A DNA stretch of 38,550 bases. Origin: a virus. The notes under the pieces are model-generated. The model worked only from the letters and a program-made list of their open reading frames with translations. It was not told the origin of the DNA and ran no database searches. Positions 1 to 38,550 of the stretch are shown here, one piece after another. The DNA is taken from positions 1 to 38,550 of IMG/VR virus record IMGVR_UViG_3300025896_000071, one strand, 5' to 3'. Every line of letters starts with the position of its first letter. Positions within the stretch are counted from its first letter, which is position 1. The translations under genes and the position numbers were made by a program.

Positions 1-167
1 CAGCTGGAACAACTGGATTAAAAAAAGGAAGGAGCTATGCAGAAGTCGATTTGTTGTATAGCGATATGAAAGAAAAAGGGCTTATAAACGATCAATTCAA
101 AGCATGGTATTGCTCAGTATTTTTTAAGCTAGGCAGAGAAAAGGTTATGGTATTAGCAAGCCAAGCA
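1..167. repeat. terminal redundancy, left copy (contig closes on itself)
   Basis: Positions 1-167 correspond without gaps to 38384-38550. Positions 42-167 (126 bp) are identical in both copies. Positions 1-41 differ at seven sites (8, 25, 27, 28, 32, 39, 41). Both versions keep the same reading frame of the replication gene open and cause about four amino-acid changes. This looks like an assembly overlap of a circular or circularly permuted genome, with the left edge taken from a slightly different strain. A true physical direct terminal repeat cannot be excluded from sequence alone. Confidence 0.85.
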
Positions 168-245
168 AAGGCAGACGGTAAAGATCCGATCAAACTGTTT
201 AGCCATTTATTACAAAAAGAATCGGGAATCAAGGAGAAGGTATGA
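1..245 (+). CDS. replication initiator, C-terminal part (continues from 37825-38550)
   Basis: This is the 3' end of the DnaD/replisome-organizer-like gene that starts at 37825. The frame (codons starting at positions 3, 6, 9 and so on) matches the right-end copy, and the stop is at 243-245. Joined through the redundancy, the full protein is about 267 residues. This part is a compact, charged helical segment (DLLYSDMKEKGLINDQFKAW) that probably binds a partner such as a helicase, as the C-terminal parts of DnaD-like phage initiators do. It overlaps the next gene by 4 bases (242-245), so the two are translated together. Confidence 0.8.
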   Translation, partial: AGTTGLKKGRSYAEVDLLYSDMKEKGLINDQFKAWYCSVFFKLGREKVMVLASQAKADGKDPIKLFSHLLQKESGIKEKV

Positions 246-532
246 ATTACGACCAAGCAATCACTGAAATGTTAGCGGCTATCAAAGCGGATAAGAGTCT
301 CGCGCAGCCTTGGAAAAACTACGCGGCTTCAGACCTTGCGCGAGTACAGGCAGTTATTAGAATGGCTAAAAACACGGTCAACAAAACGCCGCCTGAAGGT
401 CAAAGGGTCGATGCCGGAACGGCAAACGTTGGGCCATATACTCCGATGGATATAGCCCCGGGAGAATTACCTGCGGGCTGTATTTGCCCACTCGGCGCAG
501 AATCAGCCGATTGCCCAGTACACGGCCACTAG
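242..532 (+). CDS. hypothetical protein with C-terminal Cys/His motif
   Basis: This 96-residue protein is not recognised. The N-terminal 45 residues are predicted helical. The middle is Pro/Gly-rich. The last 20 residues carry the pattern C-I-C-(9)-C-P-V-H-G-H, which could bind a metal. The start is supported by AAGGAG a few bases upstream and by the 4-base overlap with the replication gene. It lies between the replication initiator and the terminase genes. No function is proposed. Confidence 0.7.
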   Translation: MNYDQAITEMLAAIKADKSLAQPWKNYAASDLARVQAVIRMAKNTVNKTPPEGQRVDAGTANVGPYTPMDIAPGELPAGCICPLGAESADCPVHGH

Positions 533-545
533 ATAGCATGCTATC
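532..545. repeat. perfect 14-bp palindrome upstream of terminase
   Basis: GATAGCATGCTATC is fully self-complementary. It begins at the last base of the stop codon of the preceding gene and lies 10 bases before the small-terminase start. It could be an operator or a terminase/packaging recognition site. No similar copy was noticed elsewhere in the window. Confidence 0.5.
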
Positions 546-554
546 ATTAGCCCA

Positions 555-1061
555 ATGGAGGCTTTACAAAACTTAACAAAAACCAATCCGCCCACCGGTA
601 AAAAAGAGCCGGCAGCATTAAGCCCCGCCCAGCAAGAATATATTTCCTACGTTGCAGTGAGCGGTCTTATCATTCACGAGGACGGAACATTTAAAAAAAT
701 GACCGTTGAAGAATTTGCATCAAAGGTTGGAGTAAGTCGAGTTACGCTGCATAACTGGTCCCGATCAATACCAGATTTCGCGCAAAAAGTAGAGCAACGC
801 CGTGCCGAACTTATGCCAATCAACCGCGTTTCAGCTATATGGAAAGGGCTTACCCTAAAGGCCATGTCCGGCAACGTTGAGGCTGCAAAAATAGTTCTTG
901 GCCAATATGCCAACTGGCAGCCGCCGGCTCAAAAACATGAGGTTGAACTTACGACCGGCCTTGCAGATCTAGTCGCTAAAAAGAAACTACTAATGGAACG
1001 AGAAAAGAACGCCATCGATGCAACCCCAATCGACAACCCAGCCACCCCAAGCAACGCCTGA
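555..1061 (+). CDS. terS: terminase small subunit (phBC6A51-type HTH)
   Basis: This 168-residue protein has an N-terminal helix-turn-helix region at about residues 50-80 (VEEFASKVGVSRVTLHNWSR). The rest is helical, including LKAMSGNVEAAKIVLGQYANW, as in phBC6A51-like small terminases that recognise phage DNA and hand it to the large subunit. The charged C-terminus overlaps the terL start by 44 bases, which is typical of a coupled terS-terL pair. No Shine-Dalgarno sequence is visible before the ATG. The role is inferred from the HTH and the position directly before terL. Confidence 0.8.
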   Translation: MEALQNLTKTNPPTGKKEPAALSPAQQEYISYVAVSGLIIHEDGTFKKMTVEEFASKVGVSRVTLHNWSRSIPDFAQKVEQRRAELMPINRVSAIWKGLTLKAMSGNVEAAKIVLGQYANWQPPAQKHEVELTTGLADLVAKKKLLMEREKNAIDATPIDNPATPSNA

Positions 1062-2685
1062 CGAAGCGTGGGATCTGATCCAGTATTACGACGATAGCCG
1101 GCACGTCGAGTTTGTTCGTGATGTACTTGGTCGCCGGCCTTGGAGTAAACAGGCCGAAATTATAGCCGACGTGTTCGCGTATCCGCTCGTGGCGGTAAAG
1201 TCCTGTAACGCTGCCGGAAAGTCCGACCTAGCGAGCGACGTGGCCCTGACGTTCCTAATGTGCAAGCCGAATAGCATTGTGATTACCACCGCGCCAACTT
1301 GGCGACAGGTTAAGGACGTTATTTGGCGATATATTCGAACCAAGCACGCTAAGGCACCGGTCAAATTATCAGAAAAGCAGTGCAACCAAGTTGGCCTCGA
1401 TTTATCCGAAGAGTGGTTTGCTATTGGCTTATCTACCCGCGATGCCGAGAAGTTTTTTGGTTATCACGCCGACGATATTCTGGTGATTGTCGACGAGGCT
1501 AGTGGTGTGGAGGAGGAGATTTACGTTGGTGTTGATGCTGTTACCCCAAACTTAAACGCCCATGTTTTGATGATCGGCAACCCGACCAACCCGGAAGGCC
1601 GTTTTTACAAAGCATTCCAAGATCCGCTTGTTAAGAAGCACACCATAACCGTTTTTGATACGCCAAACTTTACCGCCAACAACATAACTAGCGTGCAACA
1701 GTTGGTTGATTACTTCACGCCGCCAGCCGATCTAGAGCAGGAGTCCGATCAAATAACGTACATGGTCAATCAGCAAAAGAAACTGAAGTCACCAATACCC
1801 GCGCTTATATCGCCCATGACCGTATACCGCCGGTATATCCAATGGGGCGAGGAGCATCCAATGTGGGAGGCTCTTATCATGGCGCAGTTCCCAAGCCAAG
1901 CCAGCACCGCGCTGATTCCGCTGGGCTTGATCTTGAAGTCGGTTGAAGTGTGGAAACAAATCATGCAAGCCAAAAAAGACAAAGAGCTTGCTAAAGAGAT
2001 TGCGGTTAAACCCGAGTGGAATATTCGAACCGACGGTGTGCATGAGTACGGTATTGACGTGGCCCGGTTTGGTGACGACACCAACGTGGTATTCCCAAAG
2101 ACTGGCGGGCTTATCCACAAGCCAATGCAGTGGGGTAAGGTTGATACTTCGATTACTACCGAGCGCATCGTAAACGCCGTGAGTCTAGACGACTGGCGGG
2201 CAGTACTACGGATCGACGATATTGGTGTCGGTGGTGCTGTTACTGATCAGCTTCGCAAGCTTAAACGAGATAACCCTGAAAAATACCGCTTCAAAGTCGT
2301 GCCGATAAACTTCTCGGGCGGTACAAGCAACCCAAACAAATGGTTTAACCTTCGAACCGAAACATACGACAACCTTGCCGATATGTTTATCAACCACGAG
2401 ATTGCCATACCTGACGATGAAGATTTGATTAGTGAGCTCGCAGCTATTCGTGTGGAGTATACCGGTAAGGATGCGCAGATTAAAAAAATCGAGGCCAAGG
2501 CTAACATCAAAGACCGCTTAAAACGATCGCCGGACAAGGCCGATGCGCTGGCACTTGCATGTGTTAGAACGACATCAGGCTCGTGGGATGATATTATTCA
2601 AGAGCAGCAACCGACACACCAGAACAAACCAGAACCGCTCGGTGCGCGTCCCGAAACTAGTGGTTTGCTTGACGAAAGATATTAA
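1018..2685 (+). CDS. terL: terminase large subunit (packaging ATPase/nuclease)
   Basis: This 555-residue packaging motor protein would pump DNA into proheads and cut concatemers. The N-terminal ATPase has an adenine-motif Gln45, a variant Walker A (KSCNAAGKS, Lys68) and a Walker B (ILVIVDEASG) near residue 155. The C-terminal RNase H-like nuclease starts at YGIDVARFGDD (near residue 345). It continues with IDDIGVGG and ends with PDKADALALA, which supplies late acidic residues. Length and domain order are normal for the family. The start lies inside terS in another frame. Confidence 0.95.
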   Translation: MQPQSTTQPPQATPDEAWDLIQYYDDSRHVEFVRDVLGRRPWSKQAEIIADVFAYPLVAVKSCNAAGKSDLASDVALTFLMCKPNSIVITTAPTWRQVKDVIWRYIRTKHAKAPVKLSEKQCNQVGLDLSEEWFAIGLSTRDAEKFFGYHADDILVIVDEASGVEEEIYVGVDAVTPNLNAHVLMIGNPTNPEGRFYKAFQDPLVKKHTITVFDTPNFTANNITSVQQLVDYFTPPADLEQESDQITYMVNQQKKLKSPIPALISPMTVYRRYIQWGEEHPMWEALIMAQFPSQASTALIPLGLILKSVEVWKQIMQAKKDKELAKEIAVKPEWNIRTDGVHEYGIDVARFGDDTNVVFPKTGGLIHKPMQWGKVDTSITTERIVNAVSLDDWRAVLRIDDIGVGGAVTDQLRKLKRDNPEKYRFKVVPINFSGGTSNPNKWFNLRTETYDNLADMFINHEIAIPDDEDLISELAAIRVEYTGKDAQIKKIEAKANIKDRLKRSPDKADALALACVRTTSGSWDDIIQEQQPTHQNKPEPLGARPETSGLLDERY

Positions 2686-2720
2686 AAAAACGATACTAAA
2701 CAAAAAGGCTTATGGTATAA

Positions 2721-4163
2721 ATGGCAACCGATAACACCAATACTCCAACAACAAAAGGCATGGGCAAGGAAATCGGCCAGTCCGGAACTGCCATTTATAA
2801 GGGTATTATCACCCTCGAAGAATACAACGCCAAGATGCGAGGCAAAGCCGGCCTCCGGATCATGGATACTATGCGCCGGTCTGATGCGACCGTTCGCGCT
2901 ACGCTGCAGGTTTGTAAGCTGCCAATCTTATCAACAAAGTGGTATATTCGCCCAGCTTCTGACGACGAGGCTGATCAGAAACATGCTCGACATATTGAGC
3001 GCGAACTGTTTAAGCGCAATGTTGTCTGGCACGACTTCCTGCGCGAGTGCATGAGCTTTTTCGACTTTGGCCATTCGGTAGCTGAGAAAGTTTTAGAGCT
3101 TACTGACTTCGAAGGTGAGCAACTCATCGGCATCAAAAAGATTGCATTCCGTAAGCAAACAACTATCCAGCAATGGGAGCTGTCCGACGGTAAACCCGGC
3201 ATCAAGCAGCTGCTATACAACGGCACGATGGTTGAAATACCAATGCCGAAGCTGATTGTTTTCACGCACGACAAAGAAGGCGACAACTACGAAGGTGTGT
3301 CGCTACTTCGATACGCTTATAAGCACTGGGACATCAAAGACAAGCTCGACCGTATTAACGCCGTCGCTCTAGAAAAGATGGCCGTTGGTGTACCTGTTAT
3401 TAAAAAGCCGGCCGATGCCGATCAGGCCGATCTTATCAAAGCCCGCGAAGCCATGCGCCAGTTCCGCGCCAACGAGGAAGGCTATCAAGAGATCCCAGTG
3501 GGTTGGGAGCTAGAGATGCTCGATATGAAGGGCAACTCTACCCGCGATGTTATACCTTCGATCCAATACCACGACCGCCAAATCACTATGTCGGTGCTTG
3601 CCCAGTTCTTAACGCTCGGTGCTTCCGATGCTTCTGGTTCGAGAGCTGTATCTTCTGATCACTCAAAACTGTTTATGCTATCTGAAGAAGCAGTTGCTAA
3701 AAACATTCAGCAGACTATTCAGGACCAGCTTATCAAGCCACTATGCGACATGAACTTTAGCGACATGAAGAACGGTTACCCAACGCTAGAATTTGCACGT
3801 ATTGGTGATGAAGACCTTACTGTAATGGCTGACGCAGTTTCCAAGTTTATTGCTGTCGGCGCGTTAACTCCTGATCCTGAATCTGAGGAATACATCCGAG
3901 GTGTATTGCATCTGCCTGATATGCCTGAAGAAATCAAGAAGGCCAAACAAAAAATAATCAAAGAAATGGCCAAGGCTCCTAAAAAAGAAATGCCCGCTGG
4001 CGATACTGAAGTCGACGACGATGTTGAAGAAGATTTACCTGAAGAAGACGATGAAACCAAGCAGAAGCAAAAAAACCAAACAGAATCCGAACTAAAAAAG
4101 CAGCAAGCAGTACGCGCAGCAAAGCAAGCCCGGCAAAATCTTATTGACACGATTGTAGGTTAG
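2721..4163 (+). CDS. portal protein (DUF935 / Mu gp29-like)
   Basis: This 480-residue portal protein would form the dodecameric ring at one capsid vertex through which DNA passes. The core (residues 25-400) matches Mu gp29-like portals: RIMDTMRRSDATVRATLQVC, then FFDFGHSVAEKVLE, then a long helical stem region and LAQFLTLGAS. The last 70 residues are extremely acidic and then Lys/Gln-rich, which is commonly seen as a disordered tail in these proteins. It directly follows terL and precedes a MuF gene, the expected order. The 36-base gap before it has only a weak AAGG element. Confidence 0.9.
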   Translation: MATDNTNTPTTKGMGKEIGQSGTAIYKGIITLEEYNAKMRGKAGLRIMDTMRRSDATVRATLQVCKLPILSTKWYIRPASDDEADQKHARHIERELFKRNVVWHDFLRECMSFFDFGHSVAEKVLELTDFEGEQLIGIKKIAFRKQTTIQQWELSDGKPGIKQLLYNGTMVEIPMPKLIVFTHDKEGDNYEGVSLLRYAYKHWDIKDKLDRINAVALEKMAVGVPVIKKPADADQADLIKAREAMRQFRANEEGYQEIPVGWELEMLDMKGNSTRDVIPSIQYHDRQITMSVLAQFLTLGASDASGSRAVSSDHSKLFMLSEEAVAKNIQQTIQDQLIKPLCDMNFSDMKNGYPTLEFARIGDEDLTVMADAVSKFIAVGALTPDPESEEYIRGVLHLPDMPEEIKKAKQKIIKEMAKAPKKEMPAGDTEVDDDVEEDLPEEDDETKQKQKNQTESELKKQQAVRAAKQARQNLIDTIVG

Positions 4164-4165
4164 CC

Positions 4166-5515
4166 ATGCACCAACAGGCAGTATTAGAAGAATACGAAAA
4201 ACTGGGTGCCGTTATTCGAGCCGCTGAAGATTGGAGTAAGCTCTACGACAAGGACATGGAGTCCAAGGCCAAACTTATAAAAGCGGAAGCCAAACTTGAA
4301 CGCTCATTGGTTGTCTACTTCAAAGAATTTTCTGATCGTGTTTCAAACTACATTAACTGGTTCTACTACATAAACCGCCGGCCAGTAATTCAAGCCGATG
4401 ATCTTGAATTTGATATTGATGTTTTGATCAATGATGAAATAGGCAACGAAGACGGCATTTTGATCAATACCATGTACGACCCGATTACTGATGCAGTGGC
4501 TGCCGGCGCACAAGCCGGTGAGCAAATCTATGGGCAGCCTGTCGGTTTAACAAAGACAAGCAGCACAGTACAAAACGTGGCTCGAAACCAAGTCGCCAAG
4601 CTTGTCGGTAAAAGCGTTACGCAGGACGGTCGGTTTATAGACAACCCAAAGGCCGAATATTCCATTACCAATAAAACCCGAGACGATATTAGGCAGTCGC
4701 TTCGCACTAGTCTTGGTCTTGGCGAGGATCAAGCAGCAGCAGTGGCCCGGTTACGTGAGACTATTAAAAACCCACGCCGAGCAGAGATAATCGCCAGAAC
4801 TGAGGCAGTAAATGCTTACGGTGGTGGATTACTTGAAATGGGTCGCCAATCAGGTGCCGTTGCTAAAGAGTGGCAAGCGTTAAACGCAAACGATATATGC
4901 GCCGTTAACGAAAACGCTGGCATGATCCCAATAACTGATGAATTCCCAAGCGGCCACCAAGCACCAAGCGCACATCCTAACTGTCGATGTGGTTTGAGAT
5001 TGGTTTATGAAGAAGAGTACAGACGAGCGCATCCTTTCAAATCTATGGGGCAGGAAGGCTTTATCGAATTAGGGGCACCGGCCAACGATGCAATTGCTAA
5101 TGGCCGCAAATACCGAGCGGTTGGCAAAAGCTCCGAGCCATTTACGGTATATCACGGCGTCGGCAACAATACCGAGAGTCCATACACTGACATTTTAGGT
5201 AACTCGTTCTATGTTGCTCGAGATAAAAAGCTTGCTGCAGAGTTCGGAAAAACCAGCAAACTAAAATTACCGTTTGGCGAGAAAGATATTCTGCTTATTA
5301 ACGACGACGAGCATTACTCTCAGCTTATTGGCGACAGCATCCGCTTTGCAGTGGCGACTAAGGCCGATCCCAACACTACGTTTGCCATTCCAAACTACAT
5401 TAACCACCTTGGATACAAGGCTGCCGAGATACCGGCCTCAGTTGATCCAATGGCCGGCATTGCAGTTACCAACCCAGAATCAATAGCCGCCATAGTCAAG
5501 CAGCTTAGTAAATAA
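4166..5515 (+). CDS. MuF minor head protein with ADP-ribosyltransferase-like C-terminus
   Basis: This 449-residue protein has two parts. Residues 1-290 are a MuF/SPP1 gp7-type minor head protein. It has the RAEIIARTEAVNAYGGG helix and the terminal metal-binding signature HPNCRC (His270, Cys273, Cys275). Proteins of this type sit by the portal and can enter the cell with DNA. Residues 325-449 are an extra domain with VYHGVGN (Tyr329-His330-Gly331), then GNSFYVARDKKLAAEFGK (Tyr349), and late LGYKAAEIP. This pattern resembles H-Y class ADP-ribosyltransferases of the polymorphic-toxin/ART-PolyVal kind. The MuF part is secure. The ART call rests on motif resemblance. A third catalytic residue is not obvious. 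Confidence 0.85.
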   Translation: MHQQAVLEEYEKLGAVIRAAEDWSKLYDKDMESKAKLIKAEAKLERSLVVYFKEFSDRVSNYINWFYYINRRPVIQADDLEFDIDVLINDEIGNEDGILINTMYDPITDAVAAGAQAGEQIYGQPVGLTKTSSTVQNVARNQVAKLVGKSVTQDGRFIDNPKAEYSITNKTRDDIRQSLRTSLGLGEDQAAAVARLRETIKNPRRAEIIARTEAVNAYGGGLLEMGRQSGAVAKEWQALNANDICAVNENAGMIPITDEFPSGHQAPSAHPNCRCGLRLVYEEEYRRAHPFKSMGQEGFIELGAPANDAIANGRKYRAVGKSSEPFTVYHGVGNNTESPYTDILGNSFYVARDKKLAAEFGKTSKLKLPFGEKDILLINDDEHYSQLIGDSIRFAVATKADPNTTFAIPNYINHLGYKAAEIPASVDPMAGIAVTNPESIAAIVKQLSK

Positions 5516-5516
5516 T

Positions 5517-5544
5517 TTGACAAGACGCTAACGTTTGTAAGAAT
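5517..5544 (+). promoter_or_regulatory. candidate promoter before protease/scaffold gene
   Basis: A perfect -35 TTGACA (5517-5522), a 16-bp spacer and AAGAAT (5539-5544) precede the ATG at 5554 by nine bases. There is no Shine-Dalgarno sequence here, so a transcript from this site would be nearly leaderless. The -10 matches the consensus at only four of six positions. Confidence 0.4.
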
Positions 5545-5553
5545 ATTGACAGT

Positions 5554-6801
5554 ATGAATCCCCAAGTGGTTGAAAAAGCAAATAAAAACCTTGCTCGAAC
5601 CGTCCGCGCAATCCATGCAGCAAAGGATACTCAAGAATTACCAACCCGCATTGAAATCATAAAAGCCGGTGAGTGGCCTGACGACTCTAATAAAGGCTTT
5701 ATGAAGATCACAACTGCTGATCTTTTAGAGTTTAAAAAGAACTTCGACGAAGGCGTAGGCATGCCCGGCGGCAAAGGCTTTGGTCTGCCAATTGATTTTA
5801 GCCACGAAGAGTGGAACAAAGCTGCCGGCTGGATGAAAGAGCTTATTGTTGAAGGCGATACGTTATTTGCAGAAGTTGAATGGACAAAATCTGGGGCAGA
5901 GGCACTTCTCGGTGGTGACTTCAAGTGTATCTCCCCCAGCTTTTACCCTGCCTGTCTTGGTAGCTGGCATGATCCAGAAGACTGGAGTGAAACCGCCCAA
6001 AATGTCCTTGTCGGTGCTGGGCTCACCAACATACCGTTTTTCAAAGGACTTTCCCCAATTATGGCTTCTAATGCTTCCGGCGAGAGAAGTGGAGAAGATA
6101 AAAATTTAATATACGTTAGTGCAAGCGAAAAGGAGAAAACCAGCATGACACTAGAAGAAATCCGTGCTAAAAGCGCAGACGCTCTGACAGAAGAGGAAAA
6201 ATCCTTTTTAGTCGAGCACAAAAGCGAACTAACTGCTGAAGAGCAGAAAAAATTTGGTTTCGAAGTCACCGCCGAAGGTGATGGCGAAGGCGAAGGGGAC
6301 GGCAACGGTTCCGGCGAGGGCGAAGGCTCTGGCGAAGGTGAAGGCGAAGAAGCCAACGCTGAACAGAAGGAATTGGCCGCTGTCCAAGCCGATCTTAAAA
6401 GCGGCAAAAAAGTCCTCGTTGAGGCAAGTACTCTTAAGCGACTTGAGAATGTTGCTGATCAGTACGAAATGGAAAAAGCAACTCAAAAAGTACAAGCCCA
6501 CGTTGCTCGTGGTGCTGTTAAGGCTGACCAAGCTAAGGTTTGGGCAGAGCGTCTTGTAAAAGACCCAACCACCGAAGCATTATTGAAAGATCTACCTGAT
6601 AACCCAGCATTAACTGAAGAGCAGGGCTCCAGCGTTAAGGCTGCCGAAACAGGCGGAGCTGCCGCAAAAATTAAAGTTGAAGCTGAAAAGCTTATGCAAG
6701 AAGACAAGACTCTTGATATTGGTACTGCCATGAGCAAGGTAATGGCCAGTAATAAAGACCTTGCCGCAGAATATCAAAACGAAATCAAGGGAGGTGAATA
6801 G
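5554..6801 (+). CDS. Mu gpI-like prohead protease fused to scaffold
   Basis: This 415-residue protein combines protease and scaffold. Residues 1-175 resemble the Mu I-type head maturation protease: GEWPDD, KGFGLPIDFSHEEW, AAGWMKELIVEGDTLFAEVEWT, SPSFYP, and VLVGAGLTNIPFFKG at the end. The D-F-S-H segment probably holds the active-site His. Residues 198-415 are a helical, charged scaffold with a Gly/Glu repeat linker (near residues 245-268). The protease would cleave scaffold and capsid during maturation. It sits where Mu-type phages encode gpI/gpZ, just before decoration and capsid genes. Confidence 0.85.
   Translation: MNPQVVEKANKNLARTVRAIHAAKDTQELPTRIEIIKAGEWPDDSNKGFMKITTADLLEFKKNFDEGVGMPGGKGFGLPIDFSHEEWNKAAGWMKELIVEGDTLFAEVEWTKSGAEALLGGDFKCISPSFYPACLGSWHDPEDWSETAQNVLVGAGLTNIPFFKGLSPIMASNASGERSGEDKNLIYVSASEKEKTSMTLEEIRAKSADALTEEEKSFLVEHKSELTAEEQKKFGFEVTAEGDGEGEGDGNGSGEGEGSGEGEGEEANAEQKELAAVQADLKSGKKVLVEASTLKRLENVADQYEMEKATQKVQAHVARGAVKADQAKVWAERLVKDPTTEALLKDLPDNPALTEEQGSSVKAAETGGAAAKIKVEAEKLMQEDKTLDIGTAMSKVMASNKDLAAEYQNEIKGGE
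6145..6801 (+). CDS. nested scaffold protein from internal start
   Basis: Inside the protease/scaffold gene, an AAAGGAG at 6128-6134 lies about ten bases before an in-frame ATG at 6145 (residue 198 of the long form). Translation from here would give a 218-residue scaffold without the protease. This mirrors lambda C/Nu3 and Mu I/Z, where scaffold is made from an internal start in the same frame. The long protein lacks any such strong ribosome binding site at its own start, so the short form may be the more abundant product. Confidence 0.65.
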   Translation: MTLEEIRAKSADALTEEEKSFLVEHKSELTAEEQKKFGFEVTAEGDGEGEGDGNGSGEGEGSGEGEGEEANAEQKELAAVQADLKSGKKVLVEASTLKRLENVADQYEMEKATQKVQAHVARGAVKADQAKVWAERLVKDPTTEALLKDLPDNPALTEEQGSSVKAAETGGAAAKIKVEAEKLMQEDKTLDIGTAMSKVMASNKDLAAEYQNEIKGGE

Positions 6802-6803
6802 TA

Positions 6804-7181
6804 ATGGGTACTCAATTCAGCGAAAGTTCAGTAAAGTCACTGCCATGTGAAGTTGCACTTGGTCGTGGTGTTGCAGTTAAGTTCAGTAGCGGTCTAATCG
6901 TTGCTGCAACTGCTGGAACCGACGCCATTATCGGTGTCATTGATACGCCTAACGATGCTGGGCAAGAAGCGCAAGTTCGCCTCCGAAGTGCATCTGGAAC
7001 AGCAGTCGGTCGTGCCGGTGGTAACATCGCAGTTGGCGACTATGTCACTGCAACAACTGCCGGTGAGTTAATAGCCACAACAACGGACGGCGATCAAGTG
7101 GTCGGTATCGCTCTGGAAACAGCCGTTAATGATGGGTTCTTCGAGTTCATGCCAACAGCATCTCGAATTTACATCGCTTAA
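6804..7181 (+). CDS. capsid decoration/cement protein (DUF2190-like)
   Basis: This 125-residue beta-rich protein has alternating Gly/Ala/Val segments: GRGVAVKFSSGLIVAATAGT, IIGVIDTPNDAGQEAQVRL and NIAVGDYVTATTAGELI. They resemble DUF2190-type cement proteins that bind the outer capsid surface. It has no Cys residues apart from one near the N-terminus. It lies directly between the scaffold and the major capsid gene, the usual place for a decoration protein. It starts two bases after the previous stop, behind GGGAGGTGA. Confidence 0.75.
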   Translation: MGTQFSESSVKSLPCEVALGRGVAVKFSSGLIVAATAGTDAIIGVIDTPNDAGQEAQVRLRSASGTAVGRAGGNIAVGDYVTATTAGELIATTTDGDQVVGIALETAVNDGFFEFMPTASRIYIA

Positions 7182-7209
7182 TTTAAAATAAAGAAAGGTA
7201 TATAAAACA

Positions 7210-8130
7210 ATGAATCCTCAATCAGTTTTCATCGACCCTCTGTTGACCAGTGTTTACATCGGTTACAAGAACACAGAGTTGGTCGCCGACGTGCTGGCAC
7301 CAAAAGTCCCAGTTAGTAAAGAGTCTGGCATCTACTTCAAGAACGACAAGTCTAACTTGATCGTTCCGGGTGCTACAACGCGTGCCCTAACCGGTACTGC
7401 AAACCGTATCACTGGAACACTAACCACTGATACATATACGCTCGAAGAGCATGTGCTTGAAGAGTGGATCGACGATCGTATCCTAAAAACTTACGACGCT
7501 CCATTTGATCCACAAAAGAACGCGACCAACCGTATCGCTGGTCAGTTAATGATCGAGAAAGAAAACGAGCTCATCGCTGCCCTAGCTGCAGCAACAGCCG
7601 GATCTAACAGCGTGGATGCTGCCGGTAACTGGGCAACCGTTTCAACCGATCTTCGTGCAGTAATCAAAACCGGTGCAAACCTTATCCACAAGGCTACCGG
7701 TGTTCGACCAAACACACTTGTTCTTGACCGCTTGAGCTACGATGCGCTTCTCTCCAACACTGACTTCAAAGCTGCAATCGCCTACACTACTGACAAGACC
7801 GAAGCCAACCTGAAGAACCTGATCGCTGGTTACTTCGACGTGCAGAACGTACTGATCGCCGGTGGTATCAAGCAAAGCGCAGCAACAAGTGGCACAGGTT
7901 CATTCTTGTGGAGCACTAAGGGTATCGCTTACCTTGCTTACATTAACCCAACCCCAGCTATTGAAGAGCCATCTGCCCTTTACCAGTTCTTCAAAGAAGA
8001 TATGATCGGTGTTGATGTTCGACGAGAAGAAGGTGCTAAGTCTGATGTTGTTCGTGTAACCGACTTTTACACAATGAAGGTTGTAGACAGCGATTGTCTG
8101 TATCGTATCTATGATACAATCCAAACTTAA
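7210..8130 (+). CDS. major capsid protein (HK97 fold)
   Basis: This 306-residue protein forms the capsid shell. The N-terminal arm (SVFIDPLLTSVYIGYKNTEL) and the following region (LEEHVLEEWIDDRI) fit the HK97-fold E-loop and spine helix. RPNTLVLDRLSYDALLSN begins the P-domain/A-domain part common to Mu T-like and related capsids. GIAYLAYINPTPAIEEPSALYQF and the C-terminal VVRVTDFYTMKVVD are also typical. The length is normal. It is preceded by GAAAGG with a long spacing. Its position after protease, scaffold and decoration genes supports the call. Confidence 0.9.
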   Translation: MNPQSVFIDPLLTSVYIGYKNTELVADVLAPKVPVSKESGIYFKNDKSNLIVPGATTRALTGTANRITGTLTTDTYTLEEHVLEEWIDDRILKTYDAPFDPQKNATNRIAGQLMIEKENELIAALAAATAGSNSVDAAGNWATVSTDLRAVIKTGANLIHKATGVRPNTLVLDRLSYDALLSNTDFKAAIAYTTDKTEANLKNLIAGYFDVQNVLIAGGIKQSAATSGTGSFLWSTKGIAYLAYINPTPAIEEPSALYQFFKEDMIGVDVRREEGAKSDVVRVTDFYTMKVVDSDCLYRIYDTIQT

Positions 8131-8152
8131 GGGTTATTAAGGGAGGAAGATC

Positions 8153-8470
8153 ATGTCATACAAAGTACTTAAAAATTTCTATGCTGGCGACCAGTTGCAT
8201 TCAATTGGTGAGGACTTTCAGTCCGATAACGCTGAGCAAGTTCAGGAGCTGCTCGCTGATGGAAACATCGGCGATGCAAGCTCAGTCGAGCCGTCTACGG
8301 AGGCTCCGGCTACTGATGCCCCTTTAGTCGAGGAGCCAGTGGCTTCGGGTTCGGTAGAACCTCAAGCTCCAGTAGAGCCACCAAAGCCAGTGGAGACACC
8401 GCAGGAGCCAGTAGCTCCAGCTCCACAGCCAACGCCGGAACAAATCCAAAACGATTTGTCGATCGCTTAA
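8153..8470 (+). CDS. hypothetical capsid-adjacent protein with Pro/Glu-rich tail
   Basis: This 105-residue protein starts behind GGGAGGAAGATC. Residues 1-42 (YKVLKNFYAGDQLHSIGEDF, then EQVQELLADGNI) form a small beta-alpha module often seen in short phage head proteins. The remainder is a Pro/Glu/Ala linker, which is odd for a C-terminus. A more convincing end lies in the -1 frame (see the next entry), so this gene may be read with a frameshift or carry an indel. Confidence 0.7.
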   Translation: MSYKVLKNFYAGDQLHSIGEDFQSDNAEQVQELLADGNIGDASSVEPSTEAPATDAPLVEEPVASGSVEPQAPVEPPKPVETPQEPVAPAPQPTPEQIQNDLSIA

Positions 8471-8502
8471 CAAGCGCATTTAAAAAAGCAGTTAAAAAAT
8501 AA
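8326..8502 (+). other. alternative -1 frame C-terminus of the 8153 gene
   Basis: In the -1 frame there is an open stretch of 58 codons ending at 8502, 18 bases before the next ATG. Its end reads RFVDRLTSAFKKAVKK, a basic amphipathic helix typical of a real C-terminus. In frame 0, CCCTTTA at 8320-8326 has the form X XXY YYZ and could permit a -1 slip. Alternatively, restoring one A to the A-run at 8448-8451 would join the Pro-rich linker to this helix. Which applies cannot be decided from the sequence. Confidence 0.4.
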
Positions 8503-8520
8503 AAAGGTAAAGGGAGATAT

Positions 8521-9918
8521 ATGTCTGCGCCGAATGTCAAAGATCTTGCGACTAGTCTGGTTGCGACAGCTCCCTCACCTGCTGCTTCCGGTACAAGTTT
8601 AGTAGTAACAACAAATCAAGGGTCACGGTTTCCAACTGTGCCCTTCGATGCCATTGTTCACCCCGCCGATCAATTACCAACTGTCGACACCGCTGAGAGG
8701 GTGTTGGTAACTGCTCGATCTGGTGATACGTTAACGATCGACCGCGCCGAAGGCATTACTACTGCCAAAGATATAGAGGTAGGTTGGCGCATTTCAGCTG
8801 CTCCTTTTGCTGACCATATTACTGGCGCATACGCTAGAGCTAACCATACCGGTACACAGGCTGCATCGACTATCTCTGACTTTGATACAGAGGTGTCAAA
8901 CAATACTGATGTTGCTGCTAATACTGCTGCTCGACACACTCACGCCAACCAATCTGTACTAGACAACACAACCGCTAGTTTTACAACCGCCGATGAAACA
9001 AAACTCGACGGAATTGAAGCATTAGCTGATGTTACCGACGCGGGAAACGTCGGCTCGGCTATTCACGGGGCCACAGGCAAGACAACGCCCGTTGATGCCG
9101 ATACAATGCCACTTATTGATTCAGCGGCCTCAAACGTACTCAAAAAGGTAACGTGGGCCAATATAAAGGCTACACTTAAGACCTATTTTGACAGCCTATA
9201 TGCAGCTGCTACGCATAGCCACGTCATATCTGATGTTACCAACTTACAAACTAGCTTAGACGCAAAAGAAAGCACCGCAAACAAAGGTATTGCTGGCGGT
9301 TATGCCGAACTAGACGGCACCGGCAAAGTGCCTTCTGCGCAGCTACCGGCCTTTGTTGATGATGTTGTTGAAGCCGCAAACTTTGCTGCGCTGCCCGGAA
9401 CCGGCGAAACTGGCAAAATTTACGTTACCTTAGATGACAATAAAACGTACCGCTGGAGTGGGTCGGCTTACGTTGAAATAAGCGCTTCACTGGCATTAGG
9501 TGAAACTAGCGCTACAGCATACCGTGGTGATCGCGGTAAAACTGCGTACGACCACAGCCAGCTTACTAGCGGCAACCCACACAATGTTACTAAAAGCGAT
9601 GTAGGCCTTGGCAGCGTTACTAACGATGCTCAATTGAAAGCAGCCGACCTTGATACAGACGGTACACTGGCAGCTAACAGCAGTACAAAAATACCTGCTC
9701 AATCTGCGGTAAAAACATATGCCGACACTAAAAAAACAAATTCAATGTCTACAAATAAACTACTTGGTCGAGGTACGGCTGGTACAGGCGCTATAGAAGA
9801 AATAACACTTGGAACTAACCTATCTCTAAGTGGCACGACATTAAACGCTACTGGTGGCGGTTCAGTAACGGTAGAAGATGAAAGTTTAATAATCGGAATG
9901 CGATTCTTCGGATTCTAA
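8521..9918 (+). CDS. head fibre / receptor-binding-like fibre protein
   Basis: This 465-residue fibrous protein has repeated short fibre motifs: ARANHTGTQAASTISDF, HSHVISDVTNLQTSLDAK, YRGDRGKTAYDHSQ and NPHNVTKSDVGLGSVTND. These are found in trimeric phage fibres and head spikes. The N-terminal 100 residues form a separate beta-rich base (VTARSGDTLTIDRAEG). The gene lies between the capsid gene and the head-tail connectors, not with the tail fibre, so a capsid-attached fibre is more likely. It starts behind AAAGGGAG. The exact ligand is unknown. Confidence 0.75.
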   Translation: MSAPNVKDLATSLVATAPSPAASGTSLVVTTNQGSRFPTVPFDAIVHPADQLPTVDTAERVLVTARSGDTLTIDRAEGITTAKDIEVGWRISAAPFADHITGAYARANHTGTQAASTISDFDTEVSNNTDVAANTAARHTHANQSVLDNTTASFTTADETKLDGIEALADVTDAGNVGSAIHGATGKTTPVDADTMPLIDSAASNVLKKVTWANIKATLKTYFDSLYAAATHSHVISDVTNLQTSLDAKESTANKGIAGGYAELDGTGKVPSAQLPAFVDDVVEAANFAALPGTGETGKIYVTLDDNKTYRWSGSAYVEISASLALGETSATAYRGDRGKTAYDHSQLTSGNPHNVTKSDVGLGSVTNDAQLKAADLDTDGTLAANSSTKIPAQSAVKTYADTKKTNSMSTNKLLGRGTAGTGAIEEITLGTNLSLSGTTLNATGGGSVTVEDESLIIGMRFFGF

Positions 9919-9931
9919 GGAAAGGAAAGAA

Positions 9932-10291
9932 ATGGCTACATATACGAAAGCAAAGCTAAGCGGTTCAACAGACGGCAAGGCAATTAAGGTTACAGGAACC
10001 AATACCGCCGGTGCAGTAACAGTCCATACCGCAGTATCAGGCACAACTAATCTTGATGAGATTTACTTGTATGCACAAAACAACGATGCAGACGGTGAGA
10101 CTCGAACGCTCACCATTGAGTTTGGTGGCACAACAGACCCAGACAACCTCATTATCTTGCCAATACCATGTAAAGCAGGGTTAGTGCCCATCTGTGAGGG
10201 TCTTATGCTACAGAACGCACAAGTAGTAAAAGCATTTGCTGATGAGGCAAACGATGTACAAATTTATGGCTACGTACACGCAAGGACTTAA
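9932..10291 (+). CDS. small beta-rich virion protein
   Basis: This 119-residue protein is not recognised as a known family. It is Thr/Ala-rich with predicted beta strands (KAIKVTGTNTAGAVTVHTAV, TRTLTIEFGGTTDP) and two Cys. It looks like an outer capsid or fibre-accessory protein. It follows the head fibre gene after a 13-base gap with GGAAAGGAAAG and is followed three bases later by a second beta-rich gene. The likely role is in the capsid surface apparatus, inferred from context only. Confidence 0.6.
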   Translation: MATYTKAKLSGSTDGKAIKVTGTNTAGAVTVHTAVSGTTNLDEIYLYAQNNDADGETRTLTIEFGGTTDPDNLIILPIPCKAGLVPICEGLMLQNAQVVKAFADEANDVQIYGYVHART

Positions 10292-10294
10292 AAC

Positions 10295-11176
10295 ATGGGT
10301 AAATTAGGACAGCCTCTTGGAGTACCAACATCAAGAGCAATAGACGCACAATTTGCTAGATTTTTTGATATTACTGGAGATGGCTATACTTCTGATACGC
10401 AAGGTGCAAATGCAAACGTACTAACTACATTTACGCTTACGACCGGCGCAACGCCGCATGTACTGACAGCTTATACAGAAATAGTTGCGTCATTAAGCCA
10501 AAATGTACAAACACTGATGATACAAATAGGCGTGAATTCACAAAACGCAGTTAACACCTCTTGCTTAATGAATATTGCTATAGGTGGAGCAGGAAGTGAA
10601 ACTGTTGTAGTGGCAAATCTTGACGTGGGCATGAAAGCACAGGGTTTTACTAATCAAATTACAATACCAATAAAACTTGATAAAGGAACTAGAGTAGCAG
10701 TTAACATACAATCAGCAGCAGCATCAAAAAACTATACATTTAAGTTTGTATTTGGTAAAAATGACAAAAAAATGCGTGCTATGCAAGGCTATGTTGATAC
10801 TTATGGTGCAGATACCGCTAACTCGCGTGGCACGGCTGTTAGTACGCCAGGTGCAACAAATACTAAAGGTTCCTATACAGAAATAATATCAGCTACAACA
10901 CAAGCATATCAAGGTTTCTTTATCACTGTTGGCGGCGTTGACGGAACAGCCATTTCAGCCGGTGGACATGGAATAGATATAGCTGTAGGTTCAGCAGGAA
11001 ACGAAGTTGTTATTGAAGCAGATATACCGACGGTAACTGCGACATCTGAAGCAGTCGATTTACCAGTTCCAGCCATATTTAGAAAGCATATTCCGAGAGG
11101 CACAAGAATAGCTGCAAGATTTTCACGAAGTGTAACTTCTCAATTAGATGTAATTTTTCACGGAATACCATACTAA
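10295..11176 (+). CDS. beta-rich virion protein with internal duplication
   Basis: This 293-residue protein has no recognised family. It contains two tandem related halves. YTEIVASLSQNVQTLMIQIG, then IAIGGAGSETVVVANLDV and RGTRVAVNIQ in the first half match YTEIISATTQAYQGFFITVG, then IAVGSAGNEVVIEADI and RGTRIAARF in the second. Each half is predicted to be a beta sandwich of about 125 residues. Such duplicated beta domains are common in capsid-bound decoration or glycan-binding proteins. It lies in the capsid accessory block. Confidence 0.6.
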   Translation: MGKLGQPLGVPTSRAIDAQFARFFDITGDGYTSDTQGANANVLTTFTLTTGATPHVLTAYTEIVASLSQNVQTLMIQIGVNSQNAVNTSCLMNIAIGGAGSETVVVANLDVGMKAQGFTNQITIPIKLDKGTRVAVNIQSAAASKNYTFKFVFGKNDKKMRAMQGYVDTYGADTANSRGTAVSTPGATNTKGSYTEIISATTQAYQGFFITVGGVDGTAISAGGHGIDIAVGSAGNEVVIEADIPTVTATSEAVDLPVPAIFRKHIPRGTRIAARFSRSVTSQLDVIFHGIPY

Positions 11177-11185
11177 GAAAGGAAT

Positions 11186-11506
11186 ATGATGTACGCAATT
11201 TACGAAACAGCAACAGGAATACTAAAATCTACCGGAACAGTGCTAGGAAATAACTTACCCGACACACTCACCGTAGTAGAACTAAACCAAGAAGATAGCG
11301 ATAAGCTTGCAAGCGGGCAAGGTATATGGGACGCAGCAACACTTTCAGTTATCAATAACCCAAGCTATGCAGCACCAGTAGAGGAGCTTACTATACCGAT
11401 AACGGCGCTTGAGCAGCTCGATCTTGACATGCAAAACCCAGCAATTGCAACAGTGCCGGATTTAAAGCAAAGTATCGGTACCTTCATTAATCAGATAAAG
11501 GGATGA
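11186..11506 (+). CDS. hypothetical protein
   Basis: This 106-residue acidic protein starts at one of two adjacent ATG codons (11186 or 11189) behind GAAAGGAAT. The first 45 residues (YAIYETATGILKSTGTVLGN) form a beta meander similar in style to small phage fibre-accessory proteins. The end (LEQLDLDMQNPAIATVPDLKQ) is helical. No family is recognised. It lies directly downstream of the duplicated beta protein and probably belongs to the same structural module. Confidence 0.6.
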   Translation: MMYAIYETATGILKSTGTVLGNNLPDTLTVVELNQEDSDKLASGQGIWDAATLSVINNPSYAAPVEELTIPITALEQLDLDMQNPAIATVPDLKQSIGTFINQIKG

Positions 11507-11507
11507 T

Positions 11508-11681
11508 ATGTACGCAGGAGTTTACTACGCACAATCCGGGTACGCAATGCCGGGCGAAGTCTTAACAGAGCCTGAAGCTGAAGTAATTGTTTACCATACC
11601 ACACCAATTGTTTTGGGCGATAATATTCTAGCTTTGGCGACAGAACCAGAAGAAGATACAACGATTTATTTGGAGGCGTAA
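11508..11681 (+). CDS. small hypothetical protein (57 residues)
   Basis: This short ORF starts two bases after the stop of the previous gene, behind AAGGGATGAT, and ends at TAA 11679-11681. The N-terminus is Tyr/Gly-rich (MYAGVYYAQSGYAMPGEV) and the rest is acidic. The tight spacing and good ribosome binding site support it as a real gene. No function is recognised. Confidence 0.55.
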   Translation: MYAGVYYAQSGYAMPGEVLTEPEAEVIVYHTTPIVLGDNILALATEPEEDTTIYLEA

Positions 11682-11697
11682 GCACTAAGGTTATAAT
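11670..11697 (+). promoter_or_regulatory. candidate promoter before head-tail connector gene
   Basis: A consensus -10 TATAAT (11692-11697) lies nine bases before the ATG at 11707, with TTGGAG 16 bases upstream as a weak -35. There is no clear Shine-Dalgarno sequence. A transcript from here would have almost no leader. Confidence 0.4.
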
Positions 11698-11706
11698 GGG
11701 GTTAAT

Positions 11707-12654
11707 ATGTCGCAAACACTAAAAATCAACAACTTTAGCTCACTCAATATAGTCGAAAGATCACAGCTTGACGCTGATGCCGCAGCTGCAGCCACGAGCA
11801 TTACGGTAAAAAACAGCCAAGATTATGCTGCTAACGGTCACCTTTATATCGGTCGCCTAGGTAGTGATACTGGCGAGAAAGTAACGATCTCAAGTATTAC
11901 GAACGCAACCACTATTGCGACTAGCGCACTGGTGCGACCGCATAACCGCTTTGATGACCTTACAAGTCTATTCGGTAATAAGGTAAAAGTTTATCGCGCT
12001 GCCAATGTTGACGGCACACAGCCGGCTGACGCTAGCTTTTCGCTTCTGGCTACTATCGACATCGACTTTGATCAAAACTATACGCAGTACACCGACTCAA
12101 CCGGAAGCTCTGATTACTGGTATAAGTTTACTTTTTACAATCCAACCACTTCAACCGAGACAACTCTTGCTGACTCTAGTGCCGCTCGAGGTGCCAGCTT
12201 CGGTCTATACTGCTCAGTCGAAGATGTCAAAAAGAAGGCTGGCCTTGAGGGCAATCGCTATTTAGAAGATTCACTTGTTGATCAGAAACGACAAGCTGCC
12301 AAAGCGCATATTGACGGTGTGCTGGGTGGGATGTATGTCGTGCCATTCACTGCGCCAATCAATCCGCTAATACGAGAAATATCTAGCATGCTGGCCGCCG
12401 GCTATTTACTTACAAGCGAATGGGGTGCCAGCTCGGCTAGTACCCGAGCCGAAGGTGAAGAGCTTATTAAACTAGCCGAGGCTCAGCTTGAAAAGATCAA
12501 CAGCAAAAAACTGGTGCTTACTAATGTTATTGGAGTATCTGAAACAGTCGCTGATGCCGGTGGTTTCAATGCTTGGCCAAACGCTCAAACCGATACTACT
12601 CAGGCTGAAAGCGGTGGTGCAGAGCGTCAATTTAGAATGGCGGATCGATACTAA
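11707..12654 (+). CDS. head-tail connector (DUF1320 / Mu gp36-like) with N-terminal beta domain
   Basis: This 315-residue protein has a helical core at about residues 165-265: CSVEDVKKKAGL, LVDQKRQAAKAHIDGVLGG, then FTAPINPLIREISSMLAAGYLL. It matches DUF1320/gp36 adaptor proteins that bind beneath the portal. Unlike usual members (about 140 residues), it has an extra N-terminal beta-rich domain of about 160 residues (ATSITVKNSQDYAANGHLYIG, YTQYTDSTGSSDYWYKF) of fibronectin/Ig-like character. The stop overlaps the next start by one base. Confidence 0.75.
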   Translation: MSQTLKINNFSSLNIVERSQLDADAAAAATSITVKNSQDYAANGHLYIGRLGSDTGEKVTISSITNATTIATSALVRPHNRFDDLTSLFGNKVKVYRAANVDGTQPADASFSLLATIDIDFDQNYTQYTDSTGSSDYWYKFTFYNPTTSTETTLADSSAARGASFGLYCSVEDVKKKAGLEGNRYLEDSLVDQKRQAAKAHIDGVLGGMYVVPFTAPINPLIREISSMLAAGYLLTSEWGASSASTRAEGEELIKLAEAQLEKINSKKLVLTNVIGVSETVADAGGFNAWPNAQTDTTQAESGGAERQFRMADRY

Positions 12655-13106
12655 TGAACATAACGGTAGTTATTACTGGCAACAAAGAACTACAGACCAA
12701 GATTAAAAGGCTTGGTAATTCTATTTATGATCAGCGTGCAAGCATGGCAGAGATAGGCCGCAGTGCAGCCGTTTACTACGCAAACCAAGGGTTTAATTCG
12801 CAGGGTGGTGTATTTGGTAGTCCTTGGCAAAGACTGAGTCCGCGCTACGCTGCATGGAAGGCCAAAAACTATCCGGGTCGACCTCCACTAGTGCGAACTG
12901 GCAAGATGCAGAATAGTTTTGATTTTCAAGCAACTAGCTCAACCGTTTTAATTGGTAACAGCTCTCCACAGTTTAAGTATCATCAATCATCTGCTCCGCG
13001 TCGTGTAATACCAAGGCGTGCCTCTATTGGTGTTAACGATCAGATCAAGCGCATGGTTCGAGAAGCTATCAGCCGAGACATAAGCCAGAAACTTAAGAGG
13101 GCATAA
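12654..13106 (+). CDS. phage virion morphogenesis protein (Mu gpG-like, head-tail completion)
   Basis: This 150-residue basic protein matches the virion morphogenesis family (PF05069-like) by GSPWQRLSPRYAAWKAKN, then the RPPLVRTGKMQNSF segment and the C-terminal basic helix. Members act in head-tail joining or tail completion. It is joined by single-base overlaps to the genes on both sides (start at 12654, stop at 13106), so the three form a coupled unit. Confidence 0.8.
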   Translation: MNITVVITGNKELQTKIKRLGNSIYDQRASMAEIGRSAAVYYANQGFNSQGGVFGSPWQRLSPRYAAWKAKNYPGRPPLVRTGKMQNSFDFQATSSTVLIGNSSPQFKYHQSSAPRRVIPRRASIGVNDQIKRMVREAISRDISQKLKRA

Positions 13107-13618
13107 TGCAAGAAACCGATCGCTACTATAAAGACGGAGTCGCAAGGATACTCGAACTATTAAAAGATACTTTTGGCGATCAGTTTAGAGCCTACTTTAA
13201 TGGTCAGCCTGAAGATCTATCTGTTTCACAGCTTCCATGCATAATGGTTTCTGAAACTATTGGAACGGTTGAATCGGATGCTACTGGCTTAGACCGTATA
13301 ACTGAAAAGGTGCTTATTATAATCGCCGCCAACCGCAAAGATGACATTGGAGCCGATGAGAATACCGACCTTACTGAGTACAAGCTTCGTAAATGGGTCA
13401 AGGGTCAATACCCTGAAGGGCACGCTCTACAGGGCCAGTATCTACCCGAGACGGTTATGTATGCTATTCGAAAGCATATAACAATGGATAACGCTGTTTT
13501 GTCGAGCACTATCGAGACTGACTTCGATATATTACAGCGAGGCGAAGATACCTATACTCAAGAGGCATACGTTTCCGTTACATTACAAAGACTGGCGGCA
13601 GTACCGTCCCGTGATTAA
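13106..13618 (+). CDS. tail terminator / Mu gp37-like protein
   Basis: This 170-residue protein is placed by fold-like pattern and position. An N-terminal helix (VARILELLKDTFGDQF) is followed by strands with LPCIMVSE and KVLIIIAANRKDD, then a long helix and a final strand (TYTQEAYVSVTLQRL). This is the alpha-beta arrangement of tail terminators. It lies between the virion morphogenesis gene and the tail tube gene. Sequence similarity to a named family is weak to the eye. Confidence 0.6.
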   Translation: MQETDRYYKDGVARILELLKDTFGDQFRAYFNGQPEDLSVSQLPCIMVSETIGTVESDATGLDRITEKVLIIIAANRKDDIGADENTDLTEYKLRKWVKGQYPEGHALQGQYLPETVMYAIRKHITMDNAVLSSTIETDFDILQRGEDTYTQEAYVSVTLQRLAAVPSRD

Positions 13619-13655
13619 GATTGACAAACATTAGCAATATAAGGAGAATGAAAAC

Positions 13656-13850
13656 ATGTACAAATATCAAAATGTGAGTGAAGTTACTCAGACACTTACT
13701 AACTCTGGTAATATCAGTCCAAGAATTGTCAAGCCGGGAGAGACCGTCGAAAGCGACACTCCGATCGAAAACCCTAACTTCCAATATGTCGGTTCACAGA
13801 CGGCAGTAACGGCCGAAGATAAAAACCAAGATAACGAGGAGACCAAGTAA
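13656..13850 (+). CDS. small hypothetical tail-region protein
   Basis: This 64-residue protein starts at 13656 behind AAGGAG (ten-base spacing). It has a short beta module (YKYQNVSEVTQTLTN, ISPRIVKPGETVES) and an acidic tail. Short proteins of this kind are frequent directly upstream of tail tube genes. The stop overlaps the tail tube start by one base. An upstream TTGACA near 13621 has no good -10. Confidence 0.6.
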   Translation: MYKYQNVSEVTQTLTNSGNISPRIVKPGETVESDTPIENPNFQYVGSQTAVTAEDKNQDNEETK

Positions 13851-15034
13851 TGTCAGAGCGTAACGCTGCTGTAGGTTATGCAGCTATTAAAAAAGAAAGC
13901 AGTGCCGGTACTCCGGTCACTCCCGATACTTATACCCCATATTATAAGCAAAGCTTAATGACCGATTTACACCTGATGACTGACACTCCAGTCTATGGTA
14001 ATCGCTTCAAAAACTATCAGCACCTTCAAGCCACTCGATCGCATGGTGGTCAAATAACTGTTATGGCCGAGCCAGACACAGCGGCTCGATGGCTTGATAT
14101 GTTATTCAACAAGTCCGGAACTTCCGGTTCTGATCCTTATACTCATACTTTTGGTCTTTCAAATACTACCGATCCAAACAGTTACACGCTGGACATTTCT
14201 TTAGGCTCACAGGTTGAGCGATTCTGGGGCGTCCAAGCTAGTAACATTAATATTGCTTGGGAAGATGAAAAGATGCAGTTCGAAATTGACGTCGCTGGTC
14301 TCGGTTCATTTATTGGCCGTGAAGTTGCATCTGTTGCTACCCTCGCTGTTACCCTAAAAACCGATTACGATCCAGAACCAACCAAAGGTCTTGTTGCTGG
14401 GGACTTGATACAATTCCAACTCGCCAACGGCACCACCCTAAACACAACCGTTACCTCTGTAGATAGCGCGACTGTTGTAACCGTTGGTTCAGCTACTGGT
14501 GTGGCCGGCGGTGACATGGTAGTTCTTCGACCCGCTACTCCAAGCCTTTCAGTTAAGCGACCATTTATTTGGGGCCTCACACGATTCTTCTTTGCTGCAG
14601 ACGCTTCAACAGCTCTTACTAACAGCTCAACTGCTAGTAACCAGACTCGTCTAGAGCCGGGCACCGAGCTATCCCTAATGTGGGAATTTGAAGAAGATGA
14701 AGGTAGCAAACGCTCTGGTGGATTTGATCCCGCTTCGCTAATTCGAACGCAAGGCGACTATAGCTTCAAGCTTAAGAAGTTCTTTGATAAGGCTGATGAC
14801 GTCAAGCTATGGAACGCTCGAACAAAACGAGCTCTTGTAATGCGAAGCTACTCCGGGTCGACCAACCAGTACGAACTCCGCGTTACGCTAAACAACATGA
14901 CTATGAAGACTCTGCCACCTGAAACTGAAAGCGGAAGCACTATATACTCTGAGCAAGAGTTTGGTGGTAACTACGATTCATCGGACGGCAAGGGCATGGA
15001 AGTAGCAGTCATTAACTCGGTAAGCACAATCTAG
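13850..15034 (+). CDS. major tail tube protein
   Basis: This 394-residue protein would form the stacked hexamer tube of the long tail. Pattern elements of siphovirus tube proteins are present: the N-terminal AAVGYAAIKKESSAGTPVTP; HGGQITVMAEPDTAARWLDM; and the C-terminal half with LIRTQGDYSFKLKKFFD, YELRVTLNNMTMKTLPP and EFGGNYDSSDGKGMEVAVIN. Residues near 165-230 (KGLVAGDLIQFQLANGTTL and following) look like an inserted beta domain. It is followed by the chaperone and tape measure genes, the canonical order. Confidence 0.85.
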   Translation: MSERNAAVGYAAIKKESSAGTPVTPDTYTPYYKQSLMTDLHLMTDTPVYGNRFKNYQHLQATRSHGGQITVMAEPDTAARWLDMLFNKSGTSGSDPYTHTFGLSNTTDPNSYTLDISLGSQVERFWGVQASNINIAWEDEKMQFEIDVAGLGSFIGREVASVATLAVTLKTDYDPEPTKGLVAGDLIQFQLANGTTLNTTVTSVDSATVVTVGSATGVAGGDMVVLRPATPSLSVKRPFIWGLTRFFFAADASTALTNSSTASNQTRLEPGTELSLMWEFEEDEGSKRSGGFDPASLIRTQGDYSFKLKKFFDKADDVKLWNARTKRALVMRSYSGSTNQYELRVTLNNMTMKTLPPETESGSTIYSEQEFGGNYDSSDGKGMEVAVINSVSTI

Positions 15035-15043
15035 GAGCCATAA

Positions 15044-15382
15044 ATGCCTAAATTAAATGTAACCAGCCAAATCGTAAAGTTTGCACTACCAAGTACTGCT
15101 AATACTGAAAACGAAGAAGATAAGGCGTGGGTTGAACTTGAGACAGCTCCAAGCTCAACTGCCGACATTGTTTTAGTCGATCCAAATGGCACCGAAGTTG
15201 AGGCCGCAATTGCTATGCTCGCAGTCCGTATTAAGGACTGGAACTTCACCGACGAGACCGGCGCGAAACTACCAATCACCGTTGATACCGTCAAGCATTT
15301 AGATTTGAACGACTTTGGTTTCTTAGCCGATAAGATCCCAAAACCAAAAGAAGGCTTGTCGGTAGAAGAAAAAAAAACTTAA
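15044..15382 (+). CDS. tail assembly chaperone, short form (gpG-like)
   Basis: This 112-residue protein corresponds to gpG of siphoviruses, which coats the tape measure during tail assembly. It contains AEDIKAWNF-like and KHLDLNDFGFLADKI-like helical parts typical of this position. The last codons run through an A-rich slippery site and end at TAA 15380-15382. It follows the tail tube gene by nine bases and precedes the tape measure gene. See the next entry for the fusion form. Confidence 0.85.
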   Translation: MPKLNVTSQIVKFALPSTANTENEEDKAWVELETAPSSTADIVLVDPNGTEVEAAIAMLAVRIKDWNFTDETGAKLPITVDTVKHLDLNDFGFLADKIPKPKEGLSVEEKKT

Positions 15383-15600
15383 TCCTCGCCATAACGGCGG
15401 GGAGGGACGGTAAAACATCGCCAGTTCCGATCCCTGTCCTTTATCAGATATTTATCTGGCGAAGGGAAATGAAAGTTGGCTGGCTCGAAGCGATGCAGAC
15501 TCCTTACGAGGTGATTATGCAGGACTTGGAATATATGCAGCTTGAGGCGAAGTATGGCCAAGCGAAGCCGGATAAACCCGCAAAACAAAGAGGAAAGTAA
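15044..15600 (+). CDS. tail assembly chaperone, -1 frameshift fusion (gpGT-like)
   Basis: The heptamer A AAA AAA (15370-15376) lies in frame 0 just before the stop. A -1 slip after 15376 continues with NLILAITAGRDGK and then IPVLYQIFIWRREMKVGWLE and YEVIMQDLEYMQLEAKYG, ending at TAA 15598-15600. The fusion is about 185 residues. The extension has the aromatic-rich helices of gpT-type extensions. It has no start codon or ribosome binding site of its own near its beginning, and it fills the whole gap to the tape measure gene, whose ATG overlaps its stop by one base. Frameshifting here is widely conserved in siphoviruses. Confidence 0.85.
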
Positions 15601-17582
15601 TGCCAGCACTTACTAGCGACAACCAGATCGGAATACTCATCAAATCAGATGCTGATCTGAAGGCTTTTGATGAAACCAATAAATCGCTAGGTAAGCTCGA
15701 TGACGGTACTGGTAAGGCATCGAAAGGAGCTATGGCTCTCGGTGCTGCAGGACGCGTCGCTGCGGTTGGCATAGCTGCAGCGGGAGCTGCTGTTGGTGCG
15801 GCCGGCGTATTAGCCATTAAGTCTGCCGGTGAATACGAACAATCTCGTATTGCTTTTGAAACTATGCTTGGCTCGGCCGACAAAGCCAGAAAACTCATGG
15901 GCGAGATCGCACAATTTGCGAAAACAACTCCTTTTGAGCTTCCTGAAGTTGTCGCCGGTACAAAGCAATTGCTGGCCTTTGGTTTTGCACAACAAGATCT
16001 TTTGCCAACAATGCGTAAGCTTGGTGACTTAGCCTCTGGTCTTGGCGTCCCGGTTGGACAGCTTACTAACGTATTCGGACAGGTCAAAGTAGCCGGCCGT
16101 CTTATGGGTCAGGATCTTTTGCAGTTTACGAATGCCGGTGTGCCCATGATCGAAGCCTTGGCTACCACTATGAAGAAGCCTCAAAGCGAGATTAAGAAGC
16201 TTGTTGAAGAAGGCAAAGTTGGATTCCCTGAAGTAGAGGCTGCTCTAAACTCGCTTACTGGTGAAGGCTCGAAGTTTGGCGGCATGATGGACAAGCAGTC
16301 CAAGTCATTTAATGGTGTTGTATCAAACATCAAGGACGGCTTTGGCCAGATACTTCGTAATGCCGTCGGTATAACAGTGGCCGGCGATATTATAGAAGGT
16401 GGTCTATTCGATAAGGTAAAGAACGCAGCAAACGCTGCGCTTCCTTATGTATCTCGCTTAGCCGAAGGTGTGGGCCCGGCTATTGGCAAAATGATGAGCG
16501 CACTTGGTATGGGAGTTACAGCTATAAAGGGCTTTATTCAAACATTGCAAGACCCAGATATTACGAGCGACGGCTGGTTTGGCAAAATGGAAGGCATCGC
16601 AAGCGGGATCAGGCGAATATGGGACGCGGTGTGGAACTTCTTGAAGCCTAGCGTATCTGCGTTAGTAAATGCATTCAAAGCCGATCTATTACCAGCCTTA
16701 CAGCGGCTCTGGGCTATCATACAGCCTCAAATACTGCCAGCACTTAAACTACTTGGCATGGTGCTCGGTGGTGCCCTTGTGGGCGGCCTGTGGGCGGCTA
16801 TAAACGTCTTGCGCATCATAATACAAGTCGTTGGTTGGTTTATTAACGTACTAATAGAGGTAGGCCAGAGAGTGGTATGGGTGGTCAACTTTATTGTTAG
16901 CTATCTGACATTCTTGTGGAACTTCTGGTCGACGGTGTTTAATGCAATATACGAAGTCGTAAAAACTATATTCCAAGCTATATACCTCGCCATTGCTGTG
17001 GCTGTTTCAATGATTCGAATAGTTGTTGATCCGATCGTTCACTGGCTATCGCGGCCATTCCAAGTTGCGCGAGACTGGATTGTTAATACTTGGAACTCGC
17101 TCACTGGCTGGTTTGGCGGTGTCGCTGGTCGAATTGGTGGAGCACTTGCCGGCGTTTATAACAGCATAACTGCCCCATTCTCTAGAGCTTGGGATTGGAT
17201 TTCGCAGTTGCCGGGTCGTATCGCTGGAGCGATTGGTAACGTCGGACAGCTTTTGCGCGACAAGATTGGTAACTGGGATATTCCCGGTCCGCTAGGGCGA
17301 GTGCGAGATGTTATACCGGGCTTTGCGACTGGTGGATTTACCGGTACAGGTGGCATGAATGAAGTCGCTGGTATTGTTCACAAAGGTGAATATGTTATTC
17401 CAAAATCAGGCGTCGATCAAAGTACTGGGCTTCCAAAAATAAGCACAACTAACAACCGCAACGTCAGCATAAATACTGTTGTGCTTGGCTCGGCCGATGC
17501 TGCTCGTGAATTCTTTGGTCACCTTGATAGCGATATGCTGCTTACAAGTAAAGGTTTAACTCCTAACAGGGGCGCAGCATAA
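15600..17582 (+). CDS. tail tape measure protein
   Basis: This 660-residue protein would set tail length. The N-terminal 60-260 region is the tape-measure domain: EYEQSRIAFETMLGSADKAR, TPFELPEVVAGTKQLLAFGF, GRLMGQDLLQFTNAGVPMIE and MMDKQSKSFNGVVSNIKDGF. The middle (about 380-490) is strongly hydrophobic with several possible membrane segments (LGGALVGGLWAAINVLRII). This suits a protein that enters the envelope during DNA ejection. The C-terminus has GFATGGFTGTGG and VHKGEYVIPKSG. At about 0.15 nm per residue, the tail would be near 100 nm. Confidence 0.95.
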   Translation: MPALTSDNQIGILIKSDADLKAFDETNKSLGKLDDGTGKASKGAMALGAAGRVAAVGIAAAGAAVGAAGVLAIKSAGEYEQSRIAFETMLGSADKARKLMGEIAQFAKTTPFELPEVVAGTKQLLAFGFAQQDLLPTMRKLGDLASGLGVPVGQLTNVFGQVKVAGRLMGQDLLQFTNAGVPMIEALATTMKKPQSEIKKLVEEGKVGFPEVEAALNSLTGEGSKFGGMMDKQSKSFNGVVSNIKDGFGQILRNAVGITVAGDIIEGGLFDKVKNAANAALPYVSRLAEGVGPAIGKMMSALGMGVTAIKGFIQTLQDPDITSDGWFGKMEGIASGIRRIWDAVWNFLKPSVSALVNAFKADLLPALQRLWAIIQPQILPALKLLGMVLGGALVGGLWAAINVLRIIIQVVGWFINVLIEVGQRVVWVVNFIVSYLTFLWNFWSTVFNAIYEVVKTIFQAIYLAIAVAVSMIRIVVDPIVHWLSRPFQVARDWIVNTWNSLTGWFGGVAGRIGGALAGVYNSITAPFSRAWDWISQLPGRIAGAIGNVGQLLRDKIGNWDIPGPLGRVRDVIPGFATGGFTGTGGMNEVAGIVHKGEYVIPKSGVDQSTGLPKISTTNNRNVSINTVVLGSADAAREFFGHLDSDMLLTSKGLTPNRGAA

Positions 17583-18355
17583 TGTCTACAAACGTAACTT
17601 TCGACGGTAACGATTTACAAACAGACAGCATTTTAACTGCTGAAATTGACCATGCTTCTATACCAGTAAAAGATGCCAAGCTCTACTCTTTGGCACACGC
17701 TAACCGCAGTGCCATTCCGTATGTCTCATATCCAAGCCGATCCATAAAGTTGTCAGGCAAAATAATCGGCACCTCAATTGCTGATCTTGATTCTAAACTC
17801 GATACCTTTAGAGCATACTTCAGAGGAACGGATAAAAACCTAGACATTGACTATAACGGTAGCACGAGGCGATATATTGCAACCCTAAACGGACTCTCCA
17901 TTGATCGACCCGGCGGACTGGCCTTTGCTAATTACTCGGCAGAGTTTTTATGCACCGAGCCCTTTGGCCGCAACACTTCAGCTACTACTGCACTGAGCGC
18001 AAGCAACAGGACAAGCAACTCATACACCGATACGCATACATTTTTAGGAACTGCACCGTATCAGCTGCCGGTCATCACTATTACGATCGACTCCGTAACA
18101 GGCGGGACTGGATATTTGAACTTTGGTAATAGTGCGAACGGTCAAAGCATTACTATTACTGATCAGACTTTCGCTGCAGCCGATGTTATAGAAATTGACT
18201 GCGAAAATAAGACCGTCAAGAAAAACGGCGTGGAGATTGATTTTATTGGTGCATTTCCTGAGTTTGAACCCGGTTCGCAAGACTTCTCATATTCCGATGG
18301 CTTCACAACTCGGCAGTTTGATATAACCGTAACGTATTATCCAATGTGGTTATAG
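17582..18355 (+). CDS. distal tail protein (Dit)
   Basis: This 257-residue protein joins the tube to the tail tip. The N-terminal domain (residues 1-115) has FDGNDLQT, SRSIKLSGKI, then the RAYFRGTDKNLDIDY-type segment and RRYIATLNGL, typical of siphovirus Dit/ORF46 proteins. The C-terminal part is a galectin-like beta domain (NGQSITITDQTFAAADVIEI, DCENKTVKKNGVEIDF). It overlaps the tape measure stop by one base. Confidence 0.85.
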   Translation: MSTNVTFDGNDLQTDSILTAEIDHASIPVKDAKLYSLAHANRSAIPYVSYPSRSIKLSGKIIGTSIADLDSKLDTFRAYFRGTDKNLDIDYNGSTRRYIATLNGLSIDRPGGLAFANYSAEFLCTEPFGRNTSATTALSASNRTSNSYTDTHTFLGTAPYQLPVITITIDSVTGGTGYLNFGNSANGQSITITDQTFAAADVIEIDCENKTVKKNGVEIDFIGAFPEFEPGSQDFSYSDGFTTRQFDITVTYYPMWL

Positions 18356-18364
18356 GATCCAGCC

Positions 18365-20593
18365 ATGCCTATAACTGAATTCTCATCTGGACCATTCACC
18401 CCCGATACAATAAGTGCCGGCGGCGATTGGGCAAGTACCGCAAATGCAAAAGTAGAAGATGGATCAACTGCTCTTGCTGCTGGTGTTGGCCCGGGCGGTA
18501 GTGGCCAGCCTAGCAGCATGACTGCGAGCGACTTTGATTTTGCGTTGCCCGATATAGCAATTATTGACGGAATAATGGTTGAGGCGAAAGTTAGAACCGG
18601 CGGTGGCTCTGTCCAAGGCTCTATGTACTTAACGAGTACTGGTGGGTTTACTGCAATCTCCGAAGATAACCCAAGTGCTCAAGCGTGGCCGGCCGGCACG
18701 CTCACTTGGCTTACTTGGGGCAGTAGCACTGACCTTTGGAATCGAGTATGGACTGTTGCAGAAATTAACACCACAGACTTTGCTGCAGTAATAAACGAAA
18801 CCGTCGCTTCTGGTAGTACGAACCTCGAGGTTGACGGCTTTAAAGTTACTGTTTATTGGCACTATAGTGCTGACGTGGCGGCGGCTGAAGTTCCAAAGCG
18901 CTATCTACACAAGGTTTACAACAAGGGTCGCTATGTTGGCAATCTTAAAAAAGTAGTATCACCATTCGGTTACGCTCAAGACATAAACAGCGTCGGCTCG
19001 AGTGTTACTCTTGAGTGTGCCATATCCCCTGACACTGCAATACTTGAAAGCGATCGGCTTGTTACAGAGGACGGTGAACCTTTGACCGACGAAGACGGCA
19101 ACTATCTATATACAGATGGCCAGCCTTCCGTAATAGGCTATGGCTCTAGCCTCGATCCTTTACTTATGCAGAACGGCAACCGTGTCGTCATATTTGAGTA
19201 CAGCTACTACCACCCCAACGGCAAAGCAATGTTTTCTGGTCAAATAAACCGCATCGAGGCAAGCTTTGGTGGCGGCGCGTCTGAAAACATAAAGCTACTT
19301 GTATTGAGCGATGGGCTCGACATGGCTAACTACATTGCTCGCGGTGCGCCGTTTGCGTATACAGCCGACGTCACACAAAACACATGGAACCTTGCTGTGT
19401 CATGTTCGCAAAGTGTTTCGAGCTGGCAGCGTTATGGTCAATCTTGGATTGTTGGTGCCGGAGTAACAAAACTTGGAGCTATACAGCTCGCACTACAAGG
19501 GACAGCCGATGTTACGGTTACCGTTTATGACGGTGTTAATTCGCCAAATGTTCTTGGTTCAGTTACGCAACGTGTCGATACCGGCGGTGCGGCAATAGGC
19601 GTGCAGTTTGGCTTCCCTTCTCTTATCGAAGTATCTCCGGGGAACACTTACTTCTTCACCGTATCCGTAGCCGATGGCCAAAGCATAAATCTTAACTATT
19701 CAAACTCGAATCCTTATGCGAACGGCGAAATGTACAGCTCATCTTACGGTGGTGGTGGCGGCGGCTCTTACGCTTCGGTTGCCGGTTCTGATTTGTACTT
19801 TATAGCAAGCTCAGGAGTTGAAACCACAACCGCAACATATACGAGCAAAGACCCTTCTACTCAGATGCTTGTTCCGATAGTAGAGGACTATAATTTGCGC
19901 GGCGGTGCGGTTACTTGCACCGACGACAGTGTAGACGCAACAGGCCTGACGCTTACCTATACATTCAATACCGACACCCTTCTTGATGCAGTTAAAGCAA
20001 TTCATTCCTTGTCGCCAAACGGCTTCTATTACTACGTCGACCTCGGGACTAATGTTTTGAACTTTAAAGAGGCCTCAACCACCCCTGATATTACATTGGT
20101 TAAGGGTCGTCACTTAACGACTATTAACCTTGTGATGTCCATTGAAAATCTTAAAAACTACTTCTTGTTTAGCGGCCAAAGTATCGCAGGAACAAACCTC
20201 TATACAGCTTACGAGGATCAGGCGAGTATCTCTCAATATGGAATCAGGCTTGAGCGCAAGAGCGACAACCGTGTATCGCTGCAACCAACGGCTGATGCTA
20301 TTGGCGACAGTTTTATAGCCGAGAATAAAGACGAGCGATTTGAAACCGTTGTTACTGTGCTTGATAGAACGATGGACATAACATTACTTAAGCCGGGTAT
20401 GACGGTTGGCCTTCGCGGCTTTGGTAGTTTTATTGACACTATAGTCTTGCAAATCGTAAGGGTTGAATACTCGCCAGAGAGTGTCAATTTAACGCTTGGA
20501 ACAATGCCAATTCGATATAGTGATGAATTTCAGCAGATAACTCGGGGCCTGATAGCAGAACAGACCATTGCTAACCCAACAGCACCAAGTTAA
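18365..20593 (+). CDS. tail tip / tail-associated baseplate protein
   Basis: This 742-residue protein is placed as a tail-tip (Tal-like) protein. The first 165 residues form an unusual beta-sandwich (lectin-like) domain. From about residue 175 a baseplate hub-like part follows: RYLHKVYNKGRYVGNLKKVV, FSGQINRIEA. There is then a carbohydrate-binding-like insertion with SSYGGGGGGSYASVAGSDLY, and finally a Tal-type end (LLDAVKAIHSLSPNGFYYYV, FETVVTVLDRTMDITLLKPG). No lytic domain is evident. It is the normal neighbour of Dit. Confidence 0.75.
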   Translation: MPITEFSSGPFTPDTISAGGDWASTANAKVEDGSTALAAGVGPGGSGQPSSMTASDFDFALPDIAIIDGIMVEAKVRTGGGSVQGSMYLTSTGGFTAISEDNPSAQAWPAGTLTWLTWGSSTDLWNRVWTVAEINTTDFAAVINETVASGSTNLEVDGFKVTVYWHYSADVAAAEVPKRYLHKVYNKGRYVGNLKKVVSPFGYAQDINSVGSSVTLECAISPDTAILESDRLVTEDGEPLTDEDGNYLYTDGQPSVIGYGSSLDPLLMQNGNRVVIFEYSYYHPNGKAMFSGQINRIEASFGGGASENIKLLVLSDGLDMANYIARGAPFAYTADVTQNTWNLAVSCSQSVSSWQRYGQSWIVGAGVTKLGAIQLALQGTADVTVTVYDGVNSPNVLGSVTQRVDTGGAAIGVQFGFPSLIEVSPGNTYFFTVSVADGQSINLNYSNSNPYANGEMYSSSYGGGGGGSYASVAGSDLYFIASSGVETTTATYTSKDPSTQMLVPIVEDYNLRGGAVTCTDDSVDATGLTLTYTFNTDTLLDAVKAIHSLSPNGFYYYVDLGTNVLNFKEASTTPDITLVKGRHLTTINLVMSIENLKNYFLFSGQSIAGTNLYTAYEDQASISQYGIRLERKSDNRVSLQPTADAIGDSFIAENKDERFETVVTVLDRTMDITLLKPGMTVGLRGFGSFIDTIVLQIVRVEYSPESVNLTLGTMPIRYSDEFQQITRGLIAEQTIANPTAPS

Positions 20594-20614
20594 ACTAAAA
20601 AACATAAGGATTAT

Positions 20615-21598
20615 ATGGCAGACAAAAAAATATCAGGATTAGGATCAGACTCAAGCCTAGACGGCAATCATTACTTCCCGCTTAATGATCCAACCGGCCC
20701 AACCACCAAAAGGACCTTGCTATCGACTTTAGCGGCTTGGCTTTTTGATCAAATAAACATACCCGCCGGAACAGGTAGTCCAATAACAAGAGACAGCGAA
20801 TTACATTTTGACCATGTCGCGTCTGGTTGTGTGTGGTCTGGCGATGCTTATGCTTCAACACGCAACGCATCGATGACGTCTGGCCTTGTGTATATAAATG
20901 GCCGTCGAATTACTATCGGCTCAGTAACGGCTCGAAGTTTCACCGCTTCAAAAGATACTTATGTTGACATTCTAGACAACGGCGATGGCACAGGCACGCT
21001 TGTTTATACTGAGGTAACTAACAACGCCGCTAGTCCAAGCCTTGCCTCTAACTCAATTCGTATTGCAATAATAGTTACGGGCGCTTCAAACATAGCTTCT
21101 GTAGGATCAGTTAACCAAGGCCAAGAAGATAAGGTATTGCCAATAGCTTCAAGCATTCCATATCAAGTTACGGACTCTTTAGGTAATTTAATCTGCTCCA
21201 GAGATTCAGTTAGAAAATTGCTTGGAAGACGACAAATAGTTTCGGACTATACAACCACATCAGGATCGTTCGTGTCTATTACAGGACTTAACATGACAGT
21301 CAATATACCAGCAGGACGAAAAATTAAATTAAGCATGGACTTTCCTCAAGCCTACAATGCCGGGGGTGCGGTTAACCAGTATCAAATCTATGATGTGACG
21401 GCGGGTGCTCAGGTGTTTACTCCAAATATAAACCCCGGCAACACCTTAGCTCAAATGCAGCATATCGAAGCTGTGATCACTCCTCCTGCTTCTGGCGTGC
21501 GAAATTACCGGCTCGACGTTGCCACGAACACGGGAACTTATCATAGTGGTAGCTCAAACCAAGCCACAAATGCATCGTTTAAAATAGAGTTAGAATAG
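20615..21598 (+). CDS. tail fibre / receptor-binding protein
   Basis: This 327-residue protein starts with MADKKISGLGSDSSLDGNHY, a common N-terminal attachment motif of tail fibres. The middle is beta-rich (YINGRRITIGSVTARSFTAS, DTYVDILDNGDGTGTLVY). The C-terminal 120 residues form a beta-sandwich tip (TTTSGSFVSITGLNMTVNIP) resembling carbohydrate-binding or collar heads. It is the last structural gene before the lysis genes, as expected for a receptor-binding protein. The receptor is unknown. Confidence 0.7.
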   Translation: MADKKISGLGSDSSLDGNHYFPLNDPTGPTTKRTLLSTLAAWLFDQINIPAGTGSPITRDSELHFDHVASGCVWSGDAYASTRNASMTSGLVYINGRRITIGSVTARSFTASKDTYVDILDNGDGTGTLVYTEVTNNAASPSLASNSIRIAIIVTGASNIASVGSVNQGQEDKVLPIASSIPYQVTDSLGNLICSRDSVRKLLGRRQIVSDYTTTSGSFVSITGLNMTVNIPAGRKIKLSMDFPQAYNAGGAVNQYQIYDVTAGAQVFTPNINPGNTLAQMQHIEAVITPPASGVRNYRLDVATNTGTYHSGSSNQATNASFKIELE

Positions 21599-21605
21599 GA
21601 GCACT

Positions 21606-21863
21606 ATGTCAGAGCCAAACGCAATTAGCCAAAACACCGAAGTCTCATACTATGACGGAGAAGAGTGGCGCACTGGTCGCGTCCATGCAATTAAGAAGTT
21701 AGCAAAAGATAACAGGGAATATTTTGTTAGCTATCTTATCGACACTGGAGAGGATGGGCAAATTACTGAAATATTAACCGAAGAGGGAGAAGATAATACC
21801 TATGTTCGACAACCTGTCTTGATCGAAGTTCACCCCGCGAACGTAAAAGAAATTAGTGCTTAA
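21606..21863 (+). CDS. hypothetical acidic protein
   Basis: This 85-residue protein is not assigned to a family. It has a Tudor/SH3-like look (VSYYDGEEWRTGRVHAIKKL, YFVSYLIDTGEDGQI) with alternating strands. It starts seven bases after the fibre stop behind AGGAGCAC. It lies between the tail fibre and lysin genes, a place often used for small fibre chaperones or lysis accessory proteins. No function is claimed. Confidence 0.65.
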   Translation: MSEPNAISQNTEVSYYDGEEWRTGRVHAIKKLAKDNREYFVSYLIDTGEDGQITEILTEEGEDNTYVRQPVLIEVHPANVKEISA

Positions 21864-21891
21864 GCATATATGTTAATATAAAGGAAACATT

Positions 21892-23379
21892 ATGGCCTAC
21901 GGACAAAAAAACTATAACGAGATACAGGGCATAAACGGCAAGTACCGTATTAATCAGATTGGCTGTTTTATTACTGCCTTCTCAAACCTTCTTGAACGCT
22001 TTGGCAAGGGTGCGAACCCAATCCAGTTAAACGCTGCCTTCCGTGATCGCGGTATCTATATTGATGTCGATGACGGCATTCGTGACGACCTCGGCTGGGG
22101 ATCCATTAGCGCCTACAACGGCAACATTGTCGTATCTCGATCAGCTAATAACAGCGCAGTACCTAACAATAATTGTATTGTTCGTATCGCCGCCAAAAAT
22201 AGCTTTGGCACTCACTTTTGCCTTGTTGAGCGAATAGATAACGGTGTCGTCTATATTGTTGACTCTTGGGACGGCCAAGTAAAACCAGCTTCTAGCTATG
22301 GACCAATAACCGGATGGGCTGAATACCGAGACAATACACCGATCCCTGTGCAACCTGTTGTGCCGCCAGCTCCTGCAGTACCTAGCGACCAGTCCGTATT
22401 AACAGTGCAACCGGGCTGGGGCATAAGCCACGTGCTCAAGGCTGCGGGATATCCACAGGAAAGCTATAGCCGACCTGAAGAGTGGGATCGCTTCGCTAAG
22501 CTAAATGGCAAGTCCAGCTTAAACCCCAACGATAAAGTCAGCGTATACAAACAGCCTTTGCCTCTAGCGGCACCCGCTCCACAACCGGCACCACAACCCG
22601 AGTCAGATGTGATTAATATCACAGTTCAGAGTGGCTGGGGTATTTCGCATGTATTAAAGGCCGCCGGCTACAATAAAGAACAGTGGGAAAACCCTGCAGA
22701 GTGGGCACGTATGTCAGCCCTTAACGGTGTTACTAGCGGCAATATGCGCTTGCAGCCTAATCAGATAGTTAAGGTCAATCGGACACCTATCGCCCCAGCT
22801 CCGACCCCTGCTCCAGTTGTTGTATCGCCCCAACCAGCTCCTGTTGCTCCACAGCCAGTAACGCCAGTGAAGCCCACAGAAGCCGCCCCTGCGCCTGAAA
22901 AGCCCAAAGTCGAACCAGAACCCGTATTGCTTGCAAAGCCCGGCTGGAAGACTACATTTAAGCCTGAGAGCAAGGTATATATCGCCAGCGATAGTGTGAT
23001 CATTAAAGACCAAGCTGGATTACAGGCCGATCTTCAATTAGTAAAAGGCCAGAAGGTAACTAGTGCCGGCACGTTCGTAAAAGGCGATGTCACCTATGTT
23101 CGAACCAAGAAGAGCCTTGATAACGATTGGTGGTACGGTATACCAGTTACAGCCTTGGATAAAGGCCAAGACCCCAATAAATACGTCGGCCCGCTTGTAG
23201 ATGATGACGATGATGATTCTATTTTCGACCTTCCTATGGATCTAGCCGATGAAGCTAAAGAGCTATTCAAGAACTACAGTAACCGCGAGAAGCTGGTCGC
23301 AGTAGTTGGCAAGATCGAAGGTAGCGTATTAAGATTGCTCAACTTCATAAACATATTTAAAAAGAAAACTGAAAAATAA
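21892..23379 (+). CDS. endolysin: C39-like cysteine peptidase with two wall-binding-like repeats
   Basis: This 495-residue lysin starts with a papain-like C39-type domain: QIGCFITAFSNLL (Cys25), SFGTHFCLVERID (His108) and VVYIVDSWDG (Asp124) give a Cys-His-Asp triad. Two LysM-like repeats follow, each starting GWGISHVLKAAGY (near residues 180 and 248), separated by Pro/Ala linkers. A third Pro-rich linker leads to an SH3-like domain (IKDQAGLQADLQLVKGQKV). The end has a run of Asp and a basic tail. It has no signal peptide, so release should depend on the adjacent holin. It starts behind AAAGGAAAC. Confidence 0.8.
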   Translation: MAYGQKNYNEIQGINGKYRINQIGCFITAFSNLLERFGKGANPIQLNAAFRDRGIYIDVDDGIRDDLGWGSISAYNGNIVVSRSANNSAVPNNNCIVRIAAKNSFGTHFCLVERIDNGVVYIVDSWDGQVKPASSYGPITGWAEYRDNTPIPVQPVVPPAPAVPSDQSVLTVQPGWGISHVLKAAGYPQESYSRPEEWDRFAKLNGKSSLNPNDKVSVYKQPLPLAAPAPQPAPQPESDVINITVQSGWGISHVLKAAGYNKEQWENPAEWARMSALNGVTSGNMRLQPNQIVKVNRTPIAPAPTPAPVVVSPQPAPVAPQPVTPVKPTEAAPAPEKPKVEPEPVLLAKPGWKTTFKPESKVYIASDSVIIKDQAGLQADLQLVKGQKVTSAGTFVKGDVTYVRTKKSLDNDWWYGIPVTALDKGQDPNKYVGPLVDDDDDDSIFDLPMDLADEAKELFKNYSNREKLVAVVGKIEGSVLRLLNFINIFKKKTEK

Positions 23380-23388
23380 GGAGTCGTC

Positions 23389-23871
23389 ATGGAAATGGTA
23401 ACCGAAATACTTAACAATGTACCGAACGGAACATACCTTGCAGTCGGAGCCGGCTTCGCAGTATCGCTCATTCTGCAATTGCTTAAAAAATGGCTTGCGC
23501 TTCAAAGCGAGAAGGTGATCAACTTCCTACTTGGTGCTCTATCTTTCATTACCGTTGCGATTCAGTATCTAACCACTGCAGTAAGCCAGAACCCGAGCGT
23601 ACTTGGTACTCGAACAACCGCTGTTGTGACTGCTGCCCTAGCTGCCTACCACTTCAAGTACCTCGGCATCAAAGACCTTTCAAACTTGCTTAAGGATGCT
23701 AAAGCATACCGAGAACGCAAAGAGCGAGTCACTCAAGCGGGACTGATTCCTGCTGGCGACAAAGAGACTGTAAAGGAAGTGCCTCTCGATACTGTACAAC
23801 CACAGGTCGAGCCGGTAGCTCCAACCCCAATCCCTGTCGCTACTGAAAGCTCAAGCGAATTTCAAGCCTAG
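23389..23871 (+). CDS. holin-like membrane protein
   Basis: This 160-residue protein has three hydrophobic segments (about residues 13-31, 43-61 and 73-93), then a charged helix (AKAYRERKERV) and a Pro/Glu-rich tail. This shape and its place nine bases after the lysin gene suggest a holin that opens the membrane for the lysin. The ribosome binding site is AAGGAG. The tail resembles the Pro/Val linkers of neighbouring proteins. The call is from topology and context only. Confidence 0.7.
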   Translation: MEMVTEILNNVPNGTYLAVGAGFAVSLILQLLKKWLALQSEKVINFLLGALSFITVAIQYLTTAVSQNPSVLGTRTTAVVTAALAAYHFKYLGIKDLSNLLKDAKAYRERKERVTQAGLIPAGDKETVKEVPLDTVQPQVEPVAPTPIPVATESSSEFQA

Positions 23872-23895
23872 TTCGCATTATGTTTAAATAGGACT

Positions 23896-24468
23896 ATGGG
23901 TTCTATATTCGGTAATACGACTGCTCCAACTAGACGTTATACTTCTCGACAACGTAAATACTTTGATGCCCGCAAGACCGACCGGCCCCGGGTTGTTAAG
24001 CATGAACAACAAGAGCAGATCGCTATTTGTAACTGGATGCGCGAGGTATTGCCCGCAATTCACTTTCGCTGTGATACCGCTTCCGGTGGCTTCTCGAGTG
24101 CCTATGAAAAGGCCACGCACAACAAACAGCAGAGCAGCCCAAGCGAACCTGACATTATGATATTTGCTGCTCGTAAGGGTTATCACGCACTCCTTATAGA
24201 GCTCAAGGCTACCGGCACCGAGCTAAAGATGCGCCGAGACGGACGATCCATTCGCGTCACTAAAGATAAAAAAGGCCGGGTTATAGAGCGTGATTATAAG
24301 ATACGCAAGAAGGGTGACTGGGCTTCTTTGCATATAGAGAAACAGGCCAACGTCTTGGAGGATTACAGACGGCAGGATTACTTCGCTACCTTTGCAGTAG
24401 GTGAGGATCAGGCCAAAGAAATAATAAGCAGATACTTTGATCTGCCTACTAACGAGAGTCTTTTCTAG
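23896..24468 (+). CDS. VRR-NUC domain nuclease
   Basis: This 190-residue protein belongs to the VRR-NUC branch of PD-(D/E)XK nucleases. Key elements are KHEQQEQIAICNWMR, FRCDTASGGFSS, then EPDIMIFAARKGYHALLIEL with the LIELKA catalytic core (Asp, Glu, Lys), and LHIEKQANVLEDYRRQDYFA with the conserved Gln. Stand-alone phage members may resolve branched DNA or process replication ends. It is the last plus-strand gene before the convergent minus operon, and its end overlaps the opposing gene by four bases. Confidence 0.85.
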   Translation: MGSIFGNTTAPTRRYTSRQRKYFDARKTDRPRVVKHEQQEQIAICNWMREVLPAIHFRCDTASGGFSSAYEKATHNKQQSSPSEPDIMIFAARKGYHALLIELKATGTELKMRRDGRSIRVTKDKKGRVIERDYKIRKKGDWASLHIEKQANVLEDYRRQDYFATFAVGEDQAKEIISRYFDLPTNESLF

Positions 24469-24695
24469 ACTATTCTACAAAGACCTTCGCGGCACTTGAG
24501 CGGTGACTTATCGTCGTGGCCATTACCAAGTGCTCGGTTTCTATAGTGCATCCAAATAGCGGTCTCCCGCTCTGTTCGAACGAAAAACCGCTGAAAATAC
24601 TTGGCCAACTTCTCAGCAACCCATCGCAGTAATATGTATTTAAAAAATACCGTTACGACAAGAAACTCTAAGACTTTGGCGATTACTTCTATCAT
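24465..24695 (-). CDS. small membrane protein
   Basis: This 76-residue protein has an N-terminal hydrophobic helix (VIAKVLEFLVVTVFFKYILL, residues 4-23), then a strongly basic amphipathic region and a C-terminus with two Cys (KCREGLCRIV). It is the last gene of the minus operon. No Shine-Dalgarno sequence is seen; an A-rich tract precedes the ATG. It might be a second holin-like or antiholin protein or an envelope-targeting factor. No family is recognised. Confidence 0.55.
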   Translation of the reverse strand: MIEVIAKVLEFLVVTVFFKYILLRWVAEKLAKYFQRFFVRTERETAIWMHYRNRALGNGHDDKSPLKCREGLCRIV

Positions 24696-24716
24696 TTTTG
24701 TTTTTGTTTGTTTTTG

Positions 24717-25067
24717 TTATTGGATTACAGGTGCAGTGTCGTCGACAACTGGAGGCTGTGGTACTGGTGCCGGTGCTGCCTCTACCGCAACAGGCTGGCC
24801 TTCGACTGGTGGCTGGGTAGGAATAGCTGGCTGTTCAGGCTTAAGTTCTTCTGCAAGTTCGGCGGCATCTTCAGCAATTTCTTCAGCTTTTTCGGCAGGG
24901 GTATCAGCTTCTGGTTTACTAAGCTCATCAAACTTTGCAAGGTTTTCTTTTGATTCCTTAACATAGGCTTCAGCCTTCTCGACGATAGAGACCAGCTCTT
25001 CTCGAGTAACTTTGTGGGCTTCGATTACGTTGATAACTGTTCCATCTTCGTTTTTTACTAACTGCAT
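24717..25067 (-). CDS. Glu/Ala coiled-coil protein with Pro-rich tail
   Basis: This 116-residue protein has a first part MQLVKNEDGTVINVIEAH with a short beta module. A Glu/Ala-rich coiled coil (KAEAYVKESKENLAKFDELS, AEKAEEIAEDAAELAEEL) and a Pro/Val tail follow. The start at 25067 is chosen because AAAGGAG lies just upstream of it. An in-frame ATG ten codons earlier has no such site. It is very acidic. The role is unknown; it might bind a nucleic-acid-binding partner. It follows the MraZ-like gene. Confidence 0.65.
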   Translation of the reverse strand: MQLVKNEDGTVINVIEAHKVTREELVSIVEKAEAYVKESKENLAKFDELSKPEADTPAEKAEEIAEDAAELAEELKPEQPAIPTQPPVEGQPVAVEAAPAPVPQPPVVDDTAPVIQ

Positions 25068-25098
25068 ATTAACTCCTTTAATATTGTTTATGCTCATG

Positions 25099-25662
25099 TT
25101 AATTAAAGCGTATTTTCTTAAAACGTGCTAGTAGACTGTCCTTGGCCTTGATGCCCTCCTTCTCATTGTAGTTTTTAATATCGTGGATCTCCGCATGGTA
25201 TATAACACCGATAATAGCGACCTTTACTTCAAGCCCAGCATAGTCGGCAAGGTGTACCGGTATGTCTAACGTGCCATCGTCATTCAGTTTATTAAAGCGG
25301 TGCATATTACCAAAGATATGTCGTGCGGCAGAGCTTAATACAGGACTTGGGCCGACATGCTTTGATAGTCGCCGGCTGAATCTGGCCCAGTGTCGGCCAC
25401 CGAACAGGAGCAAATGATTGTCGGTACTAACGGTTATTACACCGCCGCCTTCAAAAAGATGTCGGAGTTCCTCGGGGATCATCAGCTTGTAGTGAGACAT
25501 GTAGCTCTCCCACTTACCTTCGAACGGAACTGAGTCGCGGATATTATCCTCGAGTTTTTTTGTTCGCTCTTCCCAAGTATCGGTTACGATGTGGACCGGC
25601 CGAGTTGGGCTGCCAATACTGGTCAGGGCATCGATGTACTCTTTTTGTTTTGCCTCATCCAT
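25099..25662 (-). CDS. MraZ-like transcription regulator (double AbrB fold)
   Basis: This 187-residue protein aligns with MraZ, the bacterial regulator at the head of the dcw cell-division cluster. From residue 61 the pattern runs IPEELRHLFEGGGVITVSTD, LLLFGGRHWARFSRRLSK, PVLSSAARHIFGNMHRF, then the second AbrB repeat NDDGTLDIPVHLADYAGLEV and VAIIGVIYHAEIHD. In cellular MraZ each repeat carries D-x-x-G-R. Here the second repeat has D-D-G-T and the first has lost the motif, so DNA binding may differ. There are about 50 additional N-terminal residues. The start at 25662 fits a promoter directly upstream. A longer frame extending upstream overlaps another gene and is not used. Confidence 0.8.
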   Translation of the reverse strand: MDEAKQKEYIDALTSIGSPTRPVHIVTDTWEERTKKLEDNIRDSVPFEGKWESYMSHYKLMIPEELRHLFEGGGVITVSTDNHLLLFGGRHWARFSRRLSKHVGPSPVLSSAARHIFGNMHRFNKLNDDGTLDIPVHLADYAGLEVKVAIIGVIYHAEIHDIKNYNEKEGIKAKDSLLARFKKIRFN

Positions 25663-25668
25663 ACCGGA

Positions 25669-25697
25669 ATTATAACCCTTATGTCTAGATATATAAA
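25669..25697 (-). promoter_or_regulatory. promoter of the MraZ-like gene (leaderless)
   Basis: On the minus strand a perfect TATAAT (25674-25669) lies six bases before the ATG, with TTTATA (25697-25692) at 17-bp spacing. Transcription should start at or very near the A of the start codon. No Shine-Dalgarno sequence is close enough to be useful. Confidence 0.55.
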
Positions 25698-25717
25698 AAC
25701 AGCCCCTTGTGGGGCTG
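25695..25717 (-). terminator. rho-independent terminator after the 25721-26026 gene
   Basis: Read on the minus strand, CAGCCCC, loop ACAA, GGGGCTG is a perfect 7-bp stem followed by five T. It separates the upstream part of the minus operon from the MraZ-like gene, which then has its own promoter overlapping the T-tract. Confidence 0.8.
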
Positions 25718-25720
25718 CCG

Positions 25721-26026
25721 TTATTGCACTTGCTGTAGGTTGCAGACTGGCCGGCTCTTGCCGGTTCGTTGTGCTGGTGTGAGCGCGTCGAAGGCTTTAA
25801 CACCGTCTTGGCACTCATCGATGAGGCGTTGCTTTTCAGCAGCCTCAACTTGCTGACGTTTCTGCTCGGCACGTTGCACGGCCTTGGTTTCTTGCTCTCG
25901 CTGGTATTCAGCATACTGAGATTGAACCCTTTGGCTAACCTCGTATCTATCCCACGCTCGGACACTCAAGATGCCTAGAACGAAGACCACTATTAATGCA
26001 ATACCCACGATTATTTTGTTTCGCAT
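25721..26026 (-). CDS. membrane-anchored coiled-coil protein
   Basis: This 101-residue protein has an N-terminal transmembrane segment (IIVGIALIVVFVLGILSV, residues 5-22) and a charged coiled coil (QREQETKAVQRAEQKRQQVE, residues 43-68), ending with two Cys. The topology resembles Rz-type spanins or other phage membrane-tethered coiled coils, but no Rz1-like partner is evident. It starts behind GAAAGGAA. A terminator follows immediately. Confidence 0.65.
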   Translation of the reverse strand: MRNKIIVGIALIVVFVLGILSVRAWDRYEVSQRVQSQYAEYQREQETKAVQRAEQKRQQVEAAEKQRLIDECQDGVKAFDALTPAQRTGKSRPVCNLQQVQ

Positions 26027-26043
26027 AGCTAGTTCCTTTCGTC

Positions 26044-26118
26044 TTAGATTATATCATCATTGATGCTATAAAGACGTCCGACAAATATAGCCAATGCAGT
26101 GGCGATCCACTTTTTCAT
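26044..26118 (-). CDS. 24-residue membrane micro-protein
   Basis: This short ORF between the methyltransferase and the coiled-coil gene reads MKKWIATALAIFVG followed by RLYSINDDII and stop. It starts five bases after AGGGAGAAG-like sequence, a good ribosome binding site, and is a single hydrophobic helix with a basic start. It could be a membrane toxin-like or regulatory peptide. Support comes from the ribosome binding site and composition only. Confidence 0.45.
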   Translation of the reverse strand: MKKWIATALAIFVGRLYSINDDII

Positions 26119-26133
26119 AACTTCTCCCTGTTT

Positions 26134-27183
26134 TTATTTTTTAACTTGTGAGGTTATTGGGAATGTAGCATGTAAATGATCGTCGTGCAATAATTTTGTC
26201 ATAACTGCCTCGACTACATTGGTTGTTACGGCGTTACCGCATTGCTTATAACGCTGAGTATTACTGCCTAGTGTCCAGTCGTCTGGGAAGCCCTGAAGCC
26301 TCTCGCACTCGATAGGAGTTAGCCGTCTAATTCTGCCGTTTACGATGCCAAAATTACCCTGAGACTTATTAACAAAATCTGATCCAGTTTTTTTGTAGTC
26401 ACTAGCCTTAAGAGAATAAGCGGTCTCCGTATCAATGACATGTGGTATCTCAGTAGCCTGCAGTGTAGTGCTTGGACTGATCAAGCCCCCGTTTTGGCTG
26501 AGGTGCCTTGTCTTAATAAACTTTTGCGACTCTTGTGTGGCATTGCTGCTAGGGATAGCAACTGCTTGGTTTTCTCCGGAGATAGGTAATATGTTTTGTC
26601 TACATTCGTCTCTAAGATGTCCGATAATGTAGATTCGCTCACGGTTCTGTGGAACTCCGAAGTGCTTGCTGTTAAGTACCTGCCATTCAACTCGATACCC
26701 CAAGTCGGCGAGAACCCCAAGTATTGTCTGGAAAGTTTTGCCACCGTCGTGACTAAGCAAACCTTTAACGTTTTCAAGTACCAGATGTCGGGGTCTTTTT
26801 TCTTTGAGAATCCTTGCGATGTCAAAAAAGAGTGTCCCTCTGGTGTCGTCAAATCCCCTGCGCTTTCCAGCAACGCTGAAAGCCTGACAAGGGAATCCGC
26901 CGACAACGAGGTCGAAGTCGGGGAGTTCTTCTGGGTTGATAGTGGTAATGTCTCCAAAGTTTTCATGCTCGAAGTGCTCCTCGTATGTTTTGATTGCTGG
27001 TTCGTCGATCTCGGAATAGCCAACACAAGTGGGTGGTGTCCACCTCCCGCCGGAGTTCGAAGTGTCGGGCATATTTCGAAGAGACGAATCCCCTCCCCGA
27101 ATCCTCCGTATATGTTGTGTAGCATTTTGTATTCCAATTTCAAACCCTCCAATACCCGAGAATAGACTCAGGTACTTAATCAT
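26134..27183 (-). CDS. DNA cytosine-5 methyltransferase
   Basis: This 349-residue m5C methyltransferase is complete. Motif I is SLFSGIGGFE (residue 6 on), motif IV is GGFPCQ with catalytic Cys99, motif VI is LENVKG, motif VIII is QNRERIYIIG, motif IX is RRLTPIECERLQGFP and motif X is QCGNAVTTNV. The start at 27183 directly precedes motif I; upstream codons are a different gene in another frame. About 34 residues (20-53) rich in Arg/Gly/Ser separate motif I from motif II (VGYSEID). No restriction enzyme is nearby, so it probably protects phage DNA from host restriction. Confidence 0.95.
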   Translation of the reverse strand: MIKYLSLFSGIGGFEIGIQNATQHIRRIRGGDSSLRNMPDTSNSGGRWTPPTCVGYSEIDEPAIKTYEEHFEHENFGDITTINPEELPDFDLVVGGFPCQAFSVAGKRRGFDDTRGTLFFDIARILKEKRPRHLVLENVKGLLSHDGGKTFQTILGVLADLGYRVEWQVLNSKHFGVPQNRERIYIIGHLRDECRQNILPISGENQAVAIPSSNATQESQKFIKTRHLSQNGGLISPSTTLQATEIPHVIDTETAYSLKASDYKKTGSDFVNKSQGNFGIVNGRIRRLTPIECERLQGFPDDWTLGSNTQRYKQCGNAVTTNVVEAVMTKLLHDDHLHATFPITSQVKK

Positions 27184-27634
27184 TAGATCGCACCCCAAAC
27201 AAACTAGTCTGAAACTTTTTCTCTTTACCAAGCCGGCCGGAGAGTATAACCTCCCGAGCATTCTTTGGTGACGTTTCAATTTGCCGTTCACCGGTTTCAT
27301 GGAAGTACCCAAGCAGGAAATCGGACAGGTTCTGCTTTGCTGTTTTGAGAGCATCCTTTTCGTCGGCCAGCTCTTCGCAAAGATCATTGTATCCGTCAAC
27401 TCTAGATAGTCGATCCTTGAGCTTCTCTTGAGCTAAGCGCAAAGCATCCTGCGCTCTCATCACCTCTGTATATTCGTCGGTATTCTCGGCCATTTCGACA
27501 AGCTGCTCTTGGATCGTTTTTATGCGTGACTGAAAAGAATTGATGTCGCCTTCAAATGTTCGAACCTTGCTGATCCAGTCTAGTACTTTAGGGTCTGCCT
27601 CTATTTCAATTGTCGCCGGTGATTTTTTTGCCAC
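27176..27634 (-). CDS. coiled-coil protein of the recombination operon
   Basis: This 152-residue protein starts with GTG at 27634, behind AGGAG at seven bases. The central 100 residues form a long coiled coil (EGDINSFQSRIKTIQEQLVE, ALRLAQEKLKDRLSRVD). The end, FLLGYFHETGERQIETSPKN then AREVILSGRLGKEKK, looks like a small folded domain. It could be a nuclease inhibitor or DNA-binding accessory protein, but it is not recognised. Both ends overlap neighbouring genes. Confidence 0.65.
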   Translation of the reverse strand: MAKKSPATIEIEADPKVLDWISKVRTFEGDINSFQSRIKTIQEQLVEMAENTDEYTEVMRAQDALRLAQEKLKDRLSRVDGYNDLCEELADEKDALKTAKQNLSDFLLGYFHETGERQIETSPKNAREVILSGRLGKEKKFQTSLFGVRSND

Positions 27635-27800
27635 TTGGTCGCTCCTGATTTTTTACTCGAATTTTAATAATGTCGTTACATTTACATAACAGGTATGCAT
27701 ACTCTATAAACTCAAACAATGCGCGATCGTCTTTTATGTCTTCAACAGCCACCAGTTCTTTTTTGACGGTCACAAATTTATGGTCGTGTTCATGATGCAT
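27606..27800 (-). CDS. small hypothetical protein (64 residues)
   Basis: The start at 27800 (MHHEHDHKFVTVKKELVAVE) is chosen because AAGGAG lies seven bases upstream, inside the end of the HTH gene. The N-terminus is His-rich, the middle acidic (DIKDDRALFEFIEYAYLL) and the C-terminus basic. It contains two Cys. No family is recognised. Overlaps on both sides place it firmly in the operon. Confidence 0.6.
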   Translation of the reverse strand: MHHEHDHKFVTVKKELVAVEDIKDDRALFEFIEYAYLLCKCNDIIKIRVKNQERPSGKKITGDN

Positions 27801-28005
27801 CGCTGAGCTCCTTCTCGTATATAGCAACCCATTTATTTATGGTGTGCCGGCTAACACTAAAAGCCCGGGCAATTACTGTGCTCGGTTCGCTGAGTTCAAC
27901 GCGCTTAACAAACTCATCGTAATTTGAGCCGTTATGCTCACTCGCCGTCTTGTCGAGGTAATTCTTCAGGCCGATTTCTTCTATGCTCGGCGGGACGTAT
28001 TGCAT
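27790..28005 (-). CDS. small helix-turn-helix protein
   Basis: This 71-residue protein has a C-terminal homeodomain-like HTH (ELSEPSTVIARAFSVSRHTI and NKWVAIYEKEL, residues 33-65) and an N-terminal helical stretch. The start follows AGAAAGGAT at a normal distance. It could be an early transcription regulator or a small DNA-binding accessory protein, and it is one of the few regulator candidates in the genome. Its operator is unknown. Confidence 0.65.
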   Translation of the reverse strand: MQYVPPSIEEIGLKNYLDKTASEHNGSNYDEFVKRVELSEPSTVIARAFSVSRHTINKWVAIYEKELSDAS

Positions 28006-28132
28006 CGTCGCTATCCTTTCTGTTAGTTCTTAAGTGGTAATTATGGACTGGCTTCATTTGTTTATCTGCAGGGAACCATTTGTATGTGTACATGGTGTCG
28101 CGGATCTCTTGATCGCAGTATCCGCAAATCAT
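27938..28132 (-). CDS. small zinc-finger-like protein
   Basis: This 64-residue protein begins MICGYCDQEIRDTMYTYKW with a CxxC knuckle and has a later H-N-Y-H that may complete a metal site. The C-terminal half is Arg/Asp-rich and overlaps the HTH gene by 68 bases in another frame. Its ATG overlaps the YqaJ gene stop by four bases, which supports the start. The function is unknown. Confidence 0.55.
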   Translation of the reverse strand: MICGYCDQEIRDTMYTYKWFPADKQMKPVHNYHLRTNRKDSDDAIRPAEHRRNRPEELPRQDGE

Positions 28133-28698
28133 ACTGCAGCCTTATCTGGCAAAAGTATCCGCCGGAAGTTGGCCGCAATTTTCGGGTTATACCGTATTGG
28201 GATTACTTTGAATGCATACTTGGCATCAAGATCTGGATTATAGATTATTAAATCGCAGAGCTTTTTACCGCATATAAGCATGCCGAAATGGCACTGGGCC
28301 AAGACTTTAATTGGTATGTCGCCGTTGTATATCTTCATGTGCGAGTCTTCTTTAAAAGCCTTACACTCAATCGTTCGATCAGGCCTAATGCCATCCGGAC
28401 TATAACCGCAAGTTTTATAGTTGCTATTAGTAACAAAGCCGGGACGCTCGACCTTGACCTTTTTGATCTGATCATATAACTCTATGGCCTCCTCTTCTAG
28501 GATGTGGCCCCGCTTTGTGTAGAAGTTCCCTTTGAAGCTTGTCGCCTCCCCGAGAGCGTAAGCAGTAACCTCACCGTTTATTATCTTAAACTTTGCTGAG
28601 TGATCAAGTAGCTTGTGAGCGTTCGAGCCAGTATAAAGACCGGCTCGGAGCTCGTGCCATTCATCAGTTCCCTGAGTTACTTGGTGAATCGTTATCAT
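28129..28698 (-). CDS. YqaJ-type phage exonuclease (lambda Exo-like)
   Basis: This 189-residue protein matches YqaJ/lambda exonuclease. It starts with QGTDEWHELRAG (residues 9-20) and TGSNAHKLL, then RGHILEEEAIELYD, and the active site CGYSPDGIRPDRTIECKAF with Asp102, Glu111 and Lys113. It ends with AQCHFGMLICG-type helical elements. The enzyme would resect double-stranded DNA 5' ends to feed RecT, encoded just upstream with a 35-base overlap. The start directly precedes the conserved N-terminal motif even though no Shine-Dalgarno sequence is seen. Confidence 0.9.
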   Translation of the reverse strand: MITIHQVTQGTDEWHELRAGLYTGSNAHKLLDHSAKFKIINGEVTAYALGEATSFKGNFYTKRGHILEEEAIELYDQIKKVKVERPGFVTNSNYKTCGYSPDGIRPDRTIECKAFKEDSHMKIYNGDIPIKVLAQCHFGMLICGKKLCDLIIYNPDLDAKYAFKVIPIRYNPKIAANFRRILLPDKAAV

Positions 28699-29692
28699 CG
28701 TCAGTCAGCTTTGTTTGCTTACCTTCCTTAGTCCAGCCTTTTTCCTTAACCATTTCTTTGACGCTTTTTTTAGGAGCAGTTTTTGGCTTTGCCGGTGCCG
28801 GCGTGGCGGTTGCGCCCATTATCTCCTCGGCAAGTGCAGCTGGATTTTCATCTACAATTTCGCCGGTTTCAGGATCGACATTGTCTGGTACAACTTCACC
28901 CTCTTCAGCGTTGGCTGCTAGTATAGCAGCTTTTTTGTTGTCGTCGGCCTTTACGTCGTCGAGATTTTCGCGGCCGTCATCATAGTCATATTTACCATCT
29001 TCACGAATGATAGCTTGATCGGCAACAACGGCAGTTTGCATGTCGACGCTTAGTGGACCGTTCTTGCTAATGTTCAGCTTGGAAACAGTCTTGAGTGCCA
29101 TAGCATCAAAGTTGTCAGCCCAAGGGCCAAAGCCTCGCTTATAGCTCTGGCTGTATTTCTTACCGTGAGCCTCGATCTGCTTTTTACTCATATAGAGCGT
29201 TGAGCTGAAGCCATTGGTTAGTTTGAAATATGAGAAGTATCCGATTATTGGTAGCTGCTCGCGCTCTTCATCGTCTTCGCACCAATTAAACTGCAGGTCG
29301 CCAGTCAGCCGATCGCGGCCGGCAAGCTCGCCCTCTCGGACATCGCCTTGGTTGATTACCTGATATTGACCGGATCGCTGCGCCAGTTCTTTGAAGCCTC
29401 GAGCTCCAAGCTGAAACTGTGCTTCGGTTATACCCTTCTTATTATTTCGGTAGCCGATGATGTGAGCAAAGCCGAGATTCTTATTAATCGGAAGATTAAG
29501 GCTTGCAGCGGTCAAACAGGCATTGAATACGCTGCGTGGCTCGGCAACCGCTAGAAGCTCGTCGCTGCCGGCGATTGATATTACGGACTGCACGAAACCG
29601 TCAAGCAAACGCTTATCGGTAAACATGTCCTGCATTTTCTTTTGCACCTGTGGCGCAGACATATAGTCTTTAATAGTGAGTTGTTTTGACAT
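28664..29692 (-). CDS. recT: RecT single-strand annealing protein
   Basis: This 342-residue protein belongs to the RecT family: TDKRLLDGFVQSVISIAG, RSVFNACLTAASLNLPINKN, LGFAHIIGYRN, EAQFQLGARGFKELAQRSGQ, and later KKQIEAHGKKYSQSYKRG. It would coat and anneal single-stranded ends made by the YqaJ exonuclease during phage recombination. After about residue 240 the tail is acidic, then Ala/Pro/Lys-rich, a likely flexible partner-binding end. A weak GAGG precedes the ATG. Confidence 0.93.
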   Translation of the reverse strand: MSKQLTIKDYMSAPQVQKKMQDMFTDKRLLDGFVQSVISIAGSDELLAVAEPRSVFNACLTAASLNLPINKNLGFAHIIGYRNNKKGITEAQFQLGARGFKELAQRSGQYQVINQGDVREGELAGRDRLTGDLQFNWCEDDEEREQLPIIGYFSYFKLTNGFSSTLYMSKKQIEAHGKKYSQSYKRGFGPWADNFDAMALKTVSKLNISKNGPLSVDMQTAVVADQAIIREDGKYDYDDGRENLDDVKADDNKKAAILAANAEEGEVVPDNVDPETGEIVDENPAALAEEIMGATATPAPAKPKTAPKKSVKEMVKEKGWTKEGKQTKLTDDDNDSPSNSGN

Positions 29693-29693
29693 A

Positions 29694-30056
29694 TTATTTC
29701 AACCTCTTAGTTAGATACTTAGTTACTGATGACGACACGCCCTTTGGGAGATCGCCTTCTAGCTGGGCAACCGCTGCGACCTTTTTAGTGTCGAGGGTTT
29801 TCTTTATAAACTTGCGCGGCACTGCTTCAATGTCATCGGCCTTATAAGTAGTCCGCTCGGCAATAGTAAGGGAGCCCCAGTCGCCCTTTACTGATTTGAC
29901 GTTATGCTCGATCATTTGCTCTTCGACCCGTTTCCAAGTCTCGTCAATCTTGGTCTGAGTAGCCTTAAGCTCGGCTATCTTGCCCGATATTTCGTTCTGC
30001 AGGGCGACAGCCGCTTGAGCCTCCGCCTCGATTACCTTGTTAACATCTTCTGCCAT
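29694..30056 (-). CDS. Gp157-like coiled-coil protein
   Basis: This 120-residue protein has a coiled coil (residues 1-50) and then HNVKSVKGDWGSLTIAERTT, DDIEAVPRKFIKKTLDTKKV and a short helix. The order is helix pair, small strand hairpin, V-P-x-x-[FY] and a late Lys-rich helix. It resembles siphovirus Gp157 proteins that accompany RecT systems. Its start is overlapped by the end of the upstream membrane micro-protein. Function is unproven; the family is usually early and co-transcribed with recombination genes. Confidence 0.65.
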   Translation of the reverse strand: MAEDVNKVIEAEAQAAVALQNEISGKIAELKATQTKIDETWKRVEEQMIEHNVKSVKGDWGSLTIAERTTYKADDIEAVPRKFIKKTLDTKKVAAVAQLEGDLPKGVSSSVTKYLTKRLK

Positions 30057-30208
30057 TTAAACCCCTTTACTCTATTATGCTTGATATTCCGCGCCCTTGG
30101 ATGGATGTATTTCCGGCGGTAGCCAAAAACCAATCCGAAAAATATGAATGCTATCGGGAACGACAGAGCAATCCCGACGGCAATATTTGCCATTATAGGA
30201 TCATACAT
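30032..30208 (-). CDS. 58-residue membrane protein
   Basis: This is a short minus-strand ORF. A hydrophobic helix (IMANIAVGIALSFPIAFIFF, residues 5-24) is followed by a strongly basic tail (YRRKYIHPRARNIKHNRVKG). Its ATG overlaps the end of the zinc-like micro-protein and its stop lies 25 bases inside the next gene. Positive-inside topology predicts the tail in the cytoplasm. Function is unknown. Confidence 0.55.
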   Translation of the reverse strand: MYDPIMANIAVGIALSFPIAFIFFGLVFGYRRKYIHPRARNIKHNRVKGFKWQKMLTR

Positions 30209-30299
30209 GGGTAAGACCCTGTTTGTGCCCGCAATGAATCATTAACTTGCCACAGCCATGAACTTTGCATGCCAATAGCCTAACCACCATACTAGCCAT
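30201..30299 (-). CDS. 32-residue Cys/His micro-protein
   Basis: This is the first ORF of the minus operon: MASMVVRLLACKVHGCGKLM then IHCGHKQGLTHV. The spacing C-x-x-H-x-C, then H-C-x-x-H, suggests a tiny metal-binding peptide. AGAGGGG five bases upstream is a good ribosome binding site, and it starts about 25 bases after the predicted transcription start. Its stop overlaps the start of the next gene. Confidence 0.5.
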   Translation of the reverse strand: MASMVVRLLACKVHGCGKLMIHCGHKQGLTHV

Positions 30300-30330
30300 A
30301 TAGCCCCTCTCTTTGTTACGTTGTAGTTAC

Positions 30331-30359
30331 AGTATATGTATATATACAGAACTTGTAAA
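30331..30359 (-). promoter_or_regulatory. promoter of the leftward recombination operon
   Basis: On the minus strand TTTACA (30359-30354), a 17-bp spacer and TATACT (30336-30331) form a near-consensus sigma-70-type promoter. The predicted start is near 30324, which gives a leader of about 25 bases before the first ORF. It probably drives all genes down to the terminator at 25717, if not beyond. Confidence 0.7.
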
Positions 30360-30387
30360 GCTATAGTTGCAAGAAAAACTTGCTAGT

Positions 30388-30396
30388 TGTGGATAA
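30388..30396 (-). other. perfect DnaA box (TTATCCACA)
   Basis: The plus strand reads TGTGGATAA, the complement of the consensus TTATCCACA. It lies in the divergent intergenic region, overlapping the foot of a long hairpin by two bases. It may be part of an origin or a DnaA-responsive control element for the divergent operons. Confidence 0.5.
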
Positions 30397-30437
30397 AATT
30401 AAACCCCCGGGCGGGCGGCAACCGAGGGTTTAATTTT
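30395..30437 (+). terminator. strong hairpin with T-tract in the divergent region
   Basis: AAAATTAAACCC (30395-30406) pairs perfectly with GGGTTTAATTTT (30426-30437), and a smaller CGG-CAA-CCG hairpin lies inside. Six T end the plus-strand side and four follow on the minus side, so it may work in both directions. It lies upstream of the leftward promoter, so it would insulate the two divergent operons from each other. Confidence 0.65.
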
Positions 30438-30472
30438 TTAGTAGAGTAAGCGGCTATTTAAGTTTGGGCCAT

Positions 30473-30492
30473 TTACAAAAAACGTTTTGTAA
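30473..30492. repeat. perfect inverted repeat TTACAAAA/TTTTGTAA
   Basis: Eight-base arms (30473-30480 and 30485-30492) are separated by AACG, giving a 20-bp dyad. It is operator-like and placed between the divergent operons. The AAAAAACGTTT core recurs near 31126 and 31205. A second, imperfect dyad (30520-30527 with 30544-30551, CCCGCC/GGCGGG core) follows. Confidence 0.5.
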
Positions 30493-30597
30493 CAAATGAG
30501 GTGCTTCTGTTCCAAAAGCATCCCGCCCTAATGTACGAAGCATGGCGGGGTAAGCCCATACAGACTAAGCCCTCCTGCTTATGGCATAATTATAACA

Positions 30598-31029
30598 ATG
30601 GATGCAATAGTAAAACGATATTACCGAACCCGATCCGCATGGTGGCGTTTGAATAGGCTGCTATTTCCAAGCCCGGCCGAGCTGCGGCTTATTGAAATTA
30701 TGGGCGGCAAGTATTGGAAGATTGAATGGCTGAAGCACCCGCGCACTAAGTTCCGTTTTGCTATTGTTTTGTCGCTCGGCAAATTCCTGCGCGACGAAAA
30801 GTTTGGTCGGGAAGTGCGTGTCGGCAAGTACTATATAGACTTTGGCAATGACGTGCTGATGGGCATTGAAGTTGATGGCGCAGAGTACCACCGCGACGTG
30901 GTTGCAGCGTTCGATCGGGACTCATATTTATACCAGCGCAATTGGCGAGTGATGCATATTATGGCCGTTCGTTTGTGGAACGAGCCGGCCGTCGTGCAAC
31001 GCGAAGTACTTAAATTTTTGCACACTTAA
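30598..31029 (+). CDS. DUF559/Vsr-like PD-(D/E)XK endonuclease
   Basis: This 143-residue protein resembles DUF559/Vsr-type small nucleases. Its C-terminal half holds the core: VRVGKYYIDFGNDVLMGIEV followed by DGAEYHRDVVAAFDRDSYLY and NWRVMHIMAVRLWNEP. The Asp of YIDF, the Glu of GIEVDG and the downstream Asp/Arg fit the fold. The N-terminal 50 residues (SPAELRLIEIMGGKYWKIEW) are helical. Such proteins act on mismatched or nicked DNA or serve as restriction-like nucleases. ATG 30598 has no Shine-Dalgarno sequence, and a CATAAT lies seven bases upstream. Confidence 0.8.
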   Translation: MDAIVKRYYRTRSAWWRLNRLLFPSPAELRLIEIMGGKYWKIEWLKHPRTKFRFAIVLSLGKFLRDEKFGREVRVGKYYIDFGNDVLMGIEVDGAEYHRDVVAAFDRDSYLYQRNWRVMHIMAVRLWNEPAVVQREVLKFLHT

Positions 31030-31133
31030 GTGGCTCTATGAACAAAAAATGTACCCAGAACACGCTATGACGTCCGGCATATTGCCTCGTCTGAACACAA
31101 TACACAGTACACTCCAACCCCTGAAAAAAACGT

Positions 31134-31161
31134 TTGCAATTACTATTAAGTGCGGTATACA
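31134..31161 (+). promoter_or_regulatory. promoter of candidate small RNA 1
   Basis: TTGCAA (31134-31139), a 16-bp spacer ending in TGCGG and TATACA (31156-31161) form a promoter-like pair. An AAAAAAACGTTTGCAA motif overlaps the -35, so a repressor that binds that motif would block it. The spacer ending is shared with the promoter at 32934-32961. Confidence 0.5.
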
Positions 31162-31162
31162 C

Positions 31163-31270
31163 TAGGGGAAGTGATAGATTCTAAGCGGTCGATCACCAAA
31201 AACAAAAAACGTTTCAAAACAAATATATAAAGCGTCCCGTTCTCTCGCAAGATGGGACGTTTTAATTTTT
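31163..31270 (+). ncRNA. candidate small RNA 1 (about 105 nt)
   Basis: Downstream of the promoter there is no ORF but two clear hairpins. GTGATAGA (31171-31178) pairs with TCGATCAC (31189-31196) with one mismatch. The terminator AGCGTCCC (31231-31238) pairs with GGGACGTT (31254-31261), followed by TTTAATTTTT. The region between is A-rich and single-stranded, with a second AAAAAACGTTT. It resembles an independently transcribed phage sRNA. Target and family are unknown. Confidence 0.55.
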
Positions 31271-31438
31271 ATAACACTTACAAACAGATTACGAACAAAA
31301 GCCCCCTACCCTACTGGCGTTTTTGTCAATTTTATGCTCTGACTAGGGGTGACACCTTATACTAGGGAGTAGAGTAGGGGAGAGCACTACCTATACTTTT
31401 ATAGTACAATTAGCGTGAAAGAGAGGGAGAATTAACTA

Positions 31439-32776
31439 ATGGATCAAGTAAACATCAACGATTTAAAAGGCAATCCTCAAAACCCGAGGACAATTTCAAA
31501 GCACGATTATGAAGCTTTGGTGAATAGTATTAAGCGTTTTGGCGACCTATCCGGTATTGTGTTCAACCGCCGAACCGGCCAGCTAGTTGGCGGCCATCAA
31601 CGCATCGAAGCCTTTAAAAGAATGGGTGGCGACAAGTCGGTTCAAATTACTGAGCGTCTAGAATCACCAAACGCGAAGGGCACAGTTGCAGTTGGTTATG
31701 TATATTTTGAGAATGAACAATATGCTTATCGTGAGGTTGATTGGGATCAAGGAACCGAAAATGCGGCCAACATTGCAGCCAATAGAATACAGGGCCAGTT
31801 CGATCTAGACCTACTCGCAAAGATTACTTATGAAATTAGCCAGCTAGAAAATGGCGACGAGCTGCTTGGCTTGACCGGTCAAACGACTGACGAAATTAAC
31901 CGCCTACTCGACTCGGTTGGTGCAGGTGGTGATAGCGATAGTGAAGACGACGCGCCTGAAGTTGATGATCAGAACCCTCCAGTTAGTAAGCCCGGCGAGA
32001 TATACCAGCTTGGTCCACACCGACTTATGTGTGGCGATGCTACTAGCTTGGACGACGTTCAGGCTTTGATGGGCGGCAAGCAAGCCGATATGATATGGAC
32101 CGACCCGCCATACAATGTGGCGTATGAAGGTAAGACTGCAGACGCGCTTACTATTCAGAACGATAGCTTTAAAGACTCGGCTGCCTTTTACGATTTTCTA
32201 TACCTAGCCTTCTCAAACCAAAATGCAGTCACCAAGCCCGGTGGATCAATGTATATATGCCATGCTGATAGCGAGGGCTTGAACTTCCGTAAGGCTATGG
32301 CCGACGCTGGATTCCTATTCAAGCAGTGCATTATTTGGAACAAAAACACTATGGTGCTTGGTCGACAAGACTATCAATGGAAGCATGAGCCTATACTTTA
32401 CGGCTGGAAAGATGGCGGCACGCACTATTTTGTACCCGAGCGCGATCTAACAACCGTCTGGGACTTTGACAAGCCAGCCAAAAGCGAAGACCATCCGACT
32501 ATGAAGCCTATTGCGCTAGTGAAGCATGCGATCAACAACTCCAGCAAGCGCGGGGAGATTGTTCTTGATACCTTTGCTGGATCAGGTTCTATGATGGTGG
32601 CCGCCGATCTAATGGGCCGGGTTTCGTACAATATGGAGCTAGACCCTAAGTATTGCGATGTTATTCGTAAGAGGTATGCTAAACAAATAAACTCCGAAGA
32701 TTGGCAGCAAGCCACTCCGGTTATAAGCGAGGAGACATCCGATGCCCCAGCCACAGAACCAGCCCCAACTGCCTGA
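31439..32776 (+). CDS. ParB-domain DNA methyltransferase (N6-adenine or N4-cytosine, beta type)
   Basis: This 445-residue protein has an N-terminal ParB/Srx-like domain (residues 1-65: KGNPQNPRTISKHDYEALVN, LVGGHQRIEAFKRMGG). The C-terminal methyltransferase has motif IV DPPYNV (Asp222-Tyr225) ahead of motif I VLDTFAGSGSMMVAA (Phe379-Gly383), the beta-class order. The middle is acidic. It has no cognate nuclease, so anti-restriction or regulatory methylation is likely. ParB-like domains occur often on phage methylases and may guide DNA binding. Confidence 0.92.
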   Translation: MDQVNINDLKGNPQNPRTISKHDYEALVNSIKRFGDLSGIVFNRRTGQLVGGHQRIEAFKRMGGDKSVQITERLESPNAKGTVAVGYVYFENEQYAYREVDWDQGTENAANIAANRIQGQFDLDLLAKITYEISQLENGDELLGLTGQTTDEINRLLDSVGAGGDSDSEDDAPEVDDQNPPVSKPGEIYQLGPHRLMCGDATSLDDVQALMGGKQADMIWTDPPYNVAYEGKTADALTIQNDSFKDSAAFYDFLYLAFSNQNAVTKPGGSMYICHADSEGLNFRKAMADAGFLFKQCIIWNKNTMVLGRQDYQWKHEPILYGWKDGGTHYFVPERDLTTVWDFDKPAKSEDHPTMKPIALVKHAINNSSKRGEIVLDTFAGSGSMMVAADLMGRVSYNMELDPKYCDVIRKRYAKQINSEDWQQATPVISEETSDAPATEPAPTA

Positions 32777-32921
32777 CAAAGACATGGCGATGGCCGTTAG
32801 TCTCATTGGCTTCATTATACTGACGCCGCTTTCGGTGCTGGTATCGTCCAAGCCAATGGCCTTTTTGGCTTTTGTAAGTGCGGTTACTTTCAGCTACCTG
32901 TTCATAAATGAGTCTAAGTAA
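32742..32921 (+). CDS. 59-residue membrane protein
   Basis: The ORF starts inside the end of the methyltransferase gene behind GAGGAG at eight bases. The product begins MPQPQNQPQLPDKDMAMAVS and has two hydrophobic segments (AVSLIGFIILTPLSVLVSS and MAFLAFVSAVTFSYLFI), so it should be a two-pass membrane protein. Similar small proteins in phages can act as holins or superinfection exclusion factors, but neither role is shown here. Confidence 0.65.
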   Translation: MPQPQNQPQLPDKDMAMAVSLIGFIILTPLSVLVSSKPMAFLAFVSAVTFSYLFINESK

Positions 32922-32933
32922 TCATTCTTCGGT

Positions 32934-32961
32934 TTGACTATATATGCCACTGCGGTAAAAT
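32934..32961 (+). promoter_or_regulatory. promoter of candidate small RNA 2
   Basis: TTGACT (32934-32939), a 16-bp spacer ending in TGCGG and TAAAAT (32956-32961) give a good promoter. The first predicted RNA base is near 32968. The TGCGG just before the -10 is shared with the promoter of small RNA 1. Confidence 0.6.
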
Positions 32962-32967
32962 GGAGTG

Positions 32968-33128
32968 GTAGTCGTCACGGCTACACGAGTGGGATCGAGT
33001 TAAGGTGATTGAACTGAAGAAGATACTTCTTGCGAGACGGTTCAATCATTTTCATTTGATATACTACTATTGGCCTCCCTTGGAGAGCCCCTTTGCCCCG
33101 GCGGTGCCCACCCCCTCCGGGGCTTTTT
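32968..33128 (+). ncRNA. candidate small RNA 2 (about 160 nt, three hairpins)
   Basis: No ORF of note occurs here, but three strong hairpins are present. GTAGTC/GGCTAC has loop GTCAC (32968-32984). TGATTGAAC (33006-33014) pairs with GTTCAATCA (33040-33048), and inside it AAGAAG pairs with CTTCTT (33017-33031). The terminator GCCCCGG (33095-33101) pairs with CCGGGGC (33117-33123), followed by five T. With its own promoter and terminator it looks like an independent structured RNA between the methyltransferase and helicase operons. It is not recognised as a known family. Confidence 0.65.
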
Positions 33129-33133
33129 AATTG

Positions 33134-33165
33134 GGTGTAAGCTTTAAACTTACACCTGTGCATAA
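33134..33165. repeat. perfect inverted repeat GGTGTAAG/CTTACACC with adjacent DnaA-like box
   Basis: Arms at 33134-33141 and 33149-33156 are perfect with a 7-bp AT-rich centre. TGTGCATAA (33157-33165) follows immediately, the complement of TTATGCACA and within the TTATNCACA consensus. The dyad lies about 26 bp upstream of the -35 of the next promoter. It is not followed by a T-tract, so an operator is more likely than a terminator. Confidence 0.5.
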
Positions 33166-33182
33166 GTTTTACCACAAAATGC

Positions 33183-33210
33183 TTGACAGTGTGGTAGTGT
33201 GAGGTAAACT
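33183..33210 (+). promoter_or_regulatory. promoter of the helicase operon
   Basis: A perfect TTGACA (33183-33188), a 16-bp spacer and TAAACT (33205-33210) precede a leader of about 20 bases with AAAGGGGG before the ATG at 33238. It lies between the dyad at 33134-33156 and the first gene, and probably drives the genes to 37075. Confidence 0.65.
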
Positions 33211-33237
33211 AGAGCTATAAATAACAAAGGGGGCAAA

Positions 33238-33660
33238 ATGCTTTGGACGCAGGACAGGATAAAATTATCAAGGTTACTAGCTGAGGGCTACGAGTTAGAC
33301 GCCGTATCGATCCCGTACGATTATGGCAAGGATGGCAAAGGTGAGCACATCGTCTATGTTATTGGCGACCCGCAGCAGATGCGCTGGTCGGCTACCGACA
33401 ATCACGAGTCCAAAAAGTTGATGCGCGCACTTGGCGAGGTTACCGATTATTACAAGGTAGTTAAGGGCTTAGTTATCGCCGATGACCTGGAGCAAGGAAG
33501 AGATCCCGATGCCTTTGGGAGCGAGTCTGTATATACCCCTGATACTAATATGGAACGGGTGCTTGCTAGAACCTGGGAATTTGGAGTCATCGGCGCGACA
33601 TATTTGCCAGATGCTATTAACGCGGTATGGAAACAAACTAAATACGAAAGGAACAACTAA
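33238..33660 (+). CDS. hypothetical protein, first gene of helicase operon
   Basis: This 140-residue protein is not recognised. It starts behind a strong AAAGGGGG. The first part has alternating strands and helices (DRIKLSRLLAEGYELDAVSI, KGEHIVYVIGDPQQMRWSAT); the end is helical (RTWEFGVIGATYLPDAINAV). It is acidic overall. Its position before the RHH-like and helicase genes suggests an early DNA-metabolism or regulatory role. The stop overlaps the next start by one base. Confidence 0.7.
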   Translation: MLWTQDRIKLSRLLAEGYELDAVSIPYDYGKDGKGEHIVYVIGDPQQMRWSATDNHESKKLMRALGEVTDYYKVVKGLVIADDLEQGRDPDAFGSESVYTPDTNMERVLARTWEFGVIGATYLPDAINAVWKQTKYERNN

Positions 33661-33845
33661 TGGCGGAATTCAAATCAGTAAGTTTAGCCGAGGACGATTA
33701 TGCCGAGATTGATGCCGAGCGTAAGCGACTCATAAATGAAGGGCACAAACGCACTGGTGTTATGCCAAAGTTGAGCATGGCTGACACTATTAAGATAATG
33801 AAGGTCTTTTATCAGCAACGTAAAAAGCTAGAGACAGAGAAATGA
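33660..33845 (+). CDS. small ribbon-helix-helix-like protein
   Basis: This 61-residue protein has an N-terminal strand (FKSVSLAEDDYAEIDAERKR) followed by two helices (MADTIKIMKVFYQQRKK). This is the pattern of small RHH-type DNA-binding proteins, although the match is loose. It overlaps the helicase start by four bases and the previous stop by one base. It may regulate the operon or assist the helicase. Confidence 0.55.
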   Translation: MAEFKSVSLAEDDYAEIDAERKRLINEGHKRTGVMPKLSMADTIKIMKVFYQQRKKLETEK

Positions 33846-35065
33846 CCCAGCAAGAAGCCATCGACTGCATGCTTGCCGGCAACAATGTATTCCTAACTGG
33901 AGCACCCGGCGCGGGCAAAACCTACACGTTGAACCGTTTTATTGAACAAGCCGAGGACGCCGGTAAGAACGTTGCGATCACAGCTTCGACCGGCATCGCG
34001 GCCAGCCATATTGGCGGTATTACGATTCATAGTTGGTCCGGGCTTGGCATCAAAGAAGAGGTTACTAAAGCCGATCTGAAATGGATGGAAGGCCAGAAGC
34101 GACTTGTCAAACGCTTTCAGCTAACCGACGTATTAGTGATTGATGAGGTTTCAATGCTTCACGGTTACCGGCTCGACATGCTAAACAAGGTGGCCAAGCA
34201 CATGAGGAATAAAGACCTACCGTTTGGCGGCATGCAAGTAATACTGGTTGGCGACCTGTTTCAACTACCGCCAGTAAACCGCGAGTCGAACGTGCTGGAC
34301 TTCGTACACCTATCGGATACTTGGGCCGAGCTTGATCTAACAGTCTGCTATATAACCGAACAGCACCGGCAGGGCGCGGATGATTTATTGCTCGATCTAC
34401 TGCAGGGCATGCGCGACAATAAGATAACCAGCGTCCATAAAAAGCTGCTTAGTAACCGGCTATTGAACGGAGCCGACAACTTGACCCGGCTGTTTTCGCA
34501 CAACGCTGACGTCGATACGATCAACCAAGAAAAACTGGATGCGCTACCCGGTAAAGTAAAGAAGTATTACATGCGATCGGACGGCGATAAAAGAGCGGTT
34601 GAAGCATTAAGACGCAATTTACTGGCACCCGAAATACTGGAGATCAAAGTAGACGCGGAGGTTATGTTTGTAGCAAACAACTTTGAGGCCGGCTTTGTAA
34701 ACGGCACGCGGGGCCGGGTCGTAAAGTTCAAAAAGGGTATTCCAATAGTAAAAACCTTGGACGGCCGGTTCATCAGAGTCGAACCGCACGAGTGGAAAAC
34801 CAAACAAGACGGTATAACGGTGGCTACAGTGGAACAGCTACCGATCAGGCTGGCTTGGGCCATTACGATCCACAAGAGCCAAGGAATGAGCCTTGATGCT
34901 GCTATTATCGATTTGAGTCGAGCGTTTATGCCGGGCATGGGGTATGTAGCCTTGAGCCGGGTGCGATCGCTAGACGGATTATACCTGCAGGGCATCAATG
35001 ACGAAGCATTGAAGATGCACGAGCAGATTTACGATTTTGATTTAAAAATAAGGGGGATGGTATGA
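33842..35065 (+). CDS. PIF1/RecD-like superfamily 1 helicase
   Basis: This 407-residue SF1B helicase is complete. Walker A is LTGAPGAGKTYTLN (Lys26), motif Ia is ITASTGIAASHIGG with IHSWSG, Walker B is VLVIDEVSMLHG, motif III is VILVGDLFQLPPV, and motif VI is GYVALSRVRSLDGLYL. WAITIHKSQGMSLDAAIIDL provides motif V. Members move 5' to 3' on single strands and unwind branched or forked DNA. It is the only helicase seen in the window, so it may serve phage replication directly. Confidence 0.93.
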   Translation: MTQQEAIDCMLAGNNVFLTGAPGAGKTYTLNRFIEQAEDAGKNVAITASTGIAASHIGGITIHSWSGLGIKEEVTKADLKWMEGQKRLVKRFQLTDVLVIDEVSMLHGYRLDMLNKVAKHMRNKDLPFGGMQVILVGDLFQLPPVNRESNVLDFVHLSDTWAELDLTVCYITEQHRQGADDLLLDLLQGMRDNKITSVHKKLLSNRLLNGADNLTRLFSHNADVDTINQEKLDALPGKVKKYYMRSDGDKRAVEALRRNLLAPEILEIKVDAEVMFVANNFEAGFVNGTRGRVVKFKKGIPIVKTLDGRFIRVEPHEWKTKQDGITVATVEQLPIRLAWAITIHKSQGMSLDAAIIDLSRAFMPGMGYVALSRVRSLDGLYLQGINDEALKMHEQIYDFDLKIRGMV

Positions 35066-35280
35066 ACACAGCAGGCGATGGCAATATAGTTCTGAAGCCA
35101 CAGGACAATACAATGCCGGCAGACGTTAAGGTCGATAAGATTTGGCAGGTCCACGATTCGTTCAGGACACCGGGGCCGGCGGGGATGCAAGCCATGAACG
35201 CGATGGAAGTATACTGCCTCGGAAGCGATAAGCTAATCTACTATTACGATTTTGCAGAGAGGGTGTGGATATTGAAATGA
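35062..35280 (+). CDS. hypothetical small protein
   Basis: This 72-residue protein begins four bases inside the helicase end, behind GGGGGATGG. It has an acidic start and a beta-rich end (EVYCLGSDKLIYYYDFAERV) with one Cys. No family is recognised. It overlaps the next small gene by four bases, so a row of tightly coupled small genes begins here. Confidence 0.6.
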   Translation: MNTAGDGNIVLKPQDNTMPADVKVDKIWQVHDSFRTPGPAGMQAMNAMEVYCLGSDKLIYYYDFAERVWILK

Positions 35281-35360
35281 GCGATCCAAGTGATTCTAAT
35301 GCGGACTGCAGCAACGGCAACTGCCCGACCTGCTTTCCAGAAAGGAGTGGAGATGAGTAA
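35277..35360 (+). CDS. 27-residue Cys-rich micro-protein
   Basis: Product: MSDPSDSNADCSNGNCPTCF then PERSGDE. Three Cys with spacing C-x4-C-x2-C lie in the middle. It starts inside the end of the previous gene with an ATGA overlap, and its stop lies eight bases after the next start. It is possibly metal binding. Support comes from overlap coupling and Cys spacing only. Confidence 0.45.
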   Translation: MSDPSDSNADCSNGNCPTCFPERSGDE

Positions 35361-35436
35361 CTGTGATCACGATTGGACAACTGACGAATTAAGCCAATAT
35401 TGTGCAATCTGCAAAGAAGAACGGACTGCGGAATGA
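35353..35436 (+). CDS. 27-residue zinc-knuckle micro-protein
   Basis: Product: MSNCDHDWTTDELSQYCAIC then KEERTAE. C-D-H with a later C-A-I-C gives a possible four-ligand metal site. AAAGGAG lies about seven bases upstream. It overlaps its neighbours on both sides. Function is unknown. Confidence 0.5.
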   Translation: MSNCDHDWTTDELSQYCAICKEERTAE

Positions 35437-35549
35437 ACCGGCTTTTATCGTATTTGCTAGGCAATCGTGGAGCTAAGATAACCTGTTATCGGATTCGTAA
35501 AGGTTACAGGTGTCACGACCGTAAATGTTTAGGCGGGAGGCCACACTAA
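35433..35549 (+). CDS. 38-residue basic Cys micro-protein
   Basis: Product: MNRLLSYLLGNRGAKITCYR then IRKGYRCHDRKCLGGRPH. It is strongly basic with three Cys and a His (C-x8-C-H-x3-C), so it may bind RNA or DNA with a metal. It starts by an ATGA overlap and ends in a one-base overlap with the next gene. Confidence 0.45.
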   Translation: MNRLLSYLLGNRGAKITCYRIRKGYRCHDRKCLGGRPH

Positions 35550-35794
35550 TGATCAAATGGGACTTTAAGACTAGAGAGTACGAACCATATATTCCCGATC
35601 CAAGTTGGAACATCAAACTTATTTCGGATGACATGGAGGAGCTTATTGACTGCGCCAACTGCGGCACGCACGTAATTTACGGCCGAACGTATACCTCTCG
35701 AGCGATACATACTTCTATTGGGCTGGGCTATCCGGTGTGTGGTGCTTGCTACGATAAGGAGCTGAAGCTGGAGAAAAAGTATGCCGCAAAGTAA
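35549..35794 (+). CDS. zinc-ribbon-like small protein
   Basis: This 81-residue protein starts at 35549 (MIKWDFKTREYEPYIPDPSW) behind GGGAGG at eight bases; an upstream in-frame ATG at 35525 is not needed. Two CxxC knuckles (CANC near residue 36 and CGAC near residue 65) frame a strand region, a typical zinc ribbon. The C-terminus is Lys-rich. It could bind nucleic acid or host RNA polymerase, but this is not shown. Confidence 0.6.
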   Translation: MIKWDFKTREYEPYIPDPSWNIKLISDDMEELIDCANCGTHVIYGRTYTSRAIHTSIGLGYPVCGACYDKELKLEKKYAAK

Positions 35795-36005
35795 AGAAAA
35801 GCTTGAGCGCAAAGCCAAGGAGGGTCAGCAACAAAAGTGCCCAGCCACTGGTCGGGACCACGACTATCATTGGACTTTGAAGGGGCCGGCTAACTTTAAT
35901 GTGAAGCTTGGGCCAAACCAATCATGGCGGCAATGCCGAGGCTGCGGTGGTATGCAGCTTAGTGCCAAACCAAAACGAGTCAGTAAATTTAGGAGAAAGA
36001 AATGA
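35781..36005 (+). CDS. small basic zinc-ribbon protein
   Basis: This 74-residue protein has C at 20, then RDHDYHW, and later WRQCRGCGGMQ with a CxxC. This suggests a Cys/His metal site in a strongly basic protein (KPKRVSKFRRKK at the end). It overlaps the previous gene by 14 bases and the YopX gene by four. A nucleic-acid-binding role is likely from charge alone. Confidence 0.6.
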   Translation: MPQSKEKLERKAKEGQQQKCPATGRDHDYHWTLKGPANFNVKLGPNQSWRQCRGCGGMQLSAKPKRVSKFRRKK

Positions 36006-36382
36006 GAGAAATCAAGTTTAGAGCGTGGGACGAGAATGGCATGGTTTACGATGTAGGGCTTGACCCGAACACTATACCTTACACAATCCCTAAAGGTGTT
36101 AGAGGTTTTGCAAACTTTGTTTACCATCCCGAAGCTGTACTCATGCAACACACTGGCCTCAAAGATAAGAACGGCAAAGAGATTTATGAGGGGGATATTG
36201 TTAACTTCTTAGAGAATTATGGCTTTGCAGGGTGGCACGAATCAGATAACCCTGGAGTCGTTGAGTTTAACAAAGGGCAATACTTGGTCAAAGGTTCACA
36301 GATGTCACTTGCTGGGGATATTAGTCATCATGGTTTAGAAGTCATCGGCAACATATACGAGAATCCGGAGTTACTCAAATGA
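36002..36382 (+). CDS. YopX family protein
   Basis: This 126-residue protein begins MREIKFRAWDENGMVYDV and contains MQHTGLKDKNGKEIYEGDIV, the hallmarks of YopX proteins. It ends with GLEVIGNIYENPELL, also standard. YopX proteins are very common in early regions of phages of Gram-positive hosts. Their role is unclear. It starts with GAGAAAG upstream and overlaps both neighbours by four bases. Confidence 0.93.
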   Translation: MREIKFRAWDENGMVYDVGLDPNTIPYTIPKGVRGFANFVYHPEAVLMQHTGLKDKNGKEIYEGDIVNFLENYGFAGWHESDNPGVVEFNKGQYLVKGSQMSLAGDISHHGLEVIGNIYENPELLK

Positions 36383-36789
36383 GTGATCACAGCGATCAGT
36401 TGACCCGCCAAGTGTATCGACGGTATTTCAATAAATGCTTTGCACAAGCTATTCGGCCGATGTCATACAAACGATTCAAAGAGGCGGTGGATATGCGGAT
36501 CAAACGGTATATTGCGACTGATCTAGCGCGGGCAGTTGCCGAACAGCAACCTGAAAAAGATATGTATATTGCAACGCCTTCAAAGGACGTTAAGGAAGAT
36601 ATAATCGAGAAGTTTGGCTTCAAGTTTCGAAAATGCAGCCGCTGTGATCAGCATGTCGCTATTGACCCGAAAATGCTTGAGCTGGCTGACGAGGCTAAAA
36701 ATATTGTGTGTGTTGACTGCCTTCCTGAAGAGGTTGGGGTTACAATGGAAGAGATAACCAAGATTGTTCTTGGAGAAATGGAAGGTTGA
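36379..36789 (+). CDS. hypothetical protein with C-terminal zinc site
   Basis: This 136-residue protein has a helical, basic N-terminal half (YKRFKEAVDMRIKRYIATDL) and a C-terminal zinc-ribbon-like part with FRKCSRCDQHVAIDP and VCVDCLPEE (two CxxC). It is the last of the row of Cys-containing genes. The start overlaps the YopX stop by four bases. No family is recognised. Confidence 0.65.
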   Translation: MSDHSDQLTRQVYRRYFNKCFAQAIRPMSYKRFKEAVDMRIKRYIATDLARAVAEQQPEKDMYIATPSKDVKEDIIEKFGFKFRKCSRCDQHVAIDPKMLELADEAKNIVCVDCLPEEVGVTMEEITKIVLGEMEG

Positions 36790-36790
36790 A

Positions 36791-37075
36791 ATGAAACGAA
36801 TATTACTCTTAATCGTACTTTTGTTGCTGGTACTGATGGCAGCGAGGGCGGGGGCAACTGGTCCGGGCGTAACATGCCCAGAAGGCTCGTATGTTATAGA
36901 TCGACTTGAGGATGGCGAGCCAATATGCAAACAGCAGCCCACAGGATGCCCTTATGGCGATTCTGTGCCTTTAGGAGCGGCATGTGATAAACTTGCGCCA
37001 CAAAAGCCCGCTGAAAGCCCCAAAACGCCTCAAGCCGCCTCAGAGCCGGTATACGAACCGTTTGCAGGAAAGTAA
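36791..37075 (+). CDS. exported Cys-rich protein
   Basis: This 94-residue protein starts at 36791 (GGAAGG five bases upstream). It has a Leu-rich signal or anchor segment (MKRILLLIVLLLLVLMAARA), then a short exported domain with four Cys: VTCPEGSYVIDRLEDGEPIC and GCPYGDSVPLGAACDK. Two disulfides are likely outside the membrane. A Pro/Ala tail follows. It is probably displayed at the cell surface and might affect superinfection, but there is no direct evidence. Confidence 0.65.
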   Translation: MKRILLLIVLLLLVLMAARAGATGPGVTCPEGSYVIDRLEDGEPICKQQPTGCPYGDSVPLGAACDKLAPQKPAESPKTPQAASEPVYEPFAGK

Positions 37076-37084
37076 AGAATAGTA

Positions 37085-37113
37085 TTGACAAAATAGCTAA
37101 TCAATGTTACTAT
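37085..37113 (+). promoter_or_regulatory. promoter upstream of 37146 gene
   Basis: TTGACA (37085-37090), a 17-bp spacer and TACTAT (37108-37113) form a near-consensus promoter. The leader contains GAAAGGA nine bases before ATG 37146. Confidence 0.75.
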
Positions 37114-37145
37114 GTATGTGTATTCAAAAGAAAGGATACAAAAAC

Positions 37146-37292
37146 ATGAACATTGATATATACGAAAACGGCCAGCTAGATTTTAAACGAACAGCCAAAG
37201 CAAAAGTTAACTACCTAGCCGGCAAGATAGGCCCGAAGATCGATTACTTTTTCGTAAACGGACACTGGCCAAAAGAACAAGACCTCGCCTAA
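37146..37292 (+). CDS. 48-residue protein, monocistronic
   Basis: This small protein (MNIDIYENGQLDFKRTAKAK, then a basic region and FFVNGHWPKEQ) is flanked by its own promoter and terminator. The start at 37146 is set by GAAAGGA; a longer frame from 37104 would begin inside the promoter -10 region. It could be an early, strongly expressed host-directed peptide. No family is recognised. Confidence 0.7.
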   Translation: MNIDIYENGQLDFKRTAKAKVNYLAGKIGPKIDYFFVNGHWPKEQDLA

Positions 37293-37306
37293 TACGCGGG
37301 GTTTTT
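37283..37306 (+). terminator. terminator after the 37146 gene
   Basis: CCTCGC (37283-37288) pairs with GCGGGG (37296-37301, one G-U pair), followed by five T. The stop codon lies in the loop. Confidence 0.8.
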
Positions 37307-37518
37307 GTTACTATAAACACAGTCGAAGCGTGCGACGCGATCCGCAGACTCATAGCGTCATAAAACAAGGCGGACTTCGACTTTTATGCACAGCCTTATA
37401 CACAACAGTGGATAAAACCGCAAGCGGATATATTGCAGACATTGAAAAATTTGGTGTATAGTTAGAAGCCAAGGCAGGTTTAACTAGACACTAAGGCTGC
37501 CTGTTATTTTAATAGGGG

Positions 37519-37547
37519 TTTACAGCCGTTATTTGGTTTGCTATGCT
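37519..37547 (+). promoter_or_regulatory. extended -10 promoter before 37604 gene, with overlapping dyad
   Basis: TTTACA (37519-37524), a 17-bp spacer and TATGCT (37542-37547) form a promoter. TG one base before the -10 makes it an extended -10 type. ATTTGGTT (37531-37538) and AACCAAAT (37563-37570) are perfect complementary arms on either side of the -10 and start, so they could be operator half sites. Confidence 0.5.
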
Positions 37548-37576
37548 CAAGGAGTCTAGTTGAACCAAATCAATCT

Positions 37577-37601
37577 CTTGAGCCCCGGAAAGGGGCTTTT
37601 T
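37577..37601 (+). terminator. leader terminator/attenuator overlapping the ribosome binding site
   Basis: AGCCCC (37581-37586), loop GGAAA, GGGGCT (37592-37597) and four more T to 37601 end three bases before the ATG at 37604. The only Shine-Dalgarno-like stretch (AAGGGG) is inside the loop and 3' arm. CTTGAG just upstream (37577-37582) can pair with CTCAAG (37546-37551) near the transcription start. The hairpin would both stop transcription and hide the ribosome binding site. Confidence 0.6.
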
Positions 37602-37603
37602 AA

Positions 37604-37828
37604 ATGGCGAAATCGGAGCGGGCACTCGATTTCTGGGAAAACGACTTCACCAGAACGCTACCAGCAAGGGGGAAATTAGCTTTGATGTATGTACTCGGTT
37701 GTGAGCACGATGATATACCGGTTATTGACGAGGATATGTCGTTAGCGACTGGGTTGGTTATTAGCGAATGCCAAGACTGGGTTGATATATTCGAATCAAA
37801 AGGCGTATATCAAGGGATCAAGTCATGA
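37604..37828 (+). CDS. hypothetical protein upstream of replication initiator
   Basis: This 74-residue protein has MAKSERALDFWENDFTRTLP and a helical remainder (GKLALMYVLGCEHDDIPVID). The wording is like the N-terminal winged-helix part of phage replication proteins (FWEDD-type start). It may be a small partner or regulator of the initiator that follows with a four-base overlap. No confident family. Confidence 0.6.
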   Translation: MAKSERALDFWENDFTRTLPARGKLALMYVLGCEHDDIPVIDEDMSLATGLVISECQDWVDIFESKGVYQGIKS

Positions 37829-38550
37829 GCAAAATGCGCATGATAAATACGAACTTCTGGAGCGATCCTTGGGTTGTTGATACGTTGAACCCGCTGGATC
37901 GTTTACTGTTTATATACCTCTTCACCAATTCGCACACCAACGTGGCCGGAGTATTTGAGATAAGCCTCCGTACTATGTCAGCCGAGGTAGGGCTAGAAAA
38001 GGACGAACTGGTCCGCATGATCAAGCGGCTCGAGCCGAAAGTGCATTACATAAATAGCTGGGTAGTATTGAAAAATTGTATTAAAAATCAGAACTATCAC
38101 AGTCCAAAAATAAAGACCGGTATCGACATGGTTTTGGAGAAAGTTCCGCCCGAACTTTTGGACTATATTGAATGGCCGGCGGACTTTGGAGCCAAGCCAA
38201 AAGGCACTAGACAAATGGAATTAATTGCTGAAGAATTTGGCTCGAAAAGTGTTGTAAAAACCGAAACTGTGGATAAAAACGCCGTTGTAAAAACCGAAAC
38301 GGACACCCCTGTTAAATACGGTATACAAGCAGTATCGCATTCTAATGTTAATTCTAATTCTAATTCTAAGACAGTTGTTAGGACAGCTGGGACAACTGGA
38401 TTAAAAACAAAAAGCAGCTATTCGGAAGTCGATTTGTTGTATAGCGATATGAAAGAAAAAGGGCTTATAAACGATCAATTCAAAGCATGGTATTGCTCAG
38501 TATTTTTTAAGCTAGGCAGAGAAAAGGTTATGGTATTAGCAAGCCAAGCA
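37825..38550 (+). CDS. replication initiator / replisome organizer-like protein (continues at contig start)
   Basis: The N-terminal part (residues 1-100) begins MSKMRMINTNFWSDPWVVDT and then LDRLLFIYLFTNSHTNVAGV and FEISLRTMSAEVGLEKDELV. This is a winged-helix domain typical of phage replisome organizers. A linker with repeated VVKTET and Asn-Ser repeats leads to a helical C-terminus encoded at 1-245. The whole protein is about 267 residues and likely binds an origin inside its own gene and loads a helicase. A second in-frame ATG three codons in could also be used. The right end is cut by the window. Confidence 0.75.
   Translation, partial: MSKMRMINTNFWSDPWVVDTLNPLDRLLFIYLFTNSHTNVAGVFEISLRTMSAEVGLEKDELVRMIKRLEPKVHYINSWVVLKNCIKNQNYHSPKIKTGIDMVLEKVPPELLDYIEWPADFGAKPKGTRQMELIAEEFGSKSVVKTETVDKNAVVKTETDTPVKYGIQAVSHSNVNSNSNSKTVVRTAGTTGLKTKSSYSEVDLLYSDMKEKGLINDQFKAWYCSVFFKLGREKVMVLASQA
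38251..38370. other. candidate replication origin inside the initiator gene
   Basis: GTTGTAAAAACCGAAAC occurs twice as a perfect 17-bp direct repeat (38251-38267 and 38284-38300), 33 bp apart. A perfect DnaA box complement TGTGGATAA (38268-38276) lies between them. An AT-rich tract of TCTAAT/TTCTAA hexamer repeats (38340-38370) follows. Iterons plus an AT-rich tract within the initiator gene is the layout of lambda ori in gene O. Confidence 0.55.
38384..38550. repeat. terminal redundancy, right copy
   Basis: This is the counterpart of positions 1-167. It is identical over 38425-38550, with seven differences in 38384-38424. The reading frame of the replication gene is kept across the join. 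Confidence 0.85.

Follow-up and report, generated by a model that had tools for sequence, protein, structure and literature searches.

The analysed stretch of DNA, the whole 38,550 nucleotides of IMG/VR record IMGVR_UViG_3300025896_000071 (hereafter the window), carries genes for terminase, portal, head, tape-measure, RecT/RecE-like and helicase proteins and is a genuine tailed-phage genome. On its minus strand, an open reading frame with its ATG at 25662 and its stop codon at 25099-25101 encodes a protein (P0001) that, judged by its sequence, is a divergent member of the MraZ domain family and not an equivalog. The gene lies exactly where the preliminary description had placed it, and its surroundings are given in Table 1.

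Table 1. Features of the mraZ locus in the window
Feature	Position	Strand	Remarks
Gene of downstream acidic/proline-rich protein	24717..25067	-	116 aa from an SD-preceded ATG; L028 orthologue 61%; neighbour only
Gene of MraZ-domain protein P0001	25099..25662	-	187 aa; Pfam MraZ, TIGR00242, L028 orthologue
Basic C-terminal tail, residues 171-187	25102..25152	-	SLLARFKKIRFN invariant between phages; net charge +5
MraZ repeat 2, residues 117-168	25159..25314	-	Loop N-D-D-G-T131 versus bacterial D-x-x-G-R
MraZ repeat 1, residues 47-100	25363..25524	-	Loop S-H-Y-K59-L-x-I-P versus bacterial D-x-K-(G/N)-R
N-terminal extension, residues 1-46	25525..25662	-	No known domain; 59% identity between the two phages
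21-nt block TAGACATAAGGGTTATAATTC	25667..25687	-	Identical in both phages; contains -10 TATAAT; candidate operator in spacer
Intrinsic terminator of upstream gene	25698..25719	-	Immediately precedes the mraZ promoter; L028 has the hairpin too
Gene of upstream small membrane protein	25721..26026	-	Weak Rz-like spanin resemblance; L028 orthologue 76%; neighbour only

The same locus is found in a second phage contig, IMGVR_UViG_3300006805_000214 (L028), which was reached through an IMG/VR scan with the endolysin-like gene of the window. There, an orthologue of identical length (L028:9154-9717) shares 67% identity with P0001 and has the same gene order around it. For most genes compared between the two phages, synonymous sites have reached or nearly reached saturation, also in the mraZ pair, which shows no length change and a dN of 0.26; the protein is thus under purifying selection. 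Neither the window nor L028 has a match to rsmH, and P0001 is not located upstream of rsmH (mraW) at the head of a dcw cluster. A scan of IMG/VR with the two-phage alignment recovered only the same orthologue, and a further related contig (L002, 82% terminase identity), a fragment of 14.6 kb, shows no match to the MraZ protein. As for other genes of these phages, a C5-cytosine methyltransferase is encoded near mraZ at 26134-27399 and has no match in L028, where a 58-aa ORF occupies the same place (L028:10230-10406), so that this site is a cargo spot. The 495-aa product of 21892-23379, without a Pfam or PHROG match and 72% identical in L028, is called endolysin-like from its position only.

The preliminary description had aligned this protein with MraZ, and the alignment is real. 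P0001 matches Pfam PF02381 with 26.2 bits (E 7.6e-6), above the gathering cut-off of 23 bits, and its L028 orthologue does so with 30.1 bits; a six-frame scan that scored one stretch alone gave 18.5 bits, under the same cut-off. NCBIfam TIGR00242 matches both phage proteins (best E 6.2e-10) and covers residues 58-168 of P0001 with 34 bits (E 2.5e-8), which is far under the equivalog cut-off of 98.35 bits. Moreover, none of 1000 shuffles reached the alignment score of P0001 with any of three bacterial MraZ (z 9.8-15.6), hhalign against these three gave a P-value of 1.3e-9 and a probability of 96.4, and a profile built from both phage proteins found the MraZ of M. pneumoniae (1n0e) in the PDB at E 4.5e-7. 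In all, residues 47-168 of P0001 match MraZ, and the TIGR00242 and hhalign matches cover both repeats. Because of the profile, hhalign and shuffle scores, the resemblance is homology and not chance. AbrB-type antitoxins and regulators, such as MazE, AbrB and SpoVT, belong to the same general fold class as MraZ; P0001 differs from them in the two repeats of its single chain, and it has no Pfam SpoVT-AbrB match and no adjacent match to a toxin family. Scone propeller designs, which phmmer proposed as relatives through many weak pieces only, were rejected.

An AlphaFold model of residues 44-187, built with the two-phage alignment, has low confidence (mean pLDDT 62.7, pTM 0.56), and the P0001 sequence alone gave a pLDDT of 38.6. 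Compared with the PDB by fold, this low-confidence model has MraZ chains of M. pneumoniae or M. genitalium as each of its 16 best matches, with E from 2e-3 to 0.1 and probabilities of 0.87-1.00. These come from crystal and cryo-EM structures that include the MraZ-promoter complexes 9r4j and 9sz7, and the next match is an unrelated protein (E 0.38, probability 0.04). Among viral predicted structures, no good match to the model was found (best E 0.15). The MraZ proteins of Mollicutes (M. pneumoniae 1n0e; M. genitalium 9qlg, 9r4j and 9sz7) are the nearest in the PDB by both sequence and fold. The earlier proposal of a phage-encoded MraZ homologue is supported by the profile matches, by the comparison of folds and by the orthologue in synteny.

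By its sequence, P0001 shares with MraZ (TIGR00242/PF02381) the two tandem repeats and a set of positions, P63, R67, R114, A142, G152 and E158, that match all or nearly all of ten aligned bacterial MraZ (E. coli, eight human-gut or wastewater contigs and one Cyclobacteriaceae MAG). However, it is phage-encoded, is not placed before rsmH, has only ~22-23% identity to bacterial MraZ and stays under the equivalog cut-off, and both phage proteins carry K and T/S in place of R and have, in addition, 46 residues at the N-terminus and a basic tail. The ten bacterial proteins (10/10) have an arginine in both loops, in D-x-K-(G/N)-R of repeat 1 and D-x-x-G-R of repeat 2, and so do those of Mollicutes (N-R-I in repeat 1; G-R-V or N-R-I in repeat 2), whereas the phage proteins lack it in both. 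In repeat 1, they read S/T-H/E-Y-K, with K59 common to the two; the D and G of the bacterial motif are gone, as had been claimed, but the arginine is conservatively replaced by lysine rather than lost. In repeat 2, an invariant N-D-D-G is followed by T131 in P0001, the threonine already noted in the preliminary description, and by S in L028. Thus, neither repeat of P0001 has the arginine typical of TIGR00242 members. The N-terminal extension that had been described is also present, although it comprises about 46 residues before the canonical M-F-x-G start and not 50. In E. coli MraZ, DNA binding reportedly depends on the loop arginine. The replacement of these residues in the phage proteins argues against a simple mimicry of host MraZ.

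Canonical MraZ forms a ring-shaped octamer or larger oligomer and represses its own dcw cluster through short direct repeats, of the type TGGGN or, in Mollicutes, AAAGTG[T/G]. In the window, TGGG pairs and Mollicutes-type AAAGTGK repeats occur at chance level only, and the TGGGN-type repeats that the preliminary description had in mind are not enriched. The region before mraZ has other features. A promoter-like TTTATA-17-TATAAT directly follows the terminator of the upstream gene, and its -10 element (25669-25674) lies 6 nt before the mraZ ATG, from which a leaderless mRNA is predicted. The -35 element differs between the two phages while the 21-nt block is identical, and the motif of this block occurs exactly once in each phage, with no copy elsewhere in either. 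Since promoter-like sites around mraZ are no more numerous than in shuffled sequence, what speaks for this promoter is its conservation. The conserved spacer is a candidate operator and, thus, MraZ could regulate its own gene.

Other elements lie at some distance from mraZ. A noncoding segment at 31115-31275 (L028:14032-14190), between a DUF559 gene and a ParB-methyltransferase gene, has exact blocks of 32, 18 and 20 nt common to both, two hairpins, one small and one terminator-like with compensatory changes (four pairs changed on both sides), and a promoter-like TTGCAA-16-TATACA read by eye; it has no Rfam match up to E 1 and, from these features, looks like a phage small RNA. The DUF559-like gene itself (30598-31029) is 93% identical between the phages, with a dS lower than that of most neighbours and no INPHARED match, and a promoter-like CATAAT stands 7 nt before its ATG, so it may be a second leaderless gene. 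In a divergent intergenic region, a palindrome spans 30327-30358 and is for the most part kept in L028, and an inverted repeat of 16 nt lies at 30395-30437; these could represent operators or an origin.

P0001 is a novel form of MraZ, one carried by a phage. In PHROGs, no family matched P0001 up to E 1 or the MraZ of E. coli, and the single match of a gut MraZ was to an antitoxin family, at 23.7 bits. Two bacterial MraZ queries matched 12 and 14 INPHARED records, among which the inspection covered nine MraZ loci, the other matches being to records of Salmonella (two) and Staphylococcus (one) and to some short contigs. All nine have rsmH directly downstream and, therefore, appear to be pieces of bacterial chromosome deposited as phage; these mraZ-rsmH loci stand in MT835527, MT835696, MT837062, MT836342, MT836760, OR846610, OR848336, OR847157 and OR847061. 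Pattern scans of IMG/VR derived from MraZ alignments matched 35 stretches, with no confirmed MraZ among them, though exact-motif scans of this kind would miss distant copies, and a scan with the P0001 pattern found nothing in the same database. In genome contigs, the P0001 scan had a single match (L008), which is a false positive, being a repeat protein without relation to MraZ, and pointed to no host or bacterial donor that could be named. Among the titles and abstracts listed by text searches, none was relevant to a phage-encoded MraZ, nor did look-ups in papers on phages of Patescibacteria, a group considered as hosts from a general impression, find a mention of one. Within the limits of the PHROGs, INPHARED, IMG/VR and text searches, MraZ encoded by phages appears to be undescribed outside this lineage, in agreement with the preliminary description, which knew of none.

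The reading favoured here, tentatively and at a little under an even chance, is that P0001, with two tandem MraZ/AbrB-type repeats between its 46-aa extension and its basic tail, would form oligomers, bind DNA and regulate transcription, with DNA-reading loops that depart from the canonical MraZ-box code, K standing for R in repeat 1 and T or S for R in repeat 2. Transcription of the gene would start at a promoter of its own and would probably yield a leaderless mRNA; the protein would probably regulate its own synthesis through the conserved promoter block and control phage or host promoters. Since the DNA-reading arginines are replaced, its targets are probably other than the usual ones of MraZ. 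The profile matches of both proteins, the PDB match of the two-phage profile and the 16 MraZ fold matches count for such a regulator, as do the conservation of the orthologue, the identical 21-nt block, the loop substitutions common to both phages, the invariant basic tail, and the phage genes around mraZ, without rsmH, in the window and L028. Against it count the low confidence of the model (mean pLDDT 62.7), the chance level of box-type repeats in the window, and a conserved block that occurs once per phage, with no target promoter located and one orthologue only; moreover, DNA binding could be lost together with the arginines that the ten bacterial MraZ retain.

A broader proposal, that this phage lineage captured MraZ and rebuilt it as an anti-division or division-reprogramming factor acting through co-assembly or competition with host MraZ, is rather doubtful. 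With the oligomer interface kept but not the DNA-reading arginines, P0001 could enter the rings of host MraZ and, as a dominant negative, derepress the host division cluster. The core positions P63, R67, R114, A142, G152 and E158 are kept while the arginines of the DNA loops are replaced, which counts for such a role, and M. genitalium without MraZ derepresses ftsZ, with many cells stuck in cytokinesis (PMC8475190). Nevertheless, an identity of only ~22-23% to the aligned bacterial MraZ speaks against joint assembly, and K59 and the basic tail suggest that nucleic-acid binding is retained, which makes this poisoning unlikely. It is improbable that P0001 binds the MraZ boxes of the host, shutting its division and cell-wall cluster and halting septation during infection. 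Recognition of canonical boxes would hardly survive the replacement of both loop arginines in both phages, and boxes are not enriched in the window, though they would matter in the host; the proposal draws on the promoter that phage mraZ seems to have for itself and on the repression of dcw by MraZ in both E. coli and M. genitalium (PMC8475190).

The replaced arginines, the unique N-terminal extension and the label of the Pfam family, 'putative antitoxin-like', would also be consistent with an AbrB-fold protein repurposed away from DNA, as an antitoxin-like, scaffold or protein-binding factor. This role is decidedly improbable, given that the basic tail and K59 are conserved and that adjacent genes have no toxin-family match; a toxin-antitoxin reading proper was rejected on that same lack of a toxin-family match in the neighbour genes and of a Pfam AbrB/MazE match in P0001. 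Finally, host-chromosome contamination, the explanation for the inspected INPHARED records, is refuted by the position of mraZ between phage genes, without rsmH, in two syntenic contigs, and chance resemblance by the profile, shuffle and fold evidence, so that both together have a negligible probability.

Few bacterial regulators are as conserved as MraZ, which heads the division cluster and whose purpose is under debate. That a phage lineage keeps its own MraZ, rewired in the loops, would suggest a part for MraZ as target or tool in the conflict between phages and their hosts, and would provide a natural variant for asking which residues set DNA specificity and ring assembly. Moreover, it would add a phage protein that may touch cell division by transcription and not by binding the division machinery.
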